Virus record (IMG/VR): IMGVR_UViG_3300043436_003145
Location: 1-40,257 of that record
From: a virus
Strand: one strand, 5' to 3'
Length of the DNA stretch: 40,257 bases
Shown here: positions 1 to 40,257 of the stretch, in pieces
Layout: each line of letters opens with the position of its first letter
Position numbering within the stretch: the stretch's first letter is position 1
Program-made: the position numbers and the translations under genes
Notes under the pieces: generated by a model
Database searches by the model: none
The model's input: only the letters and a program-made list of their open reading frames with translations
Told to the model about the DNA's origin: nothing

Positions 1-1
1 C

Positions 2-1849
2 GACTTGCAAGACTACTTCAACAGCATCGACTGGAGCCGCACAGCCGTGCTCGCACACAACGCGCAGTTCGATGTCTCGATCATGGAGTGGGTCTACGGC
101 GCACGCCCGTGTTTTATCTTTGACAGCCTCTCTATGGCTCGGGCCTTGCGCGGGGTCGAAGTAGGCAACTCGTTGCAGAAGCTGGCCAGTGACTTCGGCC
201 TGCCCGACAAAGGCAAAGCGGTGCACAGCACCAACGGCATGGAAGAGCTGGACCCGAAGACTGAGCAGGAGCTGGCCGCGTACTGTGCGCATGATGTGTA
301 TTTGTGCGAGCAGGTGTTCAGCAAGCTGATGATGCGCCTTGACCCTGCGACGGGGATGTCCAACGGGCTGTACCCCACCAAGGAGCTGCGCCTGATCGAC
401 ATGACGCTCAAGATGTACACGCGCCCGGTGCTGGAGCTGGACCAGAGCATGCTCACTGACGCGTTGTACGATGAAAAGGAAAAACGTGAAGCACTCCTAC
501 AAAAGATCGGTGTTGACGAATCTTCACTTGCGTCAAACAAACAGTTCGCTGAAGTCCTGCGCGGACTCGGCATGCCCCCGCCCTACAAGAAGAGCAAGAC
601 GACTGGCAAACAGACGCTTGCTCTTGCAAAGAATGACGCGCTTTTTCAAGCGATGCTCAACGGGGACAACGAAGACGTTGCCGCTTTGTGTGAGGCTCGC
701 CTCAAAGTTAAATCGACCACTGAGCGTACGCGGGCGCAGCGGTTTCTGGACATCTCGAAGCGCGGAAGACTACCTGTTCCGCTCTCGTACTACGGTGCCA
801 AGTCCGGGCGCTGGACGGCCAGCAAAGGCAGCGCCATCAACATGCAGAACCTCAAGCGAGGATCGTTCTTGCGCAAAGCTATTATGGCTCCCGAAGCGCA
901 CCAACTGGTCGTCGGTGATCTGTCACAGATTGAACCGCGAGTTCTTGCGTGGCTGGCTGATTACGAGGACATGCTACTCATCTTCCGGCAGGGCGGTGAT
1001 CCTTACGCGGCGTTCGGCGCTCAGATGTTCAACATACCGGGCCTTACAAAAGAGTCACACCCTGATCTCCGCCAGTCGGCAAAGTCCGCGCTTCTGGGCT
1101 GTGGTTACGGACTGGGCTGGGCTTCATTTGCCGCCCAGCTACTCGTGGGTTTCCTCGGTGCGCCGCCTCAACGCTACAACAAAGACTTTGCAAAGAAGCT
1201 CGGCGTTACCACGACGTACATACAGAAGTTTCTTGAGTGGGACGACAACGTCAAGAAGATGATGGAGATTCCGCGCACCTGCACAGACGACGAACTGCTG
1301 GTGCACTGCATAGCGGCCAAGATGATCATCGACAAGTACCGCGCCACGGCGTGGCCTGTGGTGGCGTTCTGGGATATGTGCGGGTCGTTGATCGAGCGCT
1401 CACTTTACGGCGGCAACGAGTTCACGTATAAATGCGTCATCTTCCGCAAAGAAGAAATCGTTTTGCCCAACGGCATGAGCCTGCTGTACCCCAACCTGAG
1501 ACAAGTCAGGGAGAAGGTCAAGGACGAGGACGGCAACGAGAAGGAAGGCGGCTTGCAGTGGGTGTACGGCGATGACGCAACGAAGCTGTATGCTGGTAAG
1601 ATAACGAACAACATTGTGCAGGGCGTAGCCCGCATTGTGATGACTGATGGCATGCTGCGCGTCGACAAGAAGTACCCTGTGAAGGGCACCGTGCACGACG
1701 AGCTGATTGCTGTGGTGCCGGACGATGAAGTTGATTTCGCTAAGACTTGGGTCTTGGCGCAAATGACTATGGAGCCAAAGTATTTGCCGGGGATTCCTCT
1801 GGCCGCTGACGGTGGCGCACACCGTCGATATGGGTTGGCCAAAAACTGA
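2..1849 (+). CDS. Family A DNA polymerase with 3'-5' exonuclease domain (5' truncated)
   Basis: This is the phage replicative DNA polymerase of the Pol I family. The reading frame is open at the window edge, so the true start and exonuclease motif I lie upstream. In residues numbered from base 2, exonuclease motif II is HNAQFD (D24) and motif III is YCAHD (Y94, D98), giving a DEDDy-type proofreading exonuclease. Polymerase motif A is GDLSQIEPR with D306, motif B is RQSAKSALLGCGYG (R357, K361, Y369), and motif C is HDE at 565-567. No 5'-3' nuclease domain is visible. The residue matching E. coli Pol I F762 is Leu365. A metallopeptidase-like gene follows after 15 bases with its own AGGAG site, so this heads a replication operon. 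The family call is firm; the exact length is unknown. Confidence 0.96.
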   Translation, partial: DLQDYFNSIDWSRTAVLAHNAQFDVSIMEWVYGARPCFIFDSLSMARALRGVEVGNSLQKLASDFGLPDKGKAVHSTNGMEELDPKTEQELAAYCAHDVYLCEQVFSKLMMRLDPATGMSNGLYPTKELRLIDMTLKMYTRPVLELDQSMLTDALYDEKEKREALLQKIGVDESSLASNKQFAEVLRGLGMPPPYKKSKTTGKQTLALAKNDALFQAMLNGDNEDVAALCEARLKVKSTTERTRAQRFLDISKRGRLPVPLSYYGAKSGRWTASKGSAINMQNLKRGSFLRKAIMAPEAHQLVVGDLSQIEPRVLAWLADYEDMLLIFRQGGDPYAAFGAQMFNIPGLTKESHPDLRQSAKSALLGCGYGLGWASFAAQLLVGFLGAPPQRYNKDFAKKLGVTTTYIQKFLEWDDNVKKMMEIPRTCTDDELLVHCIAAKMIIDKYRATAWPVVAFWDMCGSLIERSLYGGNEFTYKCVIFRKEEIVLPNGMSLLYPNLRQVREKVKDEDGNEKEGGLQWVYGDDATKLYAGKITNNIVQGVARIVMTDGMLRVDKKYPVKGTVHDELIAVVPDDEVDFAKTWVLAQMTMEPKYLPGIPLAADGGAHRRYGLAKN

Positions 1850-1864
1850 CCAAGGAGAGCAACT

Positions 1865-2167
1865 ATGCAACTACCAAAATCAATCCGCGTTGGAGAAACG
1901 CGTTACCCAGTGGTGCAGCCGTACATGCTGATACCCCCCGACCGCGCAGGCAGCGTGACATACGGACAAACCATCCGTGTTGCGTTCAAGATACGCACGG
2001 GGGGCCGCAGCACCGCACGTTCCGAGCGCCAGCGCAGCGAGACTTTCTGGCACGAGGTGACGCACGCCATCTTGCACGACATGGGCAGCAAGCTCGAATC
2101 TAACGAACAGTTTGTCACTGCGTTTTCCAAGAGGCTCAACGATGCGATACGTTCCGCAAAGTTCTGA
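1865..2167 (+). CDS. Small HExxH metallopeptidase-like protein
   Basis: This 100-residue protein contains WHEVTHAIL, a zincin-type HExxH motif (H63, E64, H67). E81, in the following SNEQF segment, could be the third zinc ligand, as in short ImmA/IrrE-like peptidases. The start is well supported by AAGGAG seven bases upstream of ATG. No signal peptide is seen, so it probably acts in the cytoplasm. It lies directly after the DNA polymerase and overlaps the next gene by 26 bases. Zinc binding is a motif-based prediction. Proteolysis of a host or phage protein is a guess, and it could also be a catalytically weak structural homologue. Confidence 0.65.
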   Translation: MQLPKSIRVGETRYPVVQPYMLIPPDRAGSVTYGQTIRVAFKIRTGGRSTARSERQRSETFWHEVTHAILHDMGSKLESNEQFVTAFSKRLNDAIRSAKF

Positions 2168-2405
2168 GGAGCAGACCAAGGTCGACGTCATGGAGCTGTT
2201 GGGCTGGACAGTCACACACCCGGCCTTTGACTCTGAGCACACAAAGCGGGGCTGGTTGTACGCAAACCCGCCAGCCACAGTCCGAGACCGCTACCCAATT
2301 CCTGTGATAGCGGACAGCTTTGAAGACGCGTTCAACTATTTTTTACGGAACAAAGACAGATATGAAAAAACCAGCTTGGTCACACTCGTCCCTCAAAGAC
2401 TTTGA
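2142..2405 (+). CDS. Hypothetical 87-residue protein
   Basis: This small protein overlaps both neighbours: it starts inside the HExxH gene and ends inside the nuclease gene, a packing typical of translationally coupled phage genes. I chose ATG 2142, seven bases after an AGAGG ribosome-binding-like sequence. The frame stays open further upstream, and ATG 2190 is a possible later start. The middle is aromatic and proline-rich (GWLYANPP, PIPVIADSFEDAFNYF), suggesting a small folded soluble domain. No transmembrane segment, signal peptide or known motif is visible. I do not recognise the family and assign no function. Confidence 0.6.
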   Translation: MRYVPQSSEEQTKVDVMELLGWTVTHPAFDSEHTKRGWLYANPPATVRDRYPIPVIADSFEDAFNYFLRNKDRYEKTSLVTLVPQRL

Positions 2406-3027
2406 GGGCTGCGCACGGCGCTACCACGAGGTCAAGGTCTTGAAGAAATACCCTTTCCAAGAGACCGAGGCCACGCGCTACGGCAACCAAGTGCACGAGT
2501 CGCTTGAGCTGTATGTCCGGGACGGCAAGCCGATCCCACCTGAGCACGAGCAGTTCAAGGACGTGGCCGATGCGCTTATCAAGAAGCCCGGGCGCAAGCT
2601 GGCTGAGTTCGAGATGGCGCTGACCGTGGACTTGAAGCCCACTGAGTGGAAGTCCAAAGACGTGTGGGTGCGCGGCATTGCTGACATCCTGATCGTTGAC
2701 GACGACAACCTGACGGCGTGGGTGGGCGACTACAAGACGGGCAACAACAAGTACCCTGACCGTGACCAGCTCGTGCTCATGTCCTGCATGGTGTTCGAGT
2801 ACTTCCCGCACATCCGCAAAGTCAACTCGGCCTTGCTCTTCATCGTGAAAAACAGTATGGTCAAGTTGCAGATGACGCGTGATCAGAAGGCTGCGGCGTG
2901 GTGGCGCTACCGTGAGCGCACGGCGCGGCTCGAAGCGTCTTTTGCCAACGACGTGTGGAACCCAAACCAAACCCCGTTATGCGGCTGGTGCCAAGTCACT
3001 GGCTGCGAATTCAACCCCAAACACTAA
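2362..3027 (+). CDS. PD-(D/E)XK nuclease, Cas4/RecB-like, with Fe-S type cysteines
   Basis: This 221-residue protein has the ordered motifs of a RecB/Cas4-type nuclease. It opens with WSHSSLKDFEGCARRYHE, followed by GNQVHESLE, then GIADILI (D108), DYKTG (D123, K125) and Q136 in DRDQL. One cysteine near the N-terminus (C17) and three near the C-terminus (C207, C210, C215) have the arrangement that holds a 4Fe-4S cluster in AddB and Cas4 nucleases. I chose ATG 2362 because the SxSxLxxFexC motif that begins this family lies just after it; the longer frame adds an unrelated stretch. It overlaps the previous gene by 44 bases. The likely role is exonucleolytic processing of phage or host DNA during replication or recombination. 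The nuclease call is strong, the cluster is inferred. Confidence 0.88.
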   Translation: MKKPAWSHSSLKDFEGCARRYHEVKVLKKYPFQETEATRYGNQVHESLELYVRDGKPIPPEHEQFKDVADALIKKPGRKLAEFEMALTVDLKPTEWKSKDVWVRGIADILIVDDDNLTAWVGDYKTGNNKYPDRDQLVLMSCMVFEYFPHIRKVNSALLFIVKNSMVKLQMTRDQKAAAWWRYRERTARLEASFANDVWNPNQTPLCGWCQVTGCEFNPKH

Positions 3028-3037
3028 GGAGCCTGAA

Positions 3038-3298
3038 ATGCCCTACAAGAACCCCAAAGACCGCGACACATACCCACCATACGCGCAGACCACGAAAGCC
3101 AAGAAGTCGCGTGCTGAAAGCAACAAGGCCCGGCGCATGCTCATGAAAGAAGGCGTTGTGGAAAAGGGTGACGGCAAAGACGTGCACCACAAGAAGCCCC
3201 TGTCCAAAGGCGGCACCACGACGCGCAAGAACCTCAAGGCAATACCCAAGAGCCAGAACCGGACGTTTGATCGCAATAGCGACCACTCGATCAAGTGA
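3038..3298 (+). CDS. Small HNH-like endonuclease-type protein
   Basis: This 86-residue, strongly basic protein ends in DVHHKKPLSKGGTTTRKNL followed by an asparagine-rich tail. That matches the compact HNH/His-Me finger pattern (DxHHxxPLSxGGxxxxxNL) of small phage HNH proteins. The paired CxxC zinc motifs of larger HNH enzymes are missing, so this is a minimal version. The start ATG follows GGAG at good spacing, only 10 bases after the nuclease gene. Its stop codon TGA shares a base with the ATG of the next gene. It could cleave or bind DNA together with the preceding nuclease, or act near packaging. Activity cannot be judged from sequence alone. Confidence 0.75.
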   Translation: MPYKNPKDRDTYPPYAQTTKAKKSRAESNKARRMLMKEGVVEKGDGKDVHHKKPLSKGGTTTRKNLKAIPKSQNRTFDRNSDHSIK

Positions 3299-3322
3299 TG
3301 CCCAGTAAAGTGATGCCCAGTA
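3293..3322 (+). repeat. Perfect 15-bp tandem duplication spanning a stop/start junction
   Basis: Bases 3293-3307 and 3308-3322 are two identical copies of AAGTGATGCCCAGTA. The first copy contains the stop codon of the HNH-like gene overlapping the first ATG of the next gene. The second copy supplies another in-frame ATG. Because 15 is a multiple of three, the downstream frame is kept. Confidence 0.9.
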
Positions 3323-3681
3323 TCTACACTTCGCCCAGTTTGGGTTCTGCCGGACAAGTTCTTACAAGCGGCGCTACGAACACTGCCTTCGGCTTCTCCA
3401 GCCCTTCTAACGCAACAGGAACTTTCCGTGCGCCTGACGGCGTCATTTCAAACGACGTGGAGGTAAGTATGGAAGACCTTGAAAGCCTGCCGTTCAGCAC
3501 ACCGATAGAGACGCTACTCAATCTCTGGGTAGCACGTTATGGAAACGAATGGGTAGACGTCAAAGACGTGCTTGCCGAGGAGTTCTACGGACTCACCTAC
3601 AAGCGGCTCAAAGCTATGGGCAAACTTGAAACACATTACCTGACGAACCGGGCGCGGTTCGTTTGTAGAAAACCAGCATAG
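3298..3681 (+). CDS. Hypothetical small protein with LW...GxxW motif (alternative start 3469)
   Basis: The frame is open from ATG 3298, which overlaps the preceding stop as TGATG, giving 127 residues. A second candidate, ATG 3469, has a far better ribosome-binding site (GGAGGT, four to five bases away) and would give a 70-residue protein. The C-terminal 70 residues resemble the next gene product: TLLNLWVARYGNEW here aligns with QLVTLWRIKHGDAW there, and both continue with (E/D)FY and a basic, Met-containing helix. The N-terminal extra segment is Ser/Gly/Thr-rich (SLGSAGQVLTSGATNTAFGF) and looks like a different, possibly non-native part. Function is unknown. The C-terminal domain is well supported; the start is not settled. 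Confidence 0.6.
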   Translation: MPSKVMPSIYTSPSLGSAGQVLTSGATNTAFGFSSPSNATGTFRAPDGVISNDVEVSMEDLESLPFSTPIETLLNLWVARYGNEWVDVKDVLAEEFYGLTYKRLKAMGKLETHYLTNRARFVCRKPA

Positions 3682-3690
3682 GAGTGCAAC

Positions 3691-4014
3691 ATGAGTTTGA
3701 TGAACAGTGTATTTGGCGGGGCCTACCCCGGATCGCAGGCGGACTACGAGGAGCAATACGCAACGCAACAAGGACTGGGGGGCATGAAACAAAAACGGCC
3801 AAGGTTCAACCCCAACGAGATTGAGGCGTTTAACGTCCCGCTGGCGCAACTTGTCACGTTGTGGCGGATCAAGCACGGGGATGCGTGGTACGACGCAGAC
3901 CGTCCTCGACCAGAACCCGGCAAAGACTTCTACACGGACGCTTTTGACCGTTTGAACAAAGCCAACATGTTTGAGATGTTTGAAGGCTGGTATCGTTTGA
4001 AAGAAGACGCGTAA
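3691..4014 (+). CDS. Hypothetical 107-residue protein, apparent paralogue of the preceding gene
   Basis: The start is clear: AGGAG lies six bases before ATG. After an N-terminal low-complexity stretch of about 45 residues, the domain PLAQLVTLWRIKHGDAW, then DFYTDAF and a helical tail, parallels the preceding gene. The shared pattern is LxxLWxxxxGxxWxD, a short loop, FY, and RL(K)xM. The loop between W and FY is longer here and proline-rich (DRPRPEPGK). Its stop TAA overlaps the next ATG as TAATG, so translation is probably coupled to the helicase. No known function; a DNA- or protein-binding accessory is possible but unproven. Confidence 0.75.
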   Translation: MSLMNSVFGGAYPGSQADYEEQYATQQGLGGMKQKRPRFNPNEIEAFNVPLAQLVTLWRIKHGDAWYDADRPRPEPGKDFYTDAFDRLNKANMFEMFEGWYRLKEDA

Positions 4015-5576
4015 TGCAGATCATTGACAACAAGGCGCTGGTGGTGCGCACACGCAACCCACACAAGTACAGCGTCATCCCAAAACACAAAGTGCTCTCT
4101 GAGCACGACGGCACATATGAAGTGGCCGTGTACTGGGGACTGGACGAGATGCGCGTGCTGCGCAACCTCGGCGTGAAAAACGCACCATCCCCCATCACAC
4201 GCAAGTACGCATGGCCCGGCCGATACAAGCCGATGGATCACCAAGTCGACACAGCCAGCTTCCTCACGCTGTACCGCCGCGCATTCTGTTTCAACGATCC
4301 CGGCACCGGCAAGACGCTGAGCGCACTGTGGGCAGCGGACTACCTCATGAAGCGCGGTGACGTGCGGCGTGTGTTGATCCTGTGCCCCCTGTCGATCATG
4401 CACAGCGCGTGGATGGGTGACATCAACAGCAGCATCATCCACCGCTCCGCTGTGGTGGCCCACCATGCGCAGGCATCGCGCCGCATTGAGATGATCCAGA
4501 AGAACTACGAGATCGTCATTGCCAACTATGACGGCCTGAACCTGATCGCCAACGAGATCAATGCAGATGGTCGCTTCGATCTGGTCATCGTAGACGAAGC
4601 CAACGCGTACAAGAACCCGGGCACGCGGCGCTGGAAGGCGCTGAACTCGATCCTCAAGCCCGAGACGTACCTGTGGATGATGACGGGCACACCGGCCTCG
4701 CAGTCACCCGTGGATGCGTACGGCTTGGCCAAGCTGGTGAACCCCGGTGGCGTGCCCAAGTTCTTCACGGCGTGGCGCGACAAGGTGATGAACAAGCTGA
4801 CCATGTTCAAGTGGGCAGCCAAGCCCGATGCACGCGACACAGTGTTCAGCGCCTTGCAGCCAGCAATACGTTTCACAAAAGCGCAGTGCCTTGACTTGCC
4901 CCCGGTGTTGACCGTGACGCGTGAAGTGCCGATGACCCCGCAGCAGAACAAGTATTACAAGATGCTCAAGGAGCAGCTCATGGTGCGCGCAGCGGGTGAG
5001 ACGATCAGCGCCGTCAATGCGGGTGTGGCCGTCAACAAGCTGTTGCAGATTTCGTGCGGCGCGGCATATACCGACGACAAAGAAGTTGTGGAGTTCGACG
5101 CAGGCCCGCGCTTGAGCGTGCTGGAGGAGGTGCTGGAGGAGACGGACCGCAAGGTCATCATCTTCGCGCTGTTTCGCAGCAGCATCGACACCATCGTGCG
5201 CCACCTGACCAAGAAGGGTTACGGCGTCGAGCAAATCCACGGCGACGTGAACGCGTCCAAACGTGGGCGCATCATCCACGACTTCCAGAACACGCCCACC
5301 ATCCAAGTGCTGGTCATGCAGCCTGCGGCCACTGCCCACGGCATTACCTTAACGGCAGCTGACACGGTGGTGTTCTTTGGCCCGCTCATGAGCGTGGAGC
5401 AATACATCCAGTGCATCGCCCGAGCCGACCGCAAGGGGCAGGACTCCGACAAAGTCACCGTGGTGCACATCGAGTCGAGCCCCATCGAGAAGAAACTTTT
5501 TGGGGCCATGAAAACCAAGGTTTCTGACAACACGTTGCTGGTTGGCTTGTTCGACAGCGAAGTAAAAAATTCTTGA
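4014..5576 (+). CDS. SNF2-family DNA helicase/translocase
   Basis: This 520-residue superfamily 2 ATPase has the full motif set in order: Walker A DPGTGKT with K100, Walker B VDEAN (D194, E195), motif III TGTPAS (224-229), a C-terminal RecA-like lobe with the TAHGITLTAADTVVFFGP segment, and motif VI QYIQCIARADRKGQ with arginine fingers R470 and R473. The QxxRxxRxGQ form of motif VI is characteristic of SNF2/Rad54-like enzymes, which usually translocate on duplex DNA and may not unwind it. The length is that of compact phage SNF2 proteins, with no extra targeting domains. It begins within the stop codon of the preceding gene. Probable roles are replication fork remodelling, recombination or clearing bound proteins. 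Confidence 0.93.
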   Translation: MQIIDNKALVVRTRNPHKYSVIPKHKVLSEHDGTYEVAVYWGLDEMRVLRNLGVKNAPSPITRKYAWPGRYKPMDHQVDTASFLTLYRRAFCFNDPGTGKTLSALWAADYLMKRGDVRRVLILCPLSIMHSAWMGDINSSIIHRSAVVAHHAQASRRIEMIQKNYEIVIANYDGLNLIANEINADGRFDLVIVDEANAYKNPGTRRWKALNSILKPETYLWMMTGTPASQSPVDAYGLAKLVNPGGVPKFFTAWRDKVMNKLTMFKWAAKPDARDTVFSALQPAIRFTKAQCLDLPPVLTVTREVPMTPQQNKYYKMLKEQLMVRAAGETISAVNAGVAVNKLLQISCGAAYTDDKEVVEFDAGPRLSVLEEVLEETDRKVIIFALFRSSIDTIVRHLTKKGYGVEQIHGDVNASKRGRIIHDFQNTPTIQVLVMQPAATAHGITLTAADTVVFFGPLMSVEQYIQCIARADRKGQDSDKVTVVHIESSPIEKKLFGAMKTKVSDNTLLVGLFDSEVKNS

Positions 5577-5585
5577 AGAAAGGAG

Positions 5586-5613
5586 TTGCATGCGAAAAAA
5601 ACACATGTATGAT
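5586..5613 (+). promoter_or_regulatory. Possible sigma70-type promoter
   Basis: TTGCAT (5586-5591) and TATGAT (5608-5613) are separated by 16 bases, giving 4/6 and 5/6 matches to the -35 and -10 boxes. It sits in the 80-base gap before the coiled-coil protein gene, the first gap of that size in this operon, and could drive the downstream genes. This is inference from one pair of hexamers, and the site overlaps a possible mini-ORF. Confidence 0.4.
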
Positions 5614-5625
5614 GTCAAATCTTAG
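5590..5625 (+). CDS. Possible 11-codon leader peptide
   Basis: ATG 5590 opens a reading frame encoding MRKKHMYDVKS before TAG. It is preceded by AAAGGAG with four bases of spacing, a better ribosome-binding site than most genes here. It is very small, overlaps the candidate promoter, and has no support beyond the ribosome-binding site, so it may be chance. If translated it could act as a leader controlling the downstream coiled-coil gene. Confidence 0.2.
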   Translation: MRKKHMYDVKS

Positions 5626-5656
5626 ACAAACCCCCCACCGCTTTTAGGAGAAGCAA

Positions 5657-6124
5657 ATGACTGAAATAGACGACGAAGCACCCACCGCAAGCACCACGGC
5701 CGAGCGCCGAGCTGAAGCCGAAGCATTGGCCGCTGTCCCCATGGACAGACTGGCCAAGGTGTACCGCAAGATGGCTGCCAAGATTCAGGAACTGACCACT
5801 GAATACGACGCGGCAGTCGAAGAAATCAAACGCCAACAAGACGCTGTGAAGACGGCGCTCAAGGATCAGATGCTCGTGATGGGTGTCAGCTCCGTGCGCA
5901 CCGAGAACGGCACTGTGGTGTTGTCCACCAAGACACGCTACAACACACAAGACTGGGACTCGTTCAAAGAGTTCATCAAAGAGCACGACGCCATCGACTT
6001 GTTGGAGAAGCGCATTGCGCAGACCAACATGGGCACGTTCTTGGAAGAGAACCCCGGTGTTGTCCCGCCCGGTCTCAACTCGATGACCGAGTACGCAATC
6101 AGTGTGCGCAAGCCCACAAAGTAA
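5657..6124 (+). CDS. Coiled-coil phage protein of unknown function
   Basis: This 155-residue protein has an acidic, Ala-rich start, a predicted coiled coil over roughly residues 15-75 (heptad-like KIQELTTEYDAAVEEIKRQ), and a compact C-terminal domain. The C-terminal domain includes NMGTFLEENPG and ends PPGLNSMTEYAISVRKP. That ending is familiar to me from replication regions of other phages, but I cannot attach a function to it. AGGAG precedes the ATG. It lies 20 bases before the putative ssDNA-binding protein gene, which suggests work in DNA replication or recombination, perhaps as a dimeric accessory. Gene reality is high, function is open. Confidence 0.8.
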   Translation: MTEIDDEAPTASTTAERRAEAEALAAVPMDRLAKVYRKMAAKIQELTTEYDAAVEEIKRQQDAVKTALKDQMLVMGVSSVRTENGTVVLSTKTRYNTQDWDSFKEFIKEHDAIDLLEKRIAQTNMGTFLEENPGVVPPGLNSMTEYAISVRKPTK

Positions 6125-6144
6125 ATTTCAACAGGAGAATCAAA

Positions 6145-7125
6145 GTGAGTAACGTAACGCTCTTCAACCCTTCCCAAGTCCCCGCTTTTGCCAAAGCGCG
6201 TGGTGAACTGTCGGCCATGGCCAAAGCCCTTGCGGGTGGTGGCGGTGGTGGCCCTCGCATCTCCATCAAAGGCGGCGTGTTTCGCTTGATAAACAACGGC
6301 AAAGAAGTTGCTGCCATCGACGAGCGCTATCTCGACGTGGTGGTCGTCAACGCTGCGCCCAAGGTGTCTCGCGTGTTCTACATGGCCAAGTACGATGCTG
6401 AGAACCCAGCACCTCCAGACTGCTGGTCGGCTGACGGCGAGAAGCCAAGCCCTGACAGCGAGAACAAGCAAGCCTCGACCTGCTCCGAGTGCCCACAGAA
6501 CATTGCTGGTTCTGGCCAAGGCCAAAGCCGTGCATGCCGCTACCAACAGCGTCTGGCTGTCGTGCTGGCCAATGACCAAGAAGGTGATGTGCTGCAACTG
6601 GCGCTGCCTGCGACTTCGATCTTCGGCAAAGAGACTGGCGACAACCGCCCACTGCAAGCGTACGCTCGCTACTTGGCCGCACAGAACATTGACCCGTCCG
6701 AAGTTGTGACGCGCATGAAGTTCGACACAGCGTCCGAGTCGCCCAAGCTGTTCTTCAAGGCCATGCGCTGGTTGACCGACGACGAGTATCCGAACATCAA
6801 GGAGCAAGGCGCTTCCGACGACGCCATCAAGGCGATCACCATGAGCGTGGCCAAGATGGACAACGTGTCCAAGCCTGCCGATCCAAGCATTGGCGGTGAG
6901 CGCCCTGCAGCAAGCAAGGCCAAGGCCGAGGCAGCGCCCGCAGCAGATGCAGACGAAGCCCCAGCTCCACCACCCAAGGCCAAAGCGAAAGCCAAGCCCA
7001 AGGCGGAGCCGGTTGCCGAAGAACCAGAAGAGCCAGTCGTGCGCACGGAAGAGAAGAAGCCGAGCGCTGTGCCAGCAGCCAAGTCCAACTTGGCTTCCAT
7101 GGTCGATGACTGGGACGACGAGTAA
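6145..7125 (+). CDS. Putative single-stranded DNA-binding protein with cysteine cluster and acidic tail
   Basis: The start is GTG 6145 after AGGAG; no nearby ATG has a comparable site. The 326-residue protein has an N-terminal poly-Gly stretch, then a folded domain of about 230 residues containing four cysteines (C93, C113, C116, C131) arranged Cx19Cx2Cx14C, suited to a zinc site. A long Ala/Pro/Lys-rich linker (about 245-310) follows, and the last residues are SMVDDWDDE. A folded DNA-binding core, a flexible linker and a short acidic tip is the architecture of SSB and T7 gp2.5, where the tip docks the polymerase and helicase. The position between replication genes agrees. No OB-fold signature can be proven by eye, so this is a context and architecture call. 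Confidence 0.6.
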   Translation: MSNVTLFNPSQVPAFAKARGELSAMAKALAGGGGGGPRISIKGGVFRLINNGKEVAAIDERYLDVVVVNAAPKVSRVFYMAKYDAENPAPPDCWSADGEKPSPDSENKQASTCSECPQNIAGSGQGQSRACRYQQRLAVVLANDQEGDVLQLALPATSIFGKETGDNRPLQAYARYLAAQNIDPSEVVTRMKFDTASESPKLFFKAMRWLTDDEYPNIKEQGASDDAIKAITMSVAKMDNVSKPADPSIGGERPAASKAKAEAAPAADADEAPAPPPKAKAKAKPKAEPVAEEPEEPVVRTEEKKPSAVPAAKSNLASMVDDWDDE

Positions 7126-7209
7126 TTAAATCGGGGGGAAAGCGGATGCTGGTGCAACGATCTCATACGGTCCACGGCCAGACGCAGCGAGTACCCCCAC
7201 CTAAACACC

Positions 7210-7488
7210 ATGGCATATTCCCAACAAGTGATTGACGCGGTTCAGAGCGCCCCCAAGACGCTGGGCAACCAGCTTGGGCGCTGGGCCGTGTATCTCAACT
7301 TCCCCGTGACCAAGATTTCTGAGCTGACCGGCGTGTCTCGTCAGACGATCTACAACTGGTTCAGCGGCGGCGAAGTCTTCGTGGCGTACCGACCAACGGT
7401 GACGTCTCTCGTTCAAATTTTGCAGTCTTCCGGCACGGCCGAGGAGGCATGGAGTAAAGCATGCAAGGCATTCGACCACAACAGCTGA
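7210..7488 (+). CDS. Small helix-turn-helix DNA-binding protein
   Basis: This 92-residue protein carries a clear helix-turn-helix at residues 34-54, TKISELTGVSRQTIYNWFSGG, of the Cro/XRE or transposase-helper kind. It is followed by a region that may form a dimerisation helix. The start lacks a good ribosome-binding site (the upstream sequence is CCCCCACC), so expression may be low or the start may be elsewhere in the frame. It sits alone after an 84-base gap with no other gene, between the putative ssDNA-binding protein and the primase-helicase. It could regulate early transcription or recognise the phage origin; the sequence does not say which. Confidence 0.75.
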   Translation: MAYSQQVIDAVQSAPKTLGNQLGRWAVYLNFPVTKISELTGVSRQTIYNWFSGGEVFVAYRPTVTSLVQILQSSGTAEEAWSKACKAFDHNS

Positions 7489-7601
7489 CCGACCAAGAGC
7501 TTCTGGACTACGCGCACCTGACCGGTTACGACAAGCTGTCCCCAGAGTGGGCAGAGGAAATCTGCAAGCGCTTCGAGGCGTTGCTGGACGACGGCAAGTA
7601 A
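7461..7601 (+). CDS. 46-residue acidic protein
   Basis: ATG 7461 follows GGAG with suitable spacing inside the end of the helix-turn-helix gene, and the frame runs to TAA at 7599-7601, filling the gap before the primase-helicase. The product (MQGIRPQQLTDQELLDYAHL...) is predicted to be all helical and acidic, with LTDQELLDYA and LSPEWAEEICKRFEALLDD segments. The 28-base overlap with the previous gene and the ribosome-binding site suggest a real coupled gene. Function unknown; a small helical modulator of a neighbouring protein is plausible. Confidence 0.65.
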   Translation: MQGIRPQQLTDQELLDYAHLTGYDKLSPEWAEEICKRFEALLDDGK

Positions 7602-7619
7602 CCCAACCCAAGGATTTTT

Positions 7620-10574
7620 ATGACACCGCTGGATTTCTTAGCGGCTGTTCTGCCGTCCCCGGGCCACGGGTACTATTGCGCGGCCGAATTGAGCACAACA
7701 AAGAAGGAGCACAAGTATGCAGAAGACATCGAGGGGCTGGACCCCGCCATAAACAAGTGGCACGGCGCAAACAAGGACGTCTACTTCGCGCTGGCCACGT
7801 TTGAGAAGACCGGCTCACGCTTGGCAGACAACGCGCAATTCGTGAAGGCCTTGTTTGTTGACATGGACGGGTACGCGTCCAAGAAGGCCGCAGCATTGGC
7901 GCTCAGCGCGTTTCTGGACAAGACCGGCTTGGCCGCGCTGGGCACCCCGTGGGTAGTGGGTTCGGGCGGTGGGCTGCACTGCTACTGGCCGCTGGACAAA
8001 GAGGTCGACATCACCTCTTGGAAACCTGTTGCTGAGAACTTCAAGCGGCTGTGCAAGCAGGAAGACCTGCGCATCGACATGACGGTGACAGCCGACTCAG
8101 CCCGCGTGCTGCGCGTGCCGGGCACCACCAATTTCAAGAAGAAGTACGACACGCCCCGCCCTGTGAAGCTCATGAGCACGGGAGGCATTTTTTCGCTGGA
8201 GGCAATGGGAACACTCATCAATGCCGTTCTGGTGCCCGAAATGCAAGCGCCAAAGTTCGAGGCCATTCCCGGACGTCGACTCAAGCGTGAGCCCAACGCA
8301 GCGCAAGTCAAGCTCATGCAGAACAGCGTGACGCTGTTTGAAAACATCCACGCCCGCACCGAGGCTGGCGTTGGCTGCGCGCAGTTGGCCAACTACATTG
8401 CCAACCCCAAGGAAGACGGCCTTGAGCCAATATGGCGCGGGCTGCTTTCGTGGACCAAAGTTTGTGAGGACGGCGAAGACTGGTCCAAGTGGTTGAGCGA
8501 CCTGCACCCCTACCCCGCCGAGCGCATGCGCCAGAAGCTGGCCGAGATCAAAGGGCCGTACCCCTGCACGAAGATGGACGGCGAGAACCCGGGGCTGTGC
8601 AACAGCTGCCCACACTTCGGCAAGATCACCAACCCGCTGGCGCTCGGGCGTGAACTCAAGACCGACAACACCGAGAAAGACATCCCGCTTGCGCCGCCGC
8701 ACCACGACAGCATGCAGGAAGACGTGGACGCCATGTTCGACCTGACCGAAGTGGCCAGCGAAGTGGGCGGCGAAACCCCCCATCAAATTGTCAGACGGCC
8801 CAAGCCCCCGCGCGGGTTCTCGTACGGCACCAACGGCGGCGTGTACTGCGATCGCATGGTGGACAACGACGATGGCACCAAGTCCAAGAAACAGGTGCAG
8901 ATACTTGCGTACGACTTGTTTGTGGTTGATATGCTGCGCCAAGAGGCCGACTACGTGGTGCACCTGATCGCGTTGCGCCCGGACGGGGCCAAGAACATCA
9001 TGCTGCCCAGCAAGTGTGTGGTGTCCAAGGACGAGACCGTGAAGTTTCTGGCAAGCCAGAACGTCATCGCCAGCTTTGGCAAAGGTAATGACGCCAACCT
9101 GTTCGACTACGTCAGGGCCTGCGTTGAAGAAGCGTCTCTGTCCAAGCGAGCGGTGGACGTGCCGCAGCAAGCGGGCTGGCAAAAGGACGGCTCGTTCGTC
9201 TACAACTACAGGGTGTTCACCAAGGATGGCCGTGAGCTGACCGTCCCCATGCCCGGGCTGGAGAACATCAACAGCAACACGGGCAGCGCTGGGACCATGG
9301 ATGGCTGGCGCGAGTTCTGGGCGCTGCTGGCGCGGCGCAAGATGCACACCATGCTGGCCATGTGCTTGGACAGCTTCGGCTGCCCGCTGCTGCACTTCTC
9401 GGAGTACGAGGGCTTCGTGTGGCACATCGGCTCCACCGAGTCAGGAACGGGTAAGTCACTCACGCTGAGCGCCAAGGCGGGCGTCTGGGGGCACCCAATC
9501 CACTACCGCACCAGCAAGGGCACCTCCCCCGTGGCACTGCAACAACGCGCTGGCCTGCTCAACAGCATGCCCCTGCTGATCGACGAAATCACCGGCAAGC
9601 AACGCGCTGATCTGGAGTGGGCCCCCGGGTTCATTTTTGACGTGACTGAGGGCAAAGGCAAGGAGCGCATGGAGTCCGGGGCCAACAAGGAGCGGATCAA
9701 CAACAGCACGTGGAAGCTCTCGTGCACCATGACCTCCAACACCCACCTGACCGACTACATGTCAGGAGCCCGTAAGCACAGCTCCAACGGCGAGCTACTG
9801 CGCATGCTGGAGTGGACGCCCAACAAAGCGTTGGTGTTCTCGGACGACGAGCGCGGCGTGCTCAAGAACATCAAGACCAACTACGGCGTTGCGGGTGAGG
9901 CTTGGGTCCGCTGGATGGTGACGCACCAGACAGAGTGCGCTGAGATGTGGCAACGTGTGCATGCGAAGCTCAAGGCGCGTATGGAGTTCGACGATGACGA
10001 GCGGTACTGGCACACCGGGTGCACCTCCATCATCACGGCAGCTGTGTTGATGGGTCCCAAGTACGCCAACATTCTGGCCGTGCCCATCGAGGGCGTCACA
10101 GAGGCGCTGTACGACATGGTCAAGAAGGCCCGGGGCGTTTTGCGGCGCAACGTGCGCACGGCGGAAGACGTGCTCAACGCGTATACCCGAGACAACTACG
10201 GCAGCTTCATTGTCATCCGCAAGATGGAGGGCAAGAGCTTGCTGGCCACGTGGGGCGATGGCCGGGACACCCGAGACACCTCGATCACGCGCAGCAAGGT
10301 GCTGGGGCGTATTGAGCATGCCACGCTGCAGCCCGGGTACGTTGAGTACTTCATTGAGGAACAACTGCTCAAGCAGCATTGCGTGTCCATGAGCTTCGGC
10401 TACACGGACTTCAAGAAGCAGCTTGAGGCACAGTTCAAGGTGACGTACACCAAGAAAGACATGCTGGCCCGGACCAATGGCCCGACCATGCGCGTCAACG
10501 TAATGCACGTGAGCCGCCCAGCGGACAGCGTCGATGAAGACAAACTATCCGTGGACGACCCTGAAGCCGGGTGA
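7620..10574 (+). CDS. Primase-helicase: AEP-type primase fused to P-loop helicase
   Basis: This 984-residue protein combines priming and unwinding. The N-terminal part has archaeo-eukaryotic primase features: FVDMDGY (D81, D83), SGGGLHCYW (H120), RIDMTV (D153) and ARVLRVPGTTNFK, a hallmark of Prim-Pol type proteins. A CCCH group (C316, C327, C330, H332) within PCTKMDG...LCNSCPHFG resembles the zinc site of phage primases. The C-terminal half is a helicase of the DUF927/D5-like kind, with Walker A GSTESGTGKS (K612) and Walker B PLLIDEITG (D655, E656). AAGGA precedes ATG, 18 bases after the 46-residue gene. With the polymerase and the putative SSB it would make a minimal replisome. The helicase assignment is firm; AEP catalytic residues are inferred from spacing. 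Confidence 0.88.
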   Translation: MTPLDFLAAVLPSPGHGYYCAAELSTTKKEHKYAEDIEGLDPAINKWHGANKDVYFALATFEKTGSRLADNAQFVKALFVDMDGYASKKAAALALSAFLDKTGLAALGTPWVVGSGGGLHCYWPLDKEVDITSWKPVAENFKRLCKQEDLRIDMTVTADSARVLRVPGTTNFKKKYDTPRPVKLMSTGGIFSLEAMGTLINAVLVPEMQAPKFEAIPGRRLKREPNAAQVKLMQNSVTLFENIHARTEAGVGCAQLANYIANPKEDGLEPIWRGLLSWTKVCEDGEDWSKWLSDLHPYPAERMRQKLAEIKGPYPCTKMDGENPGLCNSCPHFGKITNPLALGRELKTDNTEKDIPLAPPHHDSMQEDVDAMFDLTEVASEVGGETPHQIVRRPKPPRGFSYGTNGGVYCDRMVDNDDGTKSKKQVQILAYDLFVVDMLRQEADYVVHLIALRPDGAKNIMLPSKCVVSKDETVKFLASQNVIASFGKGNDANLFDYVRACVEEASLSKRAVDVPQQAGWQKDGSFVYNYRVFTKDGRELTVPMPGLENINSNTGSAGTMDGWREFWALLARRKMHTMLAMCLDSFGCPLLHFSEYEGFVWHIGSTESGTGKSLTLSAKAGVWGHPIHYRTSKGTSPVALQQRAGLLNSMPLLIDEITGKQRADLEWAPGFIFDVTEGKGKERMESGANKERINNSTWKLSCTMTSNTHLTDYMSGARKHSSNGELLRMLEWTPNKALVFSDDERGVLKNIKTNYGVAGEAWVRWMVTHQTECAEMWQRVHAKLKARMEFDDDERYWHTGCTSIITAAVLMGPKYANILAVPIEGVTEALYDMVKKARGVLRRNVRTAEDVLNAYTRDNYGSFIVIRKMEGKSLLATWGDGRDTRDTSITRSKVLGRIEHATLQPGYVEYFIEEQLLKQHCVSMSFGYTDFKKQLEAQFKVTYTKKDMLARTNGPTMRVNVMHVSRPADSVDEDKLSVDDPEAG

Positions 10575-10725
10575 GGGCTTCTTCGTACCGGCCATTGATA
10601 CGGAGAAAGCCCGAGAACTCGGGTTGCGCTCAGCGGTAGCTCAGCGCCTCCGTATCAAGACCGTGGCCGTCATCAAGGACGGGATGCTTGGGGTTTGGTT
10701 TTACCGCCCTCCCAAGCAGCCTTAG
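10534..10725 (+). CDS. Conserved-looking 63-residue protein
   Basis: This small protein overlaps the end of the primase-helicase gene by 41 bases. It begins with a tryptophan/proline patch (YPWTTLKPGEGFFVPAIDTE) and ends in GMLGVWFYRPPKQP. The pattern of a PGxxFFVP loop, a helix with alternating Ala/Arg, and a GxLGVxFYR strand is one I associate with small proteins in phage replication regions, which suggests a compact alpha/beta fold. No catalytic motif is present. Its stop TAG overlaps the stop of the giant - strand gene. Function unknown. Confidence 0.75.
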   Translation: MKTNYPWTTLKPGEGFFVPAIDTEKARELGLRSAVAQRLRIKTVAVIKDGMLGVWFYRPPKQP

Positions 10726-13700
10726 TCCGCGCCTTGCCGCGCCTCAATTGCCCGCTGCATCTTGATAAACGCCTCCGCCCGGCCCTGTCTGGCCTTGTCC
10801 AGCTCGTCCAAGCGCAAGCGCTTCTCTTCTGGCGTCAGGTCGTTGCGCCCCTGTGTGCGGCGAACGTCTTCGTTGATGCGGCCGATCACTTGACGGTACT
10901 GCCCGGCGGCGGGGGCCATGGCCAGCTCGACGCGGTGCTTGTCGCGGTACTCAACCGCTTCTTCCCTACGACCGCTCTTGAGTATGTCGTTGAAGGTGTT
11001 GCGAGTTTGCAGGATTTCATCGACTTCGCGGAACACCACGTCGGCATCTGCGCCGCCGTATTTCTTCTGGAAAGCTGTGCCCACAAGCGGCAGGTCCGAC
11101 GCACGGCCTGCAGGCTTCTCGCCCTTGTCTTCACGCGCAAACAAGTTGTTGGCAGCGGCCACGGCAGCCAGAGGCATCACGCCAAAGTAACCGCGCACAA
11201 TGTGCTCGATCTGGATGGGCGACAGGAGCGGCACAGCCTTGCTCATCTGCTTGGCCAGCTCTGTGGTGGTGGCAAGGTAGCGCTCTTCTGTGTCGAGGCC
11301 CTGCAAACGCAAGGACTCGACTGCGCCACCGGTCAAGAAGTTTTTGTTGGACCACACCTCAAACGCAGGCTTGACAATCTGCGGCACGAACGCGGACGAG
11401 TAGCCGGGGATAGAACCCAAAAACAGATCGCGGATGGCTTGCCACTGCGCCTTGCCGTCGGTCTCGGCACGCATGCTGTCCACAGCCGCCACAGCCAGCG
11501 AGAAGAAGTAGCCTGCTTCAAACGGGATCGGCAGCTTCAGTGGCTCGTCCACGCCGGGGATTGGCATGAAGAAGTTGGAGTACTTGTCCCGTGGGCGTGC
11601 GTTGCGGAAGGTCTCGTCGTCTTCCATGGCCATGGCGTATGCCACACCAGTAAAAGTCAACAGAAGCGCGTTGTTGAGGAACTTGCGCTTGATCTCTTGC
11701 TGCTCTTCAAACGGCATGTTGCCGCGTGCGGCTTTGACCAACACGTTCAGGCCCTGAATCTGTGCGTTGAAGAACGGGATCAGGCGGCTGGCGTACTGCA
11801 AGGTGGGAGACAGCCCCCGCTTGTAGAAGTTCATCGACTCCATCGTGGCCATGTCAGCCTCGACTTCGGACAACCCGCTGGCTTCAGCGTTCTTGAGCAC
11901 CAGCGCCAGTGTGGCGGCGTCAGCCCGCATGGCGTAGCGGTCGGCTGCAGCAAACACTTTTTCCCATGCGCTCTGGTCTTTGCCGCTGGCAAGCTGGAGC
12001 GCCATCTTCTTCATGTCCGACATGTCGCCTGCGAAGATGTTGGACTGGATCAAACCCTTCTCAACCAGCTTGGCCTGCGCGTCACTGCTGCCAGCGCTCA
12101 TGCGCAAGAACTCAGCGCCCGCCTTGAAGACAGAGGAGAACGCGTTCGACTCCAAGCCGCCGGTAAACGAAGCGGCCATGGGTTCGCGCAGCAGCTTGCG
12201 GGCAATGTACAAGGGTGTGCGGGTTACGCCAGCACGCAACCAGTCGGCAGCAATACCGCCCAATTTAAAGAAGCCGGGCAACGCAAGGCTCGCGCCTTCC
12301 AGACTCTGCACAACCAGTTCGGCGGGGATGCCCTCGGCAAGCGTGCCCTCGGTGTCCACGATGATGTGGCGCTTGCCGTCGTCTTTTGGGTCACTTGGGT
12401 CTGGCTCTTGGTAGAACCGGATGACTTTGGCATCGTCAGGGCCAAACCCCTTCTTGATGGCCATTACGTTCGAGGGTTTGCCTGTCTTTGGGTCGACAGG
12501 GCCTTTGCCTTTGCCCAGCGCCTGCAGGCCGTACGCCACGCTCTTGGCAGCGTTGTTGGTCAGCGCCATGTCTGTTAACAGCAGCGTGTTGCGCTGGATG
12601 GCTTCGTTTAGCGGCAACAGTTTTGTGTCGCCGCCCTTGAGTTCTGCAAGGTATGGCTGACGGCGAATGTCGCCCACGTTGAACTTGACGTTGTTGTTGA
12701 ACACCAAGTCGGCTTTGCCGTTTTTGTCCACGCGGTAGAAAGGCACGTAGTCGCCTTCCTTGAGCAAGTCCGCCGCTTCTTTTTTGGTAATACGTTGCGT
12801 GCTGGCAAGAAACTCAATCATGCCTTTGTTGTACGCGCTGTACTTGCGGCGCACGTTCTCCAGCGCAGATTTCAAGGCAGGGTTGGCTTCGGCTGCGGCC
12901 AAGGCAGCGTCCAAGTCTGCTTGCTTCAGCTCCATCGCCCCCAAGTCCAGCTTGGGCAAACCCTTGTTGTTGGCACGAACTGCAACCAAATACGTTTGCG
13001 CAAGATCGGTTTTCAGCTGCGGGTTGTCCACAGGGATGTCGGAAATAGCATCAAACACTTCCCGGGCGCTGTTCTGGTTTGAGCTGCGGTAGCCAGTCAG
13101 CCCCTTGGAGTCTTTGTACGCCACCAGCGGGCCGCTGTTCATCACGGTGAACATCTGCGCCATCTTCTGCTCAGCTTTGCGCACGTGGTACATGGCCTGA
13201 GTGAACAAAGTGTCGTCACCAAACTTGAGTGTGTCGCGCAGGCCCGCACGCATATCCACGCCCTGCATTTCAAGCTGCAGCGCAAGGTTGCTGCCAAGCT
13301 TTTCCTTGAGCGTCTTGGGCTGTGCAATGATTTTCTTCGACAGCGACTCCAGTGCGTCGGCGGGGGCACCGCGAGAGAACAGCAAGGTTCCGGCACCGGG
13401 ACGGCCTTTGCCTGCGGCCGGACCGACAGGCTTAAGATTTATACCAAGAATCTCTGGCGCTTGGTCAATGTACGCACGCTCAACAAATTTCCCGCGCTCG
13501 TTGTTTTGTTCGATGGCATCAATCCCTGCAGCCTTTAGAAGCTCCGTGGTTTTCTTGATGCCTACTTTTTCCCGCATGCTAAAAAACACCGTGTTGGCGG
13601 GATACGAGCCTGTTTCTTTAGCGGTACGTTTTGCCCAGTCGTCGCCGTATTTTTGGAGCAATGCGTCGAGCGCGGGACGTTCGCCAACTTTCAAGTTTGA

Positions 13701-16700
13701 GTTTACGGAATAGATGCGCGAACGAGGGATGTCGTCCAACGTACGGTAGAGGTTGCCTTTTGAGGGGTAGTCTTTAAGCGCCTTGATTTTTTGCAACGAC
13801 AAAGTGGCTGCGGCTTTCTCTTCTTTAGGAGTGCGTGCACCGGTTTGCAAGCGGTTCAACATCTCCTGTGCGTTTTTGTTTTTTGTAGGGTCAAGCGACT
13901 GCCCCGCGCTTACGCCCTCCAAATAAGCCGTTACCAGACGTGACTCAAACTTACCCTGCACATACGCAGTGGAAAGAACGTCGTTAGGCGTGCGCAAAAA
14001 CATTTCATCCAAGGCGCGGTAGTCTTGGTAGTCTTGCGTACCGTAGCCAGATTCGTTGGCCGCTTTACCAAAAGGCACTGCGTGTTGGTAATACTCTGCG
14101 TATTCTTTGTTGGGAGTGGTGTATGGCCCCACGCCCAGTGACTTCTCCGCCTCAAAGCGGAGATCAAACGCCCCTTCACCAGCTCCTGCGTACTTGGTAT
14201 TGAAGGCTGTAAACGCGGCATCGCTGCCGTGCCATGTGCCGCGCAACTCCAATTGGGCTGCGCCATACGCCATGTTGACAAGATCGCCAGTCGTCAGCGT
14301 CTTCACATTGATGCCATATTTGGACAGCGCGTTACGCAACACATCCATCACGGATTTAAGCCAGCTCCGGATCGGGCTGCCGCCTTGCAGAGCATCTGGG
14401 TTGACCCCTGCCTTGATTGCTTCTTCCACGGCGTAAGCCAACAACTCGTCATCGTACTGGTCGGCGGTTGTCTCGGCAGCTTCTACGCGAGCCACTGCGC
14501 GTTTAGCAATCTTTGACTCCAACGAGTTGTCGTTGCGGTTTGCCCAGCCTTTTACGGCAGATACCAGACGTGCGTACTGCGTTTTGTTGAACAGGTTGCG
14601 GAATCCGATGTGCACACCAACTTCGTGCAGTAATACGCCAAGCGCTTCGCCTTTGCCAATGTTGTCGGCAAACATAAACACTTGCCCGTTCTTCGGGTTT
14701 ACAAACGCCTTAGCGTCCGCAGGAATGTCAGCTCCGTCGTAGTCGTACTTGTACGCGGGATCGTTGAACAAGTCGCTGACGGATTGGAAAATCTTGATGC
14801 GCTTGCCTGCAACACCGGGATCGCCCACAACTTTGTCCAACGCTTTTTCAAGCGCCTCAACGGTTTGCCCGCCATCAGCAGGTGCGCCACGAGAAAACTC
14901 AAACTCAAAGTCGTCGTTACCGATCGTGTCACGACCAGAAAAAGATTTGAAACCGCTTGGCAGACCCACTTCTTCCTGATCGGCAGGAGCCGCAACTTCA
15001 GCTTCTTCTTGAACCTTCAGCAAACGTGCGCGGTCGCGCAGGGCTCCGTTAAGCATCCGCTCGGCGTAACCCAAGTCATCGCGCACTTTTTCTTTGCGTG
15101 TAGCGCTTTGAGGTGTCATGTTGGTTGCAGGGATGCTGTTTAAGTCCAGCAGCTCATTGGACAGGTTGTCGGCTGCAATTTGCAAACGCGCAATGTTGTC
15201 TTCTACAGCTTCGATAATCTGGTTCTGCGTTTCAACTTCTTTGGCAGCAAACTCTGCGTCCAGTGTTTCGGGAGTTTTTGCGTCAGCCAGACGTTGAGCA
15301 AAAGCGTTGGCGTCCGCTACAGCCTTTTCAGATGTGGGCTGCGCAACCGTGCGTGACTCAGTAATTGGGCGACGCGAAACACCGGGCTGCGCCTTGGACT
15401 CGGCTGTGCCTGCGCGGAGCTTGGCGGGGGCACTGGACTCGATCTTGGTGGCCTGCGACACCGCGCCCACTGTTTTGGGTTGCAGCGAGGCGGCAACTTC
15501 TTGTTGCTGATTGCGCAGCGAATTGATGGCTGCTTTCAGGTTGGCTAACTTCGTTGCACGCTCGGCCTGCTTCTCGCCCTCTGCAGGCGCAGGAGCCTTC
15601 TCTACGGCAGCCAAGGCGTTCTCAAGCTGTTCCAAACGATCGTTGACTTTGCCCAATTCTTTGACGCGCTCAACTTCGGCGTCAAACTGCTCTTGCTCAG
15701 TGAGGGTGGCCTTCTTTGGACGAGCCTCGATGCGCTTGTTCAAATCTGCTACGGATTCCGTCAGTGTTTCCACTTCCTTGGCAGCGGCAGCTTTTTCTGC
15801 TTTTGTTGCATCCTTGCTGTTGACGATGCTGCGCTGTGTGCGCAGGCGTGCCTGAGCGGTATCACGCTCTTCTTTCAGTGCGTCGATGTTGGCCAACGTG
15901 CGTTTAATGCCCAAGCGGTTTGAACGACGCGCCTTCAGTACATCGCGTTCCTTGAGGTACTCTTTCAGGTGTTTGTTGCGGTCAGCTTGTGAAGCCCTGA
16001 GCACTTTGAGGCGCTCGCGCATCTTGGCCAGCTTCTCTGGCGCTGTTTTACCGGCGTCTGCTTTGGCCTTGATGTCGCGGGCCATATCCAGAATAGCGGC
16101 ATCCGCTTTGACAACAGCAGCTTGCTTGCCTGCAATGGTCTTGTCCAGCTTATCCATCCGGGCGTCGATGGCTTTTGTAATCTCCTGATAAACCTCGGGG
16201 TCGCTGGACATGGCCTGTTCAGCTTTGGCCAAGGCCACCTGCTTGGTGGCGCGGGTCTTTTCATACTGCGTGATGGAGTCGCGCAAAGACTGGATGCGCT
16301 TGTTGTTCTCCTCCATTTTTTTCTTGTGCTCTTCCATCTTGGCAAAATGTTCTTTGCCCGCCTTGCTGTTCTTGCGTGGGCCACGGAACGACTTAGCCTG
16401 ATCTTGCAGGTCCAGCATCTCTTCGTGCATGAAATGGTCGCGCACTTGCAGCTCTTCAACGCCTTCACGCAAAGCCTCTATGTCTGCGTCTAGTTGAGCA
16501 AAGTCTTCGGTGGCCGCATTGACCATCTGAAACATTTCCTGACGCTTGCTGAAGTCGATGCGCTGACCGGGCAGTGCAGCAAGGCGCTTAGTGCGGCTTT
16601 GAAACTCTTCCAACTTTTGCTTGTCTTTGGCCAATGCCTCGGCACGGTCAAGCGCTGAGCGGGTATCGGGAGTACCAGCGGCAAGCTGCCCGGCAAAGGT

Positions 16701-19700
16701 GCGCTCTTCCCCAGCACGGATGATCTGGTCTTCAATGTTGTCCGCTTGGCGCTGGGTAGCCTGTTGTGCAAGCTGGGCCTTCTCGATCTCGGAGTCCAAC
16801 AGTGCCAGCTCACCTTCTACGCCGCGCAGCCCGGCGGTGCCGAGTTCTTTGGCAATGCCAACCTGTTCGCGCAGCGCTTTGACTTCGGGGTGCGTAGAGA
16901 TGTCCACCTTCAAATCGGCAGCCGCTTTGTCCAGCTTTTTCTTGAAGTGGAGGACAGAGCGTTTGGCGGCACCAATCTTTTGGCGGTCTTGCATGGCGTC
17001 CATTTGCAACTGCAGGTCGTTGTTCAAAAACGTAACCATGGCCGAAGAGGGCACGTACGGGTTATCCCGCTGCATGTCCATCAAGTCTTCCAGCGCATCA
17101 ATCTCTTTTTGAAGCCGCTCAACCGTGCGTGGTTGCGTGACCCGCGCCAGTGATTGTCGTTTTTGCAGGTCCTGCATCTTCTCCTGCATCTCGTACAAGA
17201 GTGGGTTGCGCTGGCGCTGCAAAGCGTCAATCACTTTGCGTTGTGCTTCGTCAATGGCAGGGCGCTTTTCTTCCAGACTGCCCAACTTGTTGCGGGCCTT
17301 GCGCAGTTCCGCTTTTGCGGCAACAGTGGCTTCCGCAGCACGGACCACCTTGTTGTCCATGTACTCAAAGCTGGCAATGTTGTTGGCAATCAGTCGGCTG
17401 GTTTCTTCGGAGCGTGCTTCGGCCGCAGCCAGATTGAGTTCCGCCTGCTCGTACGCCATGCGGATTGAGCCAAGGTCGTCGGCCAGTTGCGTAAGCAAAT
17501 CGGCAAGTTGAACCTCTGTGTCGGCAATAATTTTGTCAGCGGCACGGCGCTCAGACACTTGCACGGTTTGAAGCTCCGACCTGCGTTCTTGCAGCGCGTC
17601 AATTTGCTTTTGCGTGTCCGCAATCTTGGTCTCGTACTCTGTGACTTGTCTGCTTAAACGGGACACCGTCTCACGGGCTAAGCCTTGGTTCTCCCGCGCT
17701 TCTTTCAAGTAGTCGCTGGCCAAGTAGCGGTCAAGCTCTTCAGGCGTATCAAAAATGACGCCCTTTTGAATTGGCGCGTAACGCTCAGCGGCGGAGCCTT
17801 GCAGCGGGCCAACGTCTTCGGGAGAGACGTACTGCACTTTGCCTTTGACCACACGGGTCTCAGACTGAGGAGCGACGGCTTCTGGCATGAGTTCAGCGCC
17901 CAGCTCCAACTGTTTGCTATCGTCAGTTGCGGCTTTTTCAAGTGTGCTCAACGCACCGCGAATCTCTTCAACGCGAGCCAAATCGGAACGCCCAGTAACA
18001 GACACGCGATGCAACCATTCCGCCACCATGTTGCGGCGATCAGTGTTAGCGGCAAACGCATTAAAGTTTTCGGCAACCTGTTCCAACAAACGCATAACTT
18101 CCGGGGCATAGCGCTCGCGTTGGGCAAAGACACGATCCATCTGATCGAGCAACATGTCCTTGGAAGTCTGTGTCGGAGTTGGAGTCGCAGCGCCGTATGT
18201 GCCACGTTGCGTGCCTGCGCGCCAGCGAGCGCTCAGATCATCCAAAGCCTGCAACGCAGCATCGGAGTCTTCAGGTTTGTTGAGGATGGCATCAACGTCA
18301 CTGACAATCTGCGTAATGGTCTCAGGTTTGAGACGTCCACGCACCAACTGAATTTCTTTGAGCAGGTTACCGACAACCGCTTCACGCCGGTCTTGTTGGC
18401 GATTCAGGATGACATCTTGTGCCGCAGCAGTGCGGGCGTCCGCTGCTTCGCGTCGGGCTTTTTCTTGCTCTGGCAGTGCTGACATGGTGCCTGCGTTTTC
18501 TGGCAGGCTGGCATACCAATCTTCAACTGTCTGGTTGGGGGCACGCTCGGGAGTTCCGGCGGCAATGTACGCACGTACGGCGTCAGTGTCGCCCCCCATT
18601 GGGGCTCCCGCTTCAATCTTGGCCTGACGTGCTTTCAAATCCTTGATCTGTTCTATGAGGTCAGACACGCGTTCGCGGTTTGCACGTCGGCCTTCACGAT
18701 CGCTTGGGCGGGTAGCAGAGTCAGGTGCGCCATAACTCTTGGCCACATCCAGCTGTTTTTCCAAATCAGCAATCTGAGCGTTGATGTCCACCGGAGTCCC
18801 GGTTTGGGGCATGTTGACGCGCTGCGCAGCACCGCCAAACAGCTCACCTTGGGTGACGGTTTGTGTCGGCATCACCGCTTGGCGCTCAGCAAAAGCAATA
18901 TCGGAATCGGTCACTCCTTGGCGGCGGTCAACATCCAGCACATCGGACTGCTCCATGAACGCGGCCATGGGGTTTACAGGTTCTGCGCTCACCTGTTGGC
19001 CTTGTAGCTCTGTCTGACGTGCTGCCAGCTCTTCTTTGCTCATTGCCTTGATCTTCTTAGCCACGTCGTTCAGGATCAGGCGGCTTTCGCTGGCAGACAG
19101 GCCGGGCAGCGGTGTCTTGGTTTCAATCACCAGCAACGCTTTGTACGGGTCTTGCAGCAAGTAGTCCGCATAGTCTTGCGCGGTCGGGTCGTACGTTTGG
19201 GTGCGCGCCAGCTCCATACGCTCAGCAGCGTATGCGACGGGGACAGCCGCAACGCGGGCACGCTCTGCTTCTTCCGCTTCTGCCACGCGGGCACGCTCTG
19301 CTTCTTCTGCTTTGCGGCGCTCTTCGCTTGGCACAATGATTTGCGGATCGTAGTAGCCTTCAAGATCAGGCTCCGCAACCTTTGCGGGTTTGTTGCTGAC
19401 CGTCTTTGACTGCTCCACCATGTAGTCAAAGGGGTCCATGCCTGCAACGCGGGCACGCTCCAATGCCTGCTGGTACAGGCCGGACTGCTTTACGCGGGAA
19501 ACTTCTGAGGCATTTTTGTTTCGAGCAGCCGCATTAATTTGGAGCTTGGCGTTGATCTCTTTGTTGAACGCTTTGTCCTCGGCTTCGGTAAGAGAGTCCT
19601 TGCTGATCTTGCGAATCTGTTGGTCTAACGCAACCTTCTCTTGCTCCAGCGCGGTCTGTTCGTTGACAATTCGCAGCGCGTACTCAGGCGTCTGACGCTC

Positions 19701-20696
19701 AGCCGCTTCTTTCTCGGCGGCAACACGCTCTTGCTCGGCGGCTTCTTTGGCTGCCACGTTGCGCTCGTCACGCTCGGCTCGGGCTGCCTGTGTCTTGGCT
19801 CCGCTGCGCTCAATGTAGCGACCGGCAGGGGCGATAGCGCCGCCCAACACCGCACCGCCAATGAAGCTCTCAATGTACTCTTCACGGGCTTCGGGGTCCG
19901 CAATGTTCAGGCCTGCCTGCAAACGCTCAAGCGACTGCTGCACGACTTCGGTGAAACCTTCGCGGCCCATGGCCAGACCCGTCTTGGCGGTGTAGTCTGC
20001 AGCGGCCTTGCCCAGCGTCTGGCTGGCGATGGCCTTGGCCTGCTCGGTTGTCAGCTTGGAGCCCACGGAGCCAAACAGTTTGCCCACACCGGGTATCAAC
20101 GCCATGGCGGCGGTGTCGATCAGGGCTTGGGGGATGGCAGCGCCAAGGGCGGCTGCGCCGCTGGCCTCTTCCAGTGATTTGCCGGTGCCCACTTGACGGG
20201 ATAGGTTGGAGCCCGTGAACTGCCCTGCCGACACAGCGCCAGCGCCCAGCAAGCCCGCGCCTATGGCCACCGGGGCCGACACTGGGAGAGCCAGTGCAGC
20301 AAGACCTGCAGCTGCAGGGGCAACCATGGATGGGAGAGACCCGCCAAGGGTTTCTCGGAACTTCAGGCCGAAGTCTTCAGTCCAGCCTTTCTCGGTGGGG
20401 GTGAAGCGTTCGCTTGCTTTCTTTTCGGCAGCTTCGTATTCGCGCTGCGCTTTGGCTTGGTCTTTGAACCCGGCCTTGCCCATGAGCAGTTCGAACTCGC
20501 CGCCCAAGCGGGTGAGACCGGCGGATGCTGCTGCCTTCAACCCGGAGGTGTCTTGCTTGGGCCGCGCTTCTTTTTCTTCTTCAAACCCAAAGGCTTCGGG
20601 GTACATGCGCTGAGCACGCTCCCATGTTTGCGCAGGGGTCTCCCCCTCACGAATTGCTACAGTTGTGCCGTCTGGTAGAGGGAGTGCTTTTGCCAT
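10722..20696 (-). CDS. Giant polyvalent virion protein with metallopeptidase-like and ADP-ribosyltransferase-like modules
   Basis: This 3324-residue protein is the last gene of the structural block. It starts LPLPDGTTVAIREGETPAQT, a short opening domain seen in other phage ejection-type proteins. Glycine/alanine-rich hydrophobic stretches follow (about 119-160 and 179-212). About 1000-1900 is mostly heptad-rich coiled coil. FSRGAPAD occurs at 1934-1941 and again at 2440-2447. Between them lie LLHEVGVHIG (H2024, E2025, H2029), a zincin-like motif with one extra residue, and a module from WHGS (H2156) to GVGPYTTPNKEYAEYY (Y2192), matching ADP-ribosyltransferases of polyvalent proteins. The C-terminus from about 2800 (LPGFFKLGGIAADWL, then RTPLYIARKLLREP) resembles the region closing many polyvalent phage proteins. 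I found no vRNAP motifs. I infer packaging in the virion and ejection with DNA to act in the new host. The start lacks a strong Shine-Dalgarno. Confidence 0.85.
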   Translation of the reverse strand: MAKALPLPDGTTVAIREGETPAQTWERAQRMYPEAFGFEEEKEARPKQDTSGLKAAASAGLTRLGGEFELLMGKAGFKDQAKAQREYEAAEKKASERFTPTEKGWTEDFGLKFRETLGGSLPSMVAPAAAGLAALALPVSAPVAIGAGLLGAGAVSAGQFTGSNLSRQVGTGKSLEEASGAAALGAAIPQALIDTAAMALIPGVGKLFGSVGSKLTTEQAKAIASQTLGKAAADYTAKTGLAMGREGFTEVVQQSLERLQAGLNIADPEAREEYIESFIGGAVLGGAIAPAGRYIERSGAKTQAARAERDERNVAAKEAAEQERVAAEKEAAERQTPEYALRIVNEQTALEQEKVALDQQIRKISKDSLTEAEDKAFNKEINAKLQINAAARNKNASEVSRVKQSGLYQQALERARVAGMDPFDYMVEQSKTVSNKPAKVAEPDLEGYYDPQIIVPSEERRKAEEAERARVAEAEEAERARVAAVPVAYAAERMELARTQTYDPTAQDYADYLLQDPYKALLVIETKTPLPGLSASESRLILNDVAKKIKAMSKEELAARQTELQGQQVSAEPVNPMAAFMEQSDVLDVDRRQGVTDSDIAFAERQAVMPTQTVTQGELFGGAAQRVNMPQTGTPVDINAQIADLEKQLDVAKSYGAPDSATRPSDREGRRANRERVSDLIEQIKDLKARQAKIEAGAPMGGDTDAVRAYIAAGTPERAPNQTVEDWYASLPENAGTMSALPEQEKARREAADARTAAAQDVILNRQQDRREAVVGNLLKEIQLVRGRLKPETITQIVSDVDAILNKPEDSDAALQALDDLSARWRAGTQRGTYGAATPTPTQTSKDMLLDQMDRVFAQRERYAPEVMRLLEQVAENFNAFAANTDRRNMVAEWLHRVSVTGRSDLARVEEIRGALSTLEKAATDDSKQLELGAELMPEAVAPQSETRVVKGKVQYVSPEDVGPLQGSAAERYAPIQKGVIFDTPEELDRYLASDYLKEARENQGLARETVSRLSRQVTEYETKIADTQKQIDALQERRSELQTVQVSERRAADKIIADTEVQLADLLTQLADDLGSIRMAYEQAELNLAAAEARSEETSRLIANNIASFEYMDNKVVRAAEATVAAKAELRKARNKLGSLEEKRPAIDEAQRKVIDALQRQRNPLLYEMQEKMQDLQKRQSLARVTQPRTVERLQKEIDALEDLMDMQRDNPYVPSSAMVTFLNNDLQLQMDAMQDRQKIGAAKRSVLHFKKKLDKAAADLKVDISTHPEVKALREQVGIAKELGTAGLRGVEGELALLDSEIEKAQLAQQATQRQADNIEDQIIRAGEERTFAGQLAAGTPDTRSALDRAEALAKDKQKLEEFQSRTKRLAALPGQRIDFSKRQEMFQMVNAATEDFAQLDADIEALREGVEELQVRDHFMHEEMLDLQDQAKSFRGPRKNSKAGKEHFAKMEEHKKKMEENNKRIQSLRDSITQYEKTRATKQVALAKAEQAMSSDPEVYQEITKAIDARMDKLDKTIAGKQAAVVKADAAILDMARDIKAKADAGKTAPEKLAKMRERLKVLRASQADRNKHLKEYLKERDVLKARRSNRLGIKRTLANIDALKEERDTAQARLRTQRSIVNSKDATKAEKAAAAKEVETLTESVADLNKRIEARPKKATLTEQEQFDAEVERVKELGKVNDRLEQLENALAAVEKAPAPAEGEKQAERATKLANLKAAINSLRNQQQEVAASLQPKTVGAVSQATKIESSAPAKLRAGTAESKAQPGVSRRPITESRTVAQPTSEKAVADANAFAQRLADAKTPETLDAEFAAKEVETQNQIIEAVEDNIARLQIAADNLSNELLDLNSIPATNMTPQSATRKEKVRDDLGYAERMLNGALRDRARLLKVQEEAEVAAPADQEEVGLPSGFKSFSGRDTIGNDDFEFEFSRGAPADGGQTVEALEKALDKVVGDPGVAGKRIKIFQSVSDLFNDPAYKYDYDGADIPADAKAFVNPKNGQVFMFADNIGKGEALGVLLHEVGVHIGFRNLFNKTQYARLVSAVKGWANRNDNSLESKIAKRAVARVEAAETTADQYDDELLAYAVEEAIKAGVNPDALQGGSPIRSWLKSVMDVLRNALSKYGINVKTLTTGDLVNMAYGAAQLELRGTWHGSDAAFTAFNTKYAGAGEGAFDLRFEAEKSLGVGPYTTPNKEYAEYYQHAVPFGKAANESGYGTQDYQDYRALDEMFLRTPNDVLSTAYVQGKFESRLVTAYLEGVSAGQSLDPTKNKNAQEMLNRLQTGARTPKEEKAAATLSLQKIKALKDYPSKGNLYRTLDDIPRSRIYSVNSNLKVGERPALDALLQKYGDDWAKRTAKETGSYPANTVFFSMREKVGIKKTTELLKAAGIDAIEQNNERGKFVERAYIDQAPEILGINLKPVGPAAGKGRPGAGTLLFSRGAPADALESLSKKIIAQPKTLKEKLGSNLALQLEMQGVDMRAGLRDTLKFGDDTLFTQAMYHVRKAEQKMAQMFTVMNSGPLVAYKDSKGLTGYRSSNQNSAREVFDAISDIPVDNPQLKTDLAQTYLVAVRANNKGLPKLDLGAMELKQADLDAALAAAEANPALKSALENVRRKYSAYNKGMIEFLASTQRITKKEAADLLKEGDYVPFYRVDKNGKADLVFNNNVKFNVGDIRRQPYLAELKGGDTKLLPLNEAIQRNTLLLTDMALTNNAAKSVAYGLQALGKGKGPVDPKTGKPSNVMAIKKGFGPDDAKVIRFYQEPDPSDPKDDGKRHIIVDTEGTLAEGIPAELVVQSLEGASLALPGFFKLGGIAADWLRAGVTRTPLYIARKLLREPMAASFTGGLESNAFSSVFKAGAEFLRMSAGSSDAQAKLVEKGLIQSNIFAGDMSDMKKMALQLASGKDQSAWEKVFAAADRYAMRADAATLALVLKNAEASGLSEVEADMATMESMNFYKRGLSPTLQYASRLIPFFNAQIQGLNVLVKAARGNMPFEEQQEIKRKFLNNALLLTFTGVAYAMAMEDDETFRNARPRDKYSNFFMPIPGVDEPLKLPIPFEAGYFFSLAVAAVDSMRAETDGKAQWQAIRDLFLGSIPGYSSAFVPQIVKPAFEVWSNKNFLTGGAVESLRLQGLDTEERYLATTTELAKQMSKAVPLLSPIQIEHIVRGYFGVMPLAAVAAANNLFAREDKGEKPAGRASDLPLVGTAFQKKYGGADADVVFREVDEILQTRNTFNDILKSGRREEAVEYRDKHRVELAMAPAAGQYRQVIGRINEDVRRTQGRNDLTPEEKRLRLDELDKARQGRAEAFIKMQRAIEARQGAD
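19252..19307 (-). repeat. 33-bp direct repeat in the giant gene
   Basis: A 23-base sequence occurs at 19252-19274 and again at 19285-19307, a period of 33 bases or 11 codons. It encodes two copies of an EEAERARVA-type helical unit in the N-terminal third of the giant protein. A third, shorter match (ACGCGGGCACGCTC) lies near 19447. Confidence 0.8.
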
Positions 20697-20726
20697 GGTG
20701 TGCTCAAATTGTGTCGGCTGGAAAGT

Positions 20727-20754
20727 CCCCCACCAGCGCCGTACTGGATGGGGG
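20727..20754 (-). promoter_or_regulatory. Strong hairpin in the gap before the giant gene
   Basis: The 66-base gap between the transglycosylase gene and the giant gene contains CCCCCACCAG, a 7-base loop and CTGGATGGGGG. This gives a ten-pair GC-rich stem with one bulged A. On the transcribed strand it is followed by ACTTTCC and no proper U-run, so it is a poor classical terminator. It could be a partial terminator, a processing site or an mRNA-stabilising structure that lowers or separates expression of the giant gene. Confidence 0.5.
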
Positions 20755-20762
20755 TTTGTCGA

Positions 20763-23219
20763 TTATGGCCGGGCGGGATTGGCTACGTCAACCGCTGTCG
20801 GTGCGCCGTAGAACGCTGCCTGCTGTTTTCTGAACTGTTCCGACGTGAGTGGTGGCAGTGAAGCTTTGGCGCGGTCGTTGTTTGTCTCCAAGAACAGCTT
20901 GAACATTTGTGAGCCTTGCTTGTCTCCCATCAGTTCTTTGTACTTGGTCAAACCAGAGGTGAAGCGCTCTTTGTCCGTCTTTCCCTCACCCAGCATCATG
21001 AACGTGCGGTTTTCTCCCGTAGGCATCGCCGCACGTGCATTTGCGCCTGACTGCCGCAACTGCTCAAGACCCATCTGCATCTGAGCTTCAAACACTTTCG
21101 TGCCCTTTGCTTCGTTGAGCTTGAACATCTCCATGTTGGCGTTGATCATGTCTTTCCGTGCGCCAAGCATTGTTGCGCGTACGGCCATGCGCCCCTTGTG
21201 CAGTTCGCGGGCATTCAGCTCCGCGCGGTTGACTTCAAGGTCTTCCAAACGGTCTTTGGCGTCATTGAGCTTTTCTTGCGCTGCGCGGAACTTGTCCATG
21301 CCTTTGGCGTACTCTGCAGACCCCGCTTTGGCACCCGCAGTCAAACCGCCTAATATGCCGCGAAAACCTTTTCCGGGCGTTTGCGCCATGGCCACACCAA
21401 AGTTGATCAGTGCCATGCGGCCTGCTTCTTCTTTGAGCTTGCCCACTTCTTGTTCACGCGTCCCCATGCGCTCTTTTCTGCCTTTGAAGATGTCCTCAAA
21501 GCGTTTGTGAATGGCCTCCAGTCCTGCCACATCTGCTTCAGCGGCTTTCACGCTTTCTTTCCCCAGCGCTTCAATTTCTTTTGCCTGCGGGTGCTCCCTT
21601 TCTTGCATGCTGTCCATGGCCGATGTGAACATTTTGGAGATGTCCATGCTTGGGGCAGCACCTTCGTTTTGGACGAGGTCTGGACGCGCTTTTGCGCTGT
21701 CTGCTTTAGCCGGAACTGGGTATTGCCGCAACAAAGCGGCTTCTTCCGCGTTACGAGGGCTCGGCGTTCTGTAGGGATTCTGAAACGCGGGAGACGCCAC
21801 TTTGCGCATAGTCGCTTGGTCTGGTGGCGCAGAAGCCTGTTTGGCATCCCGGGCGAGTTTTACATCCGAAAAAGGCGTGGCGCTGCCTGTGCTTGCGCCT
21901 TCTGGTGTCAACTTCGGAGCCAAATATGCGGCATTGATTCCTGCGGCACGCATTGGGCGAACTGCCACGGTATCGTACGCGCTGGCCAAGCTGCGGGGCA
22001 CCATGGTTGCAATGTCAGCAATAGCGCGGCCAGCAGATTCACTGCCGCCACGCAAGGTTTCCAGCAAACTGGCAAGAGCGGCTCGGTCTGCTGCAGCTTG
22101 TGGGTCAATACCGCCGCCTACAACCGAACCAGACTCACCGTTGTAACGAGGGATGTACCCTCCACCAGCCATCATCTGTGTAGGCTGTTGTGCAGAAGCC
22201 ATAACCTGCTCTGCGGCGCGGTAGCGCGTATCGTCCTCGATCCCCGCGTGCTGGCCCATCCGCACGTCACCGATCGGGGCTTCGCTGTGCGAGGGGATGC
22301 CTTCGCTCTGGGGCGCTGCTGCAAACAGCATGGGCGGCATCTCACGTGCTGGGGGCTCAATGAACGACGGCGCAGGGCGCTGAGGTTGTGCCTGCGCAGG
22401 CGGCTGTGCCCCGCCCAAAAAGCGTTGCATCCTGCGCTTCACATCTTCACCGTACTCAAGCGTAGTTGGTGCGTTGGGGTTTTTTGGATCGCGCACAATT
22501 ACGCCGCGTTTCAGCTTGGCCATTCCGCCGGGACCGCCGTAGTAAAACGCTCCGGCCAATACGGGGTCGCCGCCAGCAGCGCGGAAGCCTTGTCGGCCAT
22601 AGCGAATTCCCGCACGCATGTTGTCAATCGGGTTGTTGATGTCCATGCCCGGATCAGCCACCGATTTAAACGTGGAGGGCAGCACCTGCATAGCACCGTG
22701 CGCATCTCGATTAGAAGTCTTGGCGGTCTTCTTGCCACTGGACTCTTGGAAGTGAATGGCCTTTAGGAACGCACGTTCAGCAGGGTTCGTTATTTTTTCT
22801 TGATCCAACGCGCTGTCAAACATCGACATGCCGTCGCCGTAGATGTTTGCTCTACCGCCCTTGGCCATCATCTGCACAGGTTCTTGGTCGTCGTAGCCAA
22901 CAATGCCACCGTCTGCCATGCCTTGCATGTTTCGGGCAGGCAGGGCACCAATACCTTGCTGTTCAGGTAATCCGCCATAGCCTTGCTCTTCGGGTGACGA
23001 AGCCATGTTTGCAATGGCCACATCGGCCACTTTTGGCTGCGGCTGTCCCGCACCTCGCATCTGGCCCGAAGCACGAAGCTCTTTGCGACGGTTTGCTTCG
23101 GCCACTGCGAGCGAGAGCACGTACGGGTTGCTCTTGTGCATTGAGGCATAGCTCTGCAGCGCGTTGTCTGCCAGCTTGGACAGCATGGATGTGAGTTTGT
23201 TGACGTTGAGTCCGAGCAT
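20763..23219 (-). CDS. Ejection-type virion protein with lytic transglycosylase (SLT) domain
   Basis: This 818-residue protein carries a soluble lytic transglycosylase domain at about 145-235: catalytic E159 in AIHFQESSG, the GAMQVLPSTF motif, and AFYYGGPGG, equivalent to the AYNAGPG motif of the family. Such domains open the peptidoglycan for DNA entry, as in T7 gp16. Glycine-rich motifs MADGGIVGYDD, MMAKGG and MMAGGGYI flank the domain. The second half contains a long predicted helical/coiled-coil region (about 570-730). Residues 65-73, ADVAIANMA, nearly duplicate the end of the preceding gene product. AAGGAATC precedes ATG. The neighbours are large, low-complexity virion-type genes, so I infer an internal ejection protein. 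The SLT call is firm. Confidence 0.85.
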   Translation of the reverse strand: MLGLNVNKLTSMLSKLADNALQSYASMHKSNPYVLSLAVAEANRRKELRASGQMRGAGQPQPKVADVAIANMASSPEEQGYGGLPEQQGIGALPARNMQGMADGGIVGYDDQEPVQMMAKGGRANIYGDGMSMFDSALDQEKITNPAERAFLKAIHFQESSGKKTAKTSNRDAHGAMQVLPSTFKSVADPGMDINNPIDNMRAGIRYGRQGFRAAGGDPVLAGAFYYGGPGGMAKLKRGVIVRDPKNPNAPTTLEYGEDVKRRMQRFLGGAQPPAQAQPQRPAPSFIEPPAREMPPMLFAAAPQSEGIPSHSEAPIGDVRMGQHAGIEDDTRYRAAEQVMASAQQPTQMMAGGGYIPRYNGESGSVVGGGIDPQAAADRAALASLLETLRGGSESAGRAIADIATMVPRSLASAYDTVAVRPMRAAGINAAYLAPKLTPEGASTGSATPFSDVKLARDAKQASAPPDQATMRKVASPAFQNPYRTPSPRNAEEAALLRQYPVPAKADSAKARPDLVQNEGAAPSMDISKMFTSAMDSMQEREHPQAKEIEALGKESVKAAEADVAGLEAIHKRFEDIFKGRKERMGTREQEVGKLKEEAGRMALINFGVAMAQTPGKGFRGILGGLTAGAKAGSAEYAKGMDKFRAAQEKLNDAKDRLEDLEVNRAELNARELHKGRMAVRATMLGARKDMINANMEMFKLNEAKGTKVFEAQMQMGLEQLRQSGANARAAMPTGENRTFMMLGEGKTDKERFTSGLTKYKELMGDKQGSQMFKLFLETNNDRAKASLPPLTSEQFRKQQAAFYGAPTAVDVANPARP

Positions 23220-23228
23220 GTTGATTCC

Positions 23229-25085
23229 TTACGCCATGTTGGCAATTGCCAGATCGGCCAGACCGGAGCCTACAACTCCGCCTGCTTTTTTCCCAAAAGC
23301 GCTGCCACTCCCAAAAGCGCCTAACGCTGCTGCACCAAGCCCCACTAGCTGGTTGGTTGTTGAAGCGGGTTGCTGGTACTGGTACAGGCTCGACTGCCCC
23401 AAACCGGCAGTACCGCGCAGCATGTCCGACATGAATCCCATCTGCCTGTACGGCAAGTTTTCTTGGTTCAGGTAGTCTTGGTACTGGTTGTTCAGACCGG
23501 ACTGAATGGCCCCTTGCTGCTGCGTACCGAACTGGTTTTGCAAGCCGATGTTGCCCATGTTTATGTTGGATATGTTTTGGCCGAGCTGCCCCAGCTGCCC
23601 CGCCCCTTGCATAGCTGCTTGCAAACTTTGCAACCCAAAACCCGCGCCGTACTGCGCCGACTGCTCACGCAACTGAGCGGCGTTCTGCATCGCTTGTTGG
23701 TTGGCCAACTGCGCTTGCATGCTGTTCTGTGCGCCCAACAGCTGCGTGTTTTGCAACGCCTGCAAGTTCTGTTGACCAACATTCATCCCTGCTGCTTGGT
23801 TGGCCAGAGCAGCCTGCATTGCTTGCTGCGAATTCATGCCTTGCGTCTGCAAGTATGCCGCCATGTTTTGAACGCCCGCTTGTTGGGCGTTGTTTAGGTT
23901 GGCCAGCCCGGTTTGCATGCCGATGTTTGCGCCGAGTTGTTGCGTGTTCTGGAGTGCACCTAAATTTTCACGACCTACCGTCAGACTTGCTTGCTGGTTG
24001 GCCAACGCCGCCTGTAACGCGGCTTGCTGGTTCATACCGCCTGCTTGAAGGTACGCGGCCATGTTCTGAACACCTGCTTGCTGCTCCGTGTTTAAATTGG
24101 CCAAAGCGGACTGCAAACCGGTCTGCGTGCCCAGCTGTTGTGTGCTCAAGAGCGACTGAAGATTTTGTCCACCAACGGTTAAGCCCGCCTGCTGATTGGC
24201 TTGATTTGCTGCAAGCGCCCGCGCCTGATCTGCGTTGAATTGCTGCTGCGCTTGTTGATACGCGCTCTGCAGCCCGGTCGCTTGAATGTCGCCCATTTGT
24301 GTGGACAGGTTACGCTGTGCTTCAGCGTTTTCAATTGCCTGACGTGCGCCACCAAAAGCGCCTGCGCCAGCAAACTTCGCCCCGCGTTGCGTGGCGGCAA
24401 TACCTGCTTGGCGCTGCGCTTCGCGCTGTTGAATGTCCACGACGTTTTGCATGTACGGGGACATGTATGCGCCCGCCGCGCCGGGCTGAGCAAAGGACTG
24501 TGTGCGCACATCTTGCGCAGGGCCCATCTGGTAGTTGCGCAGGTTGGGGTCAAACTGCATCCGTGCGGCAGTCATCGTAGGTGTACCAACACGGTCAGCA
24601 GTGACGCTTGGGGCGGCACCCATCTGGTAGTTGCGCAGCATCGGGTCGTAGTCCATCTGCGCGCCACTCATCGTGGGAGCGATGTTCTCCCGAGAGTAGA
24701 CTTGCTGAGCAGGCCCCATCTGAAAGCGTTCCAACTGGGGTGCGGTAGCCATCCCCGCTTGGTAGTTTGTCGGGTTGTACGCGCTCTGGCCTGCGCGTGT
24801 GGCAGCCAACTTTGTAATCTGCGAAGCATCGTACATTTGCTCGGGCACGCGCAGCTGGCCAGCAGCGTCATACGACTGCCGCTGCAACGGTGTGAATTGT
24901 GCTACTCGCTCGCCTTGATACGGCCGATAAGGTTGAAACCCCTTGATGATGGGCATCCCTTGAGCGTCAACGCCTTCGGTGCGGTAGATGCTTGCTGCGC
25001 CTTGGCCAAGCAAGTCCTCGACATACCGCTTGGCGTAGTCGGGGATTGTGGTCTGCGTTTGTTGAACGATTTGCGGTTCAGCCAT
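23229..25085 (-). CDS. Gln/Asn/Ala-rich repeat virion protein
   Basis: This 618-residue protein is dominated by Gln, Ala, Asn and Gly. The N-terminal third (about 115-200) contains a duplicated element ending RNYQMGAAP / RNYQMGPAQ. From about residue 297, three tandem copies of a 66-residue unit follow, with landmarks NQQAGLTVGGQNL, LGTQTGLQSALANLN, QQAGVQNMAAYLQ and QAALA; the third copy is degenerate. Near the C-terminus a Gly/Ala hydrophobic segment (QLVGLGAAALGAFGSGSAFG) precedes the terminal ADLAIANMA. The pattern suggests extended helical bundles. AAGGAAAC precedes ATG. Placed between other large virion-type proteins, it is probably an internal or ejection protein; there is no enzymatic motif. 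Confidence 0.75.
   Translation of the reverse strand: MAEPQIVQQTQTTIPDYAKRYVEDLLGQGAASIYRTEGVDAQGMPIIKGFQPYRPYQGERVAQFTPLQRQSYDAAGQLRVPEQMYDASQITKLAATRAGQSAYNPTNYQAGMATAPQLERFQMGPAQQVYSRENIAPTMSGAQMDYDPMLRNYQMGAAPSVTADRVGTPTMTAARMQFDPNLRNYQMGPAQDVRTQSFAQPGAAGAYMSPYMQNVVDIQQREAQRQAGIAATQRGAKFAGAGAFGGARQAIENAEAQRNLSTQMGDIQATGLQSAYQQAQQQFNADQARALAANQANQQAGLTVGGQNLQSLLSTQQLGTQTGLQSALANLNTEQQAGVQNMAAYLQAGGMNQQAALQAALANQQASLTVGRENLGALQNTQQLGANIGMQTGLANLNNAQQAGVQNMAAYLQTQGMNSQQAMQAALANQAAGMNVGQQNLQALQNTQLLGAQNSMQAQLANQQAMQNAAQLREQSAQYGAGFGLQSLQAAMQGAGQLGQLGQNISNINMGNIGLQNQFGTQQQGAIQSGLNNQYQDYLNQENLPYRQMGFMSDMLRGTAGLGQSSLYQYQQPASTTNQLVGLGAAALGAFGSGSAFGKKAGGVVGSGLADLAIANMA
23666..24197 (-). repeat. 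Tandem repeats of about 198 bp in the Gln-rich gene
   Basis: Three successive copies begin near 24197, 23999 and 23803 (reading leftwards), each encoding about 66 residues starting NQ(Q/A)A. The copies have diverged in DNA more than in protein, which indicates an old, selected repeat and not a recent expansion. Confidence 0.8.
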
Positions 25086-25094
25086 GTCGTTTCC

Positions 25095-27662
25095 TTAAGC
25101 GGGGAGGTATTGATCTGCGCGGCTGTTTGTCGCTACGCTGTTTGCGCCAGTGGTTTGGCCTCGGGCACGCTGCACCCGATCCATCATGGTGTACAGCTTG
25201 CGTGCTCCCGACTCGGTTGAGCCGTTGCCCAGTTCCGAAACAATACGCGCTGGCACCACAAACTCGCCGTCTGCAAGGCGTGCAGGCTGTTTGTCGCCAA
25301 TTGTCGCAGGGATGCTGTCAGACACGCCGTCACCGGGCCCGCGAAGCAAACGTCCGCCATCAGAGTACCCGCCAAGGTTGTACTCCGCCTGACCGCCAAG
25401 CGCGTAGCCGGGAATAAAGCCGCCTTGGGCGTATCCGCCAGCGTCGTTGTTGTTCGCTTGAATGTCGCGCACTCGCTGGAACGCACCATCCCAGTACCAT
25501 TCTTTGCCGGGGCCGGGAGAAATAGGTCGTCCCATGGAGTCCGTCGGCGGTACGTTCGCGCTGACTTGGTACGTGTACGTGTGCGCGCCGTCGGCGCTCT
25601 TTTCGTAAATAGTTCCGTCCGCGCCTACAGTAGCGCTTGAAACGCCTGTAGCGGCTGTAGCGGATTTAAGCGGGTTTGTGCTTGGTGCAGCAGCACTACC
25701 GGAAGTGTTGCGGTAATTTGCAAAAGCAGACGGGTTGATTGTTGAAGCGTTTACTTGCGGCGCAGAAGCTTGCGATTGCGCTCCGCGCCCAATCAATCTT
25801 TGGTACGCGGCCAACGACTCGCCTGTCATTGCGTCTTCAGCGGCAATCAGCCGAGATTCAGGCAGACGCGTAATTGGCGTGTTCTGGTAATCGAACGGAC
25901 GTATTGCTGCCGCGCCAGCCGACCCGCCACCACCAACGGGCATAGAGGGCATTGTTGGCGCAGCCGTTGCTGTGATCGCTGGGGGCGCAGTTGAAGTCAG
26001 TGGCACCGCCGCAGCTTGCTGCGTGTAGAGTTGCGAAGGCGTGATGGACGCCACAGGGCGAGCAGCCATCGTCGATGTGATTGCTGGCGGTGTGGTTGGT
26101 GTCAGGGGTGCAATCTGCTCTCCGCGCACACTGTACGTAGACGGCGTGATGGTGGTCGTTGGCCTGCCCGCTTCAGTCGATGTGATCTCAGGGGGTGTTG
26201 TCGGCGTAAACGGCATGGCTGTTGTCGGCGCTGCGGCTGATCCGGCGGTGCCTTTCAAGGCACTCAGCCTGTCAAGCAACTGTCGGGCCGATGCTTGCCG
26301 TTCTTGTTCAGACGCATCCGTTGCAATGGCATTCATCCAGTATTTTTGCAAATTGGGGTCCGTTGCTATGCCAGACGCGTTTATTTTCTCGTCGTACTTA
26401 CTGCCGCCGGAAATACTGCGAAGCGGGTCGCTGCTTAAATTGACGCTTGCGCCATACTGGTTGAACGCGTCCATTAGCCCTTTATCCAACAACACGCGTT
26501 CCAACCCCTGCGCGCGGTCGTTGACAGCGTTGCGGCCGATGCCTTGTGCGCGGGCACTCTCGTTCACTTCGCTCAGTGGTCGGTAAACAATGTCGCTTAT
26601 GCCGCCGCTTGCTGTTTTTGGTGCTGTGGCTGCGGGCAGCGACCCAAGCCCTGACGCCACTGTTTGAAGGGCATTGGACTGGTAGTTACCGCCCCACCCA
26701 AGTTGTGTCTGAAGTTGTTGCGCTTTGGCCGGGTCGTTGGCAACAATGTTCCGCCAACTAGCTCCCAAGCCAGCCTTGTCAAAATCAAAAAGCGCTTCGG
26801 TCGGCACGCCACGGGCCATGTTCGCCCGCATCTTTTCTTGGGTGTCGTACGTGAGCGCATTGTTTATGCCGCCATCCGCAAACGCAACCACGCCGCCACC
26901 TGCCAGACCCTTGGCCTCAACGGAGCCCAGTGACTTGAGCCCTTTTGTTTCGGGGTCAAATTCGTAGGGGCGGTAGTACGCTGTACTTGGCGTGTAGCCG
27001 GGCATACTGGTGGCCGTTTCGACAGCTTGATCGGCAAGCACAGGTGATGCCGCCATCATCCCTGCTTGCAGTGTTTTGCCAAGCCCGCCCATGCCTTGCG
27101 CAAAAGCCGATGGGTCTTTGGCCACTGCCCCAATACCCTGCATAAAGCGCTCGCCTGCGCCCAGTGCTGCTGTGGCACCTTCCATACCCAGATAGTTTTT
27201 GGTCGCGGCAGCGGCAGCTTCGTTCATAGCCGCCTGCGAAGCTCCTTCACCCAGACCTGAAATTGCCGCCTGTTGTGCCGCACCGGCCCCTGCACCCGCA
27301 ACACCTGCGCTGAGTTGCGCCCCGCCGTACGCGCCGAGGCCTGCCATCAAACCTTTGGACAAGCTGCCGCTGGACAGCGCAGTGACGCCGCCTACAGTCA
27401 AACCTGCCATAGCGGACGACATCAGCCCAAACCCGGCGGGGCCCAACGCAAAACCAGCAATGGCTGGGAGCGCGGCTTTCAGGATTTTCTTGAGGGAGAA
27501 CATCTCCGGCAGCCCCGTCAAAGGGTTGATCGTGACGTTCTCTCCGTGCGCCAGCGCAAGCGCGTGAAGACCTCGAACTTCGCTGGGGGCCATGTGCACC
27601 AGCATAGAGTCGCCGTTGCGACCTTTGGTGGCCATATCTTGGGCAAGGGCATGTAGGCTCAT
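25095..27662 (-). CDS. Virion protein with Gly-zipper hydrophobic region and conserved C-terminal domain
   Basis: This 855-residue protein opens with GRNGDSMLVHMAPSEVRGLHALA and HGENVTINPLTGLPE, a pattern familiar from phage structural regions. A glycine-rich hydrophobic stretch (about 58-130) resembles channel- or membrane-inserting segments of ejection proteins. Around 480-590 there are Pro/Thr repeats of the type PLTPTTPPAITST. The tail carries several GG motifs (LAGGGVVAFADGG, YAQGGFIPGYALGG). It ends with a conserved domain of about 60 residues including DSIPATIG, ARLADGEFVVPARIVSELG and RKLYTMMDRV. AAAGGT precedes ATG. I infer a virion or ejection component; the molecular role is unknown. 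Confidence 0.75.
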   Translation of the reverse strand: MSLHALAQDMATKGRNGDSMLVHMAPSEVRGLHALALAHGENVTINPLTGLPEMFSLKKILKAALPAIAGFALGPAGFGLMSSAMAGLTVGGVTALSSGSLSKGLMAGLGAYGGAQLSAGVAGAGAGAAQQAAISGLGEGASQAAMNEAAAAATKNYLGMEGATAALGAGERFMQGIGAVAKDPSAFAQGMGGLGKTLQAGMMAASPVLADQAVETATSMPGYTPSTAYYRPYEFDPETKGLKSLGSVEAKGLAGGGVVAFADGGINNALTYDTQEKMRANMARGVPTEALFDFDKAGLGASWRNIVANDPAKAQQLQTQLGWGGNYQSNALQTVASGLGSLPAATAPKTASGGISDIVYRPLSEVNESARAQGIGRNAVNDRAQGLERVLLDKGLMDAFNQYGASVNLSSDPLRSISGGSKYDEKINASGIATDPNLQKYWMNAIATDASEQERQASARQLLDRLSALKGTAGSAAAPTTAMPFTPTTPPEITSTEAGRPTTTITPSTYSVRGEQIAPLTPTTPPAITSTMAARPVASITPSQLYTQQAAAVPLTSTAPPAITATAAPTMPSMPVGGGGSAGAAAIRPFDYQNTPITRLPESRLIAAEDAMTGESLAAYQRLIGRGAQSQASAPQVNASTINPSAFANYRNTSGSAAAPSTNPLKSATAATGVSSATVGADGTIYEKSADGAHTYTYQVSANVPPTDSMGRPISPGPGKEWYWDGAFQRVRDIQANNNDAGGYAQGGFIPGYALGGQAEYNLGGYSDGGRLLRGPGDGVSDSIPATIGDKQPARLADGEFVVPARIVSELGNGSTESGARKLYTMMDRVQRARGQTTGANSVATNSRADQYLPA

Positions 27663-27663
27663 G

Positions 27664-27972
27664 TCAAACCTTTATTTTCAAAACTTGGGTTGCGCTGTCG
27701 TAGTAGACCGCCCCTACACGAAGGTCAGCGTACTCCGCGTCGCTTGGCAGGTCGACCACAAATGCCCCGGGGGTAGTGGGATCAGGCCTTGCAAAATTCA
27801 GTCCTGATATTACCGTGGTGGGCGTGCGTTGGGTAGACCCGGCCATCGGGCCCGGGGAAGTAAGCTGGTTGAAGAACAGGCGCAGCACATTGGCCAGCCT
27901 GTCCATGTATTGACGATTGTATTCCTCGGGTGCCAGCGGCAGGTTGGGCGGGGTCGTGTTCAGTTGGGCCAT
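27664..27972 (-). CDS. Small virion-associated protein of 102 residues
   Basis: I chose ATG 27972 over the in-frame TTG 27978, giving MAQLNTTPPNLPLAPEEYNR. The N-terminal half includes a helix (YMDRLANVLRLFFNQL). The second half reads like a small beta-domain, with AEYADLRVGAVYYDSATQVLKIKV at the end, a GxxYYD strand pattern typical of small phage structural proteins. It follows the nozzle-type gene by two bases and has only a modest ribosome-binding site (GGGAG), so coupling is likely. It may be an adaptor or chaperone in the tail, but this is inferred from position. Confidence 0.7.
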   Translation of the reverse strand: MAQLNTTPPNLPLAPEEYNRQYMDRLANVLRLFFNQLTSPGPMAGSTQRTPTTVISGLNFARPDPTTPGAFVVDLPSDAEYADLRVGAVYYDSATQVLKIKV

Positions 27973-27974
27973 TG

Positions 27975-29834
27975 TCAACGTCTCCCGTCAGCCCGAATAT
28001 CAATCCGGGGTGCACCAAGCTGCCACGTCGTGCCCACTTGGTTTGAGTCGATCTTGAAGATCATCTGGCGTCCACGCACGCGGGTGTAAATCTGCCCGGT
28101 GAACTCCTCTGTGATCACGTAGGTGCTGCCCTTGATTACGTTCTGGCCAGCAGACGCTGTGACCCCCGAGCCCGAGTTTGTGAGCCCCTGCAGCGTCATC
28201 GTGACCTGCGGCGTGGGGGAAGCTGCGGACCCGCCAAACGTCAAGTCCGGGAGCACCCGCCAGACAAACCCAAAATTGTGGCCGTCCCCAATGTCAAACT
28301 CGGAGGACGAGATGTTGGCCGCAATTGGTGCAGGTGTAGCTGTGGAGCTATCATCAACCCCACTCTCGTGGTTGACAATGTTGTTGATGTACGTCGCAGC
28401 AATCGGGTATGGCTGCAGGCCCGTGTCCAGCCATGCGGTGCGCCCCAGCGTGCCGTAGTACCAGATTTTTTCGAGGTAGTTGTAGATGACGTACTTGTCC
28501 ACCACGGTGGACCCTGCGGAGCAGTAGAACCACCAGACCTCGTTAAAACCCTCATTGGTGCCCGAAAACACCTGCGCGGCTTGGTCTTGGTTGAAGTCCT
28601 CAAACACGTAGCGGCGCAAGTCGCAGTTGAGCGTCTGCACCCGGCCATCGTACATGTAGAACTTGTCCACACCCATCCAGTACACCACGCCGGAAGCCAG
28701 CGCCACGGCGCTGGGGCCCATGATTGAAATGTTGTCTCCGAGCAACTGCGTGCCCCACACAAAGGGTGGCCCAAGGTATTGGAGGGAGTACAGCGCCTGA
28801 TCGGTGAACGTGACAATCTCCTGCCGGGTCTGGATGGCCGTGACGATCTTCGAACCGTGCGACAGACGTACGCTGCCCGCTTGGTTGGTAATGGCGGGGG
28901 TCCACGTAAAAGGGTCCTCCTGCTCCGACCAACGGATCAGCATGGGGTCAATCGTTGACGCGCCGTAGTCGTTGGTGCCAAAGACGATCACAAAACGAGA
29001 AGCGTCCGACACCAAAAGGTGGTTCTGAAACAGTGGCGTGTCTGCGTCTCCTGACACCGTCAGGTTGACTCCCCGGACAGTAACCCCCGCCGATGCGTCC
29101 CAGTAGTAAACGCCGCCGCCGCGCGGCCCGAAGATCAAATCCTCGCCAAAATTGAACTGGCTCCACAACTGCAACGGGATCGGGTCCGACGTGCCAGTGC
29201 CCCACCCGCCTGTGCCCCACCCGCCTGCGCCCCACCCAACCAGCGGCACTTCGTACTCGGGGCCTGTGTTGAGCTGGTACGCCGCAACAACGGCCGCGCC
29301 GCCGCCGGGAGAGCCCGACACGTCTGTGGCGTTGGCCGTGGCCGAGACGGTGATGGTGTAGGTGTTGGCATCCACTACGGTGACTTGGTGCTCTGCGTTC
29401 AGCACGCCCGCCGTGATGTTGCCGCCAAGGCCCACAGCACCGCTGAAGGTCACGAAGTCCCCGGTGAGGCAGCCGTGCGCGGTATCCGTGACTGTGATGA
29501 CGCTGGAGCCCAGTGTGGCCACAAACGGGTTGTTGTTGATGGTGGGCGAGCCTCGCAGCGGCGTGATGTCGTAGTACTGCCCACCCAAATTGATGTAGAA
29601 CTTCAAGTTGGTGCCCACGCCCAACAGGTTGGCCCCGCCAAGGGTGATCCAGTTCCACAACGACCGGCAAACGCCCAGATACGTGAACGCGCTGAAACGC
29701 GTCCAGCCGCCAATTTTCTCGGGATTACCCTGACGGAACCGGATTTTGTCGCACTCGTACCACCCGCCTTCGGTGGTGTAACGGGTGTTTTCCCGGTTGA
29801 CCCCCGGCTTGAACAGTATCTTCTGAAGCGGCAT
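27975..29834 (-). CDS. Tail nozzle / DNA-stabilisation protein (P22 gp10 or T7 gp12-like)
   Basis: This 619-residue protein starts with VNRENTRYTTEGGWYECDKI, then RFRQGNPEKIGGWTRF, a signature I associate with phage packaged-DNA stabilisation proteins. The rest is beta-rich with many tryptophan and tyrosine strands (GVDKFYMYDGRVQTL, EVWWFYCSAGS, IYNYLEKIWYYG), consistent with a beta-propeller hub that closes the tail tube. An extra beta-domain around 105-200 (AHGCLTGDFVTFSGA...) seems inserted in the first third, followed by GWGAGGWGTGGWGTG. GAGGTAAAC precedes ATG. It sits between the lysis cassette and the ejection-type genes. The structural role is likely; the exact equivalent is uncertain. 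Confidence 0.75.
   Translation of the reverse strand: MPLQKILFKPGVNRENTRYTTEGGWYECDKIRFRQGNPEKIGGWTRFSAFTYLGVCRSLWNWITLGGANLLGVGTNLKFYINLGGQYYDITPLRGSPTINNNPFVATLGSSVITVTDTAHGCLTGDFVTFSGAVGLGGNITAGVLNAEHQVTVVDANTYTITVSATANATDVSGSPGGGAAVVAAYQLNTGPEYEVPLVGWGAGGWGTGGWGTGTSDPIPLQLWSQFNFGEDLIFGPRGGGVYYWDASAGVTVRGVNLTVSGDADTPLFQNHLLVSDASRFVIVFGTNDYGASTIDPMLIRWSEQEDPFTWTPAITNQAGSVRLSHGSKIVTAIQTRQEIVTFTDQALYSLQYLGPPFVWGTQLLGDNISIMGPSAVALASGVVYWMGVDKFYMYDGRVQTLNCDLRRYVFEDFNQDQAAQVFSGTNEGFNEVWWFYCSAGSTVVDKYVIYNYLEKIWYYGTLGRTAWLDTGLQPYPIAATYINNIVNHESGVDDSSTATPAPIAANISSSEFDIGDGHNFGFVWRVLPDLTFGGSAASPTPQVTMTLQGLTNSGSGVTASAGQNVIKGSTYVITEEFTGQIYTRVRGRQMIFKIDSNQVGTTWQLGAPRIDIRADGRR
29197..29241 (-). repeat. 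15-bp tandem microrepeat encoding GW-rich loop
   Basis: GTGCCCCACCCGCCT occurs twice in perfect tandem (29197-29211 and 29212-29226), followed by a partial third copy to 29241. On the coding strand it encodes repeated GGWGT/GGWGA units in the nozzle-type protein. Confidence 0.85.
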
Positions 29835-29842
29835 TGTTTACC

Positions 29843-30355
29843 TCATGCGGTCATGGATGAGGCTGTGTCTTGGACTTCCGCCACACGGCGGCTCCAGCCT
29901 TTGCCAAATGTACCCCAGTGTTGCAAGTCCATCAAGAACGACAGGCGGCGCTTGGCGTAGTCTTCGACCAGCACCGCCGCATCAAACCCGTCCACAGCGG
30001 CCAGCGTCTTGGGGCCAATACCGCCATCAGGCTCGACGCCGACACACGACTGCAGCCACTTGGCCGCGCGGCCCGGGCCACTGTTCACGGCAGCATCAAA
30101 GACGGCGTAGTCCACACCCGCAGGCAGGTCGTCGCCCTTGATCTTGTCCCAGTACTTGGCCTTGTACATCGGGCCGACCAACTCGGGTGTCAGGGCGCGC
30201 ATGGCCTTTTCGTCAACCTCGTGGCCGACCCACTCCTCCCAGACCTTCTTGGTCACGCCAAGGTTGGTCATGCCGCCCGGGTCTGCGGGGTGGTTCACAA
30301 ACCCGCCTTCGTGGTGGAGGATGGCTTTGAGTGCTGCGTCAAAGTTGTCTTTCAT
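29843..30355 (-). CDS. Endolysin: GH108 muramidase with peptidoglycan-binding domain
   Basis: This 170-residue lysozyme-type enzyme hydrolyses the glycan strands of the cell wall at lysis. The N-terminal motif HHEGGFVNHPADPGGMTNLG is typical of glycoside hydrolase family 108, with the proposed catalytic Glu16. The C-terminal half (WLQSCVGVEPDGGIGPKTL onward) matches the peptidoglycan-binding domain that usually accompanies it. The length is normal for a complete two-domain enzyme. There is no signal peptide or N-terminal membrane anchor, so export depends on the holin encoded just upstream, whose gene overlaps this start by 4 bases (ATGA). Confidence 0.93.
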   Translation of the reverse strand: MKDNFDAALKAILHHEGGFVNHPADPGGMTNLGVTKKVWEEWVGHEVDEKAMRALTPELVGPMYKAKYWDKIKGDDLPAGVDYAVFDAAVNSGPGRAAKWLQSCVGVEPDGGIGPKTLAAVDGFDAAVLVEDYAKRRLSFLMDLQHWGTFGKGWSRRVAEVQDTASSMTA

Positions 30356-30762
30356 TTTTTACCCCGCATGTCTGCAAGTTTCTCAACTGTCCGGCCACCG
30401 AAGTAGGCCAAGAAAATGATCTGCCCCCACTGGCCCAACAGTTGCACGTAGGACTCCTGTGCGTTGTACCCGTAGGCAGACATCATGGTGAACACGAAAT
30501 AGGCCACGAAGATGGCAATCAGCGCCATGGGCCGGATGTTCTTGGACAGCCACGAGTCGCTACCCATGTCGGAACGCCAGCGCTCGGTGATGGATGTCTG
30601 CTCAATCTCGAACAGCTTGGTGTCGTTGGCCATCTTGGCCAGCTCACCGTCTTGCGCCATCTTGGCCAGATCAAGCTGCGCCTTAGCCTTGGCCTCGGGA
30701 TCGGGAATAAGTTTGTCGATGAGCTTGCCGCCCACCTCAAGCAGTGCTGTCAATGGAAACAT
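30352..30762 (-). CDS. Holin of the 3TM type
   Basis: The start is ATG 30762, eight to nine bases after AGGAG; a longer frame exists but lacks support. The 136-residue product has a charged, Ala/Lys-rich helical N-terminal half and the motif RWRSDMGSDSWLSKNIRP, which marks the 3TM/GTA-type holin family. Two clear hydrophobic segments follow (about 79-98 and 104-122), and the tail is basic. Such proteins permeabilise the inner membrane at a set time and let the endolysin reach the wall. It overlaps the muramidase gene by 4 bases. Holin assignment rests on family resemblance and position. Confidence 0.85.
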   Translation of the reverse strand: MFPLTALLEVGGKLIDKLIPDPEAKAKAQLDLAKMAQDGELAKMANDTKLFEIEQTSITERWRSDMGSDSWLSKNIRPMALIAIFVAYFVFTMMSAYGYNAQESYVQLLGQWGQIIFLAYFGGRTVEKLADMRGKK

Positions 30763-30763
30763 A

Positions 30764-31192
30764 TCAAGCTCCTTTGGATGTGGTGATTGAGTCGTCGCCC
30801 TTGGCAACCGTTACCTTGTCGCCTTCCACAGTAACCCGCATCGGAGGCTCTTTGCGGTCCAGACGATCCAGCTTGTCGATCAGGTTCTTGATGACCTCAA
30901 ACTCGGGCTTTTCCTGCTTGGGTGCTGTGCCCGCTATGCCGTTGAGCATGGAGATCAAAGCCGTGAGAGCAGCGCCCAACAAGCCCATCACCGCAGCAAT
31001 CTTGTCGTTGTCCAGCACAATGGAAGCGCCCACCCCGATGGTGATGATCAGGGTGATGTAGAACAGCCCCCCCTCACCGATAGCCTTGCCCGCGACTTCC
31101 TTGGCTGAGTTCTCGGCGTGCAGCCTGTTCAACTCAACCTGCGCCTGAGCTTTGATCACGGCCAACTCGTGCTTTAAATTTTGTTCATCCAT
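30764..31192 (-). CDS. Two-TM membrane protein of the lysis cassette
   Basis: This 142-residue protein has an N-terminal helical, charged region (1-35), two hydrophobic segments (about 41-60 and 65-87, joined by DNDK), and a charged C-terminal tail of about 50 residues (KQEKPEFEVIKNLIDKLDRLDRKEPP onward has coiled-coil character). The topology suggests both ends on the same side of the inner membrane. It ends two bases before the holin start. It could be a second holin, an antiholin regulating timing, or an inner-membrane partner in outer-membrane disruption. The sequence does not decide. Confidence 0.75.
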   Translation of the reverse strand: MDEQNLKHELAVIKAQAQVELNRLHAENSAKEVAGKAIGEGGLFYITLIITIGVGASIVLDNDKIAAVMGLLGAALTALISMLNGIAGTAPKQEKPEFEVIKNLIDKLDRLDRKEPPMRVTVEGDKVTVAKGDDSITTSKGA

Positions 31193-31280
31193 AAAAACTC
31201 CAGATTAAAACGCGGGAGCACCACACCGCCAGCCCAACAAGAAGGGCCGCTGCACAGAATGCTACGGCCCAGTCTTTCAT
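31185..31280 (-). CDS. 31-residue single-TM peptide
   Basis: ATG 31280 forms an ATGA overlap with the stop of the lipoprotein gene, and TGA at 31185-31187 overlaps the first codons of the two-TM gene by 8 bases. It therefore fits the otherwise empty gap exactly. The product is one hydrophobic helix (AVAFCAAALLVGLAVW) with a charged N-terminus MKDW and a basic residue before the short tail. No Shine-Dalgarno is visible, so it would be translated by coupling. The double overlap and membrane composition make it a probable gene. A helper or inhibitor of the holin is a reasonable guess. Confidence 0.6.
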   Translation of the reverse strand: MKDWAVAFCAAALLVGLAVWCSRVLIWSFYG

Positions 31281-31876
31281 GGCACCGTGGCGGGTGTGGT
31301 TGTGTTGGTCGTTGTGGTGTTGGTGCTGGTCACCACAGTTGGAGTAGCCGTATTGTCAGTAATGCCGCCACCAGCAAGGCGACCACTGTTGCCAGAGTTT
31401 GACCCACTGTTTGCTCCTATGCTGTACGAACCTGCGCCAATTACACCATTGCCGCCGATGGTTGTCACGTTGGCCGCTGGCGCTTGAATCTGCGAGGCGA
31501 TGCCAACAAACGCTGCGTTGGTGCTGATGCCCAGAGCCGTGGCGTTATCGGACTGGCGCATACCCAAGCGGGTCTGCTTGTTGACGCTGTAGATTTGCCC
31601 AAAGGTTGGCAGCAACAGGCCCGTCCACTGCAGGGCGTAGTCAGCCCAGCTCTTGGGTGCATTGATCTGCGTGTTCTGTTGGGCGCTGCCCATCTGCAAA
31701 GACATGACAGCAGCAACTTTGGCCGTGGTGTCACCTTGCCGAGCGATGTCAGCAAGAGCCTGATACCGGGCTGTCTGGGCCGCTGCTTGGGCCTTGTGCG
31801 CGTCAGCGTATGCTTGGTACTCGGCGGTGGCGCAGCCTGTCAAAGACAGGGCGCAGAGGATGGCAAGTATTCTCAT
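31277..31876 (-). CDS. Phage lipoprotein with lipobox, lysis-region
   Basis: This 199-residue protein starts with a lipoprotein signal peptide MRILAILCALSLTGC; the lipobox LTGC places the lipid-modified cysteine at residue 15, so the mature protein is predicted to be anchored to a membrane from the periplasm. The mature part begins with an Ala/Gln-rich helix (about 20-65), has a short hydrophobic patch (WTGLLLPTFGQIY), and ends in a Gly/Asn/Thr-rich disordered tail (from about 150). AAGGAG precedes ATG. It heads the lysis cassette. It may be an outer-membrane spanin-like component, but it is long and lacks the usual o-spanin proline pattern. Confidence 0.75.
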   Translation of the reverse strand: MRILAILCALSLTGCATAEYQAYADAHKAQAAAQTARYQALADIARQGDTTAKVAAVMSLQMGSAQQNTQINAPKSWADYALQWTGLLLPTFGQIYSVNKQTRLGMRQSDNATALGISTNAAFVGIASQIQAPAANVTTIGGNGVIGAGSYSIGANSGSNSGNSGRLAGGGITDNTATPTVVTSTNTTTTNTTTPATVP

Positions 31877-31885
31877 GGCTACTCC

Positions 31886-33376
31886 TTATGGGTGGGAAAG
31901 CTTGTACGCGTCGAACTCGGCTTTAAGTTCTTGGATGGCTTGAACCAGCACGGGGATGAGTGACTGGTCGTTGAAGCGCAACTTCTCGTCGTCTTCGGCA
32001 TCGACAATAACAGGGGTGTCGCCTTCCAGCGCCAATACTTCCTGTGCCTTGAAACCGTAACGCAGCGGGCCGTGGCCTTCGGTTGCTTCACGGTCGATCT
32101 TGTAGCGGTAGGCTGTGGGCTTGAGACCAAGCACGAAAGCCAAGCCGTGCGGGACCGGAGCAAAGTCTGTTTTGTCCCGTGCGTCAGAGACAACAGTCCA
32201 CGCAACTTGCACATAGGCGTTGGTCACCGCAGTGGTGCCCATGCTGATGCGATCGTTCTGGTTGGTGATGGCAAAGACCGGCGAGATAGCCGACCCACTG
32301 GTTAAACCCCCAACGGCAATGTTGCCCGCACCCGTTGTGACCGCACGCATTGACGCACGGCCGATTGCCGTGTTGTTGGATGCTGTGGTGCCCGTGTACA
32401 TTGCGTCGTACCCAATGGCGACGTTGCTGTTGCCTTCCGTGATGGAGTACAACGATTGGAAACCCCATGCTGTGTTGTATCCGGCAGTGGTGGCTGTGAA
32501 CATCGACGCGTAGCCGCCAGCGGTGTTCTGCGGAGCAGAGGTGCTGGACCACAGCACTTGGTAACCAACGGCGGTGTTCGAGCTACCGTTACCGTTAAAC
32601 GCTGCTTGATGCCCAATAGCGGTGTTACCGCTGGCCGTGGTTAGGTTTTGCATTGATTGCTGGCCAACAGCAGTGTTGAACGTGCCCGAAGTAACACCGT
32701 TCAGCGCCAGATAGCCAAACGCTTGGTACCCACCCGAAGTGTCTTGCTTGCCGTACACGGTGCCCACCGCTGAAGGTGTGGCCACTGCGGGCGTTGTCGA
32801 AATGTTGCCAGACCCCAGCAGGCTGGTGCTGTTGATGGTTTTGATGTTTGTGCCGGACACCAACGTCTCTTGCGCCGACAGCGCTGTGCGTGCGTTTGCT
32901 GCTGTGGTAGAACCCGTGCCCCCAGATGTGATGGGCAGTGCTGTGCTCAGCGCCAGCGAGGTCAGGAACGTGACCTGAGCCCCAACGTCCGTGCCGTTGT
33001 TGTACACCACTGTGCGCGTGCCAGCAGGGACTGCCACCCCAGTTTGGCCAGACACCTTGACCGTCACCGTGTAGCTCGATCCGTTGATGATCAGGTATGG
33101 CTTCTGAATGGCGGGAACATTCACCGTGCCTGCAGCCGACACCGCGCCAGCGTCGATGTTCAAGCACAGAGCCCGGGCATCCTGCGCAGCGTTGGTGTTG
33201 GACAGCGTCAGGGTTGCCACGTTGGCCGTGAAGTCTGCGGCTTCCAGAGTGGCCATGCCCACGATGGCCTGCTCGATGGCGGTTCCAATGTTGGCGTTGG
33301 TCGTGGTGCCCCAGACGCCTGACTGCTCACCGTTGCCGATCAGCTCGAACTTGAGGTTGGAGAATGTGCTGGACAT
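31886..33376 (-). CDS. Tail fibre with YadA-like head repeats and S74 chaperone
   Basis: This 496-residue fibre starts with a virion-attachment region (about 1-190). Around 215-360 a run of short repeats of the (S/N)NTAVG, NTAIG and NVAIG type follows, which in YadA-like adhesins form trimeric left-handed beta-rolls. The last 100 residues carry the S74 intramolecular chaperone: VVSDARDKTDF gives the nucleophile Ser397 with Asp398 and Lys402, where the trimer is expected to cut itself after folding. Then follow RYGFKAQEV and a C-terminal helix. It probably binds the host surface. The S74 domain is nearly the same as that of the larger fibre encoded just upstream. AAGGAAAC precedes ATG. Confidence 0.88.
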   Translation of the reverse strand: MSSTFSNLKFELIGNGEQSGVWGTTTNANIGTAIEQAIVGMATLEAADFTANVATLTLSNTNAAQDARALCLNIDAGAVSAAGTVNVPAIQKPYLIINGSSYTVTVKVSGQTGVAVPAGTRTVVYNNGTDVGAQVTFLTSLALSTALPITSGGTGSTTAANARTALSAQETLVSGTNIKTINSTSLLGSGNISTTPAVATPSAVGTVYGKQDTSGGYQAFGYLALNGVTSGTFNTAVGQQSMQNLTTASGNTAIGHQAAFNGNGSSNTAVGYQVLWSSTSAPQNTAGGYASMFTATTAGYNTAWGFQSLYSITEGNSNVAIGYDAMYTGTTASNNTAIGRASMRAVTTGAGNIAVGGLTSGSAISPVFAITNQNDRISMGTTAVTNAYVQVAWTVVSDARDKTDFAPVPHGLAFVLGLKPTAYRYKIDREATEGHGPLRYGFKAQEVLALEGDTPVIVDAEDDEKLRFNDQSLIPVLVQAIQELKAEFDAYKLSHP

Positions 33377-33377
33377 G

Positions 33378-36300
33378 TCAGTTTCCTTTTAATGCGGCGA
33401 CGTCCGCCTTGAGCTGGTCGATGATAACTTGCTGCTCTTGAATGGCTTTAGCCAAAATGGCCAGCAAGTTCTGGTCGTTGAAGTACAACTTCTCTGGAGT
33501 CCCCGCGTCAATGACCACCGGGTTGTCCCCTTCAAGCTCAAGGATGTCCTGCGCTTTGAAACCGTACCGCAGCGGGCCGTGGCCTTCGGTTGCATCACGC
33601 GACTCTTTGAAGCGGTATGCAGTGGGCTTGAGTTTTGTTACAAAATCCAAGCCGTGCGGAACCGGGGCAAAGTCCGTTTTGTCTCGGGCATCTGACACTA
33701 CAGTCCACGCAACCTGCACGTAGGCGTTTGTAATCGCCCCCGTACCCATGCTGATGTAGTTGCTTTGCGTCGTAATGTTAAATACTGGGTTGTTGCCCCC
33801 GGCAGCATTCAGACCGCCGATAGCTACGTTGCCAGAACCTGTAGACATGGAAAAGCCCGCATACTGGCCCAGACAGATGTTACGGTTGCCTGTCGTTATG
33901 CTGTACCCAGCGTACATGCCTAAAAGAACGCCGCCTGCGGCGCTAGTCCCGCTGTACCCTGCTTGGAAGCCAACCGCCACGTTTTCGCCGTTAGACGGTG
34001 TCCCGGAGGGGGAAAGGTTGTACAGGGCGTCGTGCCCAATGGCTACGTTTGAACCTGACCCCACGCAAGTCCGCAAGGTGTTGTTCCCCATGGCTATGTT
34101 TCGGGACCCTGTAGTACAAGCAATCAAGGAGTCAGACCCCACGGCCGTGTTAAAACTGCCCGAGGAAATAAGCTGCCCTGCGCTCCGACCCACAGCTGTG
34201 TTTCCCGCACCGCTGGTGACCGCGCTCAAAACGCCGGAGCCGACAGCAGTGTTATTACTGCCGGACAAAGAAAAAGAGTTTAGTGTGGCGTTTCCCACGG
34301 CCACGTTGGTGAAGTTAACTGGTTGCCAAAGCCACGTACTTCCAACAATGATTTTTGTCCCGTCCCAAAGCAAGTTGGACGAAGCGCCAAACGTGCCGCC
34401 GTTGTTAAACTGAATTTGTTGGCTGCTGCCCGCAGGTGTCGTAGTAGGCGCTGCTACCCACGATGGCGCTGCAGCGCCGTTGGAGCGCAAAAACTGGCCA
34501 GAAGAACCTGCTGCCAACTGTACGGTTGTGCCCGCAGCCGATTGGTACGGGATTGTGCCCGCGCTGCCGCCAGCCAAGTTTGTTGCGGTGGTCGCAGTGC
34601 TTGCAAGCAGCGATGTGAGGGTGGGGCCAGCAAGCACCGTTCCGTAACTGCTGTTGTTTAGCTGCGCAACCCAGCCTGATTGCCAATTGCTGGCCGCATA
34701 GTTTGAGTAGCCCGCCTGCACGTCTGTGACAGAGACAACCGGGAAATTCCAATAGTCACCGATGTTTCCGATAAAGAAAGAGTGTCGAGTACCATCCCAA
34801 CCCCACCGCGTATTTAACGCTGCGCGGCTGCCTGTCAGCATGTATGCAAACTGGTTTGCAATACCGCCACCGTAGATGTACGCCCCGCAACGAATGTCAA
34901 ACGACTGTCCGTCATATGTCCAGACGGTGATGGTCATCCGAAACATTGAATTGGTGGCCGCTGCAGGCAACTGGATTTGAATTGCGCCGTTACCGCCGCT
35001 GGTGTAAAAAGCCGCTCCCCCGGGACTGACCACTCGCAATGAAGCATTACCGCCAGAGACATCTGTCAAGGCTCGCGTGGTGTTTATGCTCCCTGTCTGA
35101 AAGTCGCCGTTGCTGTCACGCGCCACGATTGCGTTGGTGGTGTTGGCGCTTGTCGCGTTGGATGTGACGGTGAACGTCGCATTCCCTGCTTGGTTGGCAG
35201 CGAAAGTCTGTGAACCCGACAGGCCAGTGCCCGACACGTTCATTGTAAGCGTGCCGTTGTTGACGTTGGCCGCTGTGGTGGCTGTCGATGCGTTGCCATT
35301 CAAGGCAGCAGTGATCGTGCCAGCACTGAAGTTACCCGAGCCATCCCGAGCAACAATCGCATTGGCGGTGTTTGTGTTTGTTGCGTTGCTGGTAACGGTG
35401 AACGTAGCGGCAGCGGACTGGTTGGCCGTGAAAGTCTGCGAACCTGACAGGCCCGTGCCCGACACGTTCATTGTGAGCGTGCCGTTGTTGACGTTGGCCG
35501 CTGTGGTGGCTGTGGTGGCGTTGCCACTCAAAGCCGCAGTAATCACGTTTGCACTAAAGTTGCCGGAGGCATCCCGAGCAACGATGGTCGAAGCGGTGTT
35601 TGTGTTTGTTGCGTTTGTGGCCAGCGTGACTGCGCCGGAGCCGTTGTAACTCGTGCCGGTCAGGTAGGTGCCGAACGTCAGGGTGTTCAAGTTGCTGCCC
35701 AAGGCCACGCCCGAGATCGTGCCAGCACTCCATGTGAACGCAGAGCCGTTCCAATTCAAGACTTGGTTGGAGGCTGTTGGGGCGGTGATGAAAGCCGAGA
35801 TGCCCGCGCTGGTCTGGTACGCGATCCGGTTGGCCGCGCCACCTGCAAGGTTGGTCGCTGTGGTCGCGCTCGTTGCTGCGCCAGACAAAGTGGCCGTGAT
35901 GGTCCCTGCGCTGAAGTTGCCCGAGGCGTCACGCGCTACAACCTTGGATGCTGTATTGGCGTCCGTGGCATCCACGGCAAAGGTGCGAGCTGCAGAGCCA
36001 TCAAACGTGCCGCCAGAGGTCAGGAAGCTCCCAGCCGTCAGTGCGTTGGCCACCGAGCCAGCTTGGCCAGAGATGTTGCCCGAGACCGCTGCGCCCGAGA
36101 TGGCGATAGCCGTGGGCGTGACACCTGTGACTTGGCCCTGTGCGTTGGTGGTGATCACCGGGACAGAGGACGCGGAGCCGTACGTGCCCGCAGTGCCGAT
36201 GTTGTCGATGTTGAACGTGTAGGAAGGTGACTCGCTCAGGCCCGTGCCTGCCGTATAGGTGATCGGCGCAGAGAACTGCTGGAACACAATCGCGGTTGTG

Positions 36301-37151
36301 CCGATGGTGATCGGAGGTGGTGTCTGCTGTACCCAAGCAGTGTTGACGTTGGCCGTGCCGCTGGTCACCAAGAAGAAGTCACCCTCGTCAATCTGGTCAA
36401 CCCCGGTTCCAACAGAATCCATGTCTGTTGAGCGGGTCAGGATGTATGGCGTTCCAGCAGAACCGACCTGCGTGACAACGTAGACGCCGTTATTGGCTCC
36501 GGCCACTTCGTTCTTGACCAGTATCCGTTCTGCAACAATAGTCAGGGTCGAGTCTACCGACAGAGCGCCGTTGGTATTGCCTGTGAGCGTTGCCCCAACT
36601 CCGGCTGTGCCGTTGTTGTACGTGTTTGCTGGCAGAGCGGCCGTGGTGGCCAAGGCCACCGCTTCATGGAAGTGAATGCCCGATGCAATGGCGTCAGCGT
36701 ATTCTTTGTTGACAATGTCCGTGTTGTTGACCGGGGCCGTGGCGACAGTGCCCGCCGTGATGTTGGCCGTAGTGATGTTGGCCGTGCTGGTGCCCAGAGT
36801 CCCGATGTCCAGCGTTGTGACGGCAGAGCCCGCTGCGTCCAGATACACCGCACGCGACGATGGGTATGTGACAAACACGTCCTTGGAGCCAGCGCCAAAG
36901 TTCACCAGCGAGCCAGCATTGCTGGACGACACCACCGTGGTCCGGGACAGGGTTGTGCCCGAGGCTGTATAGGTTCCAACACCTACCTCCCAATCGCCAG
37001 ATGTTGCGTCCGCGATGGCGTAGAAGGTCTGGTTGCCATCACCAACAGCAGCAAACGACTGGAACCCTGCGGCTGCGCCAGCCAACGTCACCGTGCCAGT
37101 GCCCGTTGTTGTGGTCGTTTCCTTGACGCGATCTTTGAGTACCAGTGCCAT
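33378..37151 (-). CDS. Large tail fibre with repeats and S74 chaperone
   Basis: This 1257-residue fibre begins MALVLKDRVKETTTTTGTGTVTL, an N-terminus I associate with phage fibres that dock on the tail. The middle has long Thr/Asn/Ala-rich repeats, including a 76-residue unit (VNNGTLTMNVSGTGLSGSQT) present in two full copies and part of a third (about 500-680). A globular domain near 740-850 (MFRMTITVWTYDGQSFDIR, SRAALNTRWGWDG) may bind the receptor. YadA-like NTAVG repeats lie near 970-1110. The S74 chaperone starts at Ser1153 in VVSDARDKTDF, close to that of the smaller fibre. AAGGACTC precedes ATG. Confidence 0.88.
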   Translation of the reverse strand: MALVLKDRVKETTTTTGTGTVTLAGAAAGFQSFAAVGDGNQTFYAIADATSGDWEVGVGTYTASGTTLSRTTVVSSSNAGSLVNFGAGSKDVFVTYPSSRAVYLDAAGSAVTTLDIGTLGTSTANITTANITAGTVATAPVNNTDIVNKEYADAIASGIHFHEAVALATTAALPANTYNNGTAGVGATLTGNTNGALSVDSTLTIVAERILVKNEVAGANNGVYVVTQVGSAGTPYILTRSTDMDSVGTGVDQIDEGDFFLVTSGTANVNTAWVQQTPPPITIGTTAIVFQQFSAPITYTAGTGLSESPSYTFNIDNIGTAGTYGSASSVPVITTNAQGQVTGVTPTAIAISGAAVSGNISGQAGSVANALTAGSFLTSGGTFDGSAARTFAVDATDANTASKVVARDASGNFSAGTITATLSGAATSATTATNLAGGAANRIAYQTSAGISAFITAPTASNQVLNWNGSAFTWSAGTISGVALGSNLNTLTFGTYLTGTSYNGSGAVTLATNATNTNTASTIVARDASGNFSANVITAALSGNATTATTAANVNNGTLTMNVSGTGLSGSQTFTANQSAAATFTVTSNATNTNTANAIVARDGSGNFSAGTITAALNGNASTATTAANVNNGTLTMNVSGTGLSGSQTFAANQAGNATFTVTSNATSANTTNAIVARDSNGDFQTGSINTTRALTDVSGGNASLRVVSPGGAAFYTSGGNGAIQIQLPAAATNSMFRMTITVWTYDGQSFDIRCGAYIYGGGIANQFAYMLTGSRAALNTRWGWDGTRHSFFIGNIGDYWNFPVVSVTDVQAGYSNYAASNWQSGWVAQLNNSSYGTVLAGPTLTSLLASTATTATNLAGGSAGTIPYQSAAGTTVQLAAGSSGQFLRSNGAAAPSWVAAPTTTPAGSSQQIQFNNGGTFGASSNLLWDGTKIIVGSTWLWQPVNFTNVAVGNATLNSFSLSGSNNTAVGSGVLSAVTSGAGNTAVGRSAGQLISSGSFNTAVGSDSLIACTTGSRNIAMGNNTLRTCVGSGSNVAIGHDALYNLSPSGTPSNGENVAVGFQAGYSGTSAAGGVLLGMYAGYSITTGNRNICLGQYAGFSMSTGSGNVAIGGLNAAGGNNPVFNITTQSNYISMGTGAITNAYVQVAWTVVSDARDKTDFAPVPHGLDFVTKLKPTAYRFKESRDATEGHGPLRYGFKAQDILELEGDNPVVIDAGTPEKLYFNDQNLLAILAKAIQEQQVIIDQLKADVAALKGN
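35110..35650 (-). repeat. 228-bp repeat in the large fibre gene
   Basis: Blocks starting near 35120, 35348 and 35577 are similar. The sequence GTGCCCGACACGTTCATTG recurs exactly 228 bases apart (35227 and 35455), and the next 50 bases match with few changes. It encodes the 76-residue fibre repeat and could recombine, changing fibre length. Confidence 0.85.
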
Positions 37152-37160
37152 TTTGAGTCC

Positions 37161-38120
37161 TTACGACGGTAGTTGAGTCCAGCCGGGAGACTGAGCGTCG
37201 TTGACCTCAGTCCATCCACTACCTTGGGTGTTTACAATATTTTGCCAATCGGGGTTCTGCGTGTCATCAATGACCGCCCAAACCAAAGCCCCGCCAATCG
37301 AGATGAACAGCTGCACACCTGTCACCGAGACGTTGGCGACACGCAGCACGGAAAGTAGGTCTGCCGCAGACGCGGCTTCTGAAATAACCCCGATGGCCTG
37401 CACTTGCGCAGCCGCTGAATCAAGCGCCGCAGCAGCCTCCGCAACAGCCGCTATAAGGGCCCGAGATGCGTTTGACTGGTCGAGCGCTGTCACCAGCTCT
37501 GCAACTGAAGCAAAAGTGGCGGAGGTGGCTGTGAACGTGCTGTTGACCTGCGCAGCTTCTGTAATTGCTGCAACTGCCGCCGCTTGGCTTGAGAACACCG
37601 CTGCCGCGTTGGCCTGCTCTGCCAACGCCGCCAAAAAGCTACCGGCCGCAGTAGAGGCGTCAGTAGCCGTTGCCCCTTCGGCAACTAGCGCGGCGAAAAA
37701 GTTGTTCGCGGAAAACTCTTCAGAAAAAACAACTGCCGATTCGCTGATAGACGCAATTGCCGCCGCCAAAGCAGAGACCACATCGCTGGTGGAGGCACCT
37801 TCAGCAACTGCAGCAAACACCGCCGACAAGGCTGCTGGAGCATCAAGCGCTGCTGCCAACTCCGAAACGGTTGCAACCGTGTCAGTCCGGGCTGCCACTG
37901 TCTCAGAACTCGTAGCGGTTTCGCTTTGTGTTGCCAACAGCGCGGCAATGACTGCCTGCGTTTCTGCGGCAGCCGCTGCCTCAAATGCAAGACCGCCGCG
38001 AGTGCTGACCGTGCTTACCAAATCTGTGGCTGCTGCGGTGTCTGCCAAAGAAGCGAACACCGCCCTGCCCCCTAAAGAAGCAAAAGGTGCTTGGGCAAAC
38101 GTGACATCACCAAACACCAC
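37161..38120 (-). CDS. Ala-rich repeat protein with Trp repeat C-terminus
   Basis: Translation probably starts at GTG 38120 or the adjacent GTG, after AAGGT. Roughly the first 270 of 319 residues consist of degenerate units of about 20 residues based on FxAxVAExAxAxDxxSA, built mostly of Ala, Ser, Thr, Val and acidic residues. The C-terminus changes style: VQLFISIGGALVWAVID, then three Trp units, QNPDWQNI, QGSGWTEV and QSPGWTQL. The regular F/E/D spacing suggests a solenoid or a helical stalk. It lies between small structural genes and the large fibre, so it may be a tail or fibre-connecting part. I know no function for the family. Confidence 0.75.
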   Translation of the reverse strand: MVFGDVTFAQAPFASLGGRAVFASLADTAAATDLVSTVSTRGGLAFEAAAAAETQAVIAALLATQSETATSSETVAARTDTVATVSELAAALDAPAALSAVFAAVAEGASTSDVVSALAAAIASISESAVVFSEEFSANNFFAALVAEGATATDASTAAGSFLAALAEQANAAAVFSSQAAAVAAITEAAQVNSTFTATSATFASVAELVTALDQSNASRALIAAVAEAAAALDSAAAQVQAIGVISEAASAADLLSVLRVANVSVTGVQLFISIGGALVWAVIDDTQNPDWQNIVNTQGSGWTEVNDAQSPGWTQLPS

Positions 38121-38129
38121 GCTACCTTA

Positions 38130-38705
38130 TCAGGCTGCGTCAAGCGAGAACTGGTACGTTACGCTCAGAGTGTCACCGCTGTCCACGATCTTGTCGCCGC
38201 CGGTAAAGTCGCCAGCAGAAAACAAAATGCCAGAAGTGCCCGAGTTGACGCTGCATAGGAACGCGCCTGCAATAGTTTGCGCGCTGGCGTTCATGGTAAA
38301 CACCGAAGGTGCTGCAGAGTTGCTGATCACCGATGGGTCAGCAGTCGTGGCCGTGCCAAACGTGACAGCCTTGCGGTTGCCTGTGTAGTTGGTGTTTTCT
38401 GTCCAGCCTGCGTGCGAGGCCAGCGTATCAGCAGCGGCGAAGGTTGTGCCGGAGCCGGGGCCTGTTACGAGCCCCAAGAACCAAGCGGCCGTGTAGCCAG
38501 AGCCAGCAAAGTACTTGCTGTTCATGTCCTGTAGGCCTTCGTTGACCACAAGGTTGTGGAAGGTGTCAGCCCACTTCAGGTTGCCCGAAGCGTCGCGGCA
38601 CTCCACGGAGTAGACGCCCCCGGCACGAGCACTGTCGGCCCCGGTAGGACGCAAAATTGACGACGCGGTCAGGACGTCTTGGGCTTTGCTTTGTTCTGTA
38701 CTCAT
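38130..38705 (-). CDS. Structural protein, probable tail/virion decoration
   Basis: This 191-residue protein has an unstructured N-terminal 25 residues, then GVYSVECRDASGNLKWADTF followed by HNLVVNEGLQDMNSKYF and YTAAWFLGLVTG. This pattern I associate with beta-rich virion proteins of many tailed phages. The rest is beta-strand and Ser/Thr/Gly-rich and ends in SVTYQFSLDAA. AAGGACATATC precedes ATG, and it is ten bases from the next gene. It is probably a minor tail or capsid decoration protein; the exact role is unknown. Confidence 0.7.
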   Translation of the reverse strand: MSTEQSKAQDVLTASSILRPTGADSARAGGVYSVECRDASGNLKWADTFHNLVVNEGLQDMNSKYFAGSGYTAAWFLGLVTGPGSGTTFAAADTLASHAGWTENTNYTGNRKAVTFGTATTADPSVISNSAAPSVFTMNASAQTIAGAFLCSVNSGTSGILFSAGDFTGGDKIVDSGDTLSVTYQFSLDAA

Positions 38706-38714
38706 GATATGTCC

Positions 38715-39161
38715 TTACGAGATGCGCACAATGGCGCTGTTGGCATCGGCAGTTGGAAAAATGATTTGGAAGGTGTCGTTGCTCACGGTCTTGTCCGCGC
38801 CAAAGTCCAGAACAGCCACGGACTTATTGCCCTCGGTGCTGTTGTAGATCAAGGCTGCGCGCGCCGTAAAGGTGGCGCTGGTCCAAGAAGAGTTGGCGAA
38901 GCTGAAAAAGGCCGTTGGGGTGCCACTGCCGTTGTTGGCTGCCACCGGAGTTACCGTGATGACCAACGTGTTGCCGCCAGCCGTGTAGCCTGCGCCAACG
39001 ACCTCGCCCGTCGTGGTGTACGCCGCAGTGGCGTAGCCAAGGTCGGCAGCCGCTGTGTACAGCGCGATCTTGAACGTATCGGGCGATGTGGGGCCAAAGT
39101 TGTGGATGCCTTGCGGCAGCTCGACCTTGAACGACGTGGTTGCGGTTTGAAGAATTGCCAT
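38715..39161 (-). CDS. Small beta-rich structural protein
   Basis: This 148-residue protein reads as an all-beta domain: a helix-poor start (MAILQTATTSFKVELPQG), PDTFKIALYTAAADLG, GEVVGAGYTAGGNTL and TARAALIYNS followed by a VAVLDFG strand. This motif set recurs in small virion proteins encoded near adaptor and fibre genes. It starts one base after the adaptor gene stop without a clear Shine-Dalgarno, so it is probably coupled. I assign it to the virion from position and composition only. Confidence 0.7.
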   Translation of the reverse strand: MAILQTATTSFKVELPQGIHNFGPTSPDTFKIALYTAAADLGYATAAYTTTGEVVGAGYTAGGNTLVITVTPVAANNGSGTPTAFFSFANSSWTSATFTARAALIYNSTEGNKSVAVLDFGADKTVSNDTFQIIFPTADANSAIVRIS

Positions 39162-39162
39162 A

Positions 39163-39843
39163 TCAGGTCACCCCGTTGTTTTGAGGTAGGGGCGCTACGC
39201 GGAATTGGCCGCTTCTGTAAGCGTCCGAACGCTCCAGCCCATCCCCCAGACGCTTGGCCAAACCAAGCGCTTCCTTGAACTTGCCGTCGTACAACGCCAT
39301 CATGTCGGCCTCACCCTTCATGTACGTGTATGCCTCAACCAACGCGCCGTACAGCAGCACGCTGTCAAGGTTGTCACCCAGCCACGAAGTGCCCGCGTCA
39401 ACAATTGACGGGGGGTAGAAGAAGTAGTGAAGCTCCACCACATACGTGGCGTTTGGTGTGGGGCCCAAGATAAACGTCAGCTCGTTGATGTCACTGGACT
39501 GCGGACCAAACAGCGCGTAGTACTTTGGGAACCCCACGCTAGATGGAACGGGGTACGCCTGTCGGATGAAGTTGACATCTTTGTTGAGCAGGTACTCGTA
39601 CGCGCCCGTGGCGTTGTCCACAACCGCGATCGAGTACACCGACAGGAAGTCAGCCGGGCACGCCAGATACTTGTTGGCGCTGGTGGTTGAGCCGGTCACG
39701 TTTTTGCGCAGCGAGGGGAACTGCACCATGTTGAAGATGCGCTGCTCAGCCTGCTTCACAAACAACGGAACCTCCGCCTCAAAAGCGGTGTCTTGGTTGT
39801 CTGTGTAGGCGATGATTGCCGCCTTCAACTGGGTGTAGTTCAT
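39163..39843 (-). CDS. Head-tail adaptor protein
   Basis: This 226-residue protein begins with a helix (MNYTQLKAAIIAYTDN), then VPLFVKQAEQRIFNMVQFPSLRKN, and later SWLGDNLDSVLLYGALVEAY. This is the layout of phage adaptors of the SU10/T7 gp11-like class, which form the ring between portal and tail. The strands include TFILGPTPNATYVVELHYF. The length is normal. GAGGACTGA precedes ATG. Its place ahead of the tail genes agrees. The family call is by pattern and not proven. Confidence 0.75.
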   Translation of the reverse strand: MNYTQLKAAIIAYTDNQDTAFEAEVPLFVKQAEQRIFNMVQFPSLRKNVTGSTTSANKYLACPADFLSVYSIAVVDNATGAYEYLLNKDVNFIRQAYPVPSSVGFPKYYALFGPQSSDINELTFILGPTPNATYVVELHYFFYPPSIVDAGTSWLGDNLDSVLLYGALVEAYTYMKGEADMMALYDGKFKEALGLAKRLGDGLERSDAYRSGQFRVAPLPQNNGVT

Positions 39844-39850
39844 TCAGTCC

Positions 39851-40051
39851 TCACGCCATGGGCCCACGGGCCATCGTGCCTTTGGTGGCTGCACCAGTGC
39901 CACGAATTTTGATACCGCTGGTTTTGACACCGGGGTACTCGTTACTGTGGTTACTGGCCACGGACACGTTGGTGTCTTGCATCGCTTTCACGGCCCCGGT
40001 CTTGGGCAGCACAGCGGGCTTGGCCGCTTTGGGTTGGTTGTACGTTGCCAT
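39851..40051 (-). CDS. Small conserved-looking virion protein, 66 residues
   Basis: This small basic protein is disordered in its first half (AAKPAVLPKTGAVK) and ends GIKIRGTGAATKGTMARGPMA, a tail I recognise as recurrent next to adaptor genes in phages. A run of G's with AAGG serves as ribosome-binding site. It starts two bases after the next upstream gene stop. Virion association is inferred from position. Confidence 0.7.
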   Translation of the reverse strand: MATYNQPKAAKPAVLPKTGAVKAMQDTNVSVASNHSNEYPGVKTSGIKIRGTGAATKGTMARGPMA

Positions 40052-40052
40052 A

Positions 40053-40217
40053 TCAGCCCCCCTTGCGGCCGGGAGACTTCTGGTTGGCCACTTTGGCCAA
40101 GTTGCGTCCCATCTTCAGCATGTCGCTGTTGGTCTTGCCACCAGCACGCAGCTTGGTGGGCTTTGCACCGGGGTGCAGGTTTGCTTCGTGCTTGCGCACT
40201 GCGGTTTTTGCGTCCAT
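40053..40217 (-). CDS. Small basic protein, 54 residues
   Basis: ATG 40217 follows AGGAG by six to seven bases. The 54-residue product is strongly basic (MDAKTAVRKHEANLHPGAKP, TKLRAGGKTNSDMLKMG, and a Gly/Lys-rich end). This pattern is familiar from small phage genes near head-tail genes. It may bind DNA or portal components; nothing more can be read from it. Confidence 0.7.
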   Translation of the reverse strand: MDAKTAVRKHEANLHPGAKPTKLRAGGKTNSDMLKMGRNLAKVANQKSPGRKGG

Positions 40218-40218
40218 G

Positions 40219-40257
40219 TCAGACTCCTATCTGTACCGTTACTGTACCAACTTCCAC
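40219..40257 (-). CDS. C-terminal end of an upstream gene (partial)
   Basis: The last 39 bases, read on the - strand, encode VEVGTVTVQIGV and stop at TGA, one base before the ATG of the 54-residue gene. The alternating beta-strand character and tight spacing fit the end of a structural protein beyond the window, but so short a fragment can be chance. Confidence 0.35.
   Translation of the reverse strand: MEVGTVTVQIGV

Follow-up and report, generated by a model that had tools for sequence, protein, structure and literature searches.

The exchange of modules between phage fibres is already well known, and the locus described here adds another case of it. Kuttervirus (Ackermannviridae) tailspikes are described as swapping receptor modules between the genes of one phage (PMC8432352), and the account of metaviromic islands in marine phages reports variation at the fibre C-terminus among related phages (PMC3909814). 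Mosaicism of fibres and spikes is also stated to extend to the intramolecular chaperone domain (PMC10684548), and S74 appears as one of many modules in the fibre proteins of contractile injection systems (PMC12923769). The catalytic pair given for this domain is S1264/K1269 in T5 pb1 (PMC4690869) and S578/K583 in MYRF (PMC3742443). Our literature search retrieved no paper that names the present cassette in its title or at the start of its abstract.

The window analysed here is a whole IMG/VR record of 40,257 bases, with replication genes (DNA polymerase, helicase and primase/helicase) on the plus strand and virion genes on the minus strand. Two fibre genes lie on the minus strand in the order A to B, and a single base separates the stop of gene A from the start of gene B. 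Gene A (33378..37151) is an open reading frame for a long tail-fibre protein of 1257 residues, which in its C-terminal part matches PHROG tail spike and virion structural families. It consists of a conserved N-terminal trunk (residues ∼1–474), a repetitive middle and an exchangeable tip, and its best segments are 57–100% identical across the 80 loci listed. Gene B (31886..33376) encodes a shorter fibre protein of 496 residues, with a conserved N-terminus (residues ∼1–149) followed by a head and an S74 domain.

The gene A head (33696..34319, minus strand) contains an NTAVG-type repeat, mostly 17 residues apart, and is the probable receptor-binding part of the fibre. The gene B head (32189..32752, minus strand) has a repeat of 16–17 residues. 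Both heads were delimited by repeat spacing and alignment, and for gene B also by best-match searches; their outer limits are approximate. The likeness between the two proteins begins upstream of S74, within the head of 16–17-residue repeats, a feature absent from the preliminary description of this DNA. From the repeat pattern we take the heads to resemble those of the YadA type; a Pfam search of both proteins gave no match in the head region.

Both genes end in PF13884 (Peptidase_S74), with 38.1 bits (E = 1.9e-9) for gene B and 36 bits (E = 8.5e-9) for gene A against a curated cut-off of 22, and no further Peptidase_S74 match was reported in the 40,257-base record. The preliminary description, which had placed two adjacent fibre genes with S74 ends at this locus, is thus correct on this point. 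In both proteins the domain occupies the C-terminus behind a fibre or spike part, and extends from a putative cleavage serine to the last residue: Ser1153 with Lys1158 in gene A (33378..33695, minus strand) and Ser397 with Lys402 in gene B (31886..32188, minus strand). The five-residue distance between Ser and Lys is the same as in T5 pb1 and MYRF, and neither column varies in any of the 27 aligned tips. Of 61 distinct contexts, 56, gene B among them, have an Arg 21 residues ahead of the Ser, where gene A carries a Tyr. The five exceptions are the gene A allele of the window phage, counted twice (Tyr; whole and cut copy), and L029, L159 and L160, in which a wider region around the site has diverged. 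In T5 pb1, the folding-sensor Arg is described as sitting 14 residues before the Ser (PMC4690869), whereas the candidate here is at −21.

Profile matches of the S74 region to solved chains comprise the tail fibre 8jov (E = 0.00016), the tail spike 6eu4 (E = 0.001) and the neck appendage 3gud (E = 0.0031). One low-confidence AF2 model (mean pLDDT 66.2) was used to search PDB structures; this search returned nothing at E ≤ 0.001, and the 43 matches listed include the ICA chains 7dc3, 3gud and 3gw6, every one of them at E > 1. By analogy with described S74 proteins, the S74 domains of A and B would drive trimer formation of the head and then cut themselves off at their own first serine.

The upstream parts of A and B differ and NAYVQVAWTVVSDARDK is identical in both genes, as previously noted; the latter is part of an identical block of 27 residues, and the DNA copies are in register at an offset of 1507 bases. 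The remaining likeness is lower than had been claimed. Some 100 C-terminal residues were said to be nearly alike, but protein identity over the C-terminal parts is only 70% (67–72% over two further alignments). The DNA differences were said to be mostly synonymous, but the S74 DNA, with an identity of 0.692 over 104 codons, shows 41.2 synonymous versus 54.8 non-synonymous differences, although per site the synonymous rate (dS 1.05) exceeds the non-synonymous one (dN 0.274). The proposal that recombination between the copies could delete one fibre finds no support: the longest exact DNA match between them is 26 nt (33568..33593 in gene A and 32061..32086 in gene B, both minus strand), and no A/B fusion deletion is present in the window, L003 and L004, which hold both S74 copies, in L083 and L084, which run from A into B, or in L005, which covers part of B.

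The shared motif is no chance match, nor is it peculiar to this pair. The exact 17-mer occurs in 22 distinct contexts outside the window phage and the contigs identical to it, L084 being one of them, among 338 sequences that include overlapping pieces of single contigs; the motif thus marks a domain family and not a recent copy. With a similarity of 0.69, the A and B domains are the most alike of 14 distinct two-S74 pairs (12 loci), the other 13 ranging from 0.22 to 0.57. Synonymous codon identity between A and B is 46 of 77, versus 30.4 expected from codon usage (z = 3.8), and the excess between B and L162 is nearly as large (z = 3.3). We also looked at the identical A–B codons for gene conversion; their density peaks in a single stretch of 15 columns (10 of 11), and a 20-nt piece of this block is present in L162 as well.

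Four contigs (L003, L004, L005 and L083) are 99.98–100% identical to the window where they overlap it. In a fifth, L084 (IMGVR_UViG_3300044695_000162), 5813 bases on the trunk side align to the window with a single mismatch, down to position 34445, after which the contig carries a different gene A tip of ∼1 kb, comprising head and S74. The replaced tract corresponds to 33441..34445 (minus strand) of the window. On the gene B side, the two sequences agree again from 33440 over 69 bases; in the 252 bases that follow, a stretch made up largely of the start of gene B, there are 7 differences, and the contig terminates within gene B. Comparison of fibre loci in relatives, as the preliminary description had suggested, revealed a replaced tip beside an almost identical stretch.

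The L084 tip is itself a mosaic. Its head is identical to B at 77 of 133 positions versus 47 of 133 for A, and so are 31 of the 42 residues preceding S74 versus 23 for A. Its S74 domain is identical to that of A at 85 of 98 positions versus 79 of 98 for B, and its final 17 residues are those of window A. A breakpoint test with A, B and L084 A places the DNA switch at residues 1081–1087 of L084 A, just before the putative cleavage Ser1088, and the amino-acid switch at residues 1104–1107, the protein having no informative position between residues 1075 and 1104; in each case, a signal of this size was reached in 0 of 2000 permutations. The changeover in the mosaic falls on the S74 cleavage site or a short way past it; unequal rates in head and S74 could account for part of the signal. 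When viral contigs matching one of six peptide patterns were searched with the L084 tip (80 of 228 candidates kept), the best matches besides itself were window B (E = 2e-122 and 8e-123, on two contigs) and then A (4e-100), with the next contig at 2e-86. Among the open reading frames compared, the gene B head in turn has its best match outside the window phage in the swapped head of L084 gene A. For the window gene A head, the contigs matching its patterns contain no close relative outside the window phage, the matches being of 31–45% and one of 23 residues. Exchange of the gene A tip is shown once, provided that the single contig L084 is correctly assembled.

The N-terminal parts of genes A and B recur in this order in many contigs with varied C-termini, and in many of them residues 1–149 of gene B are joined to other C-terminal sequences. 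The locus thus has the layout of an exchange cassette, with conserved N-terminal parts and exchangeable tips, and one contig with direct exchange. Loci were fetched by similarity to A, B or S74 (the best 80 of 102, 254 and 414 confirmed), and to count as a close pair, gene A had to extend to residue 460 with an identity of 65% or more, and gene B had to have an identity of 60% or more and an uncut 3′ end. Among the 28 distinct pairs that result, in 4 of which gene A is cut at the 5′ end, S74 is found on A only in 17, on neither gene in 9, on both in 1 (the window phage) and on B only in 1 (L029). Gene B therefore lacks S74 in 26 of 28 close pairs; within this set the domain is rare on gene B, which probably gained it. 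Five of the S74-free gene B proteins gave no Pfam match, and the remaining S74-free calls rest on a profile search. The pair rule leaves out loci such as L050, L064, L071 and L080, which have a gene that is A-like in its first 107–111 residues alone, and in which both this gene and B carry S74. In a wider tally, which also admits loci that overlap, weak matches to B and genes that are cut, the B-like gene carries S74 in 24 of 133 loci. Most of these domains belong to another S74 clade, in which 12 distinct sequences from the tally group together (support 99), far from the S74 of window gene B; where a tallied locus has two S74 genes, the identity between their domains is 0.22–0.57. A scan of genome contigs added one relative, L238.

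To place the two S74 domains, we ranked them by identity and built trees, one of them from 113 domains, obtained from 185 matching open reading frames after dropping domains below 60 bits or 90 residues and collapsing identical ones. The closest S74 to that of gene A outside the window phage belongs to gene A of L006/L084 (88%; next, 71%). The closest to gene B are in genes of other contigs (83, 82 and 81%), and 20 distinct sequences of other contigs, L006/L084 gene A included, are nearer to B's domain than A's is. The two copies are thus not mutual nearest relatives. In the S74 protein tree used for the AU test, A groups with L006 (support 100/98) and B is unresolved among foreign genes. An exclusive A+B clade is rejected (AU p = 7.1e-5), largely because gene A of L084/L006 is the sister of A. 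The S74 sequences by themselves do not reject a grouping of B with A and L006/L084 A (p = 0.196 for protein, p = 0.058 for DNA); as this group was named after the first tree had been seen, these values are descriptive, and the bootstraps of the protein and DNA trees used for the AU tests had not settled. Neither the protein nor the DNA tree built on S74 only contains the clade of A, L084 A and B, which appears with moderate support (91/73.8) when the 54 residues upstream of the serine are added. When 14 loci with foreign S74 genes close to that of B were compared with 17 window proteins or parts of proteins, six (L162, L163, L165, L166, L169 and L170) matched none and eight matched one to six of them, within the stretches examined, one of which is as short as 4.4 kb. 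This type of S74 therefore occurs in related as well as apparently unrelated phages.

We consider it fairly probable that the locus comprises two fibre slots whose tips, each a head with its S74, turn over by recombination, and that the tip of gene B came long ago from the same pool as that of gene A. The preliminary description had instead proposed a tandem duplication in the window phage, after which the receptor part was replaced. Replacement is borne out by the swapped gene A tip of L084, and the neighbouring position of the genes, the shared block in register and the unlike heads would all fit such an event. However, a DNA identity of 0.692, a dS of about 1 and rejection of the exclusive A+B clade argue against a recent one, and since relatives conserve the N-terminal parts of A and of B separately, the whole gene was not duplicated recently. 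We thus regard this model as very improbable; the notion of one and the same S74 on both fibres is not supported either. For the S74 domains themselves, recent duplication was ruled out by the identity ranking, the trees and AU tests, the DNA identity and the dS of 1.05, which is not the low synonymous divergence of a recent copy; judged from these comparisons, it is excluded. On the same comparisons, the phylogeny that was to tell distinct S74 origins apart is compatible with an older common origin of both tips, which is weakly favoured; such an older form of duplication is contained in the explanation that we prefer.

A and B could also have taken their S74 tips separately from a widespread pool of aquatic phages, with no event linking them in this lineage. 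The 20 sequences of other contigs (up to 83% identical) that outrank A's domain, the six of 14 loci without matches to window proteins (the other eight match one to six) and the failure of A and B to join in S74-only trees all agree with such independent acquisition. It is less easily reconciled with the L084 tip, which is nearest to the window B tip and then to the A tip, with the rank of A–B as the most similar of the 14 two-S74 pairs (0.69 versus 0.22–0.57) and with the excess of synonymous codon identity (46 of 77 versus 30.4, z = 3.8), yet B–L162 reaches z = 3.3. We consider separate acquisition somewhat doubtful. Since metagenome assemblies can fuse strains at common sequence, L084, a single contig, might instead be chimeric, in which case there would have been no recent swap and the cassette would be an old pair with diverged tips. 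The reading frame is open across both junctions, the last 17 residues of A are followed by the start of B in the correct order, and identity resumes behind the tract; a chimera could still give this picture, and we rate it as distinctly unlikely.

In the explanation that we prefer, namely turnover of tips in two slots, each fibre gene would retain its own N-terminal attachment part and carry an exchangeable tip of repeat head followed by S74. Tips would be exchanged by recombination as a unit of head and S74, with L084 as one case for gene A, and the conserved cleavage-site block, on the statistical evidence of the breakpoint test, may also serve as a joint between heads and chaperones. The S74 tip of gene B probably derives from the same tip pool as that of gene A in this lineage, for which support is moderate, and its far-diverged synonymous sites indicate that it was acquired long ago. 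Exchange of tips seems to take place between viruses, and it may also occur between genes A and B. The outcome would be two fibres whose heads differ in sequence and presumably in specificity. More speculatively, and in our view unlikely, the cleavage block would be a standing recombination joint, through which heads could move between slots and phages while chaperones stay working, so that the population would test head combinations at two sites; the gene A chaperone, which lacks the Arg, may then cut poorly and stay on as a cap.

The locus contributes a near-isogenic natural pair, in which an almost identical 5.8 kb is joined to two different tips of head and chaperone, next to another fibre slot whose head is related. 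Small and clean as it is, the case lends itself to the question of whether heads and self-cleaving chaperones must travel together. Tip exchange of this kind is a known route of host-range evolution, unusually clear here in a pair of near-identical viruses, and would be expected to affect host recognition.

With K1F endosialidase, T5 pb1, phage neck appendages and MYRF, genes A and B share the C-terminal position of S74/ICA, the PF13884 match and the Ser/Lys spacing. They differ from these in that S74 sits behind a repeat head, that gene A carries Tyr at the position of the Arg common to 56 of 61 contexts, and that cleavage is putative. The Kuttervirus tailspikes resemble the locus in having several receptor-binding genes, conserved N-terminal parts, C-terminal modules common to different genes and a conserved proposed joint, as far as that report describes them (PMC8432352). 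Their joint is placed on the N-terminal side of the module, whereas here it is at the boundary of head and S74, and the protein families differ (PMC8432352). The metaviromic islands likewise show variation at the fibre C-terminus, including one example with a C-terminal YadA domain (PMC3909814). In the portion of that account drawn on here, the evidence is read recruitment, and neither a two-gene cassette nor an S74 mosaic is described (PMC3909814). In the Alteromonas phages A5 and V22, a fibre and its chaperone are reported as a shared pair in distantly related phages (PMC10579305); there the chaperone is described as a separate protein, whereas here it is a fused S74 domain (PMC10579305).

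Gene A, which encodes the longer fibre, carries a tyrosine (Tyr1132, codon 33756-33758) 21 residues N-terminal of its putative cleavage serine. Arginine occupies this position in 56 of the 61 distinct S74 contexts, among them those of gene B and of gene A in L084, a near twin of the window phage with a different gene A tip. The tyrosine allele is also present in contigs L003, L004 and L083, all nearly identical to the window. A tandem repeat of 2 × 228 nt lies within gene A (35101-35556); its copies are 78% identical and are probably shaft repeats.

Three contigs from the window phage or its near twin (L083, L084 and L005) start or end in the N-terminal portion of gene B, within its first 200 codons (window ~32780-33308). 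Judged from sequence, these ends would fit population variation at that site.

Elsewhere in the record, a single minus-strand ORF of 3324 aa (10722-20696) makes up one quarter of the total length. Its sole PHROG match at E ≤ 0.001, close to the C-terminal end, is to a family of unknown function.

The related phage at L029 (3468-8761) shows a mirror-image layout: gene B carries an S74 domain, which is of a distant type, and none was found on gene A. The annotation of Methylophilales phage Venkman (L159, 5998-10293) shows fibre-like genes in an array that includes an S74 gene; the N-terminus encoded by the first gene of this array resembles that of gene A (71% over 106 residues).
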